From an uncultured Rhodobacter sp. (GTDB taxonomy: Bacteria; Pseudomonadota; Alphaproteobacteria; Rhodobacterales; Rhodobacteraceae), in the NCBI GenBank assembly GCA_945952585.1, contig CAMFII010000014.1, positions 1 to 46,554 on the forward strand: a DNA stretch of 46,554 nucleotides, in the 5' to 3' direction. The notes under the pieces were generated by a model. That model did not search any database. It worked only from the letters and a program-made list of their open reading frames with translations, and had not been told where the DNA came from. The position numbers and the translations under genes are program-made. Positions 1 through 46,554 of the stretch are shown here, in pieces. The number at the start of each line of letters is the position of its first letter. Position 1 is the first letter of the stretch.

Positions 1-39
1 TACCTTAGCACAGGCCAGATCACCGACGACGACCCCCAT
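1..39 (-). CDS. possible 5' end of a gene running off the window
   Basis: An ATG on the minus strand at 39 opens a frame of 13 codons (MGVVVGDLACAKV) with no stop before the window edge. A purine-rich stretch (GAGGGGAG) lies about 10 bases upstream and could be a ribosome binding site. The start is 89 bases beyond the stop of the RidA gene, in the same direction, so it could be a further gene of that operon or an unrelated one. Too little is visible to name it, and a chance open frame is possible. Confidence 0.25.
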   Translation of the reverse strand, partial: MGVVVGDLACAKV

Positions 40-128
40 GTTCTGTCCACTCCCCTCAACGCGCAGTGTGCCGGATTTAGAGGCAACGCGACACCCAGAT
101 AATTGAATGGTCCCAACTGGATGTAAGC

Positions 129-488
129 CTAAAGACGCCTAGGATTACGGGCGACGACGATCATCTCGACGCGCATACCTGCACGCGCCAGAGCAACGCC
201 ACCTGTTGCCCGGGCCGGAGCGTTGCCCGGATCGACCCAGGCATCCCAGACGGCGTTCATCCCAGCGAAATCCGCCATGTCGGCCAGCCAGACCTGGACC
301 GACGCGATGTCGGCCTTGCTGCCGCCCAGTTCTGCCATCACGGCATCGACATTCGCCAGAACCTGCCGGGTCTGGGTCGTGATGTCCGCCGTCAGATCGT
401 CGGGCACCTGCCCGGCCAGAAAGACGATGTCGCCGACCGTGACGGCCTCGCTCATGCGGGGGCCGGGATTGAGGCGGGTCAATGTCAT
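129..488 (-). CDS. RidA/YjgF/Rid family protein
   Basis: A 119-aa Rid-family protein. Members of this family hydrolyse reactive enamine/imine intermediates or act as small deaminases in amino-acid breakdown. The family pattern is clear: an N-terminal strand region (NPGPRMSEAV), then VFLAGQVP, and a C-terminal block ending APARATGG...VEMIVVA, where the Arg of PARA is the usual carboxylate-binding position. An in-frame ATG exists 24 bases upstream, at 512, but a strong AAGGAAG site sits just before the ATG at 488, so 488 is preferred. It is the last clear gene of the minus-strand operon, 16 bases after the DUF3726 gene. A related protein is encoded at 14799-15143; both carry the unusual MAD-x3-MNAVWD stretch. 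Confidence 0.85.
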   Translation of the reverse strand: MTLTRLNPGPRMSEAVTVGDIVFLAGQVPDDLTADITTQTRQVLANVDAVMAELGGSKADIASVQVWLADMADFAGMNAVWDAWVDPGNAPARATGGVALARAGMRVEMIVVARNPRRL

Positions 489-504
489 AATTCTTCCTTC
501 GGTT

Positions 505-1221
505 TCAGTCATTGTCGCTGACCATCGCGCCAGCGCCCCGGCGCGAGGTTTCGGATGCCGGAACTGTCGTGCGCATTGACAGCGCGTTGAGTCCGGCTAG
601 CGTCTCTGCCGAGAGAGGGCACATGTCGGGGGCAGGGGGCGCGATCTTGTGTTCCGCCCGGCACGTCACCAGCACAACCTGTGCTTCCTGCAGCTTGGAA
701 AGCGCGGTCAGCTGTGCCGGATCCACCTCACCGTCGGCCGAAATATAGGCCTTTTCGCCGTTCCAACCGATTTCGATCGCCGCATTGATCGCCTTGGCGA
801 TTCGCGCCAGATGTGGAACGGCAAGCACCGGATGACGCAACGCCCCGACCATGACAGGCGCGGCAGAGACGCCTTCCGGCAGGCCCGCGTGGTCGTCCAG
901 CGACGCGCCGGCCGTGATCGGGCAAAGCGCGCGCCCGTCCTGCGCCGCCCAGATCCGGCCAGAGATGGTCAGGGCACCACCTCCCGCAGGCCGCGCCGCA
1001 AGATGGGCCAGCAGGGCCGCCGGACCATCAATGCCGCGGGCAGCCAACCAGCCGGCCGCGAAGCCGGCTTCTTCGGCCAGCCCCCATGGCATGCCGGCGC
1101 CGCGTGCGGCCTTCAGGCACAGGGTTTCCACTTCGTTGCGCGACAAGCGGGTCAGCGGCACGGGATGTTCGGAAAAGGTCGTCGCCGAGGCTGTCGGATC
1201 ATGGGCTTCCGTCAAGGACAT
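505..1221 (-). CDS. DUF3726 family protein
   Basis: A 238-aa protein. The N-terminal segment LSRNEVETLCLKAARGAGMPWG followed by AEEAGFAAGWLAARG is the recognisable signature of DUF3726, a family of unknown function that I associate with Rhodobacterales and other proteobacterial catabolic operons. No signal peptide or membrane segment is seen. The ATG at 1221 overlaps the stop of the upstream gene (TGATG), which implies translational coupling. A GGGAGGA site lies 8 bases before it, inside the upstream gene. A GTG one codon earlier is less likely. Its operon partners (BCCT transporter, ALDH, RidA) suggest a role in breaking down an amino-acid or betaine-like compound, but its activity is unknown. 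Confidence 0.75.
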   Translation of the reverse strand: MSLTEAHDPTASATTFSEHPVPLTRLSRNEVETLCLKAARGAGMPWGLAEEAGFAAGWLAARGIDGPAALLAHLAARPAGGGALTISGRIWAAQDGRALCPITAGASLDDHAGLPEGVSAAPVMVGALRHPVLAVPHLARIAKAINAAIEIGWNGEKAYISADGEVDPAQLTALSKLQEAQVVLVTCRAEHKIAPPAPDMCPLSAETLAGLNALSMRTTVPASETSRRGAGAMVSDND

Positions 1222-2894
1222 CACCGGTTCCTCCCGGCCATTTCATCGGGATAGGGCATGTCTTGGAACATGCTGATACGGACCCATTTGTCGGACCGCG
1301 GATCAAAGCGGCTGGCGCCGAAGAAGGCCAGCTTGCAGCGCATCAGGTCGATGGGCAGCATGTCCTTGCCGATCAAGTTGTCACGCACTTCGGCGAAGGG
1401 GTGGCCTTCGGCAATCTGCACCCGCCGAGCAGCATAGCGCTGGCCGGGGTCGCGCATCAGGAAGGCGGCGACGGTCGTGTCACCGTCTTCGCCTTGAAGT
1501 GCGATGTGCAGCTCCTGCACCAGCCGGGCGATGCAGAGTGGTTGTTCCAATTCGGCACCGTCTTCGCTGTGACGTTCGCCCAACCGCGGTTCGAGCTTTT
1601 CCTCAGACACATACCAGAAGCGGGCATCGCTCGCGGAATCACGGAAGTCGATATCCAGCGCCCAGCGGAAATGCTCGCGGATCAGCCGACGCAGGGTCTC
1701 GACGGTCATTGCACCATCGATGCGCGCTGCAATGGCCTCGTCGGCGGACATGGTGGGGCCGAGATCGTCGATGAGCTTTCCATGCGGTTCAAGCATCAGG
1801 GACAGAAGCGCCTCTTGCCCCTCCAGCGTCAGCGTGACCTCGCCCCAGTGCCAAAGATCGTCCCACGGATAGGGTGAAGTTCGGGGCCAGTTCGTAAGCT
1901 TGTTTGCTATCAGGTCAAGATCGGCATCGAGATCCTTCAGCTTTGCAACCTGGATGGGGTGCTCGGACTGCCACAGTCCGGCGTTGCGACGGGCCTCGGC
2001 CAGCGCAGCATTCAGGGACTGAAGGCTGTCGGCATCGGCTGTCGGCAGGGCGCGGACGCGGGCTAGCGCTTCTTCCCGTGCGCGCATCCAGTTGTTCATG
2101 AGAACCGGATGGCGCACAAGGAACGGCGCCATGCCGAGGCCGGTGGAATTGCCAACGCCAAGGCTGCGGCGGGTGGCAGGATCCAGCCGCGCCGCGCGCT
2201 CGCCGCCCCTCGATGCCGCCAGATGTTCAACAAGGTCGGTGGTGAACTGGCGGGTAAGCCAGACGCTGAGCATCTCGGCCTGGAAAGGGGCCGCCATTTC
2301 CGGCCGGTCGGCGATGATCGAACGGTCGGCGGCGCCGAACTTGCCCGCGCCATAGACGGCGGTGGTGCGCATCAGATAGCCGACGGCGGCGACCTCGGCC
2401 GGGTCGGGCTGTTCGCCCTGCGCCAGCCGGTCAACCACATGTGCAAACAGCCGGACGGAGCGGTTGGCGCGGCTGAGCGACAGCTCGTGCGGGGTGATCC
2501 GGCCCGCCTCCTGCAGGGGGACATTGGCTTCGAGCCGCGCAATATCCTCGCGCGTGGGGTTACCATCGAACAGGGCAAAGGTCGCGTCCCAGGCGGTGGC
2601 AATCACTCTGTCGGACCGCATCTCGTCAGGCAGGTCATGGGCAAAGGCCACCAGGCTGTAGGTGCGGACGGGGCCGATGGCGCGATAGACCGCGCGGCCG
2701 ACACCCTTCGCATTGATGTCCCACAGCGGGCGGTCAAAGCGCCAGCCTTCGCTTTCCATTCGGCGCAGCAACTGGCGCAGGAACGAAAGCCGCGTCGGAT
2801 GGGCGGCCCCCATGCGAGCAAGCGTCATCACTTGATCTGGCGAACGGCGGAACCGGGCCAGATCGCCGGTCGGTTGGGGCAACATGCGGTTCAT
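1221..2894 (-). CDS. uncharacterised 557-aa protein of the BCCT/ALDH operon
   Basis: I do not recognise this protein. It is 557 aa, apparently cytoplasmic, with no signal peptide, no membrane segment and no nucleotide-binding loop. It is rich in Arg and Trp (for example SEGWRFDRPLWDINAKGVGRAVY near residue 50, WDDLWHWGEVTL near 345). It is helical in character, and its C-terminal third contains acidic stretches around EEKLEPRLGERHSEDG. It lies between a BCCT transporter gene and a DUF3726 gene in one direction, and is coupled to the latter by a TGATG overlap. The company it keeps suggests an enzyme, possibly the first catabolic step for whatever the transporter imports. That is inference from context only. 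The opposite-strand frames here are shadows. Confidence 0.6.
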   Translation of the reverse strand: MNRMLPQPTGDLARFRRSPDQVMTLARMGAAHPTRLSFLRQLLRRMESEGWRFDRPLWDINAKGVGRAVYRAIGPVRTYSLVAFAHDLPDEMRSDRVIATAWDATFALFDGNPTREDIARLEANVPLQEAGRITPHELSLSRANRSVRLFAHVVDRLAQGEQPDPAEVAAVGYLMRTTAVYGAGKFGAADRSIIADRPEMAAPFQAEMLSVWLTRQFTTDLVEHLAASRGGERAARLDPATRRSLGVGNSTGLGMAPFLVRHPVLMNNWMRAREEALARVRALPTADADSLQSLNAALAEARRNAGLWQSEHPIQVAKLKDLDADLDLIANKLTNWPRTSPYPWDDLWHWGEVTLTLEGQEALLSLMLEPHGKLIDDLGPTMSADEAIAARIDGAMTVETLRRLIREHFRWALDIDFRDSASDARFWYVSEEKLEPRLGERHSEDGAELEQPLCIARLVQELHIALQGEDGDTTVAAFLMRDPGQRYAARRVQIAEGHPFAEVRDNLIGKDMLPIDLMRCKLAFFGASRFDPRSDKWVRISMFQDMPYPDEMAGRNR

Positions 2895-2915
2895 CTTCTT
2901 CTCCGGTTCCGTATG

Positions 2916-2939
2916 GCCCGGGGGCTGGCGCCCCCGGGC
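2916..2939 (-). terminator. GC-rich intercistronic hairpin after the BCCT gene
   Basis: A perfect 10-bp inverted repeat, GCCCGGGGGC and GCCCCCGGGC, separated by a 4-base loop (TGGC). It lies in the 51-base gap between the BCCT stop and the start of the 557-aa gene. No T-run follows on either strand, so it is not a classical intrinsic terminator. It more likely attenuates read-through or protects the 3' end of the transporter message. A similar hairpin sits after the opine-binding protein gene at 13304-13328. Confidence 0.5.
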
Positions 2940-2945
2940 GAAGAC

Positions 2946-4493
2946 TCAGGCCTTGCGGCCCAGCATCAGGGTGATTCGCAGCGCGTCCCATAGCGATGGC
3001 AGCAGGATGATCGATACCGGAACTGCCGTCACGACGATGAAGCTTTGCAGCTTGCCAATGCCGCCCGACCCGGTCGAGATCAGGATTAGCGCCATCACCC
3101 CCATGGCAATCCCCCAGAAGGCGCGCAGCGCAACTGAGGGTTCGCCCTCGGACATCGCCGCCGAGATCACATAGCTCATCGAATCGCTGGTGGTGGCCAC
3201 AAAGATCATGGTCAGGATCAGAAACAGGATCGACAGGATGAACCCGGCCGGCATGGCGCTGGTGATTGCCAGCAGCGCGGCGGGCAGGTTGAAGCCCTCG
3301 AACGGTCCGGCAATGACCCCGGGCGAGGCCATTTCGAAGGCGATGCCCGACCCGCCGATAATGGTGAACCAGAAATTGGTGATCAGCGGTGCCGCAATTG
3401 ACAGCATGAGGACGATCTGGCGGATCGACCGGCCACGGCTGACCCGGGCGATGAAGATCGCCATCAGCGGACCATAGCCCATGAACCAGCCCCAGAAGAA
3501 CACGGTCCACCAGCCCAGCCAGCCGGGTTCGCCGAACATCCCCGCCTCGCCGCGATACATCGACATCTGGAAGAAGTTCTCAAGATAGACGCCCATGCCG
3601 CCGAAGAAGCTGCTCAGCATGGCCGTGGTCGGCCCGAATACCAGAAGGAAGACCAGAAGGCCGAGCGCCAGGATCACGTTCAGCGTGGACAGCATCTGGA
3701 TACCCTTGGCCAGGCCCGAAATGGCCGACAGCGTATAGACCGCGACCAGCGCCATGATCACCACGGCCTGCGTGGCGAAGGTATCGGGAATGCCGGTCAG
3801 GGCATTGATGCCATAAGACATCTGCAGACCAAGGAAACCGATCGGCCCGACCGTGCCCGCAACCACGGCGACGATGCAGGTGGCGTCCGCAATCAGGCCG
3901 ATGGGACCGTTGATCGCCCGGTCGCCGAACACGGGATAGAGCAGCGTGCGCGGCGCCAGCGGCAGGCCTTTGTCATAGTGGTAATGCATCAGCATGACGC
4001 CCGAAAGCGAACCGAGGATCGCCCAGGCCAAAAAGCCCCAATGCAGAAAGCTTTGCGCCATTGCAATATTGGCGCGGGCCTGAAGATCGGCCGGCGCCTC
4101 GCCGAACAGCGGCGGGGTGGACAGGAAATGCGCGATCGGCTCCCCGGCGGCCCAGAACACGCCGCCACCGGCCAGCAGCGTGCACATGATCATCGACGCC
4201 CAGTTGAAGGTCTTGAACTCGGGCATCGACAGCCCGCCAAGGCGCGCGCGGCCGCCAGGCAGCACGCAAAGGACAAGGCTGATCAAGAATGTGGCCAGCA
4301 TCAGGATCTGCCAGTAAAGGCCGAAGTACTTGGCCGAAACCGCAAAGCCCCAGTCAACCGCCGCCGAAAGCCTGTCAAGGTCCACCAGCGCGTATAGGCA
4401 AAATAGCAGGATAAACCCACCCGACAGCGCGAACAGCGGTCTGTTGATCCGCTGCAAGGCGCTGCGTCCTCCCTCCATCGAAATATCTGCCAT
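2946..4493 (-). CDS. BCCT family (betaine/carnitine/choline) transporter
   Basis: A 515-aa inner-membrane protein with about twelve hydrophobic segments. BCCT landmarks are GEPIAHF in an early loop, SFLHWGFLAWAILG, and the long helix-8 region FFWGWFMGYGPLMAIFIARVSRGRSIRQ, which matches the family pattern of aromatic box plus R-x-SRGR. Members import quaternary ammonium or sulfonium solutes (betaine, carnitine, choline, DMSP), driven by H+ or Na+. The start at 4493 follows a strong AGGGAGGA site six bases upstream. An ORF start 99 bases further up lacks one. It lies 37 bases after the M19 gene in the same operon. The substrate cannot be told from sequence; the nearby dipeptidase and ALDH favour a catabolic rather than osmotic role. 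Confidence 0.9.
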   Translation of the reverse strand: MADISMEGGRSALQRINRPLFALSGGFILLFCLYALVDLDRLSAAVDWGFAVSAKYFGLYWQILMLATFLISLVLCVLPGGRARLGGLSMPEFKTFNWASMIMCTLLAGGGVFWAAGEPIAHFLSTPPLFGEAPADLQARANIAMAQSFLHWGFLAWAILGSLSGVMLMHYHYDKGLPLAPRTLLYPVFGDRAINGPIGLIADATCIVAVVAGTVGPIGFLGLQMSYGINALTGIPDTFATQAVVIMALVAVYTLSAISGLAKGIQMLSTLNVILALGLLVFLLVFGPTTAMLSSFFGGMGVYLENFFQMSMYRGEAGMFGEPGWLGWWTVFFWGWFMGYGPLMAIFIARVSRGRSIRQIVLMLSIAAPLITNFWFTIIGGSGIAFEMASPGVIAGPFEGFNLPAALLAITSAMPAGFILSILFLILTMIFVATTSDSMSYVISAAMSEGEPSVALRAFWGIAMGVMALILISTGSGGIGKLQSFIVVTAVPVSIILLPSLWDALRITLMLGRKA

Positions 4494-4530
4494 GTCGTTC
4501 CTCCCTGAACGTTGTGTCATGGGGCCGCCG

Positions 4531-5544
4531 TCAACCGACAGCGCGCCTCGATAGTGTTTGTGGCATCTCGGCGGGGCCGAAACTGATCTCAAAAAAGCGA
4601 TGCCAATTGCCGCCCATCACGCCGTCGATAGCAGCGAGATCCAGCCCTGCCGCCTTGAGCCCCGCGCGGAGGCTGCCGAAATCGCGGTTGTCGTGGAACC
4701 ATGCGGGCATCGGCGGAAACCCCGGCGCATCGGCACTGCCTTCGCCGTAATCCACCGTCTTGGTCCAACGCCCGGTTCGCATCCATTCGACGATGCTGTC
4801 GGGCTGGTCTTGGCACAGATCGGTACCGATCCCAACCTGACGGGGACCGACCAGATCCAGCGCGCGGGCCACCATGTCGCACCAGTCCTGAAGCGTGCAG
4901 GCGCTGCCGCCCTTGAGGTGATGCGGATACACCGACAGACCCAGAAACCCGCCGGATTGGCCAAGCGCGCGCAGCAGCGTATCCGACTTGTTGCGCAGCG
5001 CCGGGTGCCAGCTGTGCAGATTGGCGTGGCTGATGGTGATCGGCCGCGTCGAATGCTCAATCGCCTCGAGCGTGGAACGTTCGGCCGAATGGCTCATGTC
5101 CACGACCATGCCGACGCGGTTCATCTCGGAAACCACGGCGCGGCCCATGCGGGTCAACCCGCTGTCGGTGTCTTCGTAGCAGCCCGAGGCCAGCAGCGAC
5201 TGATTGTTGTAGGTCAGTTGCATGAACCTCAGGCCTAGCGTGTGCAGCACCTCGACCAGGCCGATGTCGTCCTCGATGCAGGACGGATTCTGCGAGCCGA
5301 AGAAGATCGCGGTGCGCCCGGTGTCGCGGGCGCGGCTCACATCGGCGGCTGTCCGCCCCTGAAAGATCAGGTCGGGGAACAGCTCGAACCATCGGTTCCA
5401 GCGTTCGATCACCTGCACCGTCTCGCGGAAGGTCTCGTGATAGGTGATGGTGACATGCACCGCATCCACGCCACCGGCGCGCATCTGGCGAAAGATCTTT
5501 TCCGACCAGTTGGCGTATTGCAGGCCGTCGATCAGCGGCGTCAT
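4531..5544 (-). CDS. M19 (renal/membrane) dipeptidase-like protein
   Basis: A 337-aa protein of the peptidase M19 family (amidohydrolase TIM barrel). Visible landmarks are LRFMQLTYNN, GMVVDMSHS, PITISHAN, LGLSVYPHHL and VGIGTD. The two His of the DMSH and SHAN motifs correspond to metal ligands of the family. Two other expected metal-site elements are not seen: the N-terminal H-x-D is replaced by DGLQYANW, and the bridging Glu region reads FGSQNPSCIEDD. This suggests an atypical metal centre or a different reaction. M19 proteins often accompany betaine, dimethylglycine and sarcosine catabolic genes. The start overlaps the ALDH stop by four bases (ATGA), so the two are co-translated. Confidence 0.82.
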   Translation of the reverse strand: MTPLIDGLQYANWSEKIFRQMRAGGVDAVHVTITYHETFRETVQVIERWNRWFELFPDLIFQGRTAADVSRARDTGRTAIFFGSQNPSCIEDDIGLVEVLHTLGLRFMQLTYNNQSLLASGCYEDTDSGLTRMGRAVVSEMNRVGMVVDMSHSAERSTLEAIEHSTRPITISHANLHSWHPALRNKSDTLLRALGQSGGFLGLSVYPHHLKGGSACTLQDWCDMVARALDLVGPRQVGIGTDLCQDQPDSIVEWMRTGRWTKTVDYGEGSADAPGFPPMPAWFHDNRDFGSLRAGLKAAGLDLAAIDGVMGGNWHRFFEISFGPAEMPQTLSRRAVG

Positions 5545-6992
5545 TCCGGCGCCCCCGCGGCGACATAGGCGGTCTTCACGCTGGTGTAGAACTCGGCTGC
5601 GTAGCGTCCCTGTTCGCGCGAACCAAAGCTGGACGCGCCGCGTCCGCCAAAGGGCACATGGTAATCGGTGCCGGCGGTGGGCAGGTTCACCATGACGCAG
5701 CCCGCCCGCATGTTGGCGCGGAAATGACTGGCGCGCGAGAGGCTGCGGGTCATGATCCCGGCGGTCAGGCCGAACTGGCTGTCATTGGCGATGGACAGCG
5801 CCTCGGCATAGTTGTCGGCCTTGATCAGGCAGGTAATCGGGGCGAACATTTCCTCGCGGTTGACGGTCATGTCATTGCGGGTTCCGGCCAGCACGGCAGG
5901 GGCCATGTAATAGCCCTGGGTCTCGCGTTCCACACGGTCGCCGCCGCACAGCAGCTCGGCGCCCTCGGCGCGGCCCTTTTCGACATAGGCGAGGTTCTGG
6001 GCAAGCTGGCTTTCGCTGACCACCGGGCCAATCTGGGTGCCGTCTTGCAGCGCGTGGCCGACCTTGAACGCCTTGGCCGCCGCGACCAGCCGCTCCGCGA
6101 ACTGGTCATGGATCGCGGAATGCACGATCAGCCGGCTGGCTGCGGTGCATTTCTGCCCCGTCCCGCCAAAGGCCGCATTGGCGGCATGAGTGACGGCCAG
6201 ATCCAGATCACAATCGTCCATGATGAGCATGGGGTTCTTGGACCCCATCTCCATCTGCACCTTGGTCATGTTGGCCACGGCTGCGGCCGCGATGCCGCGC
6301 CCGACACCCACCGAGCCGGTAAAGCTGATCGCATCCACCTTGGGGCTTTCGACCAGCCGCTGCCCGACCTCGCGGCCCGAACCCAGCACCAGGTTGAACA
6401 AGCCCGGCGGAATATCCTGCCGCGCGATGATTTCGGCCAGCGCGACCGCACTGGCGGGGGTCAGGTTGGCGGGCTTCCAGACCACGGCATTGCCAAAGGC
6501 CAGCGCGGGCGCGATCTTCCATGCTGGCGTCGCCACCGGGAAATTCCACGGGCTGACGATCGCTACCACGCCCACCGGCTCGCGCCGCACGTCGATCTCG
6601 ATGCCGGGGCGCACGCTTTCGGCCAGATCGCCCTGATTGCGCAGACATTCCGCCGCGTAATAGGTAAAGAACTGGCCGGCGCGATAGGTCTCGCCCTTGC
6701 CCTCGGCCAAGGGCTTGCCTTCCTCGCGCGCGATGATGCGGCCGATTTCCCCGGCGCGGGCCATCAGCTCGGTGCCGATGGCCATCAGCACGTCATGGCG
6801 TTTCTGGATGCCGGCCGCCCACCAGACCGGCTGGGCCGCCCGCGCCGCGTCCAGCGCCTGATCCAGCTGCTCGGCGCTGGCCTGGTCATAATGGCCGATC
6901 AGGTCCGACAGGTCGGACGGGTTGCGGTTCTCGATCGTCGAGATGCCGGACTGCCAGCGGCCCGCGATATGAAGATGCTGATTCTGGGTCAT
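5541..6992 (-). CDS. NAD(P)-dependent aldehyde dehydrogenase
   Basis: A 483-aa aldehyde dehydrogenase that oxidises an aldehyde or semialdehyde to the acid. The family set is complete: PWNF with the oxyanion Asn150, the cofactor region KPANLTP, FTGSVGVG (224-231), general base Glu248 in MEMGSKNP, and nucleophile Cys282 in GTGQKCTAAS. The overall look is nearest to alpha-ketoglutaric or succinic semialdehyde dehydrogenases, but the substrate is uncertain. It is the first gene of the minus-strand operon and is divergent from a LysR gene 90 bases away, which probably controls it. The long plus-strand frame across this gene (5658-7052) is a GC-driven shadow. Confidence 0.92.
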   Translation of the reverse strand: MTQNQHLHIAGRWQSGISTIENRNPSDLSDLIGHYDQASAEQLDQALDAARAAQPVWWAAGIQKRHDVLMAIGTELMARAGEIGRIIAREEGKPLAEGKGETYRAGQFFTYYAAECLRNQGDLAESVRPGIEIDVRREPVGVVAIVSPWNFPVATPAWKIAPALAFGNAVVWKPANLTPASAVALAEIIARQDIPPGLFNLVLGSGREVGQRLVESPKVDAISFTGSVGVGRGIAAAAVANMTKVQMEMGSKNPMLIMDDCDLDLAVTHAANAAFGGTGQKCTAASRLIVHSAIHDQFAERLVAAAKAFKVGHALQDGTQIGPVVSESQLAQNLAYVEKGRAEGAELLCGGDRVERETQGYYMAPAVLAGTRNDMTVNREEMFAPITCLIKADNYAEALSIANDSQFGLTAGIMTRSLSRASHFRANMRAGCVMVNLPTAGTDYHVPFGGRGASSFGSREQGRYAAEFYTSVKTAYVAAGAPE

Positions 6993-7036
6993 GGCGCCTC
7001 ACTTTCCTTTGCATCCGGTTTAGGGCGCGCCTATCA

Positions 7037-7062
7037 ATTCAGGCAATCTTGAAGTTCTGAAT
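7037..7062. promoter_or_regulatory. candidate LysR operator between ALDH and lysR
   Basis: An inverted repeat ATTCAG-N14-CTGAAT lies in the 90-base gap between the divergent ALDH and LysR genes. Within it, TTCA-N8-TGAA is also dyad-symmetric. LysR regulators commonly bind dyads in the gap they share with a divergent target and repress their own gene. Assignment is by position and symmetry only. Confidence 0.4.
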
Positions 7063-7082
7063 GAAATTGCAGGAGAACTGAA

Positions 7083-7955
7083 ATGAAACTCGAGATGCTG
7101 CGCGTCTTCCAGACCACCGCCGCGCAGGGGTCGCTGGCCCGTGCGGCCGAGGCCCTGGGCAGAACGCCCTCGGCCGTCTCGATGATGCTCTTGCAACTGG
7201 AACAGGAGGTCGGCGGCGCGCTTTTCGAGGCGGGCCGCAAGAGCCGCCTGACACCGCTCGGCCTTCTGGTGCTGGAGGAAAGCCGCCGCGCCAACGAGGC
7301 GTTCGAGCGCAGCGTCGGCGCGATCCGCCGCTATGCCACCGCGACCGGCGGGCTGGTGCGGATCGCGGCGGTGCCGTCCGCGACCATCGGTCTGTTGCCC
7401 CCGGTGATCCTGCGGTTTCGCCGCGAACGCCCGGATGTGCGGTTGGAAATCAACGATGTGGACAGCGCCTCGGTCCGCCGCCGGATCGAGAATGACGAGG
7501 CGGATATCGGCATCGTTTCGGCGGCACCGGAAAACGCCGGCGAAGGAACGCTGATCGAACGCACGCCGCTGGGCATCGTCTGCCGGGTGGGTGGCCCCAT
7601 CGACCGCGCGGCAAGCGAGGGCCGCAGGGATTGGGCACTGATGGAACTGGAGCCGATGATCGTCAACCCGCTCTGCGGGATGGTGAAGAACCCTGCCGTC
7701 GAAGGGCTGGTGCTGCGCTCAGGCCTTGAATCGCGCAATACCACGGCCCTTCTGGCTTTCGTTCATGCCGGGCTGGGCGCCACGATCCTGCCCGAAAGCG
7801 CGATGCGTGCAACGGGCGGCGCGCTCTCCTTCTTGCAGCCCGACGACCCTGGCGCCTTTCGGCACCTGTTGAAGATCCGCCAGACCACGCGGCCCGCACC
7901 CCCGGTGGTCGAGACGTTCTGGAAAAGCCTTCACGCCCTGTCGCCGGGGGATTGA
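7083..7955 (+). CDS. LysR-family transcriptional regulator
   Basis: A 290-aa LysR-type regulator. The N-terminal winged helix-turn-helix is clear: MLRVFQTTAAQGSLARAAEALG, then TPSAVSMMLLQLEQEVGGALFE. The C-terminal co-inducer domain includes LVRIAAVPSATIGLLPPVILRFRR, similar to the CysL/CbbR-like effector fold. The ATG at 7083 has an AGGAG site eight bases upstream. It is divergent from the ALDH-M19-BCCT operon and is its likely activator. Its 3' end overlaps the convergent next LysR gene by 25 bases (7931-7955). The inducer is unknown; the operon's substrate or its aldehyde product is the obvious candidate. Confidence 0.92.
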   Translation: MKLEMLRVFQTTAAQGSLARAAEALGRTPSAVSMMLLQLEQEVGGALFEAGRKSRLTPLGLLVLEESRRANEAFERSVGAIRRYATATGGLVRIAAVPSATIGLLPPVILRFRRERPDVRLEINDVDSASVRRRIENDEADIGIVSAAPENAGEGTLIERTPLGIVCRVGGPIDRAASEGRRDWALMELEPMIVNPLCGMVKNPAVEGLVLRSGLESRNTTALLAFVHAGLGATILPESAMRATGGALSFLQPDDPGAFRHLLKIRQTTRPAPPVVETFWKSLHALSPGD

Positions 7956-8860
7956 GCCTCTGTCGCGGCAAGCCCGGCAAACCGCTGGCGGACCCGCTGC
8001 ACCAGATCGCTGACCAGCCGCGAAGCGGGGCGCAGGGCCGGGGTGAGGATGTCATAGGTGAAGGGCTGAACCGGGCGGATCGGACGGGCCACGACCATGC
8101 CGAGATGCGCGCAATGCAGCGCCGTCACCGGCTCGACGATCGAAACGCCCGCGCCTCCGGCGACCATGGCGCAGATGGCGAAGGACAGTTGCGCCTCGGC
8201 GACCACGCGGGGCTTGATGCCATGATCGGCAAAGAAGCGGTCGGTGTCGGACCTTGTGCTGATCTCGCTGCCAAGGGCGATGAAGGGCCGTTGGTGGAAA
8301 TCCTGCGGTTCCAGCACCGCCTTGTCACAGAGCGCATGGCCGGGCGGCAGCACCGCCAGCATGGGCATTGTTCCCAGCGGTTCGCGCCGGATCGCCGGCA
8401 GATCGAAGTCCAGCGCGCTGAAACCCACGTCGAATTGCTGCGAACTGAGGTGCTGCACCACGGCATGCGAACTGCGCACCCGAAGCGAGACGGCGATGCC
8501 GGGCCGCTCAGCGGTGAAGTCGGCTATGGCGCCAGGCAGGAACTGCAATCCAAGGGCCGGCATCGCCGCGATCTTCAGGCTGCCGCTGCGGTATTGCCGG
8601 ATGTCATCGGCCACGCGGGAGATTTCCTGAAGCCCGACGAAGGACCGCCGCACCTCCTCATATAGCGCGTCGGCCTCGGGCGTGGGCGTCAGGCTGCGGC
8701 CGATGCGGGCGAACAGCGCAAAGCCGAGTTCGGCCTCAAGATCGGCCAGCAGGCGGCTGACCGAGGGTTGGGTCAGGAACAGCAGATCGGCGGCGGCCGT
8801 GACCGAGCCGCTTTCGATGATGGCGCGGAAGGCCTCGATCTGCCGATGGGAAAGCCGCAT
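7931..8860 (-). CDS. LysR-family regulator, OccR/NocR-like
   Basis: A 309-aa LysR regulator. Its N-terminus, RQIEAFRAIIESGSVTAAAD followed by TQPSVSRLLADLEAELGFALF, closely resembles the opine regulators OccR and NocR of Agrobacterium, as does the SLKIAAMPALGLQFLPGAI block at the start of the effector domain. The frame is open 72 bases further upstream, but the Met at 8860 begins the conserved domain and is preferred. No strong ribosome site is seen there. It is divergent from the opine-dehydrogenase operon across a 96-base gap and is presumably its opine-responsive activator. The inducer identity is inference. Confidence 0.88.
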   Translation of the reverse strand: MRLSHRQIEAFRAIIESGSVTAAADLLFLTQPSVSRLLADLEAELGFALFARIGRSLTPTPEADALYEEVRRSFVGLQEISRVADDIRQYRSGSLKIAAMPALGLQFLPGAIADFTAERPGIAVSLRVRSSHAVVQHLSSQQFDVGFSALDFDLPAIRREPLGTMPMLAVLPPGHALCDKAVLEPQDFHQRPFIALGSEISTRSDTDRFFADHGIKPRVVAEAQLSFAICAMVAGGAGVSIVEPVTALHCAHLGMVVARPIRPVQPFTYDILTPALRPASRLVSDLVQRVRQRFAGLAATEAQSPGDRA

Positions 8861-8868
8861 GTCAGACT

Positions 8869-8885
8869 CATAGCATTGGCGTATG
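8869..8885. promoter_or_regulatory. candidate LysR box for the opine operon
   Basis: CATA-N9-TATG is a dyad that contains the T-N11-A pattern of LysR-type binding sites. It sits between the divergent OccR/NocR-like gene and the first oxidase gene, nearer to the regulator start. The surrounding gap is visibly AT-richer than the flanking genes, as expected of a shared promoter region. Binding by the adjacent regulator is inferred. Confidence 0.4.
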
Positions 8886-8956
8886 GATAGCGCGATTCTT
8901 CGGATTTTACATATTCGCCCCTGATCTGTCATCCCTGCAGCAAGGGGAGATCGGCC

Positions 8957-10063
8957 ATGTCAGCGCAAGCAGGCACAGCAATCATTGGCGGGGGCATCGT
9001 AGGGCTGTGCGTGGCCCTCGGGCTTGCGGCGCGCGGGCATGAGGTGCTGGTGCTGGACGGGCGCGACGGCGACATGCGCGCTTCGCAGGGGAATTTCGGG
9101 CTGGTCTGGTTGCAGGGCAAGGGCGCAGGCTATGCGCCCTATGCGCGCTGGTCTTTTCAGGCGGTGCAGGCCTGGCCCGACTTTGCGAAACGCCTGTCAG
9201 GGCTGGTCGACGTCGATCTGGCGCTGTGTCAGCAGGGCGGCTACGAGTTCTTCACCGACGCTGCGGAATATGAGGCTTTCGGCCACGACCTGCACCGGCA
9301 GGCCAACGCGCTGGACGACCGCTTATCTTTTGAACTCCTGAACCACGCCGATCTTGCGGCGCGCCTGCCCGGCATCGGTCAGCGCGTGGTCGGGGCGAGT
9401 TTCTGCCCGCTTGATGGCCATGTGAACCCGCTGCGCCTGCATTTCGCCTTGCGGCAGGCCTGCCTTGCCAGCGGGGTCCGCATCACTGGCGGCGCCAGCG
9501 TCGTATCCGTGCGCCCGGCGGGCGCTGGTTTCGCCCTTTTGGACGAGACCGGCCGTCAGACCCGCGCCAGCCGCGTGGTTCTGTGCGCGGGCCTGGGGGC
9601 GGCGCATCTTGGCCCGCAGCTGGAGTTCCGGGCGCCGATCCGGGCGCAGCGGGGCGAGCTGATGATCACCGAGCGGGTGGCCGACCGCCTGCCCTTCCTC
9701 TCCAGCACGATCCGGCAGGTCGATGAGGGCGGTTTGCAGATCGGCGGCACCAAGGCCGAGACCGACTGCGACACCGAGACGACCACCACGATGGTGGGAC
9801 TAGCGCAGCACGCCGTCGCGGTCTGGCCCCGGCTGGCCGATCTGCGCGTGCTGCGCTCCTGGGCGGCGCTGCGCGTCATGACGCCGGACGGCTATCCGAT
9901 CTACCAGCGTTCCGCCGATCATCCGGGCGCCTTCCTTGTCACCTGTCACAGCGGGGTCACGCTGGCGCCCCTGCACGCAACACGGCTGGCCGAATGGATC
10001 GACGGCGATCCCGCCGCCCCGGATCTGGAGGCTTTCGATGAACGCCGCTTCGCGCTTTCGTGA
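8957..10063 (+). CDS. FAD-dependent opine/D-amino-acid dehydrogenase, DAO-fold catalytic subunit
   Basis: A 368-aa FAD enzyme of the DAO superfamily. It begins with a dinucleotide-binding loop IIGGGIVGLCVALGLAARGHEV and an acidic end to strand two (LDG), and ends with a second FAD segment, VTCHSGVTLAPLHATRLAEW. It corresponds to the catalytic subunit (OoxB/NoxB or HcnC type) of three-part flavin opine, D-hydroxyproline or cyanide-forming dehydrogenases. Arginase, ornithine cyclodeaminase and a basic amino-acid importer downstream make an arginine opine the best substrate guess. The start has AAGGGGAG eight bases upstream. The 3' end overlaps the small Fe-S subunit gene by 26 bases, typical of this complex. 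Confidence 0.88.
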   Translation: MSAQAGTAIIGGGIVGLCVALGLAARGHEVLVLDGRDGDMRASQGNFGLVWLQGKGAGYAPYARWSFQAVQAWPDFAKRLSGLVDVDLALCQQGGYEFFTDAAEYEAFGHDLHRQANALDDRLSFELLNHADLAARLPGIGQRVVGASFCPLDGHVNPLRLHFALRQACLASGVRITGGASVVSVRPAGAGFALLDETGRQTRASRVVLCAGLGAAHLGPQLEFRAPIRAQRGELMITERVADRLPFLSSTIRQVDEGGLQIGGTKAETDCDTETTTTMVGLAQHAVAVWPRLADLRVLRSWAALRVMTPDGYPIYQRSADHPGAFLVTCHSGVTLAPLHATRLAEWIDGDPAAPDLEAFDERRFALS

Positions 10064-10355
10064 CGCCCCCGGCGCCGCCCCGCGCAGCCTGCGCCTGATG
10101 CTGGACGGGGTGCCCGTGCTGGCCCGGCCGGGCGAAAGCGTCGCCGCGGCGCTGCTGGCGCACAGCGGGGGCGCCACGCGCCAGACGCCTGTCACCGGCG
10201 CGGGGCGCGCGCCCTATTGCATGATGGGGGTGTGTTTCGACTGCCTTGTCACCATCGACGGGCACCCGAATGTGCAGGCCTGCATGGTGAGCGCGCGCGA
10301 GGGCATGGTGATCCAGCACCAGATCGGCGCGCGCCGGCTGGGGGACCAGCCATGA
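10038..10355 (+). CDS. (2Fe-2S) small subunit of the opine dehydrogenase complex
   Basis: A 105-aa protein of the HcnA/SoxA-like 2Fe-2S family. Four cysteines at residues 61, 66, 69 and 82 (YCMMGVCFDC then VQAC) form the plant-ferredoxin-like cluster site, and RLMLDGVPVLARPGESVAAALL is the usual N-terminal beta-grasp opening. It passes electrons between the two flavin subunits. I chose the ATG at 10038 because it starts the conserved domain; longer versions of the frame are out-of-frame readings of the upstream gene. It overlaps the upstream gene by 26 bases and the downstream one by four (ATGA). Confidence 0.9.
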   Translation: MNAASRFRDAPGAAPRSLRLMLDGVPVLARPGESVAAALLAHSGGATRQTPVTGAGRAPYCMMGVCFDCLVTIDGHPNVQACMVSAREGMVIQHQIGARRLGDQP

Positions 10356-11727
10356 GCGCCGATCTGGTCATCATCGGCGCCGGTCCAGCCGGGATGGCGG
10401 CGGCCCGGGTGGCGGCGGAGGGCGGGTTGTCGGTCACGCTTCTGGACGAACAGGAGCGGGCGGGCGGGCAGATCTACCGCAATGTCGGCGCAGTAGCGGG
10501 GCGCGGCTGGCTGGGGGCCGATTACGCGCGCGGCGGCGCTCTGGTGCAGGGCCTCGATCATCCCGGCATCACGCATCAGCCCCGCGCAACCGTCTGGCGC
10601 ATCGACGCAAGGCGCGGCGTGATCTGGTCGCGCGACGGGCAAAGTCATGTCAGCCCGGCCGCGCATGTCCTGATCGCCACCGGCGCGCAGGAGCGGCCCG
10701 TGCCTTTTCCGGGCTGGACCCTGCCGGGGCTGATGCCCGCAGGTGCGGCGCAAATCCTGATGAAACAGTCGGGTATGGTGCCGGATGAGGCCATCCTCTC
10801 CGGGGCGGGGCCGCTGCTCTATCTGGTCGCGGCGCAGATGATCGCGGCAGGTGCGCCGCCGGTCGCGCTGGTCGAGACGCCGACGGCGATCACCCATGCC
10901 CTGCCGAAACTGCCGCGCGCGCTGTTCGGCCTGCCGACCCTGATCAAGGGCCTTGGTCTGATCGCCCGCATCCGCGCGGCCGGCATCCCGTGGTATCGGG
11001 GCGCCGCCGACTTCCGGGCAGAGACGACGGAGGACGGCCGGATCCGCTTTGACTTCACCACCGGAAAGCAGAGCCACAGCCTGACGTGCGGCCTGTTGCT
11101 GACCCATCTGGGCGTGATCCCGCAAAGCCACCTGACCCGCTCGATGGGTCTGGCGCATGAATATGACGCGGAGCAAGGCGCCTGGCGGCCGACGCTGGAC
11201 CCCTGGGGGCAGTCGTCCGAGCCCCATGTGTTCGTTGCAGGCGACGGCGGCGGGATCGGCGGCGCCGAGGCTGCGCGTGCAAAGGGCGCGCTGGCCGCGC
11301 TGGCGATCCTGCACCAGGCCGGAAAGCTGGATGCAGCCGGGCGCGACCGGCGGGCCGCTCCGCTCCGCCGCGCTTTGTCGCGCGCGCTTTCCCTGCGGCC
11401 GTTCCTCGATGCAGCTTATTCCGTGCCCTCCGCCTTCCTGGCCCCGCCGGACGAGACCATCGTCTGCCGCTGCGAGGAGGTTACCGCCGGTTCCATCCGC
11501 AAGGCCGCCTGCACCGGCGCCGAGGGCCTGCGCCTGATGCGCACCAGCCTGCGCACCGGAATGGGCCCCTGTCAGGGCCGGATGTGCGAGACCACCGTCA
11601 TCGGGCTGATCGCCGAAGCGACCGACCGCCCCGCGTCCACCCTCGGGCCGGGCCGCATCCGCACCCCCGTCAAGCCCGTCACCCTGGCCGAGATTGCAGC
11701 CCTCGGTCCCCAGCCAGAGGAAACCAC

Positions 11728-11731
<4 letters not shown>
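10352..11731 (+). CDS. NAD(P)/FAD oxidoreductase subunit of the opine dehydrogenase complex (OoxA/NoxA/HcnB type)
   Basis: A 459-aa subunit with an N-terminal FAD loop ([20 protein letters not shown]) and a pyridine nucleotide-disulfide reductase fold. A C-terminal BFD-like iron-sulfur domain carries cysteines 372, 374, 407 and 412 (CRCEEVTAG ... GPCQGRMC). This arrangement matches OoxA/NoxA of octopine and nopaline oxidases and HcnB of cyanide synthase. It is the electron-accepting partner of the DAO-type subunit. The ATG at 10352 overlaps the stop of the 2Fe-2S gene, and the gene's own stop overlaps the ABC ATPase start, so five genes are tightly coupled. HCN synthesis is unlikely given the arginine genes downstream. 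Confidence 0.88.
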
Positions 11732-12492
<761 letters not shown>

Positions 12493-12513
12493 TCACCCAG
12501 AGGAGGAACCACC

Positions 12514-13296
12514 ATGATCAGAAAGACCCTCATCGCCGCAGCCACCCTTGCGACCTTTGCCACCGGCGCCTTTGCGCAGGACAAGCTGCGCATCGGCGTC
12601 GAAGGCGCCTATCCGCCCTTCTCGTTCAAGCAGGCGGACGGCAGCCTTGCGGGCTTTGACATCGACATCGCCATGGCGCTGTGCGCCGAGATGAAGCGCG
12701 ACTGCGAGCTGGTCGAACAGGACTGGGACGGGATGATCCCGGCGCTGAAGGCGAAGAAGTTCGACGCCATCGTCGCCTCGATGTCGATCACCGAGGAACG
12801 CAAGCGCCAGATCGACTTTTCGGCGAAGTATTACAAGACCCCGGCGCGGGTGGTGGCGAAGAAGGACTCCGGCCTTGAAGGCACGGCGACAGGGCTGGCT
12901 GGCAAGCGTCTGGGCGTGCAGCGCGGCTCGACCCACCAGTGCTATGCCGAAAAGATGTTCCCCGAGGCGGAAATCGTCCTTTACGGCACGCAGGAAGAAG
13001 TGTTCAGCGACCTTGCCCTTGGCCGGATCGACGCGCAACTGTCGGATTCGCTGATCTCGCAGGAAAGCTTCCTGTCCAAACCCGAGGGCGCGGATTTTGC
13101 CTTCCTTGCCGGCGATCATACCGATGTCGATTGCTATGGCGAAGGCGTGGGCATTGCCGTGCGCCAGGGTGAGGAAGAACTGCGCGACGCCTTCAGCGCG
13201 GCGATCACCGCGATCCGCGACAACGGCACCTACAAGACCGTCAACGACAAGTATTTCCCCTTCGACATCTACGGCGGCCGTCCCGACGGGATGTAA
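12514..13296 (+). CDS. periplasmic opine/basic amino-acid-binding protein (OccT/NocT/ArgT type)
   Basis: A 260-aa solute-binding protein of family 3. It has a clear signal peptide (MIRKTLIAAATLATFATGAFA, cleaved before QDKLRIG), then the hallmark GVEGAYPPFSFKQADGSLAG, FDIDIAMALC, DWDGMIPALKAKKFDAI and MSITEERKRQIDFS. The two Cys near residues 149 and 210 could pair. It captures ligand in the periplasm for the HisQM-like permeases. A very good ribosome site (AGAGGAGG) lies eight bases upstream, and a stable hairpin follows the gene, both consistent with making more binding protein than permease. Confidence 0.92.
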   Translation: MIRKTLIAAATLATFATGAFAQDKLRIGVEGAYPPFSFKQADGSLAGFDIDIAMALCAEMKRDCELVEQDWDGMIPALKAKKFDAIVASMSITEERKRQIDFSAKYYKTPARVVAKKDSGLEGTATGLAGKRLGVQRGSTHQCYAEKMFPEAEIVLYGTQEEVFSDLALGRIDAQLSDSLISQESFLSKPEGADFAFLAGDHTDVDCYGEGVGIAVRQGEEELRDAFSAAITAIRDNGTYKTVNDKYFPFDIYGGRPDGM

Positions 13297-13303
13297 CCGG
13301 ACC

Positions 13304-13328
13304 CCGGGGGCGCATCCCGCGCCCCCGG
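13304..13328 (+). terminator. strong intercistronic hairpin after the binding-protein gene
   Basis: A perfect 10-bp stem, CCGGGGGCGC with GCGCCCCCGG, closed by a five-base loop (ATCCC), just after the binding-protein stop and 19 bases before the permease start. Only CCTTT follows, so it is a weak terminator at best. Such hairpins in ABC operons usually stabilise the binding-protein message and reduce permease expression. It shares the CCGGGGGC core with the hairpin at 2916-2939. Confidence 0.6.
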
Positions 13329-13347
13329 CCTTTGCGTGAGGTCAGGC

Positions 13348-14037
13348 ATGGATCTTCTTATCGAATACCGATCACAGCTTTGGGCCGGGCTGGTGACAAC
13401 GGTTCAGATTGCGCTGGCCTCGCTGTTCTTTTCGGTGGCTCTGGGGCTGATCGGCGCCTGGGCGAAACTATCGGCCAACCGCACGGCAAGGGCGCTGGCC
13501 GGCGCCTATACGACGCTGGTGCGCGGCGTGCCGGACCTTGTGCTGATCATGCTGGTCTTCTTCGGCGGGCAGGTCACGCTGAACGCCATCGGCGCTGCCA
13601 CCGGCCTCTGGGATTATCTCGAGGTCAGCCAGTTCGCCGCCGGCGCCCTGACCATCGGCGTGATCTTCGGCGCCTACTTCACCGAAACCTTCCGCGGTGC
13701 GATCCTTGCCATCCCGCGAGGCCAGATCGAAGCCGGAATCAGCATCGGCATGTCGCGCCCGCTTCTGTTCCGCCGCATCGTCTGGCCGCAGATGGTGCGC
13801 TATGCCCTGCCCGGTTTCGGCAACAACTGGCTGGTGCAGCTGAAGACGACGGCGCTGGTCTCGGTCATCGGCTTGCAGGATCTGGTCTACAACGCCTTTG
13901 CGGCGGGCCGGTCGACTGACGCGCTGTTCACCTTCATGGCGGCGGCCTTCGTGATCTATCTTGGCCTGACGGCGCTGTCGGACCTGGGCCTGCGTGCACT
14001 GGAACGGCGCTACAGCCGCGGCGTGCAAAGGGCCTGA
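13348..14037 (+). CDS. opine/basic amino-acid ABC permease (OccQ/NocQ/HisQ type)
   Basis: A 229-aa inner-membrane permease with about five hydrophobic helices. It has the His/Glu/Gln/Arg/opine subfamily segment LWAGLVTTVQIALASLFF near the start and the EAA-type cytoplasmic loop (GQIEAGISIGMSRPLLFRRIVWPQ) that docks on the ATPase. The ATG at 13348 is preferred over a GTG twelve bases upstream because a GAGGTCAGG site precedes it. It is followed after three bases by the second permease gene; together they form the heterodimeric channel. Confidence 0.92.
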   Translation: MDLLIEYRSQLWAGLVTTVQIALASLFFSVALGLIGAWAKLSANRTARALAGAYTTLVRGVPDLVLIMLVFFGGQVTLNAIGAATGLWDYLEVSQFAAGALTIGVIFGAYFTETFRGAILAIPRGQIEAGISIGMSRPLLFRRIVWPQMVRYALPGFGNNWLVQLKTTALVSVIGLQDLVYNAFAAGRSTDALFTFMAAAFVIYLGLTALSDLGLRALERRYSRGVQRA

Positions 14038-14040
14038 GCG

Positions 14041-14802
14041 ATGGAAACCTTTCTGAACTGGTTCCCGCTGGACCTGCCGCTGATCGCCCAGAATTTCGAC
14101 CGTTTCCTGGTCGGCGTGCGGGTGACGCTGGGCCTGACCTTCCTGTCGCTGGCGCTTGGCGCCGCGCTTGCCGTGCCGCTGGCCATTGCCCGTGCGTCGC
14201 GCCACCGGGTGCTGAACCCGCTGGTCTGGACCTATACCTATGTCTTTCGCGGCACGCCGCTGTTGGTGCAGACCTATCTGCTTTATTACGGCGCGGGCCA
14301 ATTTGCCTTCATCCGCGACTCGTGGCTGTGGGATCCCGTACTGTCGCAGGCCTGGTGGTGCGCGCTGATTGCCTTCACCCTGAACACCGCCGCCTATTCG
14401 ACCGAGCTGTTGCGCGGCGCCATCGTCGATACGCCCGCAGGCGAGGTCGAGGCGGCGATCGCCACCGGCCATTCCTACTGCGGACGCTTGCGCCGCATCA
14501 TCCTGCCGTCGGCCTTTCGCCGCGCCATTCCTGCCTACTCCAATGAGGTGATCTTCATGCTGCACGGCTCGGTCGTGGCCAGTACCATCACCCTGCAGGA
14601 CATACTTGGCGTCGGCCGCTGGCTGAACGGGCGCTACTACCTGGCCTATGAGGGGCTGATCACCGCGGCCGTCCTCTACTTCATCATCGTCTTTGCCATC
14701 ACCCGGGTCTTCCGTTGGCTGGAGCGGCGCTATCTGCGCCATCTGGAACGCCGCCGCGAACCCGCCGCCGCCGCCGTCGCACCACCCATGGGGATCAAAT
14801 GA
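14041..14802 (+). CDS. opine/basic amino-acid ABC permease (OccM/NocM/HisM type)
   Basis: A 253-aa permease, the partner of the previous one. It shows [20 protein letters not shown], the conserved [20 protein letters not shown] block typical of HisM/OccM, and an EAA-loop [32 protein letters not shown] basic, Pro/Ala-rich tail ([14 protein letters not shown]) ends the protein. The stop overlaps the ATG of the RidA gene (ATGA), joining transport to metabolism in one message. Confidence 0.92.
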
Positions 14803-15143
14803 TCGAGCGTTTCCACACCACCGCCCGGATGAGCCGCATCGTCCGCCACAACGGCACAATCTGGCTGTGCGGACAGGTCGGCGCAGGCGCCACCGTGGCC
14901 GAGCAGACCCGCGACTGCCTGTCCCGCGTCGATGCCTTGCTGACCGAAGCCGGATCCTCGCGCCGCGACATCCTGCAAGCGACGATCTGGCTTGCCCATA
15001 TGGCCGACTATGACGCGATGAATGCGGTGTGGGACGAGTGGATGCCCGAAGGCTGCGCCCCTGCACGGGCCTGCGGCGAGGCGCGGCTGGCCGGATCGGA
15101 CCTGCTGGTCGAGGTGATCGTGACGGCGGCGGTGTCGGCATGA
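14799..15143 (+). CDS. RidA family protein of the opine operon
   Basis: A 114-aa Rid-family protein with [37 protein letters not shown] and [13 protein letters not shown], where the Arg of PARA is the usual ligand-binding residue. Opine dehydrogenase and ornithine cyclodeaminase both go through imine intermediates, so an imine-hydrolysing Rid protein fits this pathway. The ATG at 14799 overlaps the permease stop; a longer reading from 14715 is an out-of-frame part of the permease gene. It resembles the Rid protein at 129-488 more than generic RidA (shared MAD-x3-MNAVWD), so the two may be paralogues. Confidence 0.87.
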
Positions 15144-16066
15144 GCGGCGGCACCTGCATCCTGATCGGCGCGCCGCTTGATTGCGGCAAGCGCCGCCGCG
15201 GCTGTTCGATGGGGCCAGAAGCCTATCGCGTCGCGGGCCTTGCCGAGACGCTGGCCGATCTTGGCTGGCGGGTCGAGGACCGGGGCGACGTGCCCGGCCC
15301 CAAGGCGCCGCCGCCCGCGCCCGCCGGGCAGGTCCATGCCCGGTCCGAAAACATCGAATGGACGAGGCTTCTGTCGAATGCTGCCCGTGACGCGATGGCC
15401 ACCGGCTTTCCGATCTTCCTCGGCGGCGATCATGCGCTGTCGCTGGGCACCGTGGCGGGCGTGGCCGATCACGCCGCGGCGAAAGGCCGACCGCTGTTCG
15501 TCCTGTGGCTGGATGCCCATCCCGACATCCACAGCCCGGCCACCTCGGCCTCGGGCAACCTGCACGGCACGCCCATCGGCTATGTCACCGGGCAGCCCGG
15601 CTTTGACGGGTTTCCGCCGATGGCGAATCCGGTGCCGCCGCGAAACATCTGCTTCATCGGCCTGCGCTCGGTCGACGGGCCGGAACGCGCGGCGATTCAG
15701 TCGGCGGGCATGCGTGCCATCGACATGCGCCAGATCGACGAACGCGGCATCGCCGCCCCGCTGGCCGAGTTCATCGCCGCAGTGAGGGCCGCGAACGGCA
15801 TGCTGCACCTGTCGCTGGATGTCGATTTCCTCGACCCCGCCATCGCGCCCGCCGTCGACACCACCGTGCCGGGCGGCGCCACCTTCCGCGAGGCGCATCT
15901 GGCGATGGAGATGCTGCACGACAGCGGGCTTGTCACCTCGCTGGACCTTGTGGAACTGAACCCGTTTCTCGACGATCGCGGGCGAACCGCCGCTCTGATG
16001 GTCGATCTGACCGCCTCGCTGTTCGGCCGCTGCGTCTTTGACCGGCCCACCCGCAGCCATTCCTGA
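15140..16066 (+). CDS. rocF: arginase
   Basis: A 308-aa ureohydrolase that converts arginine to ornithine and urea using two Mn ions. All six metal ligands are in place: His98 in [10 protein letters not shown], Asp125, His127 and Asp129 in LDAHPDIH, and Asp227 and Asp229 in [21 protein letters not shown] near the N-terminus and ELNPFLD near the C-terminus are arginase features, which favour arginase over agmatinase. The ATG at 15140 overlaps the RidA stop. The pairing with ornithine cyclodeaminase just downstream is the arrangement known from nopaline catabolism in Agrobacterium. Confidence 0.92.
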
Positions 16067-16075
16067 AGGACCGCC

Positions 16076-17131
16076 ATGACCGCCCCCAAACCCTCGGACC
16101 TTGCCTTCATTCGCTTTGTCAGCGTGGAAAACATGATGCGGCTGGTCAACAGCATCGGCGTCGAGACCGCGCTGCGCGACCTTGCCCGCTATATCGAGGA
16201 CGACTTCCGCCGCTGGACCCTGTTCGACAAGACGCCGCGCGTGGCCAGCCATTCGGCCGAAGGTGTGATCGAGCTGATGCCGACATCGGATGGGGTCAGC
16301 TACGGTTTCAAATATGTGAACGGCCACCCGAAGAACACGAAATCGGGCTTGCAGACGGTCACCGCCTTCGGCCTTCTGGCGCGTGTCGACACCGGCTATC
16401 CTGAACTCTTGACCGAAATGACGCTGTTGACGGCGCTGCGCACCGCCGCGACAAGCGCCATGGTCGCGCGCCATCTGGCGCCCAAAGGCGCCACGACCAT
16501 GGCGATGATCGGCGATGGCGCGCAATCCGAGTTTCAGGCCCTTGCGATGCGCGCAATCTGCGGGATCAGCGAGCTGCGGCTCTACGACATCGACCCCGCC
16601 GCGACGGCCAAACTGATGCGGAACTTGTCTGATCGGGGCATCGGGTTGACCGCCTGCAAGACCGCGCAAGAGGCCATCGAAGGGGCGCAGATCGTCACCA
16701 CCTGTACCGCAGACAAGCAGTATGCCACGATCCTGACCGACAACATGGTGGGTGCCGGTGTCCACATCAACGCCATAGGCGGCGACTGCCCCGGCAAGAC
16801 AGAGTTGCACGGCGACATCTTGCGCCGGTCCGATGTCTTCGTGGAATACACCCCGCAAACCCGGATCGAGGGCGAGATCCAGCAGATGCCCGAGGACTTC
16901 CCCGTCACCGAGATGTGGCAAGTCATCGCCGGCACCGCGCCCGGCCGCACTTCGGACCGCCAGATCACGCTGTTCGACGGTGTGGGCTTTGCCATCGAGG
17001 ATTTCTCGGCGCTCTGCTATATCCGCGACCGGCTGGAAGGGACCGACCTGTTCCAGCGGCTTGACATCATCGCGGACCCCGACGATCCGCGCGATCTGTT
17101 CGGAATGCTCTCGCGGGCGGTCCAGGGCTAG
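16076..17131 (+). CDS. ocd: ornithine cyclodeaminase
   Basis: A 351-aa enzyme of the OCD/mu-crystallin family that converts ornithine to proline and ammonia with bound NAD. It has IELMPTSDGVSYGFKYVNGHPKNTKSGLQTV, the substrate-binding region, then LRTAATSAMVARHLAPKG and the Rossmann loop MIGDGAQSEFQALA. The acidic residue in INAIGGDCPGKTEL is the usual catalytic Asp position. Length matches the long bacterial OCD form. It lies nine bases after arginase, with a GAAGGA ribosome site, and is the last gene of the opine operon, completing arginine to proline. Confidence 0.94.
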   Translation: MTAPKPSDLAFIRFVSVENMMRLVNSIGVETALRDLARYIEDDFRRWTLFDKTPRVASHSAEGVIELMPTSDGVSYGFKYVNGHPKNTKSGLQTVTAFGLLARVDTGYPELLTEMTLLTALRTAATSAMVARHLAPKGATTMAMIGDGAQSEFQALAMRAICGISELRLYDIDPAATAKLMRNLSDRGIGLTACKTAQEAIEGAQIVTTCTADKQYATILTDNMVGAGVHINAIGGDCPGKTELHGDILRRSDVFVEYTPQTRIEGEIQQMPEDFPVTEMWQVIAGTAPGRTSDRQITLFDGVGFAIEDFSALCYIRDRLEGTDLFQRLDIIADPDDPRDLFGMLSRAVQG

Positions 17132-17135
17132 ACGC

Positions 17136-17150
17136 GGCCGGCGCCCGGCC
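17136..17150 (+). terminator. hairpin just after ocd
   Basis: GGCCGG-CGC-CCGGCC, a perfect 6-bp stem with a three-base loop, begins five bases after the ocd stop. No T-tract follows, so termination is only suggested by position at the end of the opine operon. Confidence 0.4.
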
Positions 17151-17284
17151 TGATACGACCCGATTGCCGCCCCGGCCGATCATCCCGCATTTCCGGCACC
17201 GCCAGCTTTCGATCAAAGCTGTCGCGATCAGGCGATCCAGATCAATGCGCCGGGCTATCTTCCAAATGTGGTCCTGTCCGTGAG

Positions 17285-18187
17285 TTGCTGCAATTGAAAC
17301 CAGTTCACATTCTGATTGCCGTCCTGCCGCCTTTGCTTTGGGCAGCCGGTTATTCTTTCGGAAAAGGAGCGCTGGTTCACTTTCAGCCTTTGTTCACGAC
17401 GGCGATGATGTATGCCATTGCTGGTACAACTCTTTTTCGGCCTGGTTCTCCCATCCTGACCCCTTGGCGCTGGCTCATCCTCATCTCTGTCCTGGGGTGC
17501 GGCCTGCAAAGTGCCCTTATCTTCTCGGGGGTGGCGCTGGTTGATACGTCGTTGGCCAATCTGGTCGTTCAGGCACAGGTACCCTTCGCAATTATTGCTG
17601 CGTCTCTCTTCGGTCTCGAGAAGCTCAGCCCCTTCCGAATGATCGGCGTCGCCGTCTCAATCCTCGGGATTGCTGTGGTCCTCGGGTCGCCGGGTTCTGG
17701 CAGCAGCCTGTCCGGGCTGTTGCTGATACTTACGGGAACCGCCAGTTGGGGCCTCGGCCAAGCACTGATACGACGGTACTCACGCGATGATACCAGGCAG
17801 CTGATCGGGGTGACGTCCCTGATGGCGACGCCCCAGTTGCTGATCGTGTCGTTTGCCGTTGAGCGGAACCATCTCCATCTTCTGGCGACGGGTTCGGCCT
17901 ACGAATGGTTTGGAGTGGCACTACTTGGCTTCGGGTCCTTCGTGGCGGCCTATCTGATCTGGTACTGGTTGCTGGAACGCAACCGTATGGATCAGGTTGC
18001 CCCATTTGCGCTCTTGATGCCGCTGCTCGGCATGTTCATCGGAGTGACCTTCTTTGATGAGACCCTGACATCCGGGTTCCTCATGGGCTCGATACTCGTA
18101 CTTTTCGGATTGGTGATCACCTTGATACCTACTGCGCGTCCGATTTTGGGAACCTCAGATAGTCAGAGTGAAACTCCTGCGACGTGA
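17285..18187 (+). CDS. EamA/DMT-superfamily transporter
   Basis: A protein of about 300 aa with ten hydrophobic segments arranged as two EamA repeats. Examples are ILIAVLPPLLWAAGYSFGKGAL at the start, VDTSLANLVVQAQVPFAIIAASLFGLEKLSPFRMIGVAVSILGIAVV at the end of the first repeat, and APFALLMPLLGMFIGVTFFDETL in the second. DMT carriers of this type usually export amino acids or other metabolites. No ATG fits the N-terminus; TTG codons at 17285 and 17294 are the only nearby starts and neither has a good ribosome site, so the start is uncertain. It looks less GC-rich than the opine genes and stands alone, perhaps acquired separately. Confidence 0.8.
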   Translation: MLQLKPVHILIAVLPPLLWAAGYSFGKGALVHFQPLFTTAMMYAIAGTTLFRPGSPILTPWRWLILISVLGCGLQSALIFSGVALVDTSLANLVVQAQVPFAIIAASLFGLEKLSPFRMIGVAVSILGIAVVLGSPGSGSSLSGLLLILTGTASWGLGQALIRRYSRDDTRQLIGVTSLMATPQLLIVSFAVERNHLHLLATGSAYEWFGVALLGFGSFVAAYLIWYWLLERNRMDQVAPFALLMPLLGMFIGVTFFDETLTSGFLMGSILVLFGLVITLIPTARPILGTSDSQSETPAT

Positions 18188-18456
18188 TCCAGAAGACTGG
18201 CAAGGAATGGGATGAGATGATACCCGAGCGCTCCTTCTATCTTGCCAGATGCACCGCAAGAGTGAACTCTGCCATCCCACCCTCACGCTGCTTGTAGCGG
18301 CCCGTCCAGGCACACCCAATCGTGGTCGATATGCTCGCGATCGTTTCCCGCTACCACGAGGAAATCAGTGCGGCGTCGGGCCTACGGTCTGGCGTCGTTT
18401 CTGTTTCTGGAGGTTGCGTCTTTCGATCGTTCGGGGGGAGGCGGTCCTTCATTTCC
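18188..18456. other. gap between the EamA gene and the T4SS region
   Basis: No convincing gene. Several short frames exist on both strands, but none looks like a protein I know and none has a ribosome site. On the minus strand a frame reads GRYKQREGGMAEFTLAVHLAR before a stop, which might be the worn end of an old gene. I see no inverted repeats that would mark an insertion sequence. Confidence 0.4.
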
Positions 18457-19095
18457 TCAGTAGTGAACCTCCTCATGGCCGTAGCTTCCTTCATAGTCAC
18501 GCCACTCGACAAAGACTGACCGGTGCCGATAGTCGCGGCAGTCCGCCGGCACAGCGAGATCTGACGCAGCTGGAACAGCAGAAACACTGCTCCGGCGACG
18601 GCTGTAGTCGCCCTGAGCGCCATAGGTGCCCATGTAGACGCTGCCCCAGCTGTTGCAGTCGCCATCCCGGTTCCTTCGTTGTTGGTACGTGATCTCGAAC
18701 ACGCGGATCGAACGGACGAAGTCAAACGCCGGATCGGAGATGTCGACATCCGCCCGATCCTGGACAAGCTTAAGCGCCAGCGGTGTTTCCGGGATCGAGA
18801 TGAGCGGCACCGGTTCACCGCGAACAACGATGTCGAACAGGCGCTCGATCGGTTTCGCCTCACCATGGAAACTCGCCCGCATTGGACAGTTCCAGATCTG
18901 CAGCGGCGGCTCGATAGGCCAGGGTGTGATGCGCCGGATGAAGACCGCCCGCGCGTGGGCGCATTCGGCAGAGGCCGGCCAGCCCCCTGCGAGACAGAGC
19001 AAAATCGCGCAGTCGACCGGATAGGCAGCGGCGGGTAGGACGGCGGCGGTCGAAAGCCCAAGGCTGAGGAGCAGGGCAGGGAGGTGAGGTTTCAC
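18457..19095 (-). CDS. exported Cys-rich protein of the T4SS locus, weakly TrbM-like
   Basis: A 212-aa protein with a signal peptide (MKPHLPALLLSLGLSTAAVLPAAA, before YPVDC). The mature N-terminus, VDCAILLCLAGGWPASAEC, recalls the C-x3-LCL-x-GG-x2-P-x2-EC motif of TrbM, a periplasmic protein of IncP-type mating systems. The rest is not recognised. It contains an ITPWPIEPPLQIWNCPM segment and a Ser/Arg-rich tail. Its start overlaps the stop of the 102-aa gene by four bases, so the two are co-translated, divergent from the virB operon. A role in mating-pair formation is likely by location only. Confidence 0.6.
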   Translation of the reverse strand: MKPHLPALLLSLGLSTAAVLPAAAYPVDCAILLCLAGGWPASAECAHARAVFIRRITPWPIEPPLQIWNCPMRASFHGEAKPIERLFDIVVRGEPVPLISIPETPLALKLVQDRADVDISDPAFDFVRSIRVFEITYQQRRNRDGDCNSWGSVYMGTYGAQGDYSRRRSSVSAVPAASDLAVPADCRDYRHRSVFVEWRDYEGSYGHEEVHY

Positions 19096-19400
19096 GGGAA
19101 ATCCTTTCTCAAAGGGATGGTGTTTATGAGGCGGGTGTAGGCCTCGGTCGCAGAACGGGCCTCGTCCAGGACGCGGGCGCGCTCTTCATCGAGGCAGGCG
19201 ATGTGTTCCGTGATCGACGAGAAATAAGCCTCGAACTCTGCGGCAATCTCGGCGTGGTACTCGACCAGGACGTCGACCGGCAACTCGGTCATCGGTGCTT
19301 CGGGGGGCAGGCAACGAATCACCTCAGGTTGTGCTGAGGCGGGGCCCACACTGATCGCGGCGCATGCCACTACGGCGTATGCGACACGCAGCACGCCCAT
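19092..19400 (-). CDS. small exported protein of the T4SS locus
   Basis: A protein of about 102 aa with a signal peptide (MGVLRVAYAVVACAAISVGPASA, before QPEVIRC) and a mature part that looks alpha-helical (VEYHAEIAAEFEAYFSSITEHIACLDEERARVLDEARSA). Two cysteines could pair. The frame is open up to an ATG at 19523, but the extra 41 residues are polar and would hide the signal peptide, so 19400 is preferred despite a weak ribosome site. It is not recognised. It forms a two-gene unit with the TrbM-like gene and is divergent from the virB operon. Confidence 0.55.
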   Translation of the reverse strand: MGVLRVAYAVVACAAISVGPASAQPEVIRCLPPEAPMTELPVDVLVEYHAEIAAEFEAYFSSITEHIACLDEERARVLDEARSATEAYTRLINTIPLRKDFP

Positions 19401-19639
19401 CTGACGTAAATGCAGCGCGCTGATCGGCACCGGAAACGGGGCGCTATTTCCCTTGTTCCGTTGGTCGCGCGAGGTCTGTTGATCTTCTAAATTCGTCGAC
19501 ACCTTTGGTCCTTCCCCAGTCATCGATCTCGCGTCTGGCCGACCAGGAGCGACCCTTGTCGAACTCCGTCACGGACTTATTTTAACGTGTTTGTCATTTT
19601 TACGTTGTATGCGCCAGACTTTCTGTTAGGCATCGCCGC

Positions 19640-19655
19640 ACGGAAAAATTTCCGT
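19640..19655. promoter_or_regulatory. palindrome in the divergent T4SS promoter region
   Basis: ACGGAAA-AA-TTTCCGT is a perfect 7-bp dyad with a two-base centre, 38 bases before the 112-aa gene and in the AT-rich gap between the two divergent T4SS transcription units. A looser AACGT-N13-ACGTT dyad lies just upstream (19584-19606). It looks like an operator for a regulator not identified here. Confidence 0.45.
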
Positions 19656-19693
19656 TACAACGATCCCCGACAGATCGAACCCGAGGGGAACCC

Positions 19694-20032
19694 ATGACGA
19701 CGAGAAGACGTGCTTTGCCCGTCTTGCTGGAACGCGATTTCCGCAAGATGGCGGCGACGGAAGGAGCGACGGTTGAGATCGAGTGTGTGTCAGCGCCGGA
19801 CCCCGAGGGGCGCTTTTCCGGCGAATGGCTGTTCTATGTCGTCAATGCCTCAGGCGAGCGCTTCATGCTGGTCACGGCCCTTGCACGGGAACGGATCGTC
19901 AATTCGCCGATCGGCATGTTCGGCCTCGCCTTCGGCAAGCTTGCCCTCGATCATCTCGACGTGCCTGCTGTCGCTGGCGATGTCCGGCGTGGGATGCGGA
20001 GCCTCGCAGGCCGAGGTGATCCGGTGGAATGA
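19694..20032 (+). CDS. small protein of unknown function at the head of the virB operon
   Basis: A 112-aa protein with no signal peptide or membrane segment. It begins with a basic stretch (MTTRRRALPVLLERDFRKMAA) and continues with a mixed alpha/beta pattern containing GEWLFYVVNASGERFMLVTALARERI. It is not recognised. The start is supported by a GAGGGGAA site. It is the first gene of the long T4SS operon and its 3' end overlaps the start region of virB1 in another frame. A regulatory or assembly role is possible but nothing in the sequence proves one. Confidence 0.55.
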   Translation: MTTRRRALPVLLERDFRKMAATEGATVEIECVSAPDPEGRFSGEWLFYVVNASGERFMLVTALARERIVNSPIGMFGLAFGKLALDHLDVPAVAGDVRRGMRSLAGRGDPVE

Positions 20033-20630
20033 ACCGGAAGAGCAGGGGGCAGAGATCGAGCTTGCCTCCCTTGATACTTCCGTGCTGCGCTATGACGGGC
20101 AAGGGAAACTAATCGTTCCTGAGCAACTGGCGCAGGAAGAAGAAGTCCGGGAAGCGGCAAGGGAGACGACCGAGGTCTCCTACAGCACAAAGGGTGTTGC
20201 AGCACCTGCAGAAGTATTGCCCTCGATCCGGCTTGTTGCGGCCCGCTATCAGGATAATCCGGCCCTTGCGGCGCTCGACCTCTCACCGGCCGAATGGGCC
20301 GCGTTCTTCCAGGCAATGATCAAGGTCGAAAGCAATTACACCCAAGGGGCGGTGAGTCATGCCGGGGCCCTTGGCCTCGCACAGCTGATGCCCGGAACAG
20401 CGGACTATCTGCGCGTCGATCCGGCCGACCCGATCGAAAACCTCGACGGCGGCGCGCGCTACCTCCTCGAGCAGATGGCCGAGTTCGGCAGCCTCGAGCT
20501 CGCGCTTGCCGCCTATAACGCCGGGCCGGAAGCCGTGCGCAAATATGACGGCATCCCGCCCTACGACGAGACCCAATCCCACATCGAAAAGGTGATGGCG
20601 GCTTACGACCGCATCCTCGCCGATCTCTGA
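19941..20630 (+). CDS. virB1: VirB1-like lytic transglycosylase
   Basis: An SLT-type lytic transglycosylase of about 229 aa that opens peptidoglycan for T4SS assembly. The catalytic Glu is in MIKVESNYTQGAVS, followed by GALGLAQLMPGTADYL, LDGGARYLLEQM and LALAAYNAGPEAV, all classic SLT motifs. The signal-like segment IISTCLLSLAMSGVGCGASQA implies export; it needs a TTG start near 19941, since the ATG at 19980 would cut the signal. Either start overlaps the 112-aa gene. A frame open back to 19710 is a shadow of that gene. It is followed by virB2 after 21 bases. Confidence 0.85.
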   Translation: MPSIISTCLLSLAMSGVGCGASQAEVIRWNEPEEQGAEIELASLDTSVLRYDGQGKLIVPEQLAQEEEVREAARETTEVSYSTKGVAAPAEVLPSIRLVAARYQDNPALAALDLSPAEWAAFFQAMIKVESNYTQGAVSHAGALGLAQLMPGTADYLRVDPADPIENLDGGARYLLEQMAEFGSLELALAAYNAGPEAVRKYDGIPPYDETQSHIEKVMAAYDRILADL

Positions 20631-20651
20631 CCAGAAGGACAAATCCAAGAC

Positions 20652-20951
20652 ATGCGTAACGAACAAGTGGCTCTTCTGGGCCTGACCCTTTGCACCCTGG
20701 TGTTGGCGCAAGCCGATCCCGCTTTGGCACAGGTGGTCTTCACGAAAGCCGAGACCGTGGCAACCGGCATCCTCGCCTCCTTCCGGGGCACGCTGGCGAC
20801 CGCCTTCTTCGGCATCGCCTTCGTAGTCACCGGGTTCCTTGCCGCCTTCAACCGCATCTCCTGGGCCTGGGTGGCCCTGGTGGTGGTCGGTGCCTTCCTT
20901 GTCTTCGCGGGGCCCGCCATCGTCGCGAACCTGCGCTCGTCCTTCAGCTGA
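20652..20951 (+). CDS. virB2: VirB2/TrbC-type pilin
   Basis: A 99-aa pilin precursor. It has a long signal sequence (MRNEQVALLGLTLCTLVLAQADPALA) and a mature part with two hydrophobic helices (GTLATAFFGIAFVVTGFLAAF and WVALVVVGAFLVFAGPAIV) joined by a short basic loop, NRIS. This is the standard VirB2/TrbC layout. The pilin forms the conjugative pilus. A GAAGGA ribosome site precedes it, and virB3 follows after 15 bases. Confidence 0.9.
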   Translation: MRNEQVALLGLTLCTLVLAQADPALAQVVFTKAETVATGILASFRGTLATAFFGIAFVVTGFLAAFNRISWAWVALVVVGAFLVFAGPAIVANLRSSFS

Positions 20952-20966
20952 GGCGGGGGCGGACCC

Positions 20967-21233
20967 ATGGAGAAAAGCGCGGTCATCCTCGGGCTTTCGC
21001 GGCAAGCCAAGTTCCTCGGCCTGCCGATGCCCTATGCCATGGCAGTGGGAGCGATGACCGTGCTGCCCTTCATCCTCTTCAAGCCGGTCTGGTGGTTCCT
21101 GACTGCCCCGGTCTGGTACGGCCTCGCGCGTCTTGCCACCAAGGTGAACCCCAACGGGCATCACGTCTTTGCCGTCATGATGCAGGTGACGCCGCGCGCC
21201 ATTCTGAGCCGGAGGCGGCGCCATGTTTCTTGA
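20967..21233 (+). CDS. virB3: VirB3-like inner-membrane protein
   Basis: An 88-aa protein with the VirB3 pattern: a short N-terminal region (LSRQAKFLGLPMPYAM), a hydrophobic hairpin (AVGAMTVLPFILFKPVWWFLTAPVWYGL), then a basic tail ending in SRRRRHVS. VirB3 works with the VirB4 ATPase at the base of the machine. Its stop lies 11 bases inside virB4, which fits the tight VirB3-VirB4 pairing, and these two are fused in some systems. Confidence 0.88.
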   Translation: MEKSAVILGLSRQAKFLGLPMPYAMAVGAMTVLPFILFKPVWWFLTAPVWYGLARLATKVNPNGHHVFAVMMQVTPRAILSRRRRHVS

Positions 21234-23565
21234 GCGTTTGACGCCGCGGGGCAGGGCAGGGAGGCTGATCCCGACCGATCCGAAAATCTACTCCCATCTG
21301 CCTTACATCATCGAGCTTGATGACGAGGTCGTCCGCACCCGGGACAATGCACTGATGTTGTCGCTTGAGGTGACCGGCATCGACGGGGTCACGTCGGGCG
21401 CGGCCGCGGTGTCAGCCCTTCGGGCAGGCTTCGGGCATCTCTTGGACACGCTCGACGAGCGGTTCACCTTCTATCTGCACCGGATGATGCGGCCAGCGGA
21501 GACTGGCATTGCGCCCATCCGTGGGACGAGCTTCGCCGCCGACATCGACAAGGCCTGGAGCAGAGAGCTTAACCGTCGCAACCTGCAGGACTCTGTGCTG
21601 ATCCTGACCGTCGTCCGGCGGCAGGTGGCACCCCTTGCAGTTCCGCTCTTTGGCAAGGCCGCGGCCCGGGTCTGGGGCGAAGACACCGCGCGGCGGCTGG
21701 AAGAATTGCGCGAGGTGACCTCCATCCTCGAGACCGGTCTCGGCATCAAGACCCGCCGGATGAAGATCAGTGACGGCAGTCTGGTTGGCTTCTACGCCTC
21801 GCTTCTGACCGGTGAGTTGCGTGACCATCCGCGCAGCCCGTACTGCCTCCTCGCGGAGGATGCCGCCGGGGCTTCCGTGCAGTTTGGCAAAGGCGTGGTC
21901 GAGATCGAAGAGGGGACACCCACCGCGAAACTCGCCGCCGTCCTCTATGTCAAATCCTATGCCAATGCGACCTGGCCTGGGATGCTTGATGCACTCGGCG
22001 CCGCGCAGGATACGATCATCACCCACAGCTACACGCCGATTGAACGGGGCAGCATCGCCGAGCGGGTGAAACGCCGCGTCGCGCAAATGCGCTCCGCCGA
22101 AGACATCGCCGCCACTGTGGAGGCTCAGCTCTTCGAGGCTGCCGACAAGGCCGAGAGCGGCGCACTTGGCTTTGGCGTGCATCAGATGACGATCACGGTC
22201 TTTGCCTCAGATGAAGCGGCGCTCGACGCCGAGGTCGCCCGCATCCGCGGCATCGCGCATCAGAACGGCATGCGGCTCGTGCGCGAGGTGACAGCGCTCG
22301 AAGCGGCGTTCTTCGCCATGCATCCCGGCAATATGGACTATAGGGCGCGCGACATGACGGTGTCGTCGATCAACTTCGCGGACATGGCGGCTCTCCATGC
22401 TGCCGATACCGGGACGGAGAAGGCACGTCTGCCTTGGGCGACGCCGATCACCGCCTTTCAGACCCTGCAGGGCTCATTACACCGCTTCAGCTTCCACGAA
22501 CCGGGTGATCCGACGGCGGAACCGACCAACGGACACACCTTGGTCTTGGGCAAATCCGGCGGCGGCAAGACCACGACTGTCGCCTTCCTTGCAGCCCAGG
22601 CCCAGAGGGCAGGGCGTCGGACGATCATTTTCGACAAGGAAGCTGGTCTCAAGATGGCCGTGCATGCCCTCGGCGGCCGCTATGCCGAAGTGCGCGCGGG
22701 ACGCCCGACAGGGCTGAACCCGCTCGCGACGGAGGCCGGAGAGCGCGGCGAAGCATGGCTCCTCGACTGGCTGGTGGCCCTCCTGGAAAGCCGATCCGGG
22801 CCGATGACGCCGCTGCAGTCCGAAGCGCTCAAGTCCGCAATCGCGCAGAACGGCAAGGCACGCGAAGGATTGCGCAACTTCCAGAGTTTCCAGGAACTCT
22901 TTGGCGATGTCGGCGATGGCCTCGATCTGGCGCAGCGGCTCCGCGAATGGGGTCCGGATGGTCGGTATGGCTGGGTCTTCGGCGAGGCCGAAGAACCGGT
23001 GGTGGATTTCACCAGCCATGATGTGACGGCGGTCGATCTGACGGAAATCCTCGATCTCGGCACCGAGCGCACTGCGATCCTTGGCTATCTCTTCCGCCGG
23101 ATCGAAATGCTGATCGAGGAAAAGCGGCCGACGCTCATCCTGATCGACGAGGCCTGGAAGGTTCTCGACGACGAGTATTTCGCGAAGAAGCTCGCCGAAT
23201 GGCTGGTGACGGCCCGGAAGAAGAACGTCGTCGTCGTCATGATGACCCAGTTCCCGAGCCAGATCCGCGGCTCGAAGGCGCGGTCGATCCTGGAAGCTCT
23301 GCCGAACCAGCTTCTCTTTCCAAACGGCGAAGCAGCATCAGCCGACTATGACAGCTTCCGCCTCACCGATGGCGAGCTCGACTTCGTTCTTAACCCGATC
23401 CCCGGCCAACGACTGGTCCTGTCGCGCTCCCCGCGCGGCTCGACCGTTCTCAATGTCGATCTCAAGGCACTCGGGCCTTTGCTGACGGCGCTTGGCGGCG
23501 GTCAGGCGGGCATCAATGCCTTCGGTGCCGACTATGCCCAACGGCCCAAATTTTGGAAGGAATAA
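21223..23565 (+). CDS. virB4: VirB4 ATPase
   Basis: A 780-aa ATPase of the VirB4/TrbE family that powers pilus biogenesis and substrate transfer. Walker A is GKSGGGKT (443-450) and Walker B is LILIDEAWKVLDD (around 637-648), followed by the family's MMTQFPSQI. The N-terminal CagE/TrbE/VirB region is full length (YIIELDDEVVRTRDNALMLSLEVTG). The start overlaps virB3. A small lipoprotein gene follows seven bases after the stop. Confidence 0.96.
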   Translation: MFLERLTPRGRAGRLIPTDPKIYSHLPYIIELDDEVVRTRDNALMLSLEVTGIDGVTSGAAAVSALRAGFGHLLDTLDERFTFYLHRMMRPAETGIAPIRGTSFAADIDKAWSRELNRRNLQDSVLILTVVRRQVAPLAVPLFGKAAARVWGEDTARRLEELREVTSILETGLGIKTRRMKISDGSLVGFYASLLTGELRDHPRSPYCLLAEDAAGASVQFGKGVVEIEEGTPTAKLAAVLYVKSYANATWPGMLDALGAAQDTIITHSYTPIERGSIAERVKRRVAQMRSAEDIAATVEAQLFEAADKAESGALGFGVHQMTITVFASDEAALDAEVARIRGIAHQNGMRLVREVTALEAAFFAMHPGNMDYRARDMTVSSINFADMAALHAADTGTEKARLPWATPITAFQTLQGSLHRFSFHEPGDPTAEPTNGHTLVLGKSGGGKTTTVAFLAAQAQRAGRRTIIFDKEAGLKMAVHALGGRYAEVRAGRPTGLNPLATEAGERGEAWLLDWLVALLESRSGPMTPLQSEALKSAIAQNGKAREGLRNFQSFQELFGDVGDGLDLAQRLREWGPDGRYGWVFGEAEEPVVDFTSHDVTAVDLTEILDLGTERTAILGYLFRRIEMLIEEKRPTLILIDEAWKVLDDEYFAKKLAEWLVTARKKNVVVVMMTQFPSQIRGSKARSILEALPNQLLFPNGEAASADYDSFRLTDGELDFVLNPIPGQRLVLSRSPRGSTVLNVDLKALGPLLTALGGGQAGINAFGADYAQRPKFWKE

Positions 23566-23572
23566 TTACTCA

Positions 23573-23776
23573 ATGAAATCAATATATTACATAACTATCC
23601 TTATCGGATTCGGATGTTCCGGCCTCGCGGGCTGCGCGGAAGTGCCGATCACCAAGACCAATTGCTGGGCCACCGCCGGTTCCACTGTGACAACTTCCAC
23701 CATGGGTGCAAGCCCGGATGCGAGGCTTGTCTCGCGCGCTGACACCTCGCCCGTCAATGTCATTCCCTGCCGCTAA
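23573..23776 (+). CDS. small lipoprotein, possible VirB7 counterpart
   Basis: A 67-aa protein with a lipoprotein signal: MKSIYYITILIGFGCSGLAGC, where LAGC is a lipobox, so Cys21 would be lipidated. The mature part is short, with further Cys in TNCWATAG and at the C-terminus (NVIPCR). VirB7 proteins are small outer-membrane lipoproteins that pair with VirB9, sometimes through cysteines. No other virB7 is seen in this operon, so this is the best candidate, though it sits after virB4 rather than between virB6 and virB8. The 5' end is AT-rich. A GGAAGG site lies 12 bases upstream. Confidence 0.6.
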   Translation: MKSIYYITILIGFGCSGLAGCAEVPITKTNCWATAGSTVTTSTMGASPDARLVSRADTSPVNVIPCR

Positions 23777-24899
23777 ATCTTCCCGATCCGTCAGGAGGCT
23801 TGCCCTGATGGCGGCGACGCTGCCGATGGCGGCCTTCGCGCAAGGCGTGCCGATTGCCGATGGTAAGTCGATCATCCAGCACAGCCTCGAGATCGCACAG
23901 ATGTCCTACCTGAGCGGCGCGCGGGAGCTTGAAGCCGACAAGAAGGCGCGGATCGCCGAGTTGCATCAGGAACAGCTTGATGCGCTCGACGCCACACTGG
24001 CGATGATGACGGGCAACACGCCATGGATCGGCGATCTCGAGGTGATCCCGGGAGCTGAGGCGGAAGTCCTCTATGACGTCGAGGACGACAGCCCCTATGC
24101 GGCGCGGCTTTTCGGGGATGGCAAGACCGGCATCGAGGAGATGATCGTCGCCACGGCGAAGAAATACTCGGGCCACCCCGGTCTCGCGCGGGCCGGTCTC
24201 AACCCGGTCGAGTTCCGCATCTGGTTCCAGAGCCTGGTGAAGCAGGAATCCGGGTTCTCCATCGGGGCGCGTTCGCCCGTCGGCGCTTTCGGCCTGACGC
24301 AGGTGATGCCGGATACCGCCAAGGACCTCGGCATCTATCCGGCCTATTACGACGACCCGATGCTGCAGCTTGACGGTGGGGCCCGGTATTTCCTGACCCA
24401 GCTCAACAAGTTTGGCTCAGTGCCGTTGGCCTTGGCGGCCTACAACGCCGGTCCCGGCAATGTCTCGAAATACGGCGGCATCCCGCCCTTCAAGGAAACC
24501 CAGGACTATGTCGTCCGCATCACCGGGTATTTTAACGCCTATGCAGCAAAGATCAGCGGCATCGATCAGGTCGGCACGTTCGATCCGCGTGACATGGCGA
24601 TCTCTGCGGCCTCGAATGTCTCGGACGCCGGGCTGCACTATGGCATGGAAGCGAGCCTCGAGATCGAGGCCTCGCTGAAGCGGCTCCGCGCTATCATCGA
24701 GAAGATCCCGACCACCAAATCGGCCAAGGAAGCGCTAGATCTCAACACCTATGCCCGGGCCGAGGCCGTGCGGATTGCGCTGATGGTCGAGCGGGTCAAG
24801 GCTGCAAGGGTCAAGGTCGACCAGGCGCGATACGCGCTCTGGATCGAGGCCTACGCCCGCGACGCAACATTCATCAAGGTAAAGGCTGGTTCGGAATGA
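23757..24899 (+). CDS. VirB5-like protein with an inserted lytic transglycosylase domain
   Basis: A 380-aa exported protein. After a signal peptide (ending MAAFA, before QGVPIADG) comes a VirB5-type helical start, then a full SLT domain at about 150-262 with catalytic Glu164 in LVKQESGFS, GAFGLTQVMPDTA, LDGGARYFL and LALAAYNAGPGNV. A C-terminal segment from residue 306 resembles the tail of the next gene's VirB5: SL-x-R, then IP-x-T, KEA-x-DLNT and a final FIKV are common to both. It therefore looks like a VirB5 paralogue that gained a peptidoglycan-cutting domain. The start overlaps the lipoprotein gene by 20 bases and the stop overlaps virB5 by four. Confidence 0.82.
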   Translation: MSFPAAKSSRSVRRLALMAATLPMAAFAQGVPIADGKSIIQHSLEIAQMSYLSGARELEADKKARIAELHQEQLDALDATLAMMTGNTPWIGDLEVIPGAEAEVLYDVEDDSPYAARLFGDGKTGIEEMIVATAKKYSGHPGLARAGLNPVEFRIWFQSLVKQESGFSIGARSPVGAFGLTQVMPDTAKDLGIYPAYYDDPMLQLDGGARYFLTQLNKFGSVPLALAAYNAGPGNVSKYGGIPPFKETQDYVVRITGYFNAYAAKISGIDQVGTFDPRDMAISAASNVSDAGLHYGMEASLEIEASLKRLRAIIEKIPTTKSAKEALDLNTYARAEAVRIALMVERVKAARVKVDQARYALWIEAYARDATFIKVKAGSE

Positions 24900-25693
24900 T
24901 CCCCAATCGCATCCGGGGCGTCAGTGCCCTTCTTCTCACTGCAGCGCTGGCGCTGCCGCTGACAGCGGCAGCCCAAGGCGTGCCGACCATCGACCTCACC
25001 AGCATCGCCAAGATCGGCGAGGTGCTGACCGAGGCCAAGCTGCAGGTGCGCGAGATGATCGCAGCGAACCTGAAGCTCGACGAACAGATCCTGAAGCAGA
25101 TCGAGCAGATCGCCACCCTGAAGGCGCAGCTCGACGCACTCCGGAACGGGTTGACGCTGGAAGCCTTGGGCATTCCGGACCCTGACACGTTCTTTGACGA
25201 CATCCTGCCAGATGTCGCCGATCTGACGGGCGGGCTCATCGCCGCCAAGGACGGCAAGTATTCGCTGATGACGACTTCGGGAAAGGTCGGCGACAAGCCA
25301 GCCGGACAATATGTATCTGATTTCTTCGCTTCGGTCGGTTTGGACACCGCAACCGTCGACACGCTTTCGAAGAGCGAGGATCCGGGCGCGGCGCGGATCG
25401 GCACGCAAGCCAACACGGCCGCCTTCCTGTCGGCTGCGGCAGAAACCTCCTCCGTCAAGGCGTCCGAAAGCCTCGAACGGGTCCACGATCTCGTTCAGGA
25501 GATCCCGGACACCGAGGGGCTGAAGGAAGCCATCGACCTCAACACAAGGGTTACGGCCGAGCTCTCGATCGCCATGGCCAATATCTGGAACATGGAATCT
25601 GCCCAACTCATGGGAATGGGGGAAGCCGGTGTCATGGATGCCGCCACAGCCGCCGAGGAAGAGAAGTTCATCAAGGTGATCGGGGAGGAATGA
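24896..25693 (+). CDS. virB5: VirB5-like minor pilus protein
   Basis: A 265-aa exported protein of the VirB5/TrbJ type: a signal peptide (ending LTAAA, before QGVPTIDLTSI), then a long coiled-coil-like helix (VLTEAKLQVREMIAANLKLDEQILKQIEQIATLKAQLDAL), a middle region with DFFASVGLD, and a helical C-terminal part ending EEKFIKV. VirB5 sits at the pilus tip and mediates adhesion. It overlaps the transglycosylase chimera (ATGA) and shares ends with it. The family evolves fast, so the name rests on layout, length and operon position. Confidence 0.78.
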   Translation: MIPNRIRGVSALLLTAALALPLTAAAQGVPTIDLTSIAKIGEVLTEAKLQVREMIAANLKLDEQILKQIEQIATLKAQLDALRNGLTLEALGIPDPDTFFDDILPDVADLTGGLIAAKDGKYSLMTTSGKVGDKPAGQYVSDFFASVGLDTATVDTLSKSEDPGAARIGTQANTAAFLSAAAETSSVKASESLERVHDLVQEIPDTEGLKEAIDLNTRVTAELSIAMANIWNMESAQLMGMGEAGVMDAATAAEEEKFIKVIGEE

Positions 25694-25695
25694 GA

Positions 25696-26175
25696 ATGAG
25701 GAAGCTGCAAGCGAAATCTTTCAGCGCGGCGCTGATCCTGGCGACCCTGCTGGCGGGGATGACAACGGCCGAAGCCCCTGCCCCGGTCGATCTGGAGCAA
25801 GAAGAGGCGTTTCTCGATATCCTGCCGAAGGTCGATGTGCCGGACGATGTCCAGCCGATCCCTGGCGCGGTGAACGAAGAATTCCGCAACTGTGAGGCCC
25901 AGTGGCCCGCTGGCTATGAGTTGGCTCGTTCCGGACCTGAAGCCAGGGCCTTGCGTGACATCTACGGTCTCATCCGCACCAGAAACGTTATCCTTTCAAA
26001 AGACTGTACCTGCAATGGGAAGGTCGCGGACTGGGCGGATGTGGACCGTGTCGCAGAGGCATTGCGAGAGCAGAACGGCGTCGAACGCTTGAGCTGGTTG
26101 GACACCAAAGGGATTGTAGCAAAAGCTGACCGCTTGACGGCCATCGCCGAGACCATGTGTGGCGGTTCCTTCTGA
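25696..26175 (+). CDS. exported Cys-containing protein between virB5 and virB6
   Basis: A 159-aa protein not recognised by family. It has a signal peptide (MRKLQAKSFSAALILATLLAGMTTAEA, before PAPVD), a proline-rich acidic linker (EAFLDILPKVDVPDDVQPIPG) and a C-terminal domain with four cysteines (RNCEAQW, SKDCTCNG, ETMCGGSF) that could make two disulfides. Two ATGs are possible. The one at 25696 has GGGGAGGA at the right distance, while the one at 25690 is too close to it. In some related plasmids an entry-exclusion gene sits at this place, so exclusion is a possible role. It overlaps the virB6 start by one base. Confidence 0.6.
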   Translation: MRKLQAKSFSAALILATLLAGMTTAEAPAPVDLEQEEAFLDILPKVDVPDDVQPIPGAVNEEFRNCEAQWPAGYELARSGPEARALRDIYGLIRTRNVILSKDCTCNGKVADWADVDRVAEALREQNGVERLSWLDTKGIVAKADRLTAIAETMCGGSF

Positions 26176-27173
26176 TGGACAGCGTCTCGACCATTCTGAC
26201 GACTTTGGATGCGGCGATCACGGCGGCGGGCCAACGATTTTTCGAAGCAACAGCTAGCGCCGTCGGCCCGATCTATTCGAGCCTCCTCGCGCTCCTCCTC
26301 GTCATGGTCGGGATCAATGCCGCCCTCAATGTCTACCGCATCGCCATGCGCGATGCAGTGCAGCTCGCCTTCCGCATCGTGATGGTACTGATGTTCGGTC
26401 TCACCTGGTCGAACTTCAGCCAGATCTATCAGGCCGCCAGCAATGGGCTGAGTGATCTCGCGCTGGAATATTTCCGCCTTGGCGGCGGCGGCGTCGCGAC
26501 CTCGGCCACAGCAGCCATGGATGACATGGCCAACATGATGGCCGGCAACGTCGACTCCGTTTCGTCCGCCATGTCCTCGATCATGCGGGGGTTCGTTGCC
26601 GCGATTCTCTATGTCGTCCTCGGCATCCTGATGGCGGTTTATGTCTTCATCGTCGGCTTCGCCAAGCTGATGATCGCCTTCCTCCTTGGTGTCGCCCCGC
26701 TCGCCATCGGGGCCACGATCTTCGAGAAGACCAAGGGCATTTTCGAGGCCTGGCTTTCGGCCATGATCGGGTACCTGATGTACCCAGTTGCCTCGGCGGG
26801 GATCATCGTCGCCGTGGTCACGGTGGCACATGATGTCTTCCGCGAGACCAAGGACGTCACCGATCTCGGCTCGATCCTCGGTTTCTTCGTCATCGTCTTT
26901 GTGGGCATCTTCGCCCTGATGGCCATCCCGAATGCCGTGACGCATATCACTGGCCAGATCAGCCTCGCCAGCATTGCGCCCCAGGCCCTCCGGGTTGCGG
27001 GCAAGCCGCTGGAAAAAGCCAGCGACTATTCCGCCCGGCGCATGAACGAGTTTCGCTCCGGCTTCATGACGGGCAAGACCGAACACCACCATTTGCGCGA
27101 TCAGGCGCGGTCGGATGCTGAGCGGGGCCACGCGGCCCGGCTACGGCTCGGCCAGTTCATCCGCCACAGCTGA
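26175..27173 (+). CDS. virB6: VirB6 polytopic membrane protein
   Basis: A 332-aa inner-membrane protein with five or more hydrophobic segments (IYSSLLALLLVMVGINAALNVY, FRIVMVLMFGLTWSNF, FVAAILYVVLGILMAVYVFIV, KLMIAFLLGVAPLAIGATIF, ILGFFVIVFVGIFALMAIP) and a polar C-terminal tail rich in Arg and His. The KLMIAFLLGVAPL-x-I segment followed by W-x-SAMIGYLM is characteristic of VirB6/TrbL. It forms part of the inner-membrane channel and contacts substrate DNA. The ATG at 26175 touches the previous stop (TGATG). Confidence 0.92.
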   Translation: MDSVSTILTTLDAAITAAGQRFFEATASAVGPIYSSLLALLLVMVGINAALNVYRIAMRDAVQLAFRIVMVLMFGLTWSNFSQIYQAASNGLSDLALEYFRLGGGGVATSATAAMDDMANMMAGNVDSVSSAMSSIMRGFVAAILYVVLGILMAVYVFIVGFAKLMIAFLLGVAPLAIGATIFEKTKGIFEAWLSAMIGYLMYPVASAGIIVAVVTVAHDVFRETKDVTDLGSILGFFVIVFVGIFALMAIPNAVTHITGQISLASIAPQALRVAGKPLEKASDYSARRMNEFRSGFMTGKTEHHHLRDQARSDAERGHAARLRLGQFIRHS

Positions 27174-27220
27174 TACTGCCACCGCCAGCCGCGCCAAACC
27201 CCCTTTCCCGGAGCAAGACC

Positions 27221-27901
27221 ATGACAGGTTCACCCCCTGAACTGAGAAGTTTTCTCGAAGCCGAGATGTTCTTCGGCGTGAAAAAGCGCGAGCGCATCGC
27301 CTATGCGGTGGCGGGCGGCGGGCTCGCCATCGGCCTTATGGGCATGATCGCCGTCGTCACCCTCTTGCCCCTTAAGGAGACCGAAGCCTTCCTCGCCATC
27401 GTCGACAAGGACACCGGCGTGGCCGAACGTGTGGTGGCCGTCGAGAAGGCTGGCATGGAACAGGCCGAAGCCATCCGGCAGAGCCTCCTTTTCGCCTATG
27501 TCACCGACCGCGAAACCTATGACCAGCACGACAACGAGGAGCGGATCCTCCGCGCTTATACCTGGTCCGAGGCCAATGCGAAGTCGTCCCTCGTGGCGCT
27601 CTGGACCGAGGGCCACCCCAATTACCCGCCGAAGCTTTACGGCGAGAGCTCCAAGGTCCGGGTCGACATCCTCTCGATCACGCCGGTGACCGAGACCACA
27701 GCACAAGTCCGCTTCACCAAGACCTGGGTCTCGGAAGGCGAGGGCATCCCGGACCGGGAAGGCAAGTTTACCGCGACGGTCACCTTCCGGTTTGAGCCGA
27801 CCAAACAGACCGCACTCGATCTCGTCTGGCAGAACCCGACCGGATTCCTCGTCACCGATTATCGCCTCACATCCGAGGCCCTCACCCCTTCGGAAGGCTG
27901 A
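27221..27901 (+). CDS. virB8: VirB8 bitopic membrane protein
   Basis: A 226-aa protein with a short cytoplasmic start, one membrane segment (AYAVAGGGLAIGLMGMIAVVTLLPL, about 29-53) and a periplasmic domain of VirB8 type containing TDRETYDQHDNEERILRAY and the RVDILSITPVTETTAQVRFTKTW strand region. VirB8 nucleates the assembly platform. The ATG at 27221 lies 47 bases after virB6, and virB9 begins one base after its stop. Confidence 0.93.
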   Translation: MTGSPPELRSFLEAEMFFGVKKRERIAYAVAGGGLAIGLMGMIAVVTLLPLKETEAFLAIVDKDTGVAERVVAVEKAGMEQAEAIRQSLLFAYVTDRETYDQHDNEERILRAYTWSEANAKSSLVALWTEGHPNYPPKLYGESSKVRVDILSITPVTETTAQVRFTKTWVSEGEGIPDREGKFTATVTFRFEPTKQTALDLVWQNPTGFLVTDYRLTSEALTPSEG

Positions 27902-27902
27902 C

Positions 27903-28619
27903 ATGACCCGACGCTTCACATTTCTCATGGCGGGTCTTGTGGCCAGCCTTGTGACCCTGCCCGCCCTTGCCGAGACCGCCCCGAAATCCGGCAGTCACGA
28001 CGCGCGCGTCACCTATGCCACCTATGTTGAGGGCCAAGTCTACCGGATCACCACGCGGCTTAGGACAGTAACCCTCCTCGAGCTGGGCGACGGCGAGAAG
28101 ATCCAGTCCATCGCCATCGGCGATCTCGAAAGCTTCAAGATCGACAAGCTCGAGCGGTCGAACCTCTTCATCATCAAGCCGGTGGTAGCGGGTGCCACGA
28201 CCAACCTGACGGTCGAGACCCAGAAGAACATCTATTTCCTGCAAGTGACGGAAAGCGCCAAGGGCAGCCCGAACTATTCGGTTAAGTTCACCGTGCCGGG
28301 CAGCTCCCGCGGCACCTCGCCCGGAACCGACATCCTGGCGGCCCAGCCGATGACCTACAAAGTCATGAAGAAGGGCAAGCGGCTCCCCGACTTCGCGCCG
28401 GTGTCGATCTCGGATGATGGGCGGAAGACCACCTTTGTCATCCCGCCCGGCGCGCCGATGCCGACGATCTTCCGGGCCGATGCCAAGGGGCAGGAGTATT
28501 CGGTCAACTCCGCTGTGCGCGGCACCACGATCACCGTCAGCACCCGCTCCGAACGCTGGGTCCTGCGCTACGGCGATGAATATGTCTGCGTGACCGCGGA
28601 AGCGGGGACCGGCCAATGA
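27903..28619 (+). CDS. virB9: VirB9 outer-membrane-complex protein
   Basis: A 238-aa protein with a signal peptide (MTRRFTFLMAGLVASLVTLPALA, before ET). The N-terminal region has RVTYATYVEGQVYRITTRLRTVTLLELGDGE, and the C-terminal beta domain has KTTFVIPPGAPMPTIFRAD and the final block VSTRSERWVLRYGDEYVCV, both standard for VirB9/CagX. It builds the outer-membrane core with VirB10 and a VirB7-like lipoprotein. The ATG at 27903 was chosen for the signal peptide; the frame open to 27792 is a shadow of virB8. It overlaps virB10 by four bases. Confidence 0.94.
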   Translation: MTRRFTFLMAGLVASLVTLPALAETAPKSGSHDARVTYATYVEGQVYRITTRLRTVTLLELGDGEKIQSIAIGDLESFKIDKLERSNLFIIKPVVAGATTNLTVETQKNIYFLQVTESAKGSPNYSVKFTVPGSSRGTSPGTDILAAQPMTYKVMKKGKRLPDFAPVSISDDGRKTTFVIPPGAPMPTIFRADAKGQEYSVNSAVRGTTITVSTRSERWVLRYGDEYVCVTAEAGTGQ

Positions 28620-29935
28620 GCGAAGACGATCAGGACGGCAAACTCGCCGCGCGCATGGCCCGTATGAGATCTGCCGAAGCCCCAAAACGCCGACGCGGCG
28701 TGAACCCCTACGCCCTCTCGGCCGTCACCGCCGTGGCGGGCGTTGGCGTCGGGGCCTGGCTTGTCCTTGCAGCACCAGAGGCCCCTGCCCCGGCACCTGC
28801 GCTGGAAACCGCCTCGGTCAGTGATTTCCAGGGGGCGGGTGGGGCAGACGGGTTTTCGATCACGAAAGAAAAGCCGCAGATCGTCCCTACCGTCCCGGAT
28901 ACATCCGAAGCGGACCGGCTCAAGGCCGAGATCGAATCCCTGAACGCCCAGATCGCCGATCTGAAAGCCAATCCGGTGACCGTCACCGATGAGGCGGCGC
29001 TCGCGGACCTGAAAGTCCAGGTCGCGGCCCTCGATGCGGATGCAAAAGCTCGCGAGGCGGCCCTCTCCGATCTCGAACGCGAGAACATTCGGCTCCAGAC
29101 CGAGCTTGAAACCAAGGCGCTCGTCGAGGGTGACGGGGAGGCCGAGGCGGCACGGGCCCGCGAAGAGGAACTGGCCCGCAAGCGTCAGGAAGCCGAGATG
29201 CTGAAGGAAGCCCAGATCCATTCCGACATGGTGGCGATGCGCTCTTCCATGGATATGGGCGGGGAGGCGGGTGGCGCAGCCCCAGCCGGCCCCGGAAGCG
29301 GGGATGCCACTGCCACGGGCGATGAGGCCTTCCGGCGCGCGGGAGCCAAGTCGGCCGAGGTCCGCCAGGCGGAGGTGATCGCCAATCCCGCCTATACCGT
29401 GATGCAAGGCACCCTGATCGAGGCCTCGCTGGAAACCGCCGTCAGCACCGATCTTTCCGGCAATGTCGCCGCCATCGTCAGCCACGATGTCTGGTCCTTC
29501 GATATGTCCCGCGTCCTCATCCCACGCGGCTCCCGTCTCTTTGGCCGCTACGATTCCGACGTCGATGCCGGCCAGCGCCGGGTGCTGATTGCCTGGGACC
29601 GGATCGTGGCCACCGATGGCCAATCCGTGGAACTCGCAGCTTACGGCACGGACCGCATCGGGCGTTCCGGTCTGCCCGGCAAGGTGCGCAACCATTTCCT
29701 GCAACGCTTCGGCACCGCCGCGCTGATCTCCGTGATCGGGGCTGTCCCCGCAATCGCGGCTGCCCGGTACGAGGGTGACGAGGTGGCATCCGACACCGCC
29801 GAGAGTGTCGGCAATGACCTTGGCGAAGCCGTGAATGATGTCATGGCCGATTACCTCCGCATCCCGCCCACGATCAGCGTCAATCAGGGGGCTGTCGTCA
29901 TGGTCCGGGTCGATGCCGACATCGAGTTTTATTGA
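28616..29935 (+). CDS. virB10: VirB10 envelope-spanning scaffold protein
   Basis: A 439-aa VirB10/TrbI protein. It has a cytoplasmic tail, one inner-membrane helix (PYALSAVTAVAGVGVGAWLVLAA, about 31-53), an Ala/Pro-rich stretch, a long coiled coil (about 96-205, including ADRLKAEIESLNAQIADLKAN) and the C-terminal beta-barrel domain with VMQGTLIEASLETAVSTDLSGNVAAIVSHDV, VLIPRGSRLFGRYDSDVDAGQRR and WDRIVATDGQSVEL, which are strongly conserved. It senses ATP use and opens the outer-membrane pore. It overlaps virB11 by one base (TGATG). Confidence 0.96.
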   Translation: MSEDDQDGKLAARMARMRSAEAPKRRRGVNPYALSAVTAVAGVGVGAWLVLAAPEAPAPAPALETASVSDFQGAGGADGFSITKEKPQIVPTVPDTSEADRLKAEIESLNAQIADLKANPVTVTDEAALADLKVQVAALDADAKAREAALSDLERENIRLQTELETKALVEGDGEAEAARAREEELARKRQEAEMLKEAQIHSDMVAMRSSMDMGGEAGGAAPAGPGSGDATATGDEAFRRAGAKSAEVRQAEVIANPAYTVMQGTLIEASLETAVSTDLSGNVAAIVSHDVWSFDMSRVLIPRGSRLFGRYDSDVDAGQRRVLIAWDRIVATDGQSVELAAYGTDRIGRSGLPGKVRNHFLQRFGTAALISVIGAVPAIAAARYEGDEVASDTAESVGNDLGEAVNDVMADYLRIPPTISVNQGAVVMVRVDADIEFY

Positions 29936-30921
29936 TGAGCTACCTCGATACTTATCTTGGGCAGATCGACGCGGCACTCGCCGACCCGGCCGTCATGGAG
30001 CTTGCGATCAATGCTGATGGCGCGATCTGGGTGGAACGGTCGGGGCAGATCCACATGGGGCCAAGCGGGCTTGCGCCCCTGCCTGCGCGCTCTGTGCGCG
30101 ATCTCGCCTCCCAGATCGCCAATTCGACCGCGAACACCTTTACGGAAGCCGCACCCCTTGTCTCGGCTGCAGTCCGCTACCGCGAGCTTATGCTGCGCTG
30201 TCAGGTGGTGGGCACGCCCGCCGTCTCCGGCGGGACGGTGATTGGCATCCGGGTGTTTCGGTCCCGGCAGGGGGACACGATGCGCGCGCCGCGTTCCTTC
30301 AGCTTCCTGCGCGGGCAGGAGAAATCCCTGGAGGACGAGCGGCGGGCCATGGTCGCGGAAATTCGCGCCGGGTCCGAAGGGGCGGACGTCGATGCCTTCC
30401 TCGGGCGCCTTGTCACCGAACGGCTGAACATCATCGTCTCGGGTGGCACCTCGACGGGCAAGACCGAGCTTGGCCGCAAGCTTCTGGAGATGGTCGCCGC
30501 CGACGAGCGCATCGTCACCATAGAGGATTCCCTCGAACTCCTGCCGGGTCAGCCCAACACCGTGAGCCTGATCGCGCAGCGCGACGAGGCCTCGCCCCGC
30601 TCGGCGGACAAGCTTCTGCAAGCGACCCTGCGCCTTCGGCCAGACCGGATCATCCTCGGCGAATTGCGCGGGTCCGAGGCCGCGACGTTTCTCGATGCGA
30701 TCAACACCGGGCATTCGGGTTCGTTCACCACGTTGCACGCCCATTCGGCCCGCAAGGCCATGGACCGGCTGGCGCTTCTCGTCATGGCACAGGGAACCAA
30801 GCTCAGCTTTGCCGAGGTCATTCGTTACCTCGAGACCTCGATCGACGTGATCCTGCAGATGGGCCGCCAGGGCGACCGTCGCGGGATCATGGAGATGTAT
30901 TTCCCCGGGCTCGAGGACTGA
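29935..30921 (+). CDS. virB11: VirB11 hexameric ATPase
   Basis: A 328-aa secretion ATPase. Walker A is GGTSTGKT (170-177), followed by the Asp box IVTIEDSLELLP, a Walker B region RLRPDRIILGELRGSEA and the His box TGHSGSFTTLHAHSA, all in the standard order. It works at the cytoplasmic face with VirB4 and VirD4. The ATG at 29935 is preferred over a TTG one codon upstream. A 65-base gap separates it from the 719-aa gene, with no clear terminator. Confidence 0.96.
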   Translation: MSYLDTYLGQIDAALADPAVMELAINADGAIWVERSGQIHMGPSGLAPLPARSVRDLASQIANSTANTFTEAAPLVSAAVRYRELMLRCQVVGTPAVSGGTVIGIRVFRSRQGDTMRAPRSFSFLRGQEKSLEDERRAMVAEIRAGSEGADVDAFLGRLVTERLNIIVSGGTSTGKTELGRKLLEMVAADERIVTIEDSLELLPGQPNTVSLIAQRDEASPRSADKLLQATLRLRPDRIILGELRGSEAATFLDAINTGHSGSFTTLHAHSARKAMDRLALLVMAQGTKLSFAEVIRYLETSIDVILQMGRQGDRRGIMEMYFPGLED

Positions 30922-30986
30922 CGGGCTGCTGCCTCAACACCTCCCTTTCCACTTTTGATCGGCCAGCGGGCTGAAAGGTTACATTC

Positions 30987-33146
30987 ATGGACCAGGACAT
31001 TGACGGCCTGCAGACGAACGGGGCCGCGGAGCGGAAGAAGGAATACTTCTCCGTCCGCTTGACCTTCTCCGGGACTTCCCAGGAGTTCGAATACCCGCGT
31101 CTTGCGGGTGAGGCCTTCTTCCGGGCCGATCCGGCTGAGCGGCCTTCGGTCACCCATGTCGATGGCAACACCGCCCGGACCATGGCCCGGACGGAACTCC
31201 ATGGGCAGCACGAGAGTGGCGAAACGCGGTATTTCAAATCTCTGCCGGACTCACACGCCCCCGATGCAGAATTCCAGGCCGGGTTTTTGGCGGCAATGGA
31301 GGCTTCGATCACCGAGCGCCTGGAGAAGGTCACACACGGCCGGGATGGCGCAAATGTCGTCGAGCGGCTGGATTCCGGGCTGAAAGACGACCTTGAGGCC
31401 TTCGCGCGCCGCGAACCGGAGAAGGCTGCAAGCCTTTGGACTGATCGGACGGAAGAACCTGCACCAGGACCGATATTGCAGGCGGCAGTGAAGGCCCGGG
31501 AAGGGGTGGTGGAAGCGGAAGCGCTGGTTGGTCAGGTCTTCACGGCGGAGAAGCCGCAGGTGGTTGCGACCGGAGATTGGGTGACCACGGACCGGGATGT
31601 CGAGTTGCGCCCGGTGACTGTCGCAACCGACAGGGGTCTACATGCAGGCTTTGAGGCAAGGGTGCCGGAAGGCGAGACGGGGATCAGCTTTTCGGACCGG
31701 GCCTTTGCGACCAGTCGCGATGCCCTGCGCCACGCCTGGGATTTCTACGAAGGCGGCGAAGAGGGGCTCGAGATTGCCGTCGGCCGGGCCGCGGTCATGG
31801 ATCACAACACGGGCGACGATGCGGACCGCAGGCCGTCGGGCCTCGTGCTCGAACATCGGGAACAGCCGGAATTCCCCCGCCCGGAAACCGCAATCTACGC
31901 AGGCGAAGAAGCCCAACTGGTCCTGACCCTTGGTCGAGACACCGAGGCTAGCCGCGATCTTGCGGAACGTCTGATTGCCGACCCCGATTTCCGGAAGGTG
32001 GTGGCCGAGCATATCGCCGATGCCGAGGCCACCCTTGGCACCGGTCGGTTTGTCGACGGCGAAGGCTCGAGAGGCTTTCTGCCCGAGGAACTTCTGGCCG
32101 TCTCCTCCTACGGCCCTGATGGCAGCGCTCAGGTTCTGGCCAAGTTTCCGGATGAAGGGCCGCTGAGTGAGGCCCTGGCCAGGCATCTGGCCGAGAGCCC
32201 GGTGCTCATGGGACACGCCGAGGAACAACGGCTGCGTAGTGACTTCACGGCTGATCCCGCGCGGGCCATCTCCGCCTGGGTGGCGCAGTCGAGCGCCCGG
32301 ATTGATCGGTTGCCGTCGGACCGACAAGACGACCTTCGAGCGGAAATGCAGGGCATCGCCAAGGAAGCGGCAGCAGCCTTTGGTCTGGACCGGGATCAGG
32401 CCGGCCGTGAGGCCCCTCCCCGTTCGACGCTCTACAGTACGGCGATCAGCCCGACGACCTTGACCGTTGGTGGTGAAGAGACAGAGCTTCAATCCGGCAG
32501 TGTCGGCAATCTGCAGGCAAGTCTGACCCTCAACGCCCGCCTTGCAGGCATCGACGCCGAAAAGCTTGGCAAGCGTCTCGAAACCGGTGCCGCCAACGCC
32601 CGCGAAGAGGAAGTTTGGGTGAAATCCGATCTCAGCGACGTCGCCAAGCGTCACGGCTATGACCTCGACAACCCGCAAGGCCGCAGCGCAGCCGCCGAAC
32701 GCCTGGATTGCTTCTACGAACGCGCCGCTGAGATGATCCAGTCCGCCCGCGGCATCGACGTTTCGCGAGCCCCTGATCCGATGGTCGAGGCCCTGGACAA
32801 GATGGCGAAACTCCATGCCGATCAAGGTTCTGTCGCCTTCCGCAATGAGACCCAAGCGCGGGATTTCACTGAGGAGATGAAGGAGCGTTATGGGGCCTCC
32901 GTGCTGAAAGACATCGTCGCCGGACGCACCGATGCCTTGGCCAAGGATGTTCCCGACGCGAGCGCCCGCCAGGCTATGGCAGCGGCCGTTGTTTCCGCGG
33001 CAAAGGAACACCCTTCCCTCGGCCTCAGCGCCCATGAGGTCGAGGCTGCAGAGCGCCGGATGGCTGCCGAGGCCGCGAACAAGCCGCCGGAACATGCGCG
33101 CGCGCCTGTCCATGACCGGGCGCATGCCAAGGACAGGGAGTTCTGA
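30987..33146 (+). CDS. 719-aa protein sharing its C-terminal domain with the relaxase; possible T4SS substrate
   Basis: A soluble, acidic 719-aa protein with no signal peptide, membrane helix or enzyme motif that I recognise. Residues about 480-695 match the C-terminal part (about 382-600) of the relaxase encoded at 43803-45629. LETGAANA-x-EE-x2-WV-x-SDL (15 of 20 positions identical by eye), AGRTD-x-LA-x-DV and AVVSAAK-x-H-x2-LGL (24 of 43) are shared in the same order. The N-terminal two thirds is not found in the relaxase. The gene lies between virB11 and virD4, the coupling protein that picks substrates. My inference is that the shared domain is a translocation or docking module and that this protein travels to the recipient. 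A structural role in the machine is the alternative. Confidence 0.7.
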   Translation: MDQDIDGLQTNGAAERKKEYFSVRLTFSGTSQEFEYPRLAGEAFFRADPAERPSVTHVDGNTARTMARTELHGQHESGETRYFKSLPDSHAPDAEFQAGFLAAMEASITERLEKVTHGRDGANVVERLDSGLKDDLEAFARREPEKAASLWTDRTEEPAPGPILQAAVKAREGVVEAEALVGQVFTAEKPQVVATGDWVTTDRDVELRPVTVATDRGLHAGFEARVPEGETGISFSDRAFATSRDALRHAWDFYEGGEEGLEIAVGRAAVMDHNTGDDADRRPSGLVLEHREQPEFPRPETAIYAGEEAQLVLTLGRDTEASRDLAERLIADPDFRKVVAEHIADAEATLGTGRFVDGEGSRGFLPEELLAVSSYGPDGSAQVLAKFPDEGPLSEALARHLAESPVLMGHAEEQRLRSDFTADPARAISAWVAQSSARIDRLPSDRQDDLRAEMQGIAKEAAAAFGLDRDQAGREAPPRSTLYSTAISPTTLTVGGEETELQSGSVGNLQASLTLNARLAGIDAEKLGKRLETGAANAREEEVWVKSDLSDVAKRHGYDLDNPQGRSAAAERLDCFYERAAEMIQSARGIDVSRAPDPMVEALDKMAKLHADQGSVAFRNETQARDFTEEMKERYGASVLKDIVAGRTDALAKDVPDASARQAMAAAVVSAAKEHPSLGLSAHEVEAAERRMAAEAANKPPEHARAPVHDRAHAKDREF

Positions 33147-33148
33147 CC

Positions 33149-35137
33149 ATGCAACGTATTGCGCTGTTGCTCCCGCTCGGCTTGACGGCTGGTGCTCTGG
33201 TCGGCCTCATTGCCGGCGGCCTCGTTCTCAACCTGATCCTTGGCCGCGATCCGAACGCGACCGGCATATTTGTCCTGATCGAGGAATTCCCCGGCTTCGC
33301 CCGGCTGACGTCCGTGCCTTGGGTTCTGCCCTGGCAGATCGTCGGTGCCTCGACCGTGGTCTTCACAATCGCCGCCGTCGCCCTGACCTTCCGCCAGCAA
33401 CTCACGGGCTATGGTCAGGCCAAGTTCCAGGCCCGACCCGAGATGAAGGCGAATGGCCTTCTGCAGCCTTTGGGCGCAGGGATGGTCTTCGGCAAACTCG
33501 GGGCTCCCTCAAAGCGCGCGCCTTACGTCAGCGCCACTTTCCAGAAATTCCCGCATTGTCTCGTCGTCGCGCCCACCCGCGCCGGCAAGGGCGTGGGCTA
33601 TGTCATCCCGAACACGCTTCTGTTCAACGGCAGCATCGTCGTTCTCGACGTGAAGGGGGAGATTTTCGAGGCCACGTCCCGGCACCGGCAGGCCGAAGGC
33701 GACGCGGTCTATCGCTTCTCGCCTTTCGATTTTGAACACCCGACCCATCGCTACAACCCGCTCGAGCGCGTCGCCCGCATTGAAAATCTCGAACAGCGAT
33801 ACACCGAACTCGCCAAGATCTCGGACTATTTCTTGACGGTCTCGGACAAGGGGACGGCTGGCGACTTCCTGACCGAAGGGCGCGAGCTGTTCGTCGCTGC
33901 AGGGCTTCTTGCCATTGAGCGAGGCAGGCCCACCATCGGCGAAATCAGCCGCATCCTCTTTGGTCGTGGTGCGACCCAGGAGATCTACGGCGAGCATGCC
34001 GAGGAGGTGAAACACCCCAACGCCGCCCAGACTTTCCGAAAGTTCGCAGGCTATTCCGACAGGACCTTGTCCTCGCACGCCTCGGTCCTTGGTGGCGCCG
34101 GCATGACGCTCTGGAACAACCCGGCCGTTGATCGGGCCACTTCCGGGAACGACTTCTCCTTCACGGACCTGCGCAAGCGACCAATGTCGATCTATGTCGT
34201 CGTCAACGCCGATGACATCCGCACCTTGTCGCCGCTCGTTCGTCTGTTTTTCGGCGAGCTCATCGCCACGATGCGTTCCACCCTTCCCGACCCGAAGACC
34301 GAGCCCTGGCCCGTCATGGTCATGCTCGATGAATTCGACCAACTCGGGCCTATGCCCATCGTCGAGCAGGCCCTGAAACAGCTCGCCGGTCACGGCGCGC
34401 GAGTGTCGATCATCACCCAGTCGATCCCCGGCCTCGACAACATCTATGGCGAAAACGTCCGCCTGTCGCTCGAGTCTGCCGCTGGCATGAAGCTCTACCT
34501 CGCGGCCAACGACAAGAAGACGGCGGGGGAGATTTCGGACGCTTTGGGCAAGACGACGAAGCTCTCGGTGTCGGACAGTGTTTCCCGGGATCGGGACTTC
34601 ATGCAGCGACGCTCGGTAAGTCGGCGGATGGAGGAGCGTCCCCTCCTGACCCCCGACGAAGTGCGGCGGCTGAACCCGGATCAGGCCATTCTCATTCCGG
34701 AGAGGCAGAACCCGCTCCTCGTCCAGCGGATCGTCTATTTCCAGGACCCGACCTTCAAGACGCTCTTTGAGGCGCAATCCGGGCCCCTGCCCTACCCGCC
34801 CAAGGAAGCCGCCGCGGTTCAGGTGCTGACCGCGCGGATGGAAGCGCTGGAGCGCCGATTGGCCGAACAGATGGTGGTCGATTTTGTGCGTCCGGAGAAG
34901 GCCAAGGCGGACGCCCCGGTGGAAGCCGAGCCGAAGCTCGCGGCCGAGGTTGCGGCGCGGCAGCAAGTCTCCGCGAAGGAGGTAGAGGTAGAAGCCGATG
35001 CCAAGCAGGTTGCAGGGCAAGAACCAGAAGCGGCCGCTGAACCCGAGGTTGATCTCGATGCCCTGAAACCATCGGTCACCATTGCAGTCGCCAAGATGAG
35101 CAAGTTTTCACAGAAGCTCACAGGCATGGTGGCTTGA
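33149..35137 (+). CDS. virD4: VirD4/TraG-type coupling protein
   Basis: A 662-aa type IV coupling protein that brings the relaxase-DNA complex to the channel. Two N-terminal membrane helices (about 5-31 and 60-80) are followed by the ATPase: Walker A APTRAGKGVG (141-150), VVLDVKGEIFE, Walker B VMVMLDEFDQLG (LDE at 393-395) and IITQSIPGLDNIYGEN. A long Ala/Glu-rich C-terminal tail (from about 570) contains substrate-contact-type acidic sequence. It follows the 719-aa gene by two bases, suggesting co-expression with a possible substrate. It is the last T4SS gene before the dmd operon. Confidence 0.95.
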   Translation: MQRIALLLPLGLTAGALVGLIAGGLVLNLILGRDPNATGIFVLIEEFPGFARLTSVPWVLPWQIVGASTVVFTIAAVALTFRQQLTGYGQAKFQARPEMKANGLLQPLGAGMVFGKLGAPSKRAPYVSATFQKFPHCLVVAPTRAGKGVGYVIPNTLLFNGSIVVLDVKGEIFEATSRHRQAEGDAVYRFSPFDFEHPTHRYNPLERVARIENLEQRYTELAKISDYFLTVSDKGTAGDFLTEGRELFVAAGLLAIERGRPTIGEISRILFGRGATQEIYGEHAEEVKHPNAAQTFRKFAGYSDRTLSSHASVLGGAGMTLWNNPAVDRATSGNDFSFTDLRKRPMSIYVVVNADDIRTLSPLVRLFFGELIATMRSTLPDPKTEPWPVMVMLDEFDQLGPMPIVEQALKQLAGHGARVSIITQSIPGLDNIYGENVRLSLESAAGMKLYLAANDKKTAGEISDALGKTTKLSVSDSVSRDRDFMQRRSVSRRMEERPLLTPDEVRRLNPDQAILIPERQNPLLVQRIVYFQDPTFKTLFEAQSGPLPYPPKEAAAVQVLTARMEALERRLAEQMVVDFVRPEKAKADAPVEAEPKLAAEVAARQQVSAKEVEVEADAKQVAGQEPEAAAEPEVDLDALKPSVTIAVAKMSKFSQKLTGMVA

Positions 35138-35270
35138 AGACCTCTAGCGGAACCCGGCCCTTAGCAGTCTGTCGACTGAGCTCGGAAACCCTGTCACGTG
35201 CTCCCAGAAGCTGCCGCTCGATAGCACACCCTTCAGCCTATTGCTTGTGGCCCCCGGCAGCTCTCTCATT

Positions 35271-36077
35271 TCAACCATTCGGTCGCACTCTGGCCGCGGT
35301 CTTGTCGGCGAAGGCGGCAAGGCGGGCGCGTGCATCGGGTTGGGTGTTTACGATGCCGGCCAGTACCGCTTCGGCATAGGCGGCATCCAGCGCCGACATG
35401 TTCTGCATGTGGCTGACGGCCGAGCAGATGGCGAAGTTTGACAGCGGCAGGTTCTGCGCCGCACGGCGGGCGATCTCGATGGCTTTGTCGAGGCTGGAGC
35501 CCTCGACGATGTACTGCGCAAGGCCAAGGGTTGCCGCCTCTTGCCCTTGATAGACCCGGCCTGTCATCATCATGTCGATCATCCGGGCCTTGCCGATCAG
35601 ATCAGTGACGCGGATCGTCGCCCCGCCGCCGGTGAACAGGCCACGCTGGCCTTCGGGCAGAGCGAAATAGGTCGTTTGGTCCATCACCCGGATGTGGGCA
35701 GCGCTGGCGAGTTCGAGCCCGCCACCCACCACAGCGCCCTTCAGTGCAGCAATCACCGGCACGCCACCATATTCCATCTTGTTGAAGGCCTCGTGCCAGC
35801 GCATGCACAGATGCATGAATTCAGCCGGGCTGCGGTCGGCCTGATGGTGTTCCACCAGATCGAGACCGGCGCAGAAGTGATCGCCTGCGGCCGCCAACAC
35901 CACGGCGCGGACGCCAGCACGCGGGGCGGTCGAGAAGTAGTCGACCAGTTCCTCGATCGTGTGGCTGTCCAGCGCGTTGCGTTTGGACGGGCGGTTCAGG
36001 GTGACGATGTGAAGGCCGTCATCTTGCACCTCAATGGCGAGGTTCTGGAAACGGGTGGGGTCGATCTGGGGGGCCAT
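35271..36077 (-). CDS. dmdD: enoyl-CoA hydratase family, methylthioacryloyl-CoA hydratase
   Basis: A 268-aa crotonase-family enzyme. NRPSKRNAL, the oxyanion-hole segments DHFCAGLDL and [12 protein letters not shown], and two acidic residues at Glu122 and Glu142 ([12 protein letters not shown]) correspond to the two catalytic glutamates known in DmdD. DmdD hydrates methylthioacryloyl-CoA, releasing methanethiol, acetaldehyde, CO2 and CoA. The assignment rests on sequence plus its place as the last gene of a dmdA-B-C operon, 20 bases after dmdC. A general crotonase is the alternative. No terminator is seen in the 133-base gap to virD4, with which it is convergent. Confidence 0.85.
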
Positions 36078-36097
36078 GAGTGGTCCTGTCCTGAGGA

Positions 36098-37756
36098 TTA
36101 GAAACTGAGGTCGAGGAGGCTCTCGGCCCCTTCGACGATGCGGGTGCGTTGCAGCGCGGTTTCGGGCAGAAGGTGTTGCGCATAAAATCGCGCCGTGGCG
36201 ATCTTGGCGGTCATGAACTCCGGATCATCCGCGGTAGCGGCATTGGCGGCGAGGGCCGCGCGCGCCATTTGCCAGCCTGCCACCAGATTGCCAGCAAGCA
36301 TCAGATAGGGCACGGCCCCGGCGTAGGCGGTATTCGGGTCGGCGGTCAGAAGAAAGGCCGTGGCGGCCTTGAAATCCGCGCGCGCCGCCGCCAGACGCGC
36401 TGCAATCTCGGGCTGGTGAGAAGCAAGCAGTTCAGCCTCGGTCATCGAGATCAGCGCGGACAGCCGGTCTGCCGTGGCGCCCTTGTCGCGTTGGGTCTTG
36501 CGGGACAGCAGGTCATTTGCCTGGATAGCGGTTGTGCCTTCGTAGATCGTCAGAATGCGGGCATCGCGATAATGCTGCGCGGCCCCGGTTTCCTCGATGA
36601 ACCCCATGCCGCCATGCACTTGTACCCCGTCCGAGGTGGTCAGCACCGCCATTTCGGTGCAAAACCCCTTGACGAGAGGGACAAGGTAATCGGCCAGCGC
36701 CGCATCCTCGACCCCCGCCGCAAAGGCGGCCAGCGATCGGCATCCTTCGGTTCGGGCACGCATCTGGCCCAAGATGCGGCGGATGTCGGGGTGATGGATG
36801 ATGGCGACCGGACCCGGCGCAGAGCCATCGACAGGGCGGCCTTGCAAGCGGTCCCTGGCATAGGCAAAAGCCTGCTGACAGGCACGCTCGGCAATGGCGA
36901 TGCCCTGCACGCCTACGGCAAAGCGGGCGGCGTTCATCATGGCAAACATCTGTTCCAGCCCGGCGTTCTCCGCGCCGATCAACTGGCCTTCGGCCCCATC
37001 AAACTGCATGACGCAAGTGGGGCTGGCACGCACCCCCAGCTTGTGTTCGATGCTTTGGCAGGTCAGGCTGTTGCGGCGGCCATCGGGCAAAACCTTGGGC
37101 ACCAGGAACAGGCTGATCCCCTTGACCCCGGCAGGAGCATCTGGGGTGCGGGCAAGGACCAGGTGGAGGATGTTCTCGGCCAGATCATGTTCGCCATAGG
37201 TGATGAATATCTTGGTGCCGGTGATGCGGTAGGTGCCGTCCGCCTGCCGCTCGGCCCGGGTACGGAGCAGCGAGAGATCGCTGCCCGCCTGCGGTTCTGT
37301 CAGGTTCATCGTGCCCGTCCAGCGGCCCGAAACCAGATGCGGGAGGTGGGCGCGGATGTCGTCATTGGCAAACCGGCTCAGGGCCTCGATTGCGCCGTCA
37401 GTCAAAAGCGGACAAAGCGCAAAGCTCATGTTGGCGGCATTCAGGATTTCGCCCGCCGCCGCCCCAATGACACGGGGCAGGCCCTGACCGCCATGGGCCT
37501 CGGGGTGGCACAGGCCCTGCCAGCCCATGGCGACGAACTTCGCATAGGCGGCGTGGAAACCGGGCGCGGTGCGGACCAATCCGTCCGCGCATTCCGAGCC
37601 GGCACGGTCACCTGCCAGGTTCAGCGGCGCGATCTCTTCGGCGCAAAACCGCCCGAATTCACCCAGAACGGCGGCGGCGATGTCAGGGTCCGCGCCGCCC
37701 GGGGCGATATGGGCGATGTTGAACAGAAGGTCCTTCAGCGGCGCTTCATAGGTCAT
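36098..37756 (-). CDS. dmdC: acyl-CoA dehydrogenase, 3-methylmercaptopropionyl-CoA dehydrogenase
   Basis: A 552-aa acyl-CoA dehydrogenase, longer than the usual 380-400 aa because of an extra C-terminal domain, as in DmdC. It has [42 protein letters not shown] (FAD and substrate side), [23 protein letters not shown] and the catalytic Glu406 in [13 protein letters not shown]. DmdC oxidises methylmercaptopropionyl-CoA to methylthioacryloyl-CoA. The start overlaps dmdB's stop by four bases. Its position between dmdB and dmdD supports the name over a general fatty-acid enzyme. Confidence 0.88.
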
Positions 37757-39330
37757 GACAGCTCGCCCATGACACGCGCAGCCTGACGCAGGACGTATTT
37801 CTGGATCTTTCCTGTCGCTGTCTTTGGAAGTTCACCGAAGATCACCGTTTTCGGAGCCTTGAAGTGGGCGATCCGGTCGCGGCAGAAGGCAATGACCTCA
37901 TCGGCTGTCACCACCGCACCCTCTCGCAACTCGACAAAGGCGCATGGGCTTTCGCCCCATCTTGCGTGCGGGCGGGCCACGACGGCAGCGGCCTGAATCG
38001 CGGGGTGGCGGTAAAGCACCGCCTCGACCTCGACCGACGAGATGTTCTCGCCGCCCGAGATGATGACATCCTTCAGCCGGTCGCGGATCTGGATATATCC
38101 GTCGGGGTGAACCACGGCGGCATCGCCCGACCAGAACCATCCTCCGGCAAAAGCCTCAACCGTCGCAGGCGCGTCCTTGAAATAGCCCTTCATGACGGTG
38201 TTGCCGCGAATGGCGATTTCGCCCTGAGTCAGCCCGTCTTTCGGAACCTCCTGCATGGTGGGCCGGTCGAAGACGCAGATATCTTCGACCATCGGGAAGG
38301 ACACGCCCTGCTGTGCCTGACGTTCGGCCTGGGCGTCGGGGGGAAGGTCGTCCCAATCCTCTTGCCACAGGCATTGCGCGATGTGGCCATAGGTCTCGGT
38401 CAGACCGTAGACTTGCATGACCTCCATCCCCAGCGCACTGGCCTTTTCAAGCACTGACGGCGGTGGTGGCGCGCCAGCGGTAAGAACTTTCACCGGCGGC
38501 GAAAACGGCTGGCGCGCCTGATCGCAGATCATTTGCAGTACGATCGGGGCCGCACCGAAATGGGTGACGCCATGCCGGGCTATCGCCGCCAGAAGATTTG
38601 CGGGAGTAACGTCCTGGACAAAGATCAGGTGACCGCCGACCACGGCCATGGCCCAGGGGTGGTTCCAGCCGTTGCAATGGAACATCGGCACAACCGACAG
38701 GTAGGTGGGATGGGGCGGCAAGGACCATCCGGCGACCGTCCCCATCGCCATCAGATAGGCACCGCGGTGGTGATAGATCACCCCCTTGGGCCGGCCCGAA
38801 GTGCCAGAGGTATAGTTCAGCGCTAGCGCCTGCCCTTCGTCGGACGGCAAGGTCCAGTCCATCGGGGCATGGCTGGCCAGAGCCTGATAGGCGTCAAGGT
38901 CAAGGACCGGCAGCGTTCGGCCAAGAAGGGCCAGGGCCTTTGTCAAAAGCGGCGCCAGGTCCGGGTCGACGATCACCAGAACCGCATCCGAATGATCAAG
39001 GATGTAGGCAATGGTTTCCGGGTCCAGCCGGGTATTGATCGTGTTCAGCACCGCGCCGATCAGCGGCACGGCGAAATGCAGCTCAAAAACCTCGGGCCCG
39101 TTGGGTGCAAGCACCGACACGGTATCGCCTTGCAGGACACCGCGCGCCGCTAGCGCCGCTGCAACCGAGCGGCAGCGCCGACCAGTTTCCGCCCAGGAAC
39201 GGGTAAACTTGCCGATGGTGGTTGCGGGGCGATTGGCAAAGACCTGCTCTGCCCGCTTCAGGAACGAAAGGGGGGTCAGCGCAACATGGTTGGCGGGGGC
39301 GAAGGACGCGGCCTCGTAATCTTCACGCAT
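37753..39330 (-). CDS. dmdB: acyl-CoA synthetase, 3-methylmercaptopropionate-CoA ligase
   Basis: A 525-aa AMP-forming ligase of the ANL family. It has the P-loop LNYTSGTSGRPKGV, the acyl-binding segment VPMFHCNGWNHPWA, the A5 motif VMQVYGLTETYGH, the hinge region WFWSGDAAVVHPDGYIQIRDRLKDVIISGGENIS and a C-terminal catalytic Lys in PKTATGKIQKY. Size and motifs match DmdB, which activates methylmercaptopropionate, the product of DmdA. It starts six bases after dmdA's stop and overlaps dmdC, so the operon runs in pathway order. Medium-chain acyl-CoA ligases look similar, so the substrate is set mainly by context. Confidence 0.88.
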   Translation of the reverse strand: MREDYEAASFAPANHVALTPLSFLKRAEQVFANRPATTIGKFTRSWAETGRRCRSVAAALAARGVLQGDTVSVLAPNGPEVFELHFAVPLIGAVLNTINTRLDPETIAYILDHSDAVLVIVDPDLAPLLTKALALLGRTLPVLDLDAYQALASHAPMDWTLPSDEGQALALNYTSGTSGRPKGVIYHHRGAYLMAMGTVAGWSLPPHPTYLSVVPMFHCNGWNHPWAMAVVGGHLIFVQDVTPANLLAAIARHGVTHFGAAPIVLQMICDQARQPFSPPVKVLTAGAPPPPSVLEKASALGMEVMQVYGLTETYGHIAQCLWQEDWDDLPPDAQAERQAQQGVSFPMVEDICVFDRPTMQEVPKDGLTQGEIAIRGNTVMKGYFKDAPATVEAFAGGWFWSGDAAVVHPDGYIQIRDRLKDVIISGGENISSVEVEAVLYRHPAIQAAAVVARPHARWGESPCAFVELREGAVVTADEVIAFCRDRIAHFKAPKTVIFGELPKTATGKIQKYVLRQAARVMGELS

Positions 39331-39336
39331 GGCAGC

Positions 39337-40440
39337 TCACAGGAACGGCAAGGGGACAAGCCGGGCCGTGACCGGGCCAGAGGGGCGCTGGACCTGCACG
39401 ACGTCGCCCGGCTGCACCGACACGCTGATCAGCGCATAGCCGATGTTGGCCTTCATCCGGGGCGACCAGACGCAGTTGGTCATCATGCCGACCCGCGCGC
39501 CCTGATGGTGAATGTCCTCGCGGTTTACGCCCATCGGGGCGGGGGTTTCGCCGTCAAGGATCACGCCCAACTGGTGCCGCTTGACCCCTTCGGCCTTGAT
39601 CCGGCGCAGGGCCTGGATGCCCACTACATCATCGGCCACGTCCAGATCGACATATTTCCCCAGACGCACTTCGAACGGGTTCGTCTCCTCGTCCGTATCG
39701 CCGCCCACCGAGACAAGGCCGCTTTCCGTCCGCTCGGGCGTGGCCGGGGCGCCGGGGCCGATGCCCCAGGGCTGGCCGGCCTCTTTGAAGATGTTCCAAA
39801 GCTCGGTCCCGCGGGCGCTGTCCTTCAGGTAAATCTCGAACCCGCCCTGTTTGGACCAGCCCGAGCGCTGGACGGCAACGGGGATGCCCGCGATTTCGGT
39901 TTCGCGGAACCAGAAGTATTTCAGGCCCCGCACCCAGTCGCCCAGCACATGGGCCACCACATCCTCGGCCTTGGGGCCCTGCAGCGCCATCGGCGCCACG
40001 TCGGGGTCGGAGACCTGAACGTTCAGCCCGCGTTCGGCCGCGATGGCCCCGGCCCAAAGCCACATGTCGCTGTCGGCAATCGACAGCCAGTAAAGGTCAT
40101 CGGCCAGCTTCAGCAGGATCGGATCGTTGATGATCGTTCCGCGATGATTGCACAGAGGCACATACTTGCCCTGCCCGACCTTGCAGGTGGACAGGTCACG
40201 GGGCGAGAGGATCTGCGCCAGACGGCCCGCATCGGGGCCTTTCAGCTGCACCTGCCGCTCGACCCCCACGTCCCATTGCGACACGCCATTGATCAGCCGC
40301 CAATATTCGCCTTCTGGGTCGCCATATGAGGTCGGCATGATCATGCGGTTGTAGACATTGGCCTGCTTCAGCCCGTCCGCCATGGCGGCGGCAAGGAAAG
40401 GGCTGGGGCGCACACGGGCGGTCGGGAAAAAGGTGAACAT
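39337..40440 (-). CDS. dmdA: dimethylsulfoniopropionate demethylase
   Basis: A 367-aa GcvT-family protein. DmdA moves a methyl group from DMSP to tetrahydrofolate, giving methylmercaptopropionate. Typical DmdA segments are VSQWDVGVERQVQLKGPDA, STCKVGQGKYVPLCNHRGTIINDP, VAPMALQGPKAEDVVAHVLGDWVRGLKYFWF and RSGWSKQGGFEIYL, with the length expected of DmdA rather than glycine-cleavage T protein. The Met at 40440 has GGAGGA six bases upstream; an open frame 75 bases further has no site. The following dmdB, dmdC and dmdD genes make the call firm. It is first in the operon and divergent from a LysR gene. Confidence 0.93.
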   Translation of the reverse strand: MFTFFPTARVRPSPFLAAAMADGLKQANVYNRMIMPTSYGDPEGEYWRLINGVSQWDVGVERQVQLKGPDAGRLAQILSPRDLSTCKVGQGKYVPLCNHRGTIINDPILLKLADDLYWLSIADSDMWLWAGAIAAERGLNVQVSDPDVAPMALQGPKAEDVVAHVLGDWVRGLKYFWFRETEIAGIPVAVQRSGWSKQGGFEIYLKDSARGTELWNIFKEAGQPWGIGPGAPATPERTESGLVSVGGDTDEETNPFEVRLGKYVDLDVADDVVGIQALRRIKAEGVKRHQLGVILDGETPAPMGVNREDIHHQGARVGMMTNCVWSPRMKANIGYALISVSVQPGDVVQVQRPSGPVTARLVPLPFL

Positions 40441-40540
40441 GGGATCCTCCGGATGTTGGAAGGCAAACAACACCGCTGGCGGATTCGGATCAAACGACGT
40501 ATTCCGGGGCAGCACCTATACAAAGAGTTATACCTCTGTC
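40441..40540. promoter_or_regulatory. divergent promoter region of dmdA and lysR
   Basis: A 100-base gap between two divergent genes, so promoters for both should lie here. A direct repeat, TATAC at 40517-40521 and 40529-40533, twelve bases apart, sits just before the LysR start in the AT-richest part of the gap. It could be a regulator site or overlap a -10 box. GTAT and ATAC arms flanking a GC-rich core (from about 40499) give a loose dyad. Assignment is by position only. Confidence 0.35.
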
Positions 40541-41428
40541 ATGAATCCCGACCTGCCCCCCCTGACATGGTTGCGCGCGTTCGAGGCCGCGGCGCGCACG
40601 CTCAGCTTCACCCATGCGGGAGAAGAGCTGCACCTGACCCAGGCCGCGATTTCCAAGCATGTGAAAGCGTTGGAACATCACCTGCGCCAGCCCTTGTTCC
40701 TGCGCCGCCCGCGCGGGCTGGAGCTGACCAAATCCGGCGCCGCGTATTTGCCCAAGGTGCAGGATGCGCTGCAGCGCCTGGCCATCGGCACACGCGAGGT
40801 CTTTGGCGGGCGCAGAAATGCCGCCCTGACGGTGCGCTGCGCGGTGTCCTTCGCCGTCAACTGGTTGATGCCGCGCCTGCCAGACTATCTGGACCGCCAT
40901 CCAGGCGATGCCGTTCGCCTTCTGTCCAGCGTCTGGAACGAACCCTTTGATGCCGAAGATGTCGACCTCGACATCCAGTATGGCAACGGGGACTGGCCCG
41001 GCTGCACAAGCCACCGCCTTACGTGGGAGACGATCACCCCCCTTTGCGCGCCGGACTGCAAGCCAACAACCCCGGACGAATTACGCCACCACCGGCTCTT
41101 GCATGTGCTAGGGTATCACGAGGGCTGGGGGATTTGGCTGAAGGCGGCTGGGGCAACCAGTGTCGATGCCGGGTCTGGCCTGCATCTGGACACCTCACTG
41201 ACCGCCTTTGAACTCGCGGCGCAGGGCGCGGGCGTAGCACTAGGCCGCAGCTCACTTGCCAGCCGCGCGCTCGCCGCTGGCCACCTGGTCGCACCTTTTG
41301 CCCTTGCCGTGCCAATTGACGAGTCATTCCACCTCGTCGAACCCGCTGGCGGCCCACGCCACCCTGACGCTGCGGCCTTCACGGATTGGTTGACCCACAC
41401 CGCTATTTCGGCTCGCGCCGCAAGCTGA
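40541..41428 (+). CDS. LysR-family regulator (GcvA-like) next to the dmd operon
   Basis: A 295-aa LysR regulator of the GcvA/AmpR type. The N-terminus, LPPLTWLRAFEAAARTLSFTHAGEELHLTQAAISKHVKALE, is typical of that branch, as is PRGLELTKSGAAYLP and the effector domain beginning TVRCAVSFAVNWLMPRLPDYL. The Met at 40541 begins the conserved domain; the frame open back to 40358 overlaps dmdA and is not used. It is divergent from dmdA and most likely controls the DMSP operon, perhaps in response to DMSP or a breakdown product. The inducer is unknown. Confidence 0.88.
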   Translation: MNPDLPPLTWLRAFEAAARTLSFTHAGEELHLTQAAISKHVKALEHHLRQPLFLRRPRGLELTKSGAAYLPKVQDALQRLAIGTREVFGGRRNAALTVRCAVSFAVNWLMPRLPDYLDRHPGDAVRLLSSVWNEPFDAEDVDLDIQYGNGDWPGCTSHRLTWETITPLCAPDCKPTTPDELRHHRLLHVLGYHEGWGIWLKAAGATSVDAGSGLHLDTSLTAFELAAQGAGVALGRSSLASRALAAGHLVAPFALAVPIDESFHLVEPAGGPRHPDAAAFTDWLTHTAISARAAS

Positions 41429-41508
41429 ACGGGTAGATCACGGGAGTGGCGTCGGTTTCGAACGTCTGCAAATTGACGATCTCAAATAGCCACGCCTGTA
41501 GCATGGAA

Positions 41509-41522
41509 GGCGGCTTTCCGCC
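41509..41522. terminator. short hairpin between convergent genes
   Basis: GGCGG-CTTT-CCGCC is a 5-bp stem with a four-base loop in the 119-base gap between the LysR gene and the convergent 695-aa gene. With the extra base in CCGCCCTT it could extend a little. No T-run follows, so its role in ending transcription from either side is only suggested. Confidence 0.3.
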
Positions 41523-41547
41523 CTTCGCGACGCCTCTCGCCCTATCT

Positions 41548-43635
41548 TCAGCCTGAGTTTTTCTCCTGCCGTTTCGCGATCAAAGCCGCGAGTTCAGGCA
41601 GATCGGCACCAACGACGCCCGCCGCGCCGATTTCAATCAACTTGCGGTCCTCCTTGGTCATGCCTTTCTTCGGCCATGCCGACTGGAACCTGTCCAGGGC
41701 CTCAGAAAACCCGGATGCCCAATCGCCCTGCGCCTTCTTCGATCGACTGGATATCGAGGCCACGAACTCGGCGGGTTCGGACGATATTTCGGCAACCGCC
41801 TGGGCTCGCATCATCAGAAGGTCCATAAACCGCTGGAAGCGAGACGGGTCGATCCGGGGCAGGACGGCGTCCAGTATCCGGGGCAGCCATTGGTTAGGCA
41901 TGATGATTTTCGGCGCGATGACGATCCCGATCAGGTAGCCATCAAGCCAGTCTGACGAAAGGCCCGTTCCGCGCAGCAGCGCGGCAACTTCACCCTTCTT
42001 CTCGGGCTCGGGGGCCGCTTCGGCCAAATCTTCGAGCGAGGCCTCAGGGTCGAAATCCGGATCATCCCGCACCCAGGCCTCGATCGTCTGTTCGTGTATA
42101 TCGAGCATGACCGGGATCTTCTTCAGCTCCCGGCCATCAAGAAGCGCCATGGCGCAAGCGACAAAACCGGTCGCATCCGGGTGAAGGCTTGTCTCCAGCA
42201 CATCGGCGCTGCGGGCCATGATACGGGCCCACCAGTCGCGCCGGGTCTCGAGCCATTTCCAGAGCGCGGCCTCCGCCGAGCGGGCGCTGCGCGCCTTGTC
42301 GAGGACCGCACGGGCTTCATCGCTGTCCTCGAACCAGCTTTCGATGATCTCGTGCCGATCCCACCAGTCTTCGCTGGCCATGATCAGGGCACCCTGTTTC
42401 CGCAGCGGAAGCGCCTTGACGGTCGCGAACGATCCCATGCCGGCAATAAGATCTGGCGTCGATCTGGCCTCCGGGCGCAGCCCGTCGAGGCCGCAGAGAC
42501 GCGCCACCTCGATCAACCCCGGCACTGGAGGCAGATCGCGGGCAAGACCATCGGCAAGCGCGAGAGACACGGCCCGGCGCAAACAGTCGGCCGTCCCGGT
42601 CAATGCGCCGACATCTTCCGACATGCGCTCGATGATAGACTTCTGCTCCCGGGCGTTGGCACATGGAATGGTGTAGGCGTCCTTTACGCCTTGCCCCTGT
42701 TTCAGGAGCAGCATCGCCATCTTGCGCTGCGATCCGGCTTGCAGCGCGACACCGATGCTCTGCGCCCCACCTCCATCCGGTAAGGTGATGCGGATGCCGT
42801 GGATCTTCCATGGGGTCTGGGCCGGGTCGGCAACAACGCCTTTGCGCATGGCCTCCTTGATGACCAAATCGACCCTTCCCCGTGCCGCATCCTCGGGCAT
42901 CCAACTCCGCAGCACGACCAATGTTGCCAGAATGCGACCCGGAAGGTCGCCGCGCGCAAGCCGATCGGCCAGACCTTGCGCTGCGGCAAGACGGATATGC
43001 GGTGCCGGGTCGAGCAACCAGAAACAGGCCAGATCAGCATGCAGCGCATCGCTGCGGCCCACCGAATAGGCCACCACATGATCGCGCATCTCCGGGGGCA
43101 TGGCCGGAAAGCTTTCGGTCAGGGCCTGGTGCAATGCAAGTGGATCGCCCTCTGCCTGCTGGATCAGTTCAGCGAAAAGCCCGTCAAGCAGGGCTTCGCC
43201 TTCGACGGGATTGGCCGTACGTCGCCCATTTTCCGAAATGACCTCCTCGCGGTGCAACTCCAGAGAAGCCGGGGCGGTCAGGCCATTGCGGGTCCAGAGC
43301 CGAGCGAAGATCAGATTGTGGGCAGGCGTCATCCGCCCCTGTCGCCGCGCAAGATCAAGCGCATCCTCGGCAGTCTTGAGAAAGGTCTGGCCACGGGCCT
43401 TGCCGTTTTCCCTGGCAATACGGGCGGCATCGAGGCCTGCGCCGAGCAGATCCAGAAGGCCCTCGTCATTCGGCGAAGGGGTTTCGATTGCACATAGCTG
43501 CGCGACGATCTGGCCACCCAGGGCCGGACGATGCAAGAGGTCGAAACTCATGCGTTCAAGAACGTCGCGCCGCGCGCCGAAGCCATCGTCGCCCGCAGCC
43601 GCAAGGGCGGCCAATGCCTCATCGATCCGACTCAT
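41548..43635 (-). CDS. large protein with HEAT-like N-terminus and UPF0149/YecA-like C-terminus
   Basis: A 695-aa protein of unknown role. The segment LSSDWLDGYLIGIVIAPKIIMPNQWLPRIL (about 555-590), followed by FMDLLMMRAQAVAEI, matches the LDGFL-x-A-x2-IGP-x3-P-x2-WLP pattern of UPF0149/YecA proteins. The long N-terminal part is helical and repetitive (for example HIRLAAAQGLADRLARGDLPGRILATLVVLRSW), suggesting HEAT-like repeats. No signal or membrane segment is visible. The Met at 43635 is the best start; the frame runs open to 43815. It lies 167 bases after the relaxase gene in the same direction, so it may be part of the mobilisation unit, but no link to transfer is shown. Confidence 0.65.
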   Translation of the reverse strand: MSRIDEALAALAAAGDDGFGARRDVLERMSFDLLHRPALGGQIVAQLCAIETPSPNDEGLLDLLGAGLDAARIARENGKARGQTFLKTAEDALDLARRQGRMTPAHNLIFARLWTRNGLTAPASLELHREEVISENGRRTANPVEGEALLDGLFAELIQQAEGDPLALHQALTESFPAMPPEMRDHVVAYSVGRSDALHADLACFWLLDPAPHIRLAAAQGLADRLARGDLPGRILATLVVLRSWMPEDAARGRVDLVIKEAMRKGVVADPAQTPWKIHGIRITLPDGGGAQSIGVALQAGSQRKMAMLLLKQGQGVKDAYTIPCANAREQKSIIERMSEDVGALTGTADCLRRAVSLALADGLARDLPPVPGLIEVARLCGLDGLRPEARSTPDLIAGMGSFATVKALPLRKQGALIMASEDWWDRHEIIESWFEDSDEARAVLDKARSARSAEAALWKWLETRRDWWARIMARSADVLETSLHPDATGFVACAMALLDGRELKKIPVMLDIHEQTIEAWVRDDPDFDPEASLEDLAEAAPEPEKKGEVAALLRGTGLSSDWLDGYLIGIVIAPKIIMPNQWLPRILDAVLPRIDPSRFQRFMDLLMMRAQAVAEISSEPAEFVASISSRSKKAQGDWASGFSEALDRFQSAWPKKGMTKEDRKLIEIGAAGVVGADLPELAALIAKRQEKNSG

Positions 43636-43802
43636 TGCCACGTCTTGCCCGCCGTACTGTCCGAATTCGGCGACCAGCCTAGCGAAGCGGCTGTGCCTTG
43701 TCAGGAAGATATGGCAGCCGTGTCTGACGACAGAATGGCGGGCACGCCGACCGTGGCCAGAGCCGACGGAGCAGACCGGGGGTGGCGCGCACCGGGACCT
43801 GA

Positions 43803-45629
43803 TCACAGCTCCCAATCCGCCACGCTCTTGCGCTCCGATTGTCCGGCCAGATGGCGCTCCGCCACCGTCGCCTGCCTCAAAGTCAGACCCAAGGCCACAT
43901 GCGATTTCGCCGCTGAGACCACTGCCCGTGCGATCCAGCGTCGCTCGGCTTCATCCTCGACATCCCGCGCCAGCACGTCCGTCCGACCTGCTGCAAGATC
44001 TGCCACGATGCCTTCGCCATATCGCCGCCGCAGTTCGTCTGCGAAGCGCTCGGCATGAGCATCCCCCCGGAACTCGACCTTGCCCTCGGCCTTCAGGATC
44101 CGACCCATGGACCGCAGCGTGCGCACAAGTCGGTCGTTCACAGGCACGGTTTCATGGGTAACAGCATGGTCAATCGCCTTGGCTGCTTTGTCGTAGAACT
44201 CTTGCAAGTCCTCGGCCGCGCGCTTTCCCTGATCAGGGTCGCGCGGGTCCAGTCGTCGCCGACCAGCAAGAGCCAGAAGATCACTGCGCACCCAATCCCG
44301 CTCTTCCCAAGCGTTCGCCGCGCCAGTTTCCAGACGGCTGGCGATACGCTCTCCGCTCAGACCAATTGCAGTCGCACCCGCCACGATCTCCGCGCGCAGC
44401 CGCTCCGCCGCCCCGGGCTGCAGGGCTGTTTCCGCCCGGCCCCGCGTCAGGGTATCACCATCAAGCGCCACGCCGTAGACCGTAGACTGCGGCGTCATCT
44501 GGAGAAGCTGCGCGCCGCGCGCATCGCCAAGCCCGCGGGCGATGTCGATGGCATATCCATAAAGCTCGTCCCGCAGTTCCTTGCGCTCTACCACCGGGGC
44601 CTTGCGGATCCTGCCTTCCGTCTCGGTCATCCATCCGGCGAAATGCCGCTCCAGATCAGCGCGCTCGAGCGTCGCCGCCTCAGCCGGGAAGGGAGAAAGC
44701 ACCCCGCCCTGCCGAAGCACTTCCTCGGCCTTGGCAATCTTCTCGGCGATCTCCGGCAACCCGGTCAGAGCCGCCACATGGCTCAGGCTGCGCATGGCGT
44801 CTGCCGTGCGCGCCATGGTAGCGAGTGCATCCTCCAGCGCCCTGCCCTCACGCGGCCGCACCTCCGGTGCCCTGCCTTCTTCCCGCGCCCGTTCGATCTC
44901 TGCCCGCAAAGGACCGTAGGTCAGCAACCCCCGCTCTGCCCGCGAGGTCGCATCCAGGAACACACCTTCTTCGGCCGCAATGGCCACCATGCGCTCTTTC
45001 ATCGTGTCGAGGTTGAACGCATGCTCCTTCGCCATGAAAAACCAGCTGTCGTTCAGCGTGCCCCGGTTGTTCACGACGATATGGACATGCGGATGTGCCC
45101 GGTCGGTGTGCAATGCCGCGACGTAGGACCAGACATCGTCCTGATGGTCACCCGACTGGAACATCTCGAAGGCCCAGATCTCGGCAATCAGCTTGGCCTT
45201 CTCGGCCCGCACATGGGACGGAAAGCTCAGAAGCAGATGGCTGGTGTGCCCGTTCTTGGGCGACCCACGCCAATCTTCGACCCAGTCGCCGATGATGTCT
45301 TTTCGTTCGTCCTTGGTCAGCCCCTTGGCATCTGCATCCAGCACGACCCCGTTGCCAAAGATCGATGCCGACTTCGAGAAGAGGTAGTCCATCTGGGCCG
45401 CCAGCTCCCTGGCGTTCGCCGTGCCACCCTTGCCGATCTTCTTGATGACCGCCGCGTTCGATCCCAGCGAAAACCGCCACAGCTGGCTGGCGCGCGGCGA
45501 GAATCGAAAGCCCTGCCGAGAGGAGGAAGAGGGACCGGGTTTCACGCGCCCTGACTGGGGACGCAGGAAGTCGAGGTCGCCAAGAACAGCCTCTGCCAGC
45601 CCGATGGGCCGCGATCCAAGCTTAACCAT
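43803..45629 (-). CDS. relaxase/mobilisation nuclease (VirD2/MOBP type)
   Basis: A 608-aa relaxase that nicks at oriT and is carried with the DNA into the recipient. The three-His metal site is clear: HTDRAHPHVHIVV, with His174, Asp176, His179, His181 and His183. The likely nicking tyrosine is Tyr82 in QMDYLFSKS, and HTSHLLLSFPS (128-138) is the intervening motif. The C-terminal part (about 382-600) is shared with the 719-aa protein encoded between virB11 and virD4. The ATG at 45629 has CAGGAGGG upstream and is preferred over a TTG at 45656. It overlaps the MobC-like gene by eight bases. Confidence 0.9.
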   Translation of the reverse strand: MVKLGSRPIGLAEAVLGDLDFLRPQSGRVKPGPSSSSRQGFRFSPRASQLWRFSLGSNAAVIKKIGKGGTANARELAAQMDYLFSKSASIFGNGVVLDADAKGLTKDERKDIIGDWVEDWRGSPKNGHTSHLLLSFPSHVRAEKAKLIAEIWAFEMFQSGDHQDDVWSYVAALHTDRAHPHVHIVVNNRGTLNDSWFFMAKEHAFNLDTMKERMVAIAAEEGVFLDATSRAERGLLTYGPLRAEIERAREEGRAPEVRPREGRALEDALATMARTADAMRSLSHVAALTGLPEIAEKIAKAEEVLRQGGVLSPFPAEAATLERADLERHFAGWMTETEGRIRKAPVVERKELRDELYGYAIDIARGLGDARGAQLLQMTPQSTVYGVALDGDTLTRGRAETALQPGAAERLRAEIVAGATAIGLSGERIASRLETGAANAWEERDWVRSDLLALAGRRRLDPRDPDQGKRAAEDLQEFYDKAAKAIDHAVTHETVPVNDRLVRTLRSMGRILKAEGKVEFRGDAHAERFADELRRRYGEGIVADLAAGRTDVLARDVEDEAERRWIARAVVSAAKSHVALGLTLRQATVAERHLAGQSERKSVADWEL

Positions 45630-46179
45630 GGCGCGCGCCCTCCTGGGTTTCGACAAACTTTCGGAACAGCGCCACGCCCTGCCGACGGCGTTCTGCGATG
45701 ATCTGGCTCATCGCCTTTGCCACCATTGGCAGCGACCGGCGCAGATCTTCCACCGACGCCCACTGCGCCTTGACCATCGGTGCCCTGCCCCGGTTTGCCG
45801 CCAGCGCGATCTGGTTCACGTTGGTGCCGATCTTGGCCAGCTCGTAGCGGATCTCCTCCAGCCGCGTGCTGTCTTCCCTGCTGAACTCGAGGAAGCCCGA
45901 GGCCATCCGCACCAGCGAACGCACTCCATCCGAGCGGGATTTCGCGCCCAGTTGGGTGCAGAGCGCATCGAAGGCTTGAAGCTCTTCGGCAGGCAGACGG
46001 CAACTTACAACCTGGCCCAAGCTCTCGACTCGCGGCCGCCCGCGGTGCGCCCGTTGCTGCGCTGCAGAATCAGCCAGATCGCAATTCGCTTTGCCTGAAA
46101 CACCGGACCCAGACTTAAGTCGTATTTTGCGCAGCTCTGATTTTTCTGCCAACTTCCGCCACCGATTATTTGTAGACAC
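45622..46179 (-). CDS. MobC-like relaxosome accessory protein
   Basis: A 185-aa DNA-binding accessory protein. The middle has a ribbon-helix-helix-like stretch (VVSCRLPAEELQAFDALCTQLGAKSRSDGVRSLVR), and the C-terminal part has ELAKIGTNVNQIALAANRG, the G-x-N-x-NQIA-x-x-N motif characteristic of MobC/VirD1-type proteins that help the relaxase melt and nick oriT. The ATG at 46179 has CAGGA seven bases upstream. The stop lies inside the start of the relaxase gene, so the two are co-translated, and oriT is expected just upstream. Confidence 0.85.
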   Translation of the reverse strand: MSTNNRWRKLAEKSELRKIRLKSGSGVSGKANCDLADSAAQQRAHRGRPRVESLGQVVSCRLPAEELQAFDALCTQLGAKSRSDGVRSLVRMASGFLEFSREDSTRLEEIRYELAKIGTNVNQIALAANRGRAPMVKAQWASVEDLRRSLPMVAKAMSQIIAERRRQGVALFRKFVETQEGARHG

Positions 46180-46265
46180 ATCGCATTTCCTGCCATCTCC
46201 TTCGTTTCAAATCCCCCGTCCAATTGCAACAACCTTACGGCGACTTTTTTCACTTGCGTATTATA

Positions 46266-46314
46266 CCGGCGATAGATAATCACCGGGCCGCAGTTCACTG
46301 GTCGGGAAATCCCG
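46266..46314. other. candidate oriT zone upstream of mobC
   Basis: The 375 bases before mobC hold no gene. Two inverted repeats stand out: CCGGCGA-N7-TCACCGG at 46266-46286 (one mismatch in seven) and CGGGA-AA-TCCCG at 46303-46314. An AT-rich patch with a T-run (CGACTTTTTTCACTTGCGTATTA) lies just before the first. Origins of transfer often lie here, next to mobC and relaxase genes, with an inverted repeat beside the nick site. I do not see a confident nick consensus. A frame at 46005-46298 is a shadow. Confidence 0.4.
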
Positions 46315-46493
46315 GGAAGACGGCAGGCAGGCGGGAGAGGGCCAGAGGCACGAGTGCAGACAACACCACATGAGCAAGTCCATGATTATAGGCGTGTTTC
46401 AGATGAAGCGATCATGCCGGTGCGCGTGACTTTGACGGGAAAAGATAGCAGATAAAGGAGAAAAGATTTCGGACAGGCGATATCGGTTAAAAG

Positions 46494-46554
46494 ATAGAGG
46501 ATAGAGGATAGAGGATAGAGGATAGAGGATAGAGGATAGAGGATAGAGGATAGA
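46494..46554. repeat. perfect tandem repeat of a 7-base unit at the window edge
   Basis: The unit ATAGAGG occurs eight times without a change, plus a partial ninth (ATAGA), and runs off the window. The bases just before it (GATAGCAGATAAAGGAGAAAAGAT, in parts) contain related purine-rich words, as if the array has decayed on its left. It is not coding in any clear way and lies about 315 bases beyond mobC. The full length is unknown because the window ends inside it. Confidence 0.9.

What the first reader, a model, noticed from the sequence alone, without database searches (positions are those of the whole stretch)
30987..33146. A domain shared by the relaxase and a protein encoded between virB11 and virD4
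Seen: residues about 480-695 of the 719-aa protein align in order with residues about 382-600 of the relaxase at 43803-45629. Both have LETGAANA-x-EE-x2-WV-x-SDL (15/20 identical by eye) and AGRTD-x-LA-x-DV ... AVVSAAK-x-H-x2-LGL (24/43). The remaining parts differ. Known: relaxases carry translocation signals read by the VirD4 coupling protein. Inferred: this domain is a T4SS recruitment module, and the 719-aa protein is a co-transferred protein that enters recipients with the DNA. That would be an undescribed protein substrate encoded inside the T4SS operon.
Basis: partly seen in the sequence, partly recalled or inferred. Interest (0 to 1): 0.82.

Follow-up and report, generated by a model that had tools for sequence, protein, structure and literature searches.

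The report
Relaxase tail reused by neighbouring protein
A protein encoded inside a bacterial DNA-transfer gene cluster carries the same C-terminal part as the enzyme that leads plasmid DNA into a new cell, which suggests (but does not prove) that it is recruited to, and perhaps sent through, the same secretion channel.

Summary
The similarity is real: residues 422-699 of the 719-aa protein align without gaps to the C-terminus of the window's VirD2-like relaxase (minus strand): 107/278 identical, E 1e-51; far above 500 shuffles. The shared part has two pieces, D1 and D2, plus a short tail: 719-type proteins end D-R-E-F, the nearest relaxases D-W-E-R/L. The gene lies between virB11 and virD4 wherever flanks could be read and is under purifying selection. 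In Paracoccus plasmids the same slot is empty (2 seen) or holds shorter, different proteins (4 read), all with an acidic-hydrophobic end, one with D2, one with a D1 piece. D2 plus the tail also ends MOBQ relaxases of three 20-25 kb Paracoccus plasmids. Being handed to a T4SS is the common denominator I see, so a recruitment module is the best reading; transfer into recipients is inferred. An N-terminal domain links the protein to PromA TraO-type proteins encoded just after virD4. Precedent: BID domains shared by relaxases and effectors. No structure was obtained.

The parts
30987..33146 (+). 719-aa slot protein between virB11 and virD4
   Evidence: ORF and translation; same slot in relatives; dN below dS
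31032..31481 (+). N-terminal domain (residues 16-165) shared with PromA TraO, a Methylomonas plasmid protein and a P. mendocina pPME5 protein
31857..32213 (+). middle domain (residues 291-409) shared with a Sphingobium LPD7 protein encoded between a lytic transglycosylase gene and virB2
   Evidence: E 6e-19; context
32250..32756 (+). D1 part of the relaxase-like C-terminus (residues 422-590; boundary with D2 approximate)
32757..33065 (+). D2 part of the relaxase-like C-terminus (residues 591-693)
33132..33143 (+). C-terminal tail D-R-E-F
29932..30921 (+). virB11
   Evidence: TIGR02788 E 1.6e-70, below its curated cut-off
33149..35137 (+). virD4 coupling protein; ATG 2 bases after the stop of the 719-aa gene
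   Evidence: NF010424 E 8.9e-130, below its curated cut-off; coordinates
43803..45629 (-). VirD2-like relaxase (608 aa from the conserved ATG)
   Evidence: PF03432 E 2e-9, above cut-off; conserved start
44154..44660 (-). D1 of the relaxase
43845..44153 (-). D2 of the relaxase
43806..43817 (-). C-terminal tail D-W-E-L of the relaxase
45622..46179 (-). VirD1/MobC-like relaxosome protein
   Evidence: PF05713 E 3.9e-6, above cut-off; NF010432 E 1.2e-11, below cut-off
21223..23565 (+). virB4
   Evidence: TIGR00929 E 1.6e-133, below its curated cut-off
28616..29935 (+). virB10
   Evidence: NF038091 E 2.6e-55, below its curated cut-off

Best explanation
The C-terminal ~300 residues of the 719-aa protein are a copy of the relaxase's recruitment region for the VirD4/VirB channel: D1-D2 plus a conserved acidic C-terminal tail. 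Through it the protein docks on the coupling protein encoded directly downstream and is delivered to the recipient like the relaxase, but without DNA; its N-terminal domains are the passenger. Shown: homology, one group for the 719-type domain, fixed position, purifying selection, recurrence of D2 and tail on MOBQ relaxases and of the tail on different slot proteins. Inferred: that D2 and tail contact VirD4, that the protein is translocated, and that the N-terminal part acts in the recipient (by analogy with transferred primases and polyvalent proteins).
For: E 1e-51, shuffles. virB11 upstream in 26 of 26 and virD4 downstream in 27 of 27 loci with readable flank, out of 30 ORFs (window, a genome seen twice and identical copies included). 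Of 109 distinct ORFs with the domain 73 have the relaxase nuclease, 29 the 719-type N-terminus, 7 neither (cut copies count apart, so the window's gene counts twice). 719 domains form one group, 100/99. Tails: D at -4 and E at -2 in 85 and 100% of 26 slot proteins, 90 and 94% of 31 relaxases that score over 250 bits after those ending THG were dropped. MOBQ relaxases of pTT13-6, pLM20P4, pAMI7: D2 at E 2e-14, 2e-16, 3e-15, tails DWER, DWER, GWEL; pLM20P4 and pAMI7 hold a VirD4-like gene and no VirB4, VirB10 or VirB11 match at E 1e-3. Paracoccus slot proteins, 4 read, end DLDL, DLEL, DLEL, NMDL. Slot empty in pAK2 and pYEE5, so the protein is accessory. N-domain relatives lie directly after virD4 in a Methylomonas plasmid and one gene after it in PromA plasmids.
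Against: No test of transport or binding. D2 was found in 1 of 4 Paracoccus slot proteins; three 719-type proteins (L033, L096, L097) lack a piece of about 75 residues from D1, so only the tail is common to all, and one of 9 Paracoccus relaxases (GWSI) departs from it. Relaxases of other subtypes with D1/D2 end differently (EKGxTHG, GETERGQxH). VirD4-like genes on the two MOBQ plasmids are 28-30% identical to the window's, and none was found on pTT13-6; PLSDB types pAMI7 as conjugative, MPF_T, against my reading that it lacks a channel. A slot protein's domain is no closer to its own relaxase than to others (36.0 against 36.0%, 10 pairs). Tails are not positively charged (mean net -0.03 and -0.67), unlike the BID case. 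PromA TraO-type proteins do not share D1/D2. No structure was obtained.
Confidence: 0.58

Rival explanations
1. Docking adaptor: the protein binds VirD4 (or the relaxosome) through the relaxase-like part and regulates or primes DNA transfer in the donor, but is not itself sent across.
For: Gene next to virD4 with a 2-base gap; slot genes are variable and can be missing, as regulators can be. All sequence evidence fits equally.
Against: The multi-domain N-terminus shared with TraO/LPD7-type and phage-plasmid proteins looks more like cargo than like an adaptor; that is weak.
Confidence: 0.22
2. The shared region is a nucleic-acid or relaxosome-binding domain (oriT, VirD1, ssDNA or self-association) and has nothing to do with recruitment; the protein helps process the transferred strand.
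For: Relaxase C-termini often hold DNA-processing domains (recalled); the region is found in 51 of 295 family genomes. P0001 has a sub-threshold 19-residue match to the DnaB-binding domain of primase inside D1 (E 0.08).
Against: D2 with hardly any D1 is grafted on MOBQ relaxases, which have another nuclease and presumably another oriT; a conserved extreme C-terminus is typical of T4SS signals (PMC6509941, passages), less so of DNA binding (general knowledge).
Confidence: 0.15
3. Decaying relaxase paralogue: a duplicated relaxase that lost its nuclease and was fused by chance.
For: A relaxase lies directly before virD4 in L004 and, read by eye, in L132 and L133: the place held here by the 719-aa gene.
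Against: dN below dS in every part with a usable value in 7 of 7 comparisons; fixed position.
Confidence: 0.03

Closest known systems
BID domain (relaxases, VbhT, PezT/Zeta-BID and Bep proteins of alphaproteobacterial VirB/VirD4 systems)
   Same: One C-terminal region shared by a relaxase and by other proteins encoded beside the same T4SS, plus a short C-terminal tail; proposed T4CP signal (PMC6509941, passages).
   Different: D1/D2 have no Pfam family above cut-off and no PDB sequence match better than E 0.04; tail acidic-hydrophobic, not positive; no FIC or Zeta toxin domain; gene lies between virB11 and virD4.
PromA TraO and related LPD7 proteins
   Same: N-terminal domain homologous (E 3e-32 to 3e-38 for three TraO proteins); gene one place after the coupling-protein gene.
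   Different: pTer331 TraO has an LPD7 domain (E 1e-19); pTer331 and pIPO2T TraO have another C-terminal domain, itself seen in MobP1 and TraA relaxases, toprim proteins and LPD7 proteins but not in the PromA relaxases scanned.
Conjugally transferred primases (SogL; R1162 MobA/primase)
   Same: Proteins sent through conjugation systems (SogL: PMC8406263, passages; R1162: title seen in its reference list).
   Different: No primase domain above cut-off in the 719-aa protein.
Polyvalent proteins of phages and conjugative elements
   Same: Multi-domain proteins encoded with T4SS genes, proposed to enter the new host with the DNA (PMC5512222, passages).
   Different: No catalogued polyvalent domain matched P0001 itself.

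Membership tests
BID-domain T4S substrates | region shared by relaxase and other T4SS-linked proteins, C-terminal | tested here: met
BID-domain T4S substrates | sequence of the BID family | tested here: inconclusive
   no Pfam family above cut-off, no good PDB match, but I did not confirm that Pfam holds a BID model and compared no BID sequence directly
BID-domain T4S substrates | four-helix bundle with hook | not tested
BID-domain T4S substrates | positively charged C-terminal tail | tested here: not met
   mean net charge (K, R, D, E) of last 25 residues -0.03 in 30 slot ORFs (two cut at the 3' end among them) and -0.67 in 33 relaxases
VirD2-like MOBP relaxase (P0001) | nuclease domain | tested here: not met
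   none in P0001; no 719-type ORF matched the nuclease profile
LPD7 / polyvalent proteins | LPD7 or another catalogued polyvalent domain | tested here: not met
   22 family members, P0001 included; three proteins that share its N-terminal or middle domain have LPD7
LPD7 / polyvalent proteins | encoded within conjugation genes | tested here: met
T4SS-translocated protein | VirD4-dependent delivery to recipients | not testable with these tools
   needs a transfer assay

The most novel reading that the evidence does not exclude
The virB11-virD4 gap of Rhodobacteraceae conjugation systems is a cargo slot: it holds rapidly reshuffled proteins sent to recipients under a portable two-part address (D2 plus a D/G-x-E/D-x tail) that the same plasmids, and small MOBQ plasmids using them, place on their relaxases; PromA TraO would be the same idea with another relaxase-type C-terminus.
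Probability: 0.42. Interest if true: 0.85.

Novelty: new variant of a known kind. Interest (0 to 1): 0.68.

Why it matters
How coupling proteins recognise clients is known in few systems. Here evolution has already done the domain swap: the same ~100 residues and a similar tail sit on MOBP relaxases, MOBQ relaxases and non-relaxase proteins, so a minimal signal can be tested directly, and tail plus slot position gives a way to list further candidate protein substrates of conjugation.

Tried and rejected
Internal duplication (D1 against D2) and links of D1/D2 to the TraO C-terminus or to the N-domain: profile comparison at background. PromA TraO sharing its C-terminus with its own relaxase: not so; that domain is widespread in other relaxases, toprim and LPD7 proteins, so PromA is only a loose parallel. 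Closer likeness of slot protein and its own relaxase: none (36.0 against 36.0%, 10 pairs); the distance correlation (r 0.87, p 0.0008, 11 same-replicon pairs, one relaxase stood in for by an identical copy from another genome; r 0.69, p 0.004 for 10) shows joint descent only. Phage link of the N-domain: none in phage records, none confirmed of 30 pattern matches in viral contigs, no PHROG. Other carriers of the domain in the family: of the 7 'neither' ORFs five were printed: one cut by the locus end (L032), one at a contig end (L134), one in a gene with an internal stop (L140) and two (L132, L133) with the relaxase N-part in another frame upstream; the other two lie among L048-L100 and were not examined; L100, a 125-aa ORF, was not followed up. 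Search beyond the family: 2 of 385 class genomes, both of the same family. The N-domain in the phylum: 1 of 398 genomes, the window's own. Left out of the tree: matches of under 240 model positions, so long relaxases and R. capsulatus-type slot proteins. The tail scan used a pattern drawn up after seeing the tails, on 6 loci; of 142 non-overlapping long ORFs 6 fit, 4 slot proteins, 1 relaxase, 1 other; the overlap filter dropped some true genes, the window's relaxase among them. It shows that the pattern is uncommon, not more.

Full report
CHECK. The similarity is real and far above chance: 107/278 identical without gaps, E 1e-51; Smith-Waterman 483 against a maximum of 83 in 500 shuffles, while the rest of the two proteins scores 43 against a shuffled mean of 39. 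It covers residues 422-699 of the 719-aa protein and 333-610 of the 617-aa relaxase ORF, which lies on the minus strand; the start conserved in relatives is the ATG at 45629. Only the relaxase has a nuclease domain (PF03432); a VirD1/MobC-like gene precedes it. The 719-aa protein has no Pfam family above cut-off (one 19-residue match to DnaB_bind at E 0.08), none in NCBIfam at E 1, none in PHROGs or PADLOC at E 0.01; profiles of the shared part and of the whole family find nothing better than E 0.04 in the PDB.

NEIGHBOURS AND RELATIVES. The window is a whole 46,554-base contig; the family, Rhodobacteraceae/Paracoccaceae, is inferred from named relatives. Relatives were taken from plasmids, from whole genomes and from one scan of genome contigs with a mixed alignment (53 loci). 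Of 30 ORFs classed as the 719 family (the window, one genome seen twice and identical copies included), virB11 lies upstream in 26 of 26 with readable upstream flank and virD4 downstream in 27 of 27 with readable downstream flank. In 7 pairwise comparisons dN is below dS in every part with a usable value, mostly 0.05-0.35 of it; in five of them residues 166-290 have the highest dN of all parts longer than the tail or share it. One D1 comparison is saturated in dS, one D1 pair has hardly changed, and one tail has no synonymous change.

ANATOMY OF THE SHARED PART. Profile searches split it into D1 (model 1-171) and D2 (168-253). In relaxases of about 780 aa some 180 residues lie between D1 and D2. 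51 of 295 family genomes have the region against 2 of 385 in the class, both of the same family. Among 109 distinct ORFs with the domain in the loci at hand (cut copies count apart, so the window's 719 gene counts twice), 73 have the relaxase nuclease, 29 the 719-type N-terminus and 7 neither (see Tried and rejected). On a tree of 67 domains, the 25 of the 719 type form one group (100/99) beside 42 relaxases; nesting inside relaxases rests on a midpoint root and 97/76 support, and the bootstrap had not fully settled. Distances of the two proteins on the same replicon are correlated (r 0.87, 11 pairs), which shows joint descent, not contact.

THE TAIL. After a variable linker both kinds of protein end in a conserved tetrapeptide: in 26 slot proteins of the 719 family D at -4 in 85%, E at -2 in 100%, F at -1 in 96%; in 31 relaxases D 90%, W at -3 84%, E 94%, then R 71% or L 16%. 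The 31 are those scoring over 250 bits after relaxases ending THG were dropped, so this describes one subtype. Acidic residues at both places occur in 3% of four-residue stretches a little upstream. Relaxases of other subtypes have other conserved ends (EKGxTHG, GETERGQxH).

PORTABILITY, THE MAIN NEW EVIDENCE. In Paracoccus plasmids with related relaxases the virB11-virD4 gap is empty in pAK2 and pYEE5 and holds other, shorter genes in pBM152 (333 aa) and a P. pantotrophus plasmid (351 aa); a search with the latter led to pTAV1 (376 aa; no virB11 annotated, an IS21 element lies between virB10 and the gene) and pBM151 (137 aa). These are mosaics: the 333-aa protein has D2 with the end of D1 (E 1e-12), the 351-aa one a D1 piece (E 2e-7) and part of the 719 middle region (E 8e-15), the other two neither; their ends are DLDL, DLEL, DLEL and NMDL. 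Of six further relaxase neighbourhoods read, two show the empty gap, in two the stretch stops inside virD4 and in two it shows no T4SS gene. The relaxases of nine Paracoccus plasmids end GHEL (six), DLDL, DRER and GWSI; -2 is acidic in 8 of 9. MOBQ relaxases, of another class, carry D2 as their C-terminus in pTT13-6, pLM20P4 and pAMI7 (E 2e-14, 2e-16, 3e-15), with tails DWER, DWER and GWEL; a fourth MOBQ relaxase, one small gene away from virD4 in P. alcaliphilus, has no D2 but ends DRER. pAMI7 and pLM20P4 (about 20.5 and 20.7 kb) hold a VirD4-like gene (28-30% identity to the window's) and no match to the window's VirB4, VirB10 or VirB11 at E 1e-3; pTT13-6 has none of these (annotation). PLSDB nevertheless types pAMI7 as conjugative, MPF_T. 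So D2 and tail travel between proteins whose shared property, as far as I can see, is being handed to a T4SS.

N-TERMINAL PART. Residues 16-165 are homologous to the N-terminus of PromA TraO and of a Methylomonas plasmid protein directly after virD4 (E 3e-32 to 5e-43), and to part of a protein of P. mendocina pPME5 (E 1e-23) encoded near a 2,775-aa LPD23 polyvalent protein; residues 291-409 match a Sphingobium LPD7 protein in the virB operon. In PromA one gene separates the coupling-protein gene from traO. The function of these domains is unknown; 'DNA primase' is the depositors' label for TraO in some records, and the scans gave no primase domain above cut-off.

READING. Best explanation: D2 plus tail is a T4SS/coupling-protein address and D1 an additional relaxase-derived piece; the 719-aa protein uses it to join the VirD4 queue and is probably delivered to recipients. 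The step from recruitment to delivery is inference. A donor-side docking adaptor is the strongest rival. Results against a simple picture: D2 was found in only one of four Paracoccus slot proteins; three 719-type proteins (L033, L096, L097) lack about 75 residues of D1 (L033; all three as gaps); partners are no more alike than expected from joint descent; other relaxase subtypes with D1/D2 have other tails; and the VirD4 proteins on the MOBQ plasmids are distant.

KNOWN WORLD. The BID domain is the nearest precedent for a relaxase region shared with other clients of a VirB/VirD4 system, with VbhT carrying a near-copy of a relaxase BID (PMC6509941, passages; PMC5675462, start of abstract in listings only). 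[quoted passage not shown] Polyvalent proteins were proposed to travel with the DNA (PMC5512222, passages). For PromA, the passages seen list TraO as a transfer protein only (PMC4290620). The listings of paper searches showed no description of this domain, slot or tail; they cover open-access papers only, and four of the listed papers were opened, in passages.

Noticed in passing
window 41548-43815 (-): A 755-aa ORF with a UPF0149 domain (E 4e-11) follows the relaxase; a relative was seen beside 15 of 33 relaxase loci. Weak PADLOC match PDC-S12, E 3e-7. A possible accessory gene of the transfer region.
   Followed up: partly
Left as seen.
   Followed up: no
L161, L162: Paracoccus plasmids of about 20 kb with a MOBQ relaxase and a VirD4-like gene but no match to the window's VirB4, VirB10 or VirB11.
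   Followed up: partly
L035 10895-11260: A domain of about 90 residues is shared by MobP1 and Ti-type TraA relaxases, toprim proteins and LPD7 proteins of plasmids (1,817 records match): another conjugation-wide shared module.
   Followed up: partly
L032 20753-24041: Hachiman HamA and a helicase gene lie about 640 bases after virD4 in G. aquarius: defence genes in the transfer region.
   Followed up: no
P0001 residues 422-585, L068 against L058: Synonymous divergence in D1 is 0.02 against 0.2-0.9 elsewhere in the gene: a sign of recent recombination confined to D1.
   Followed up: no
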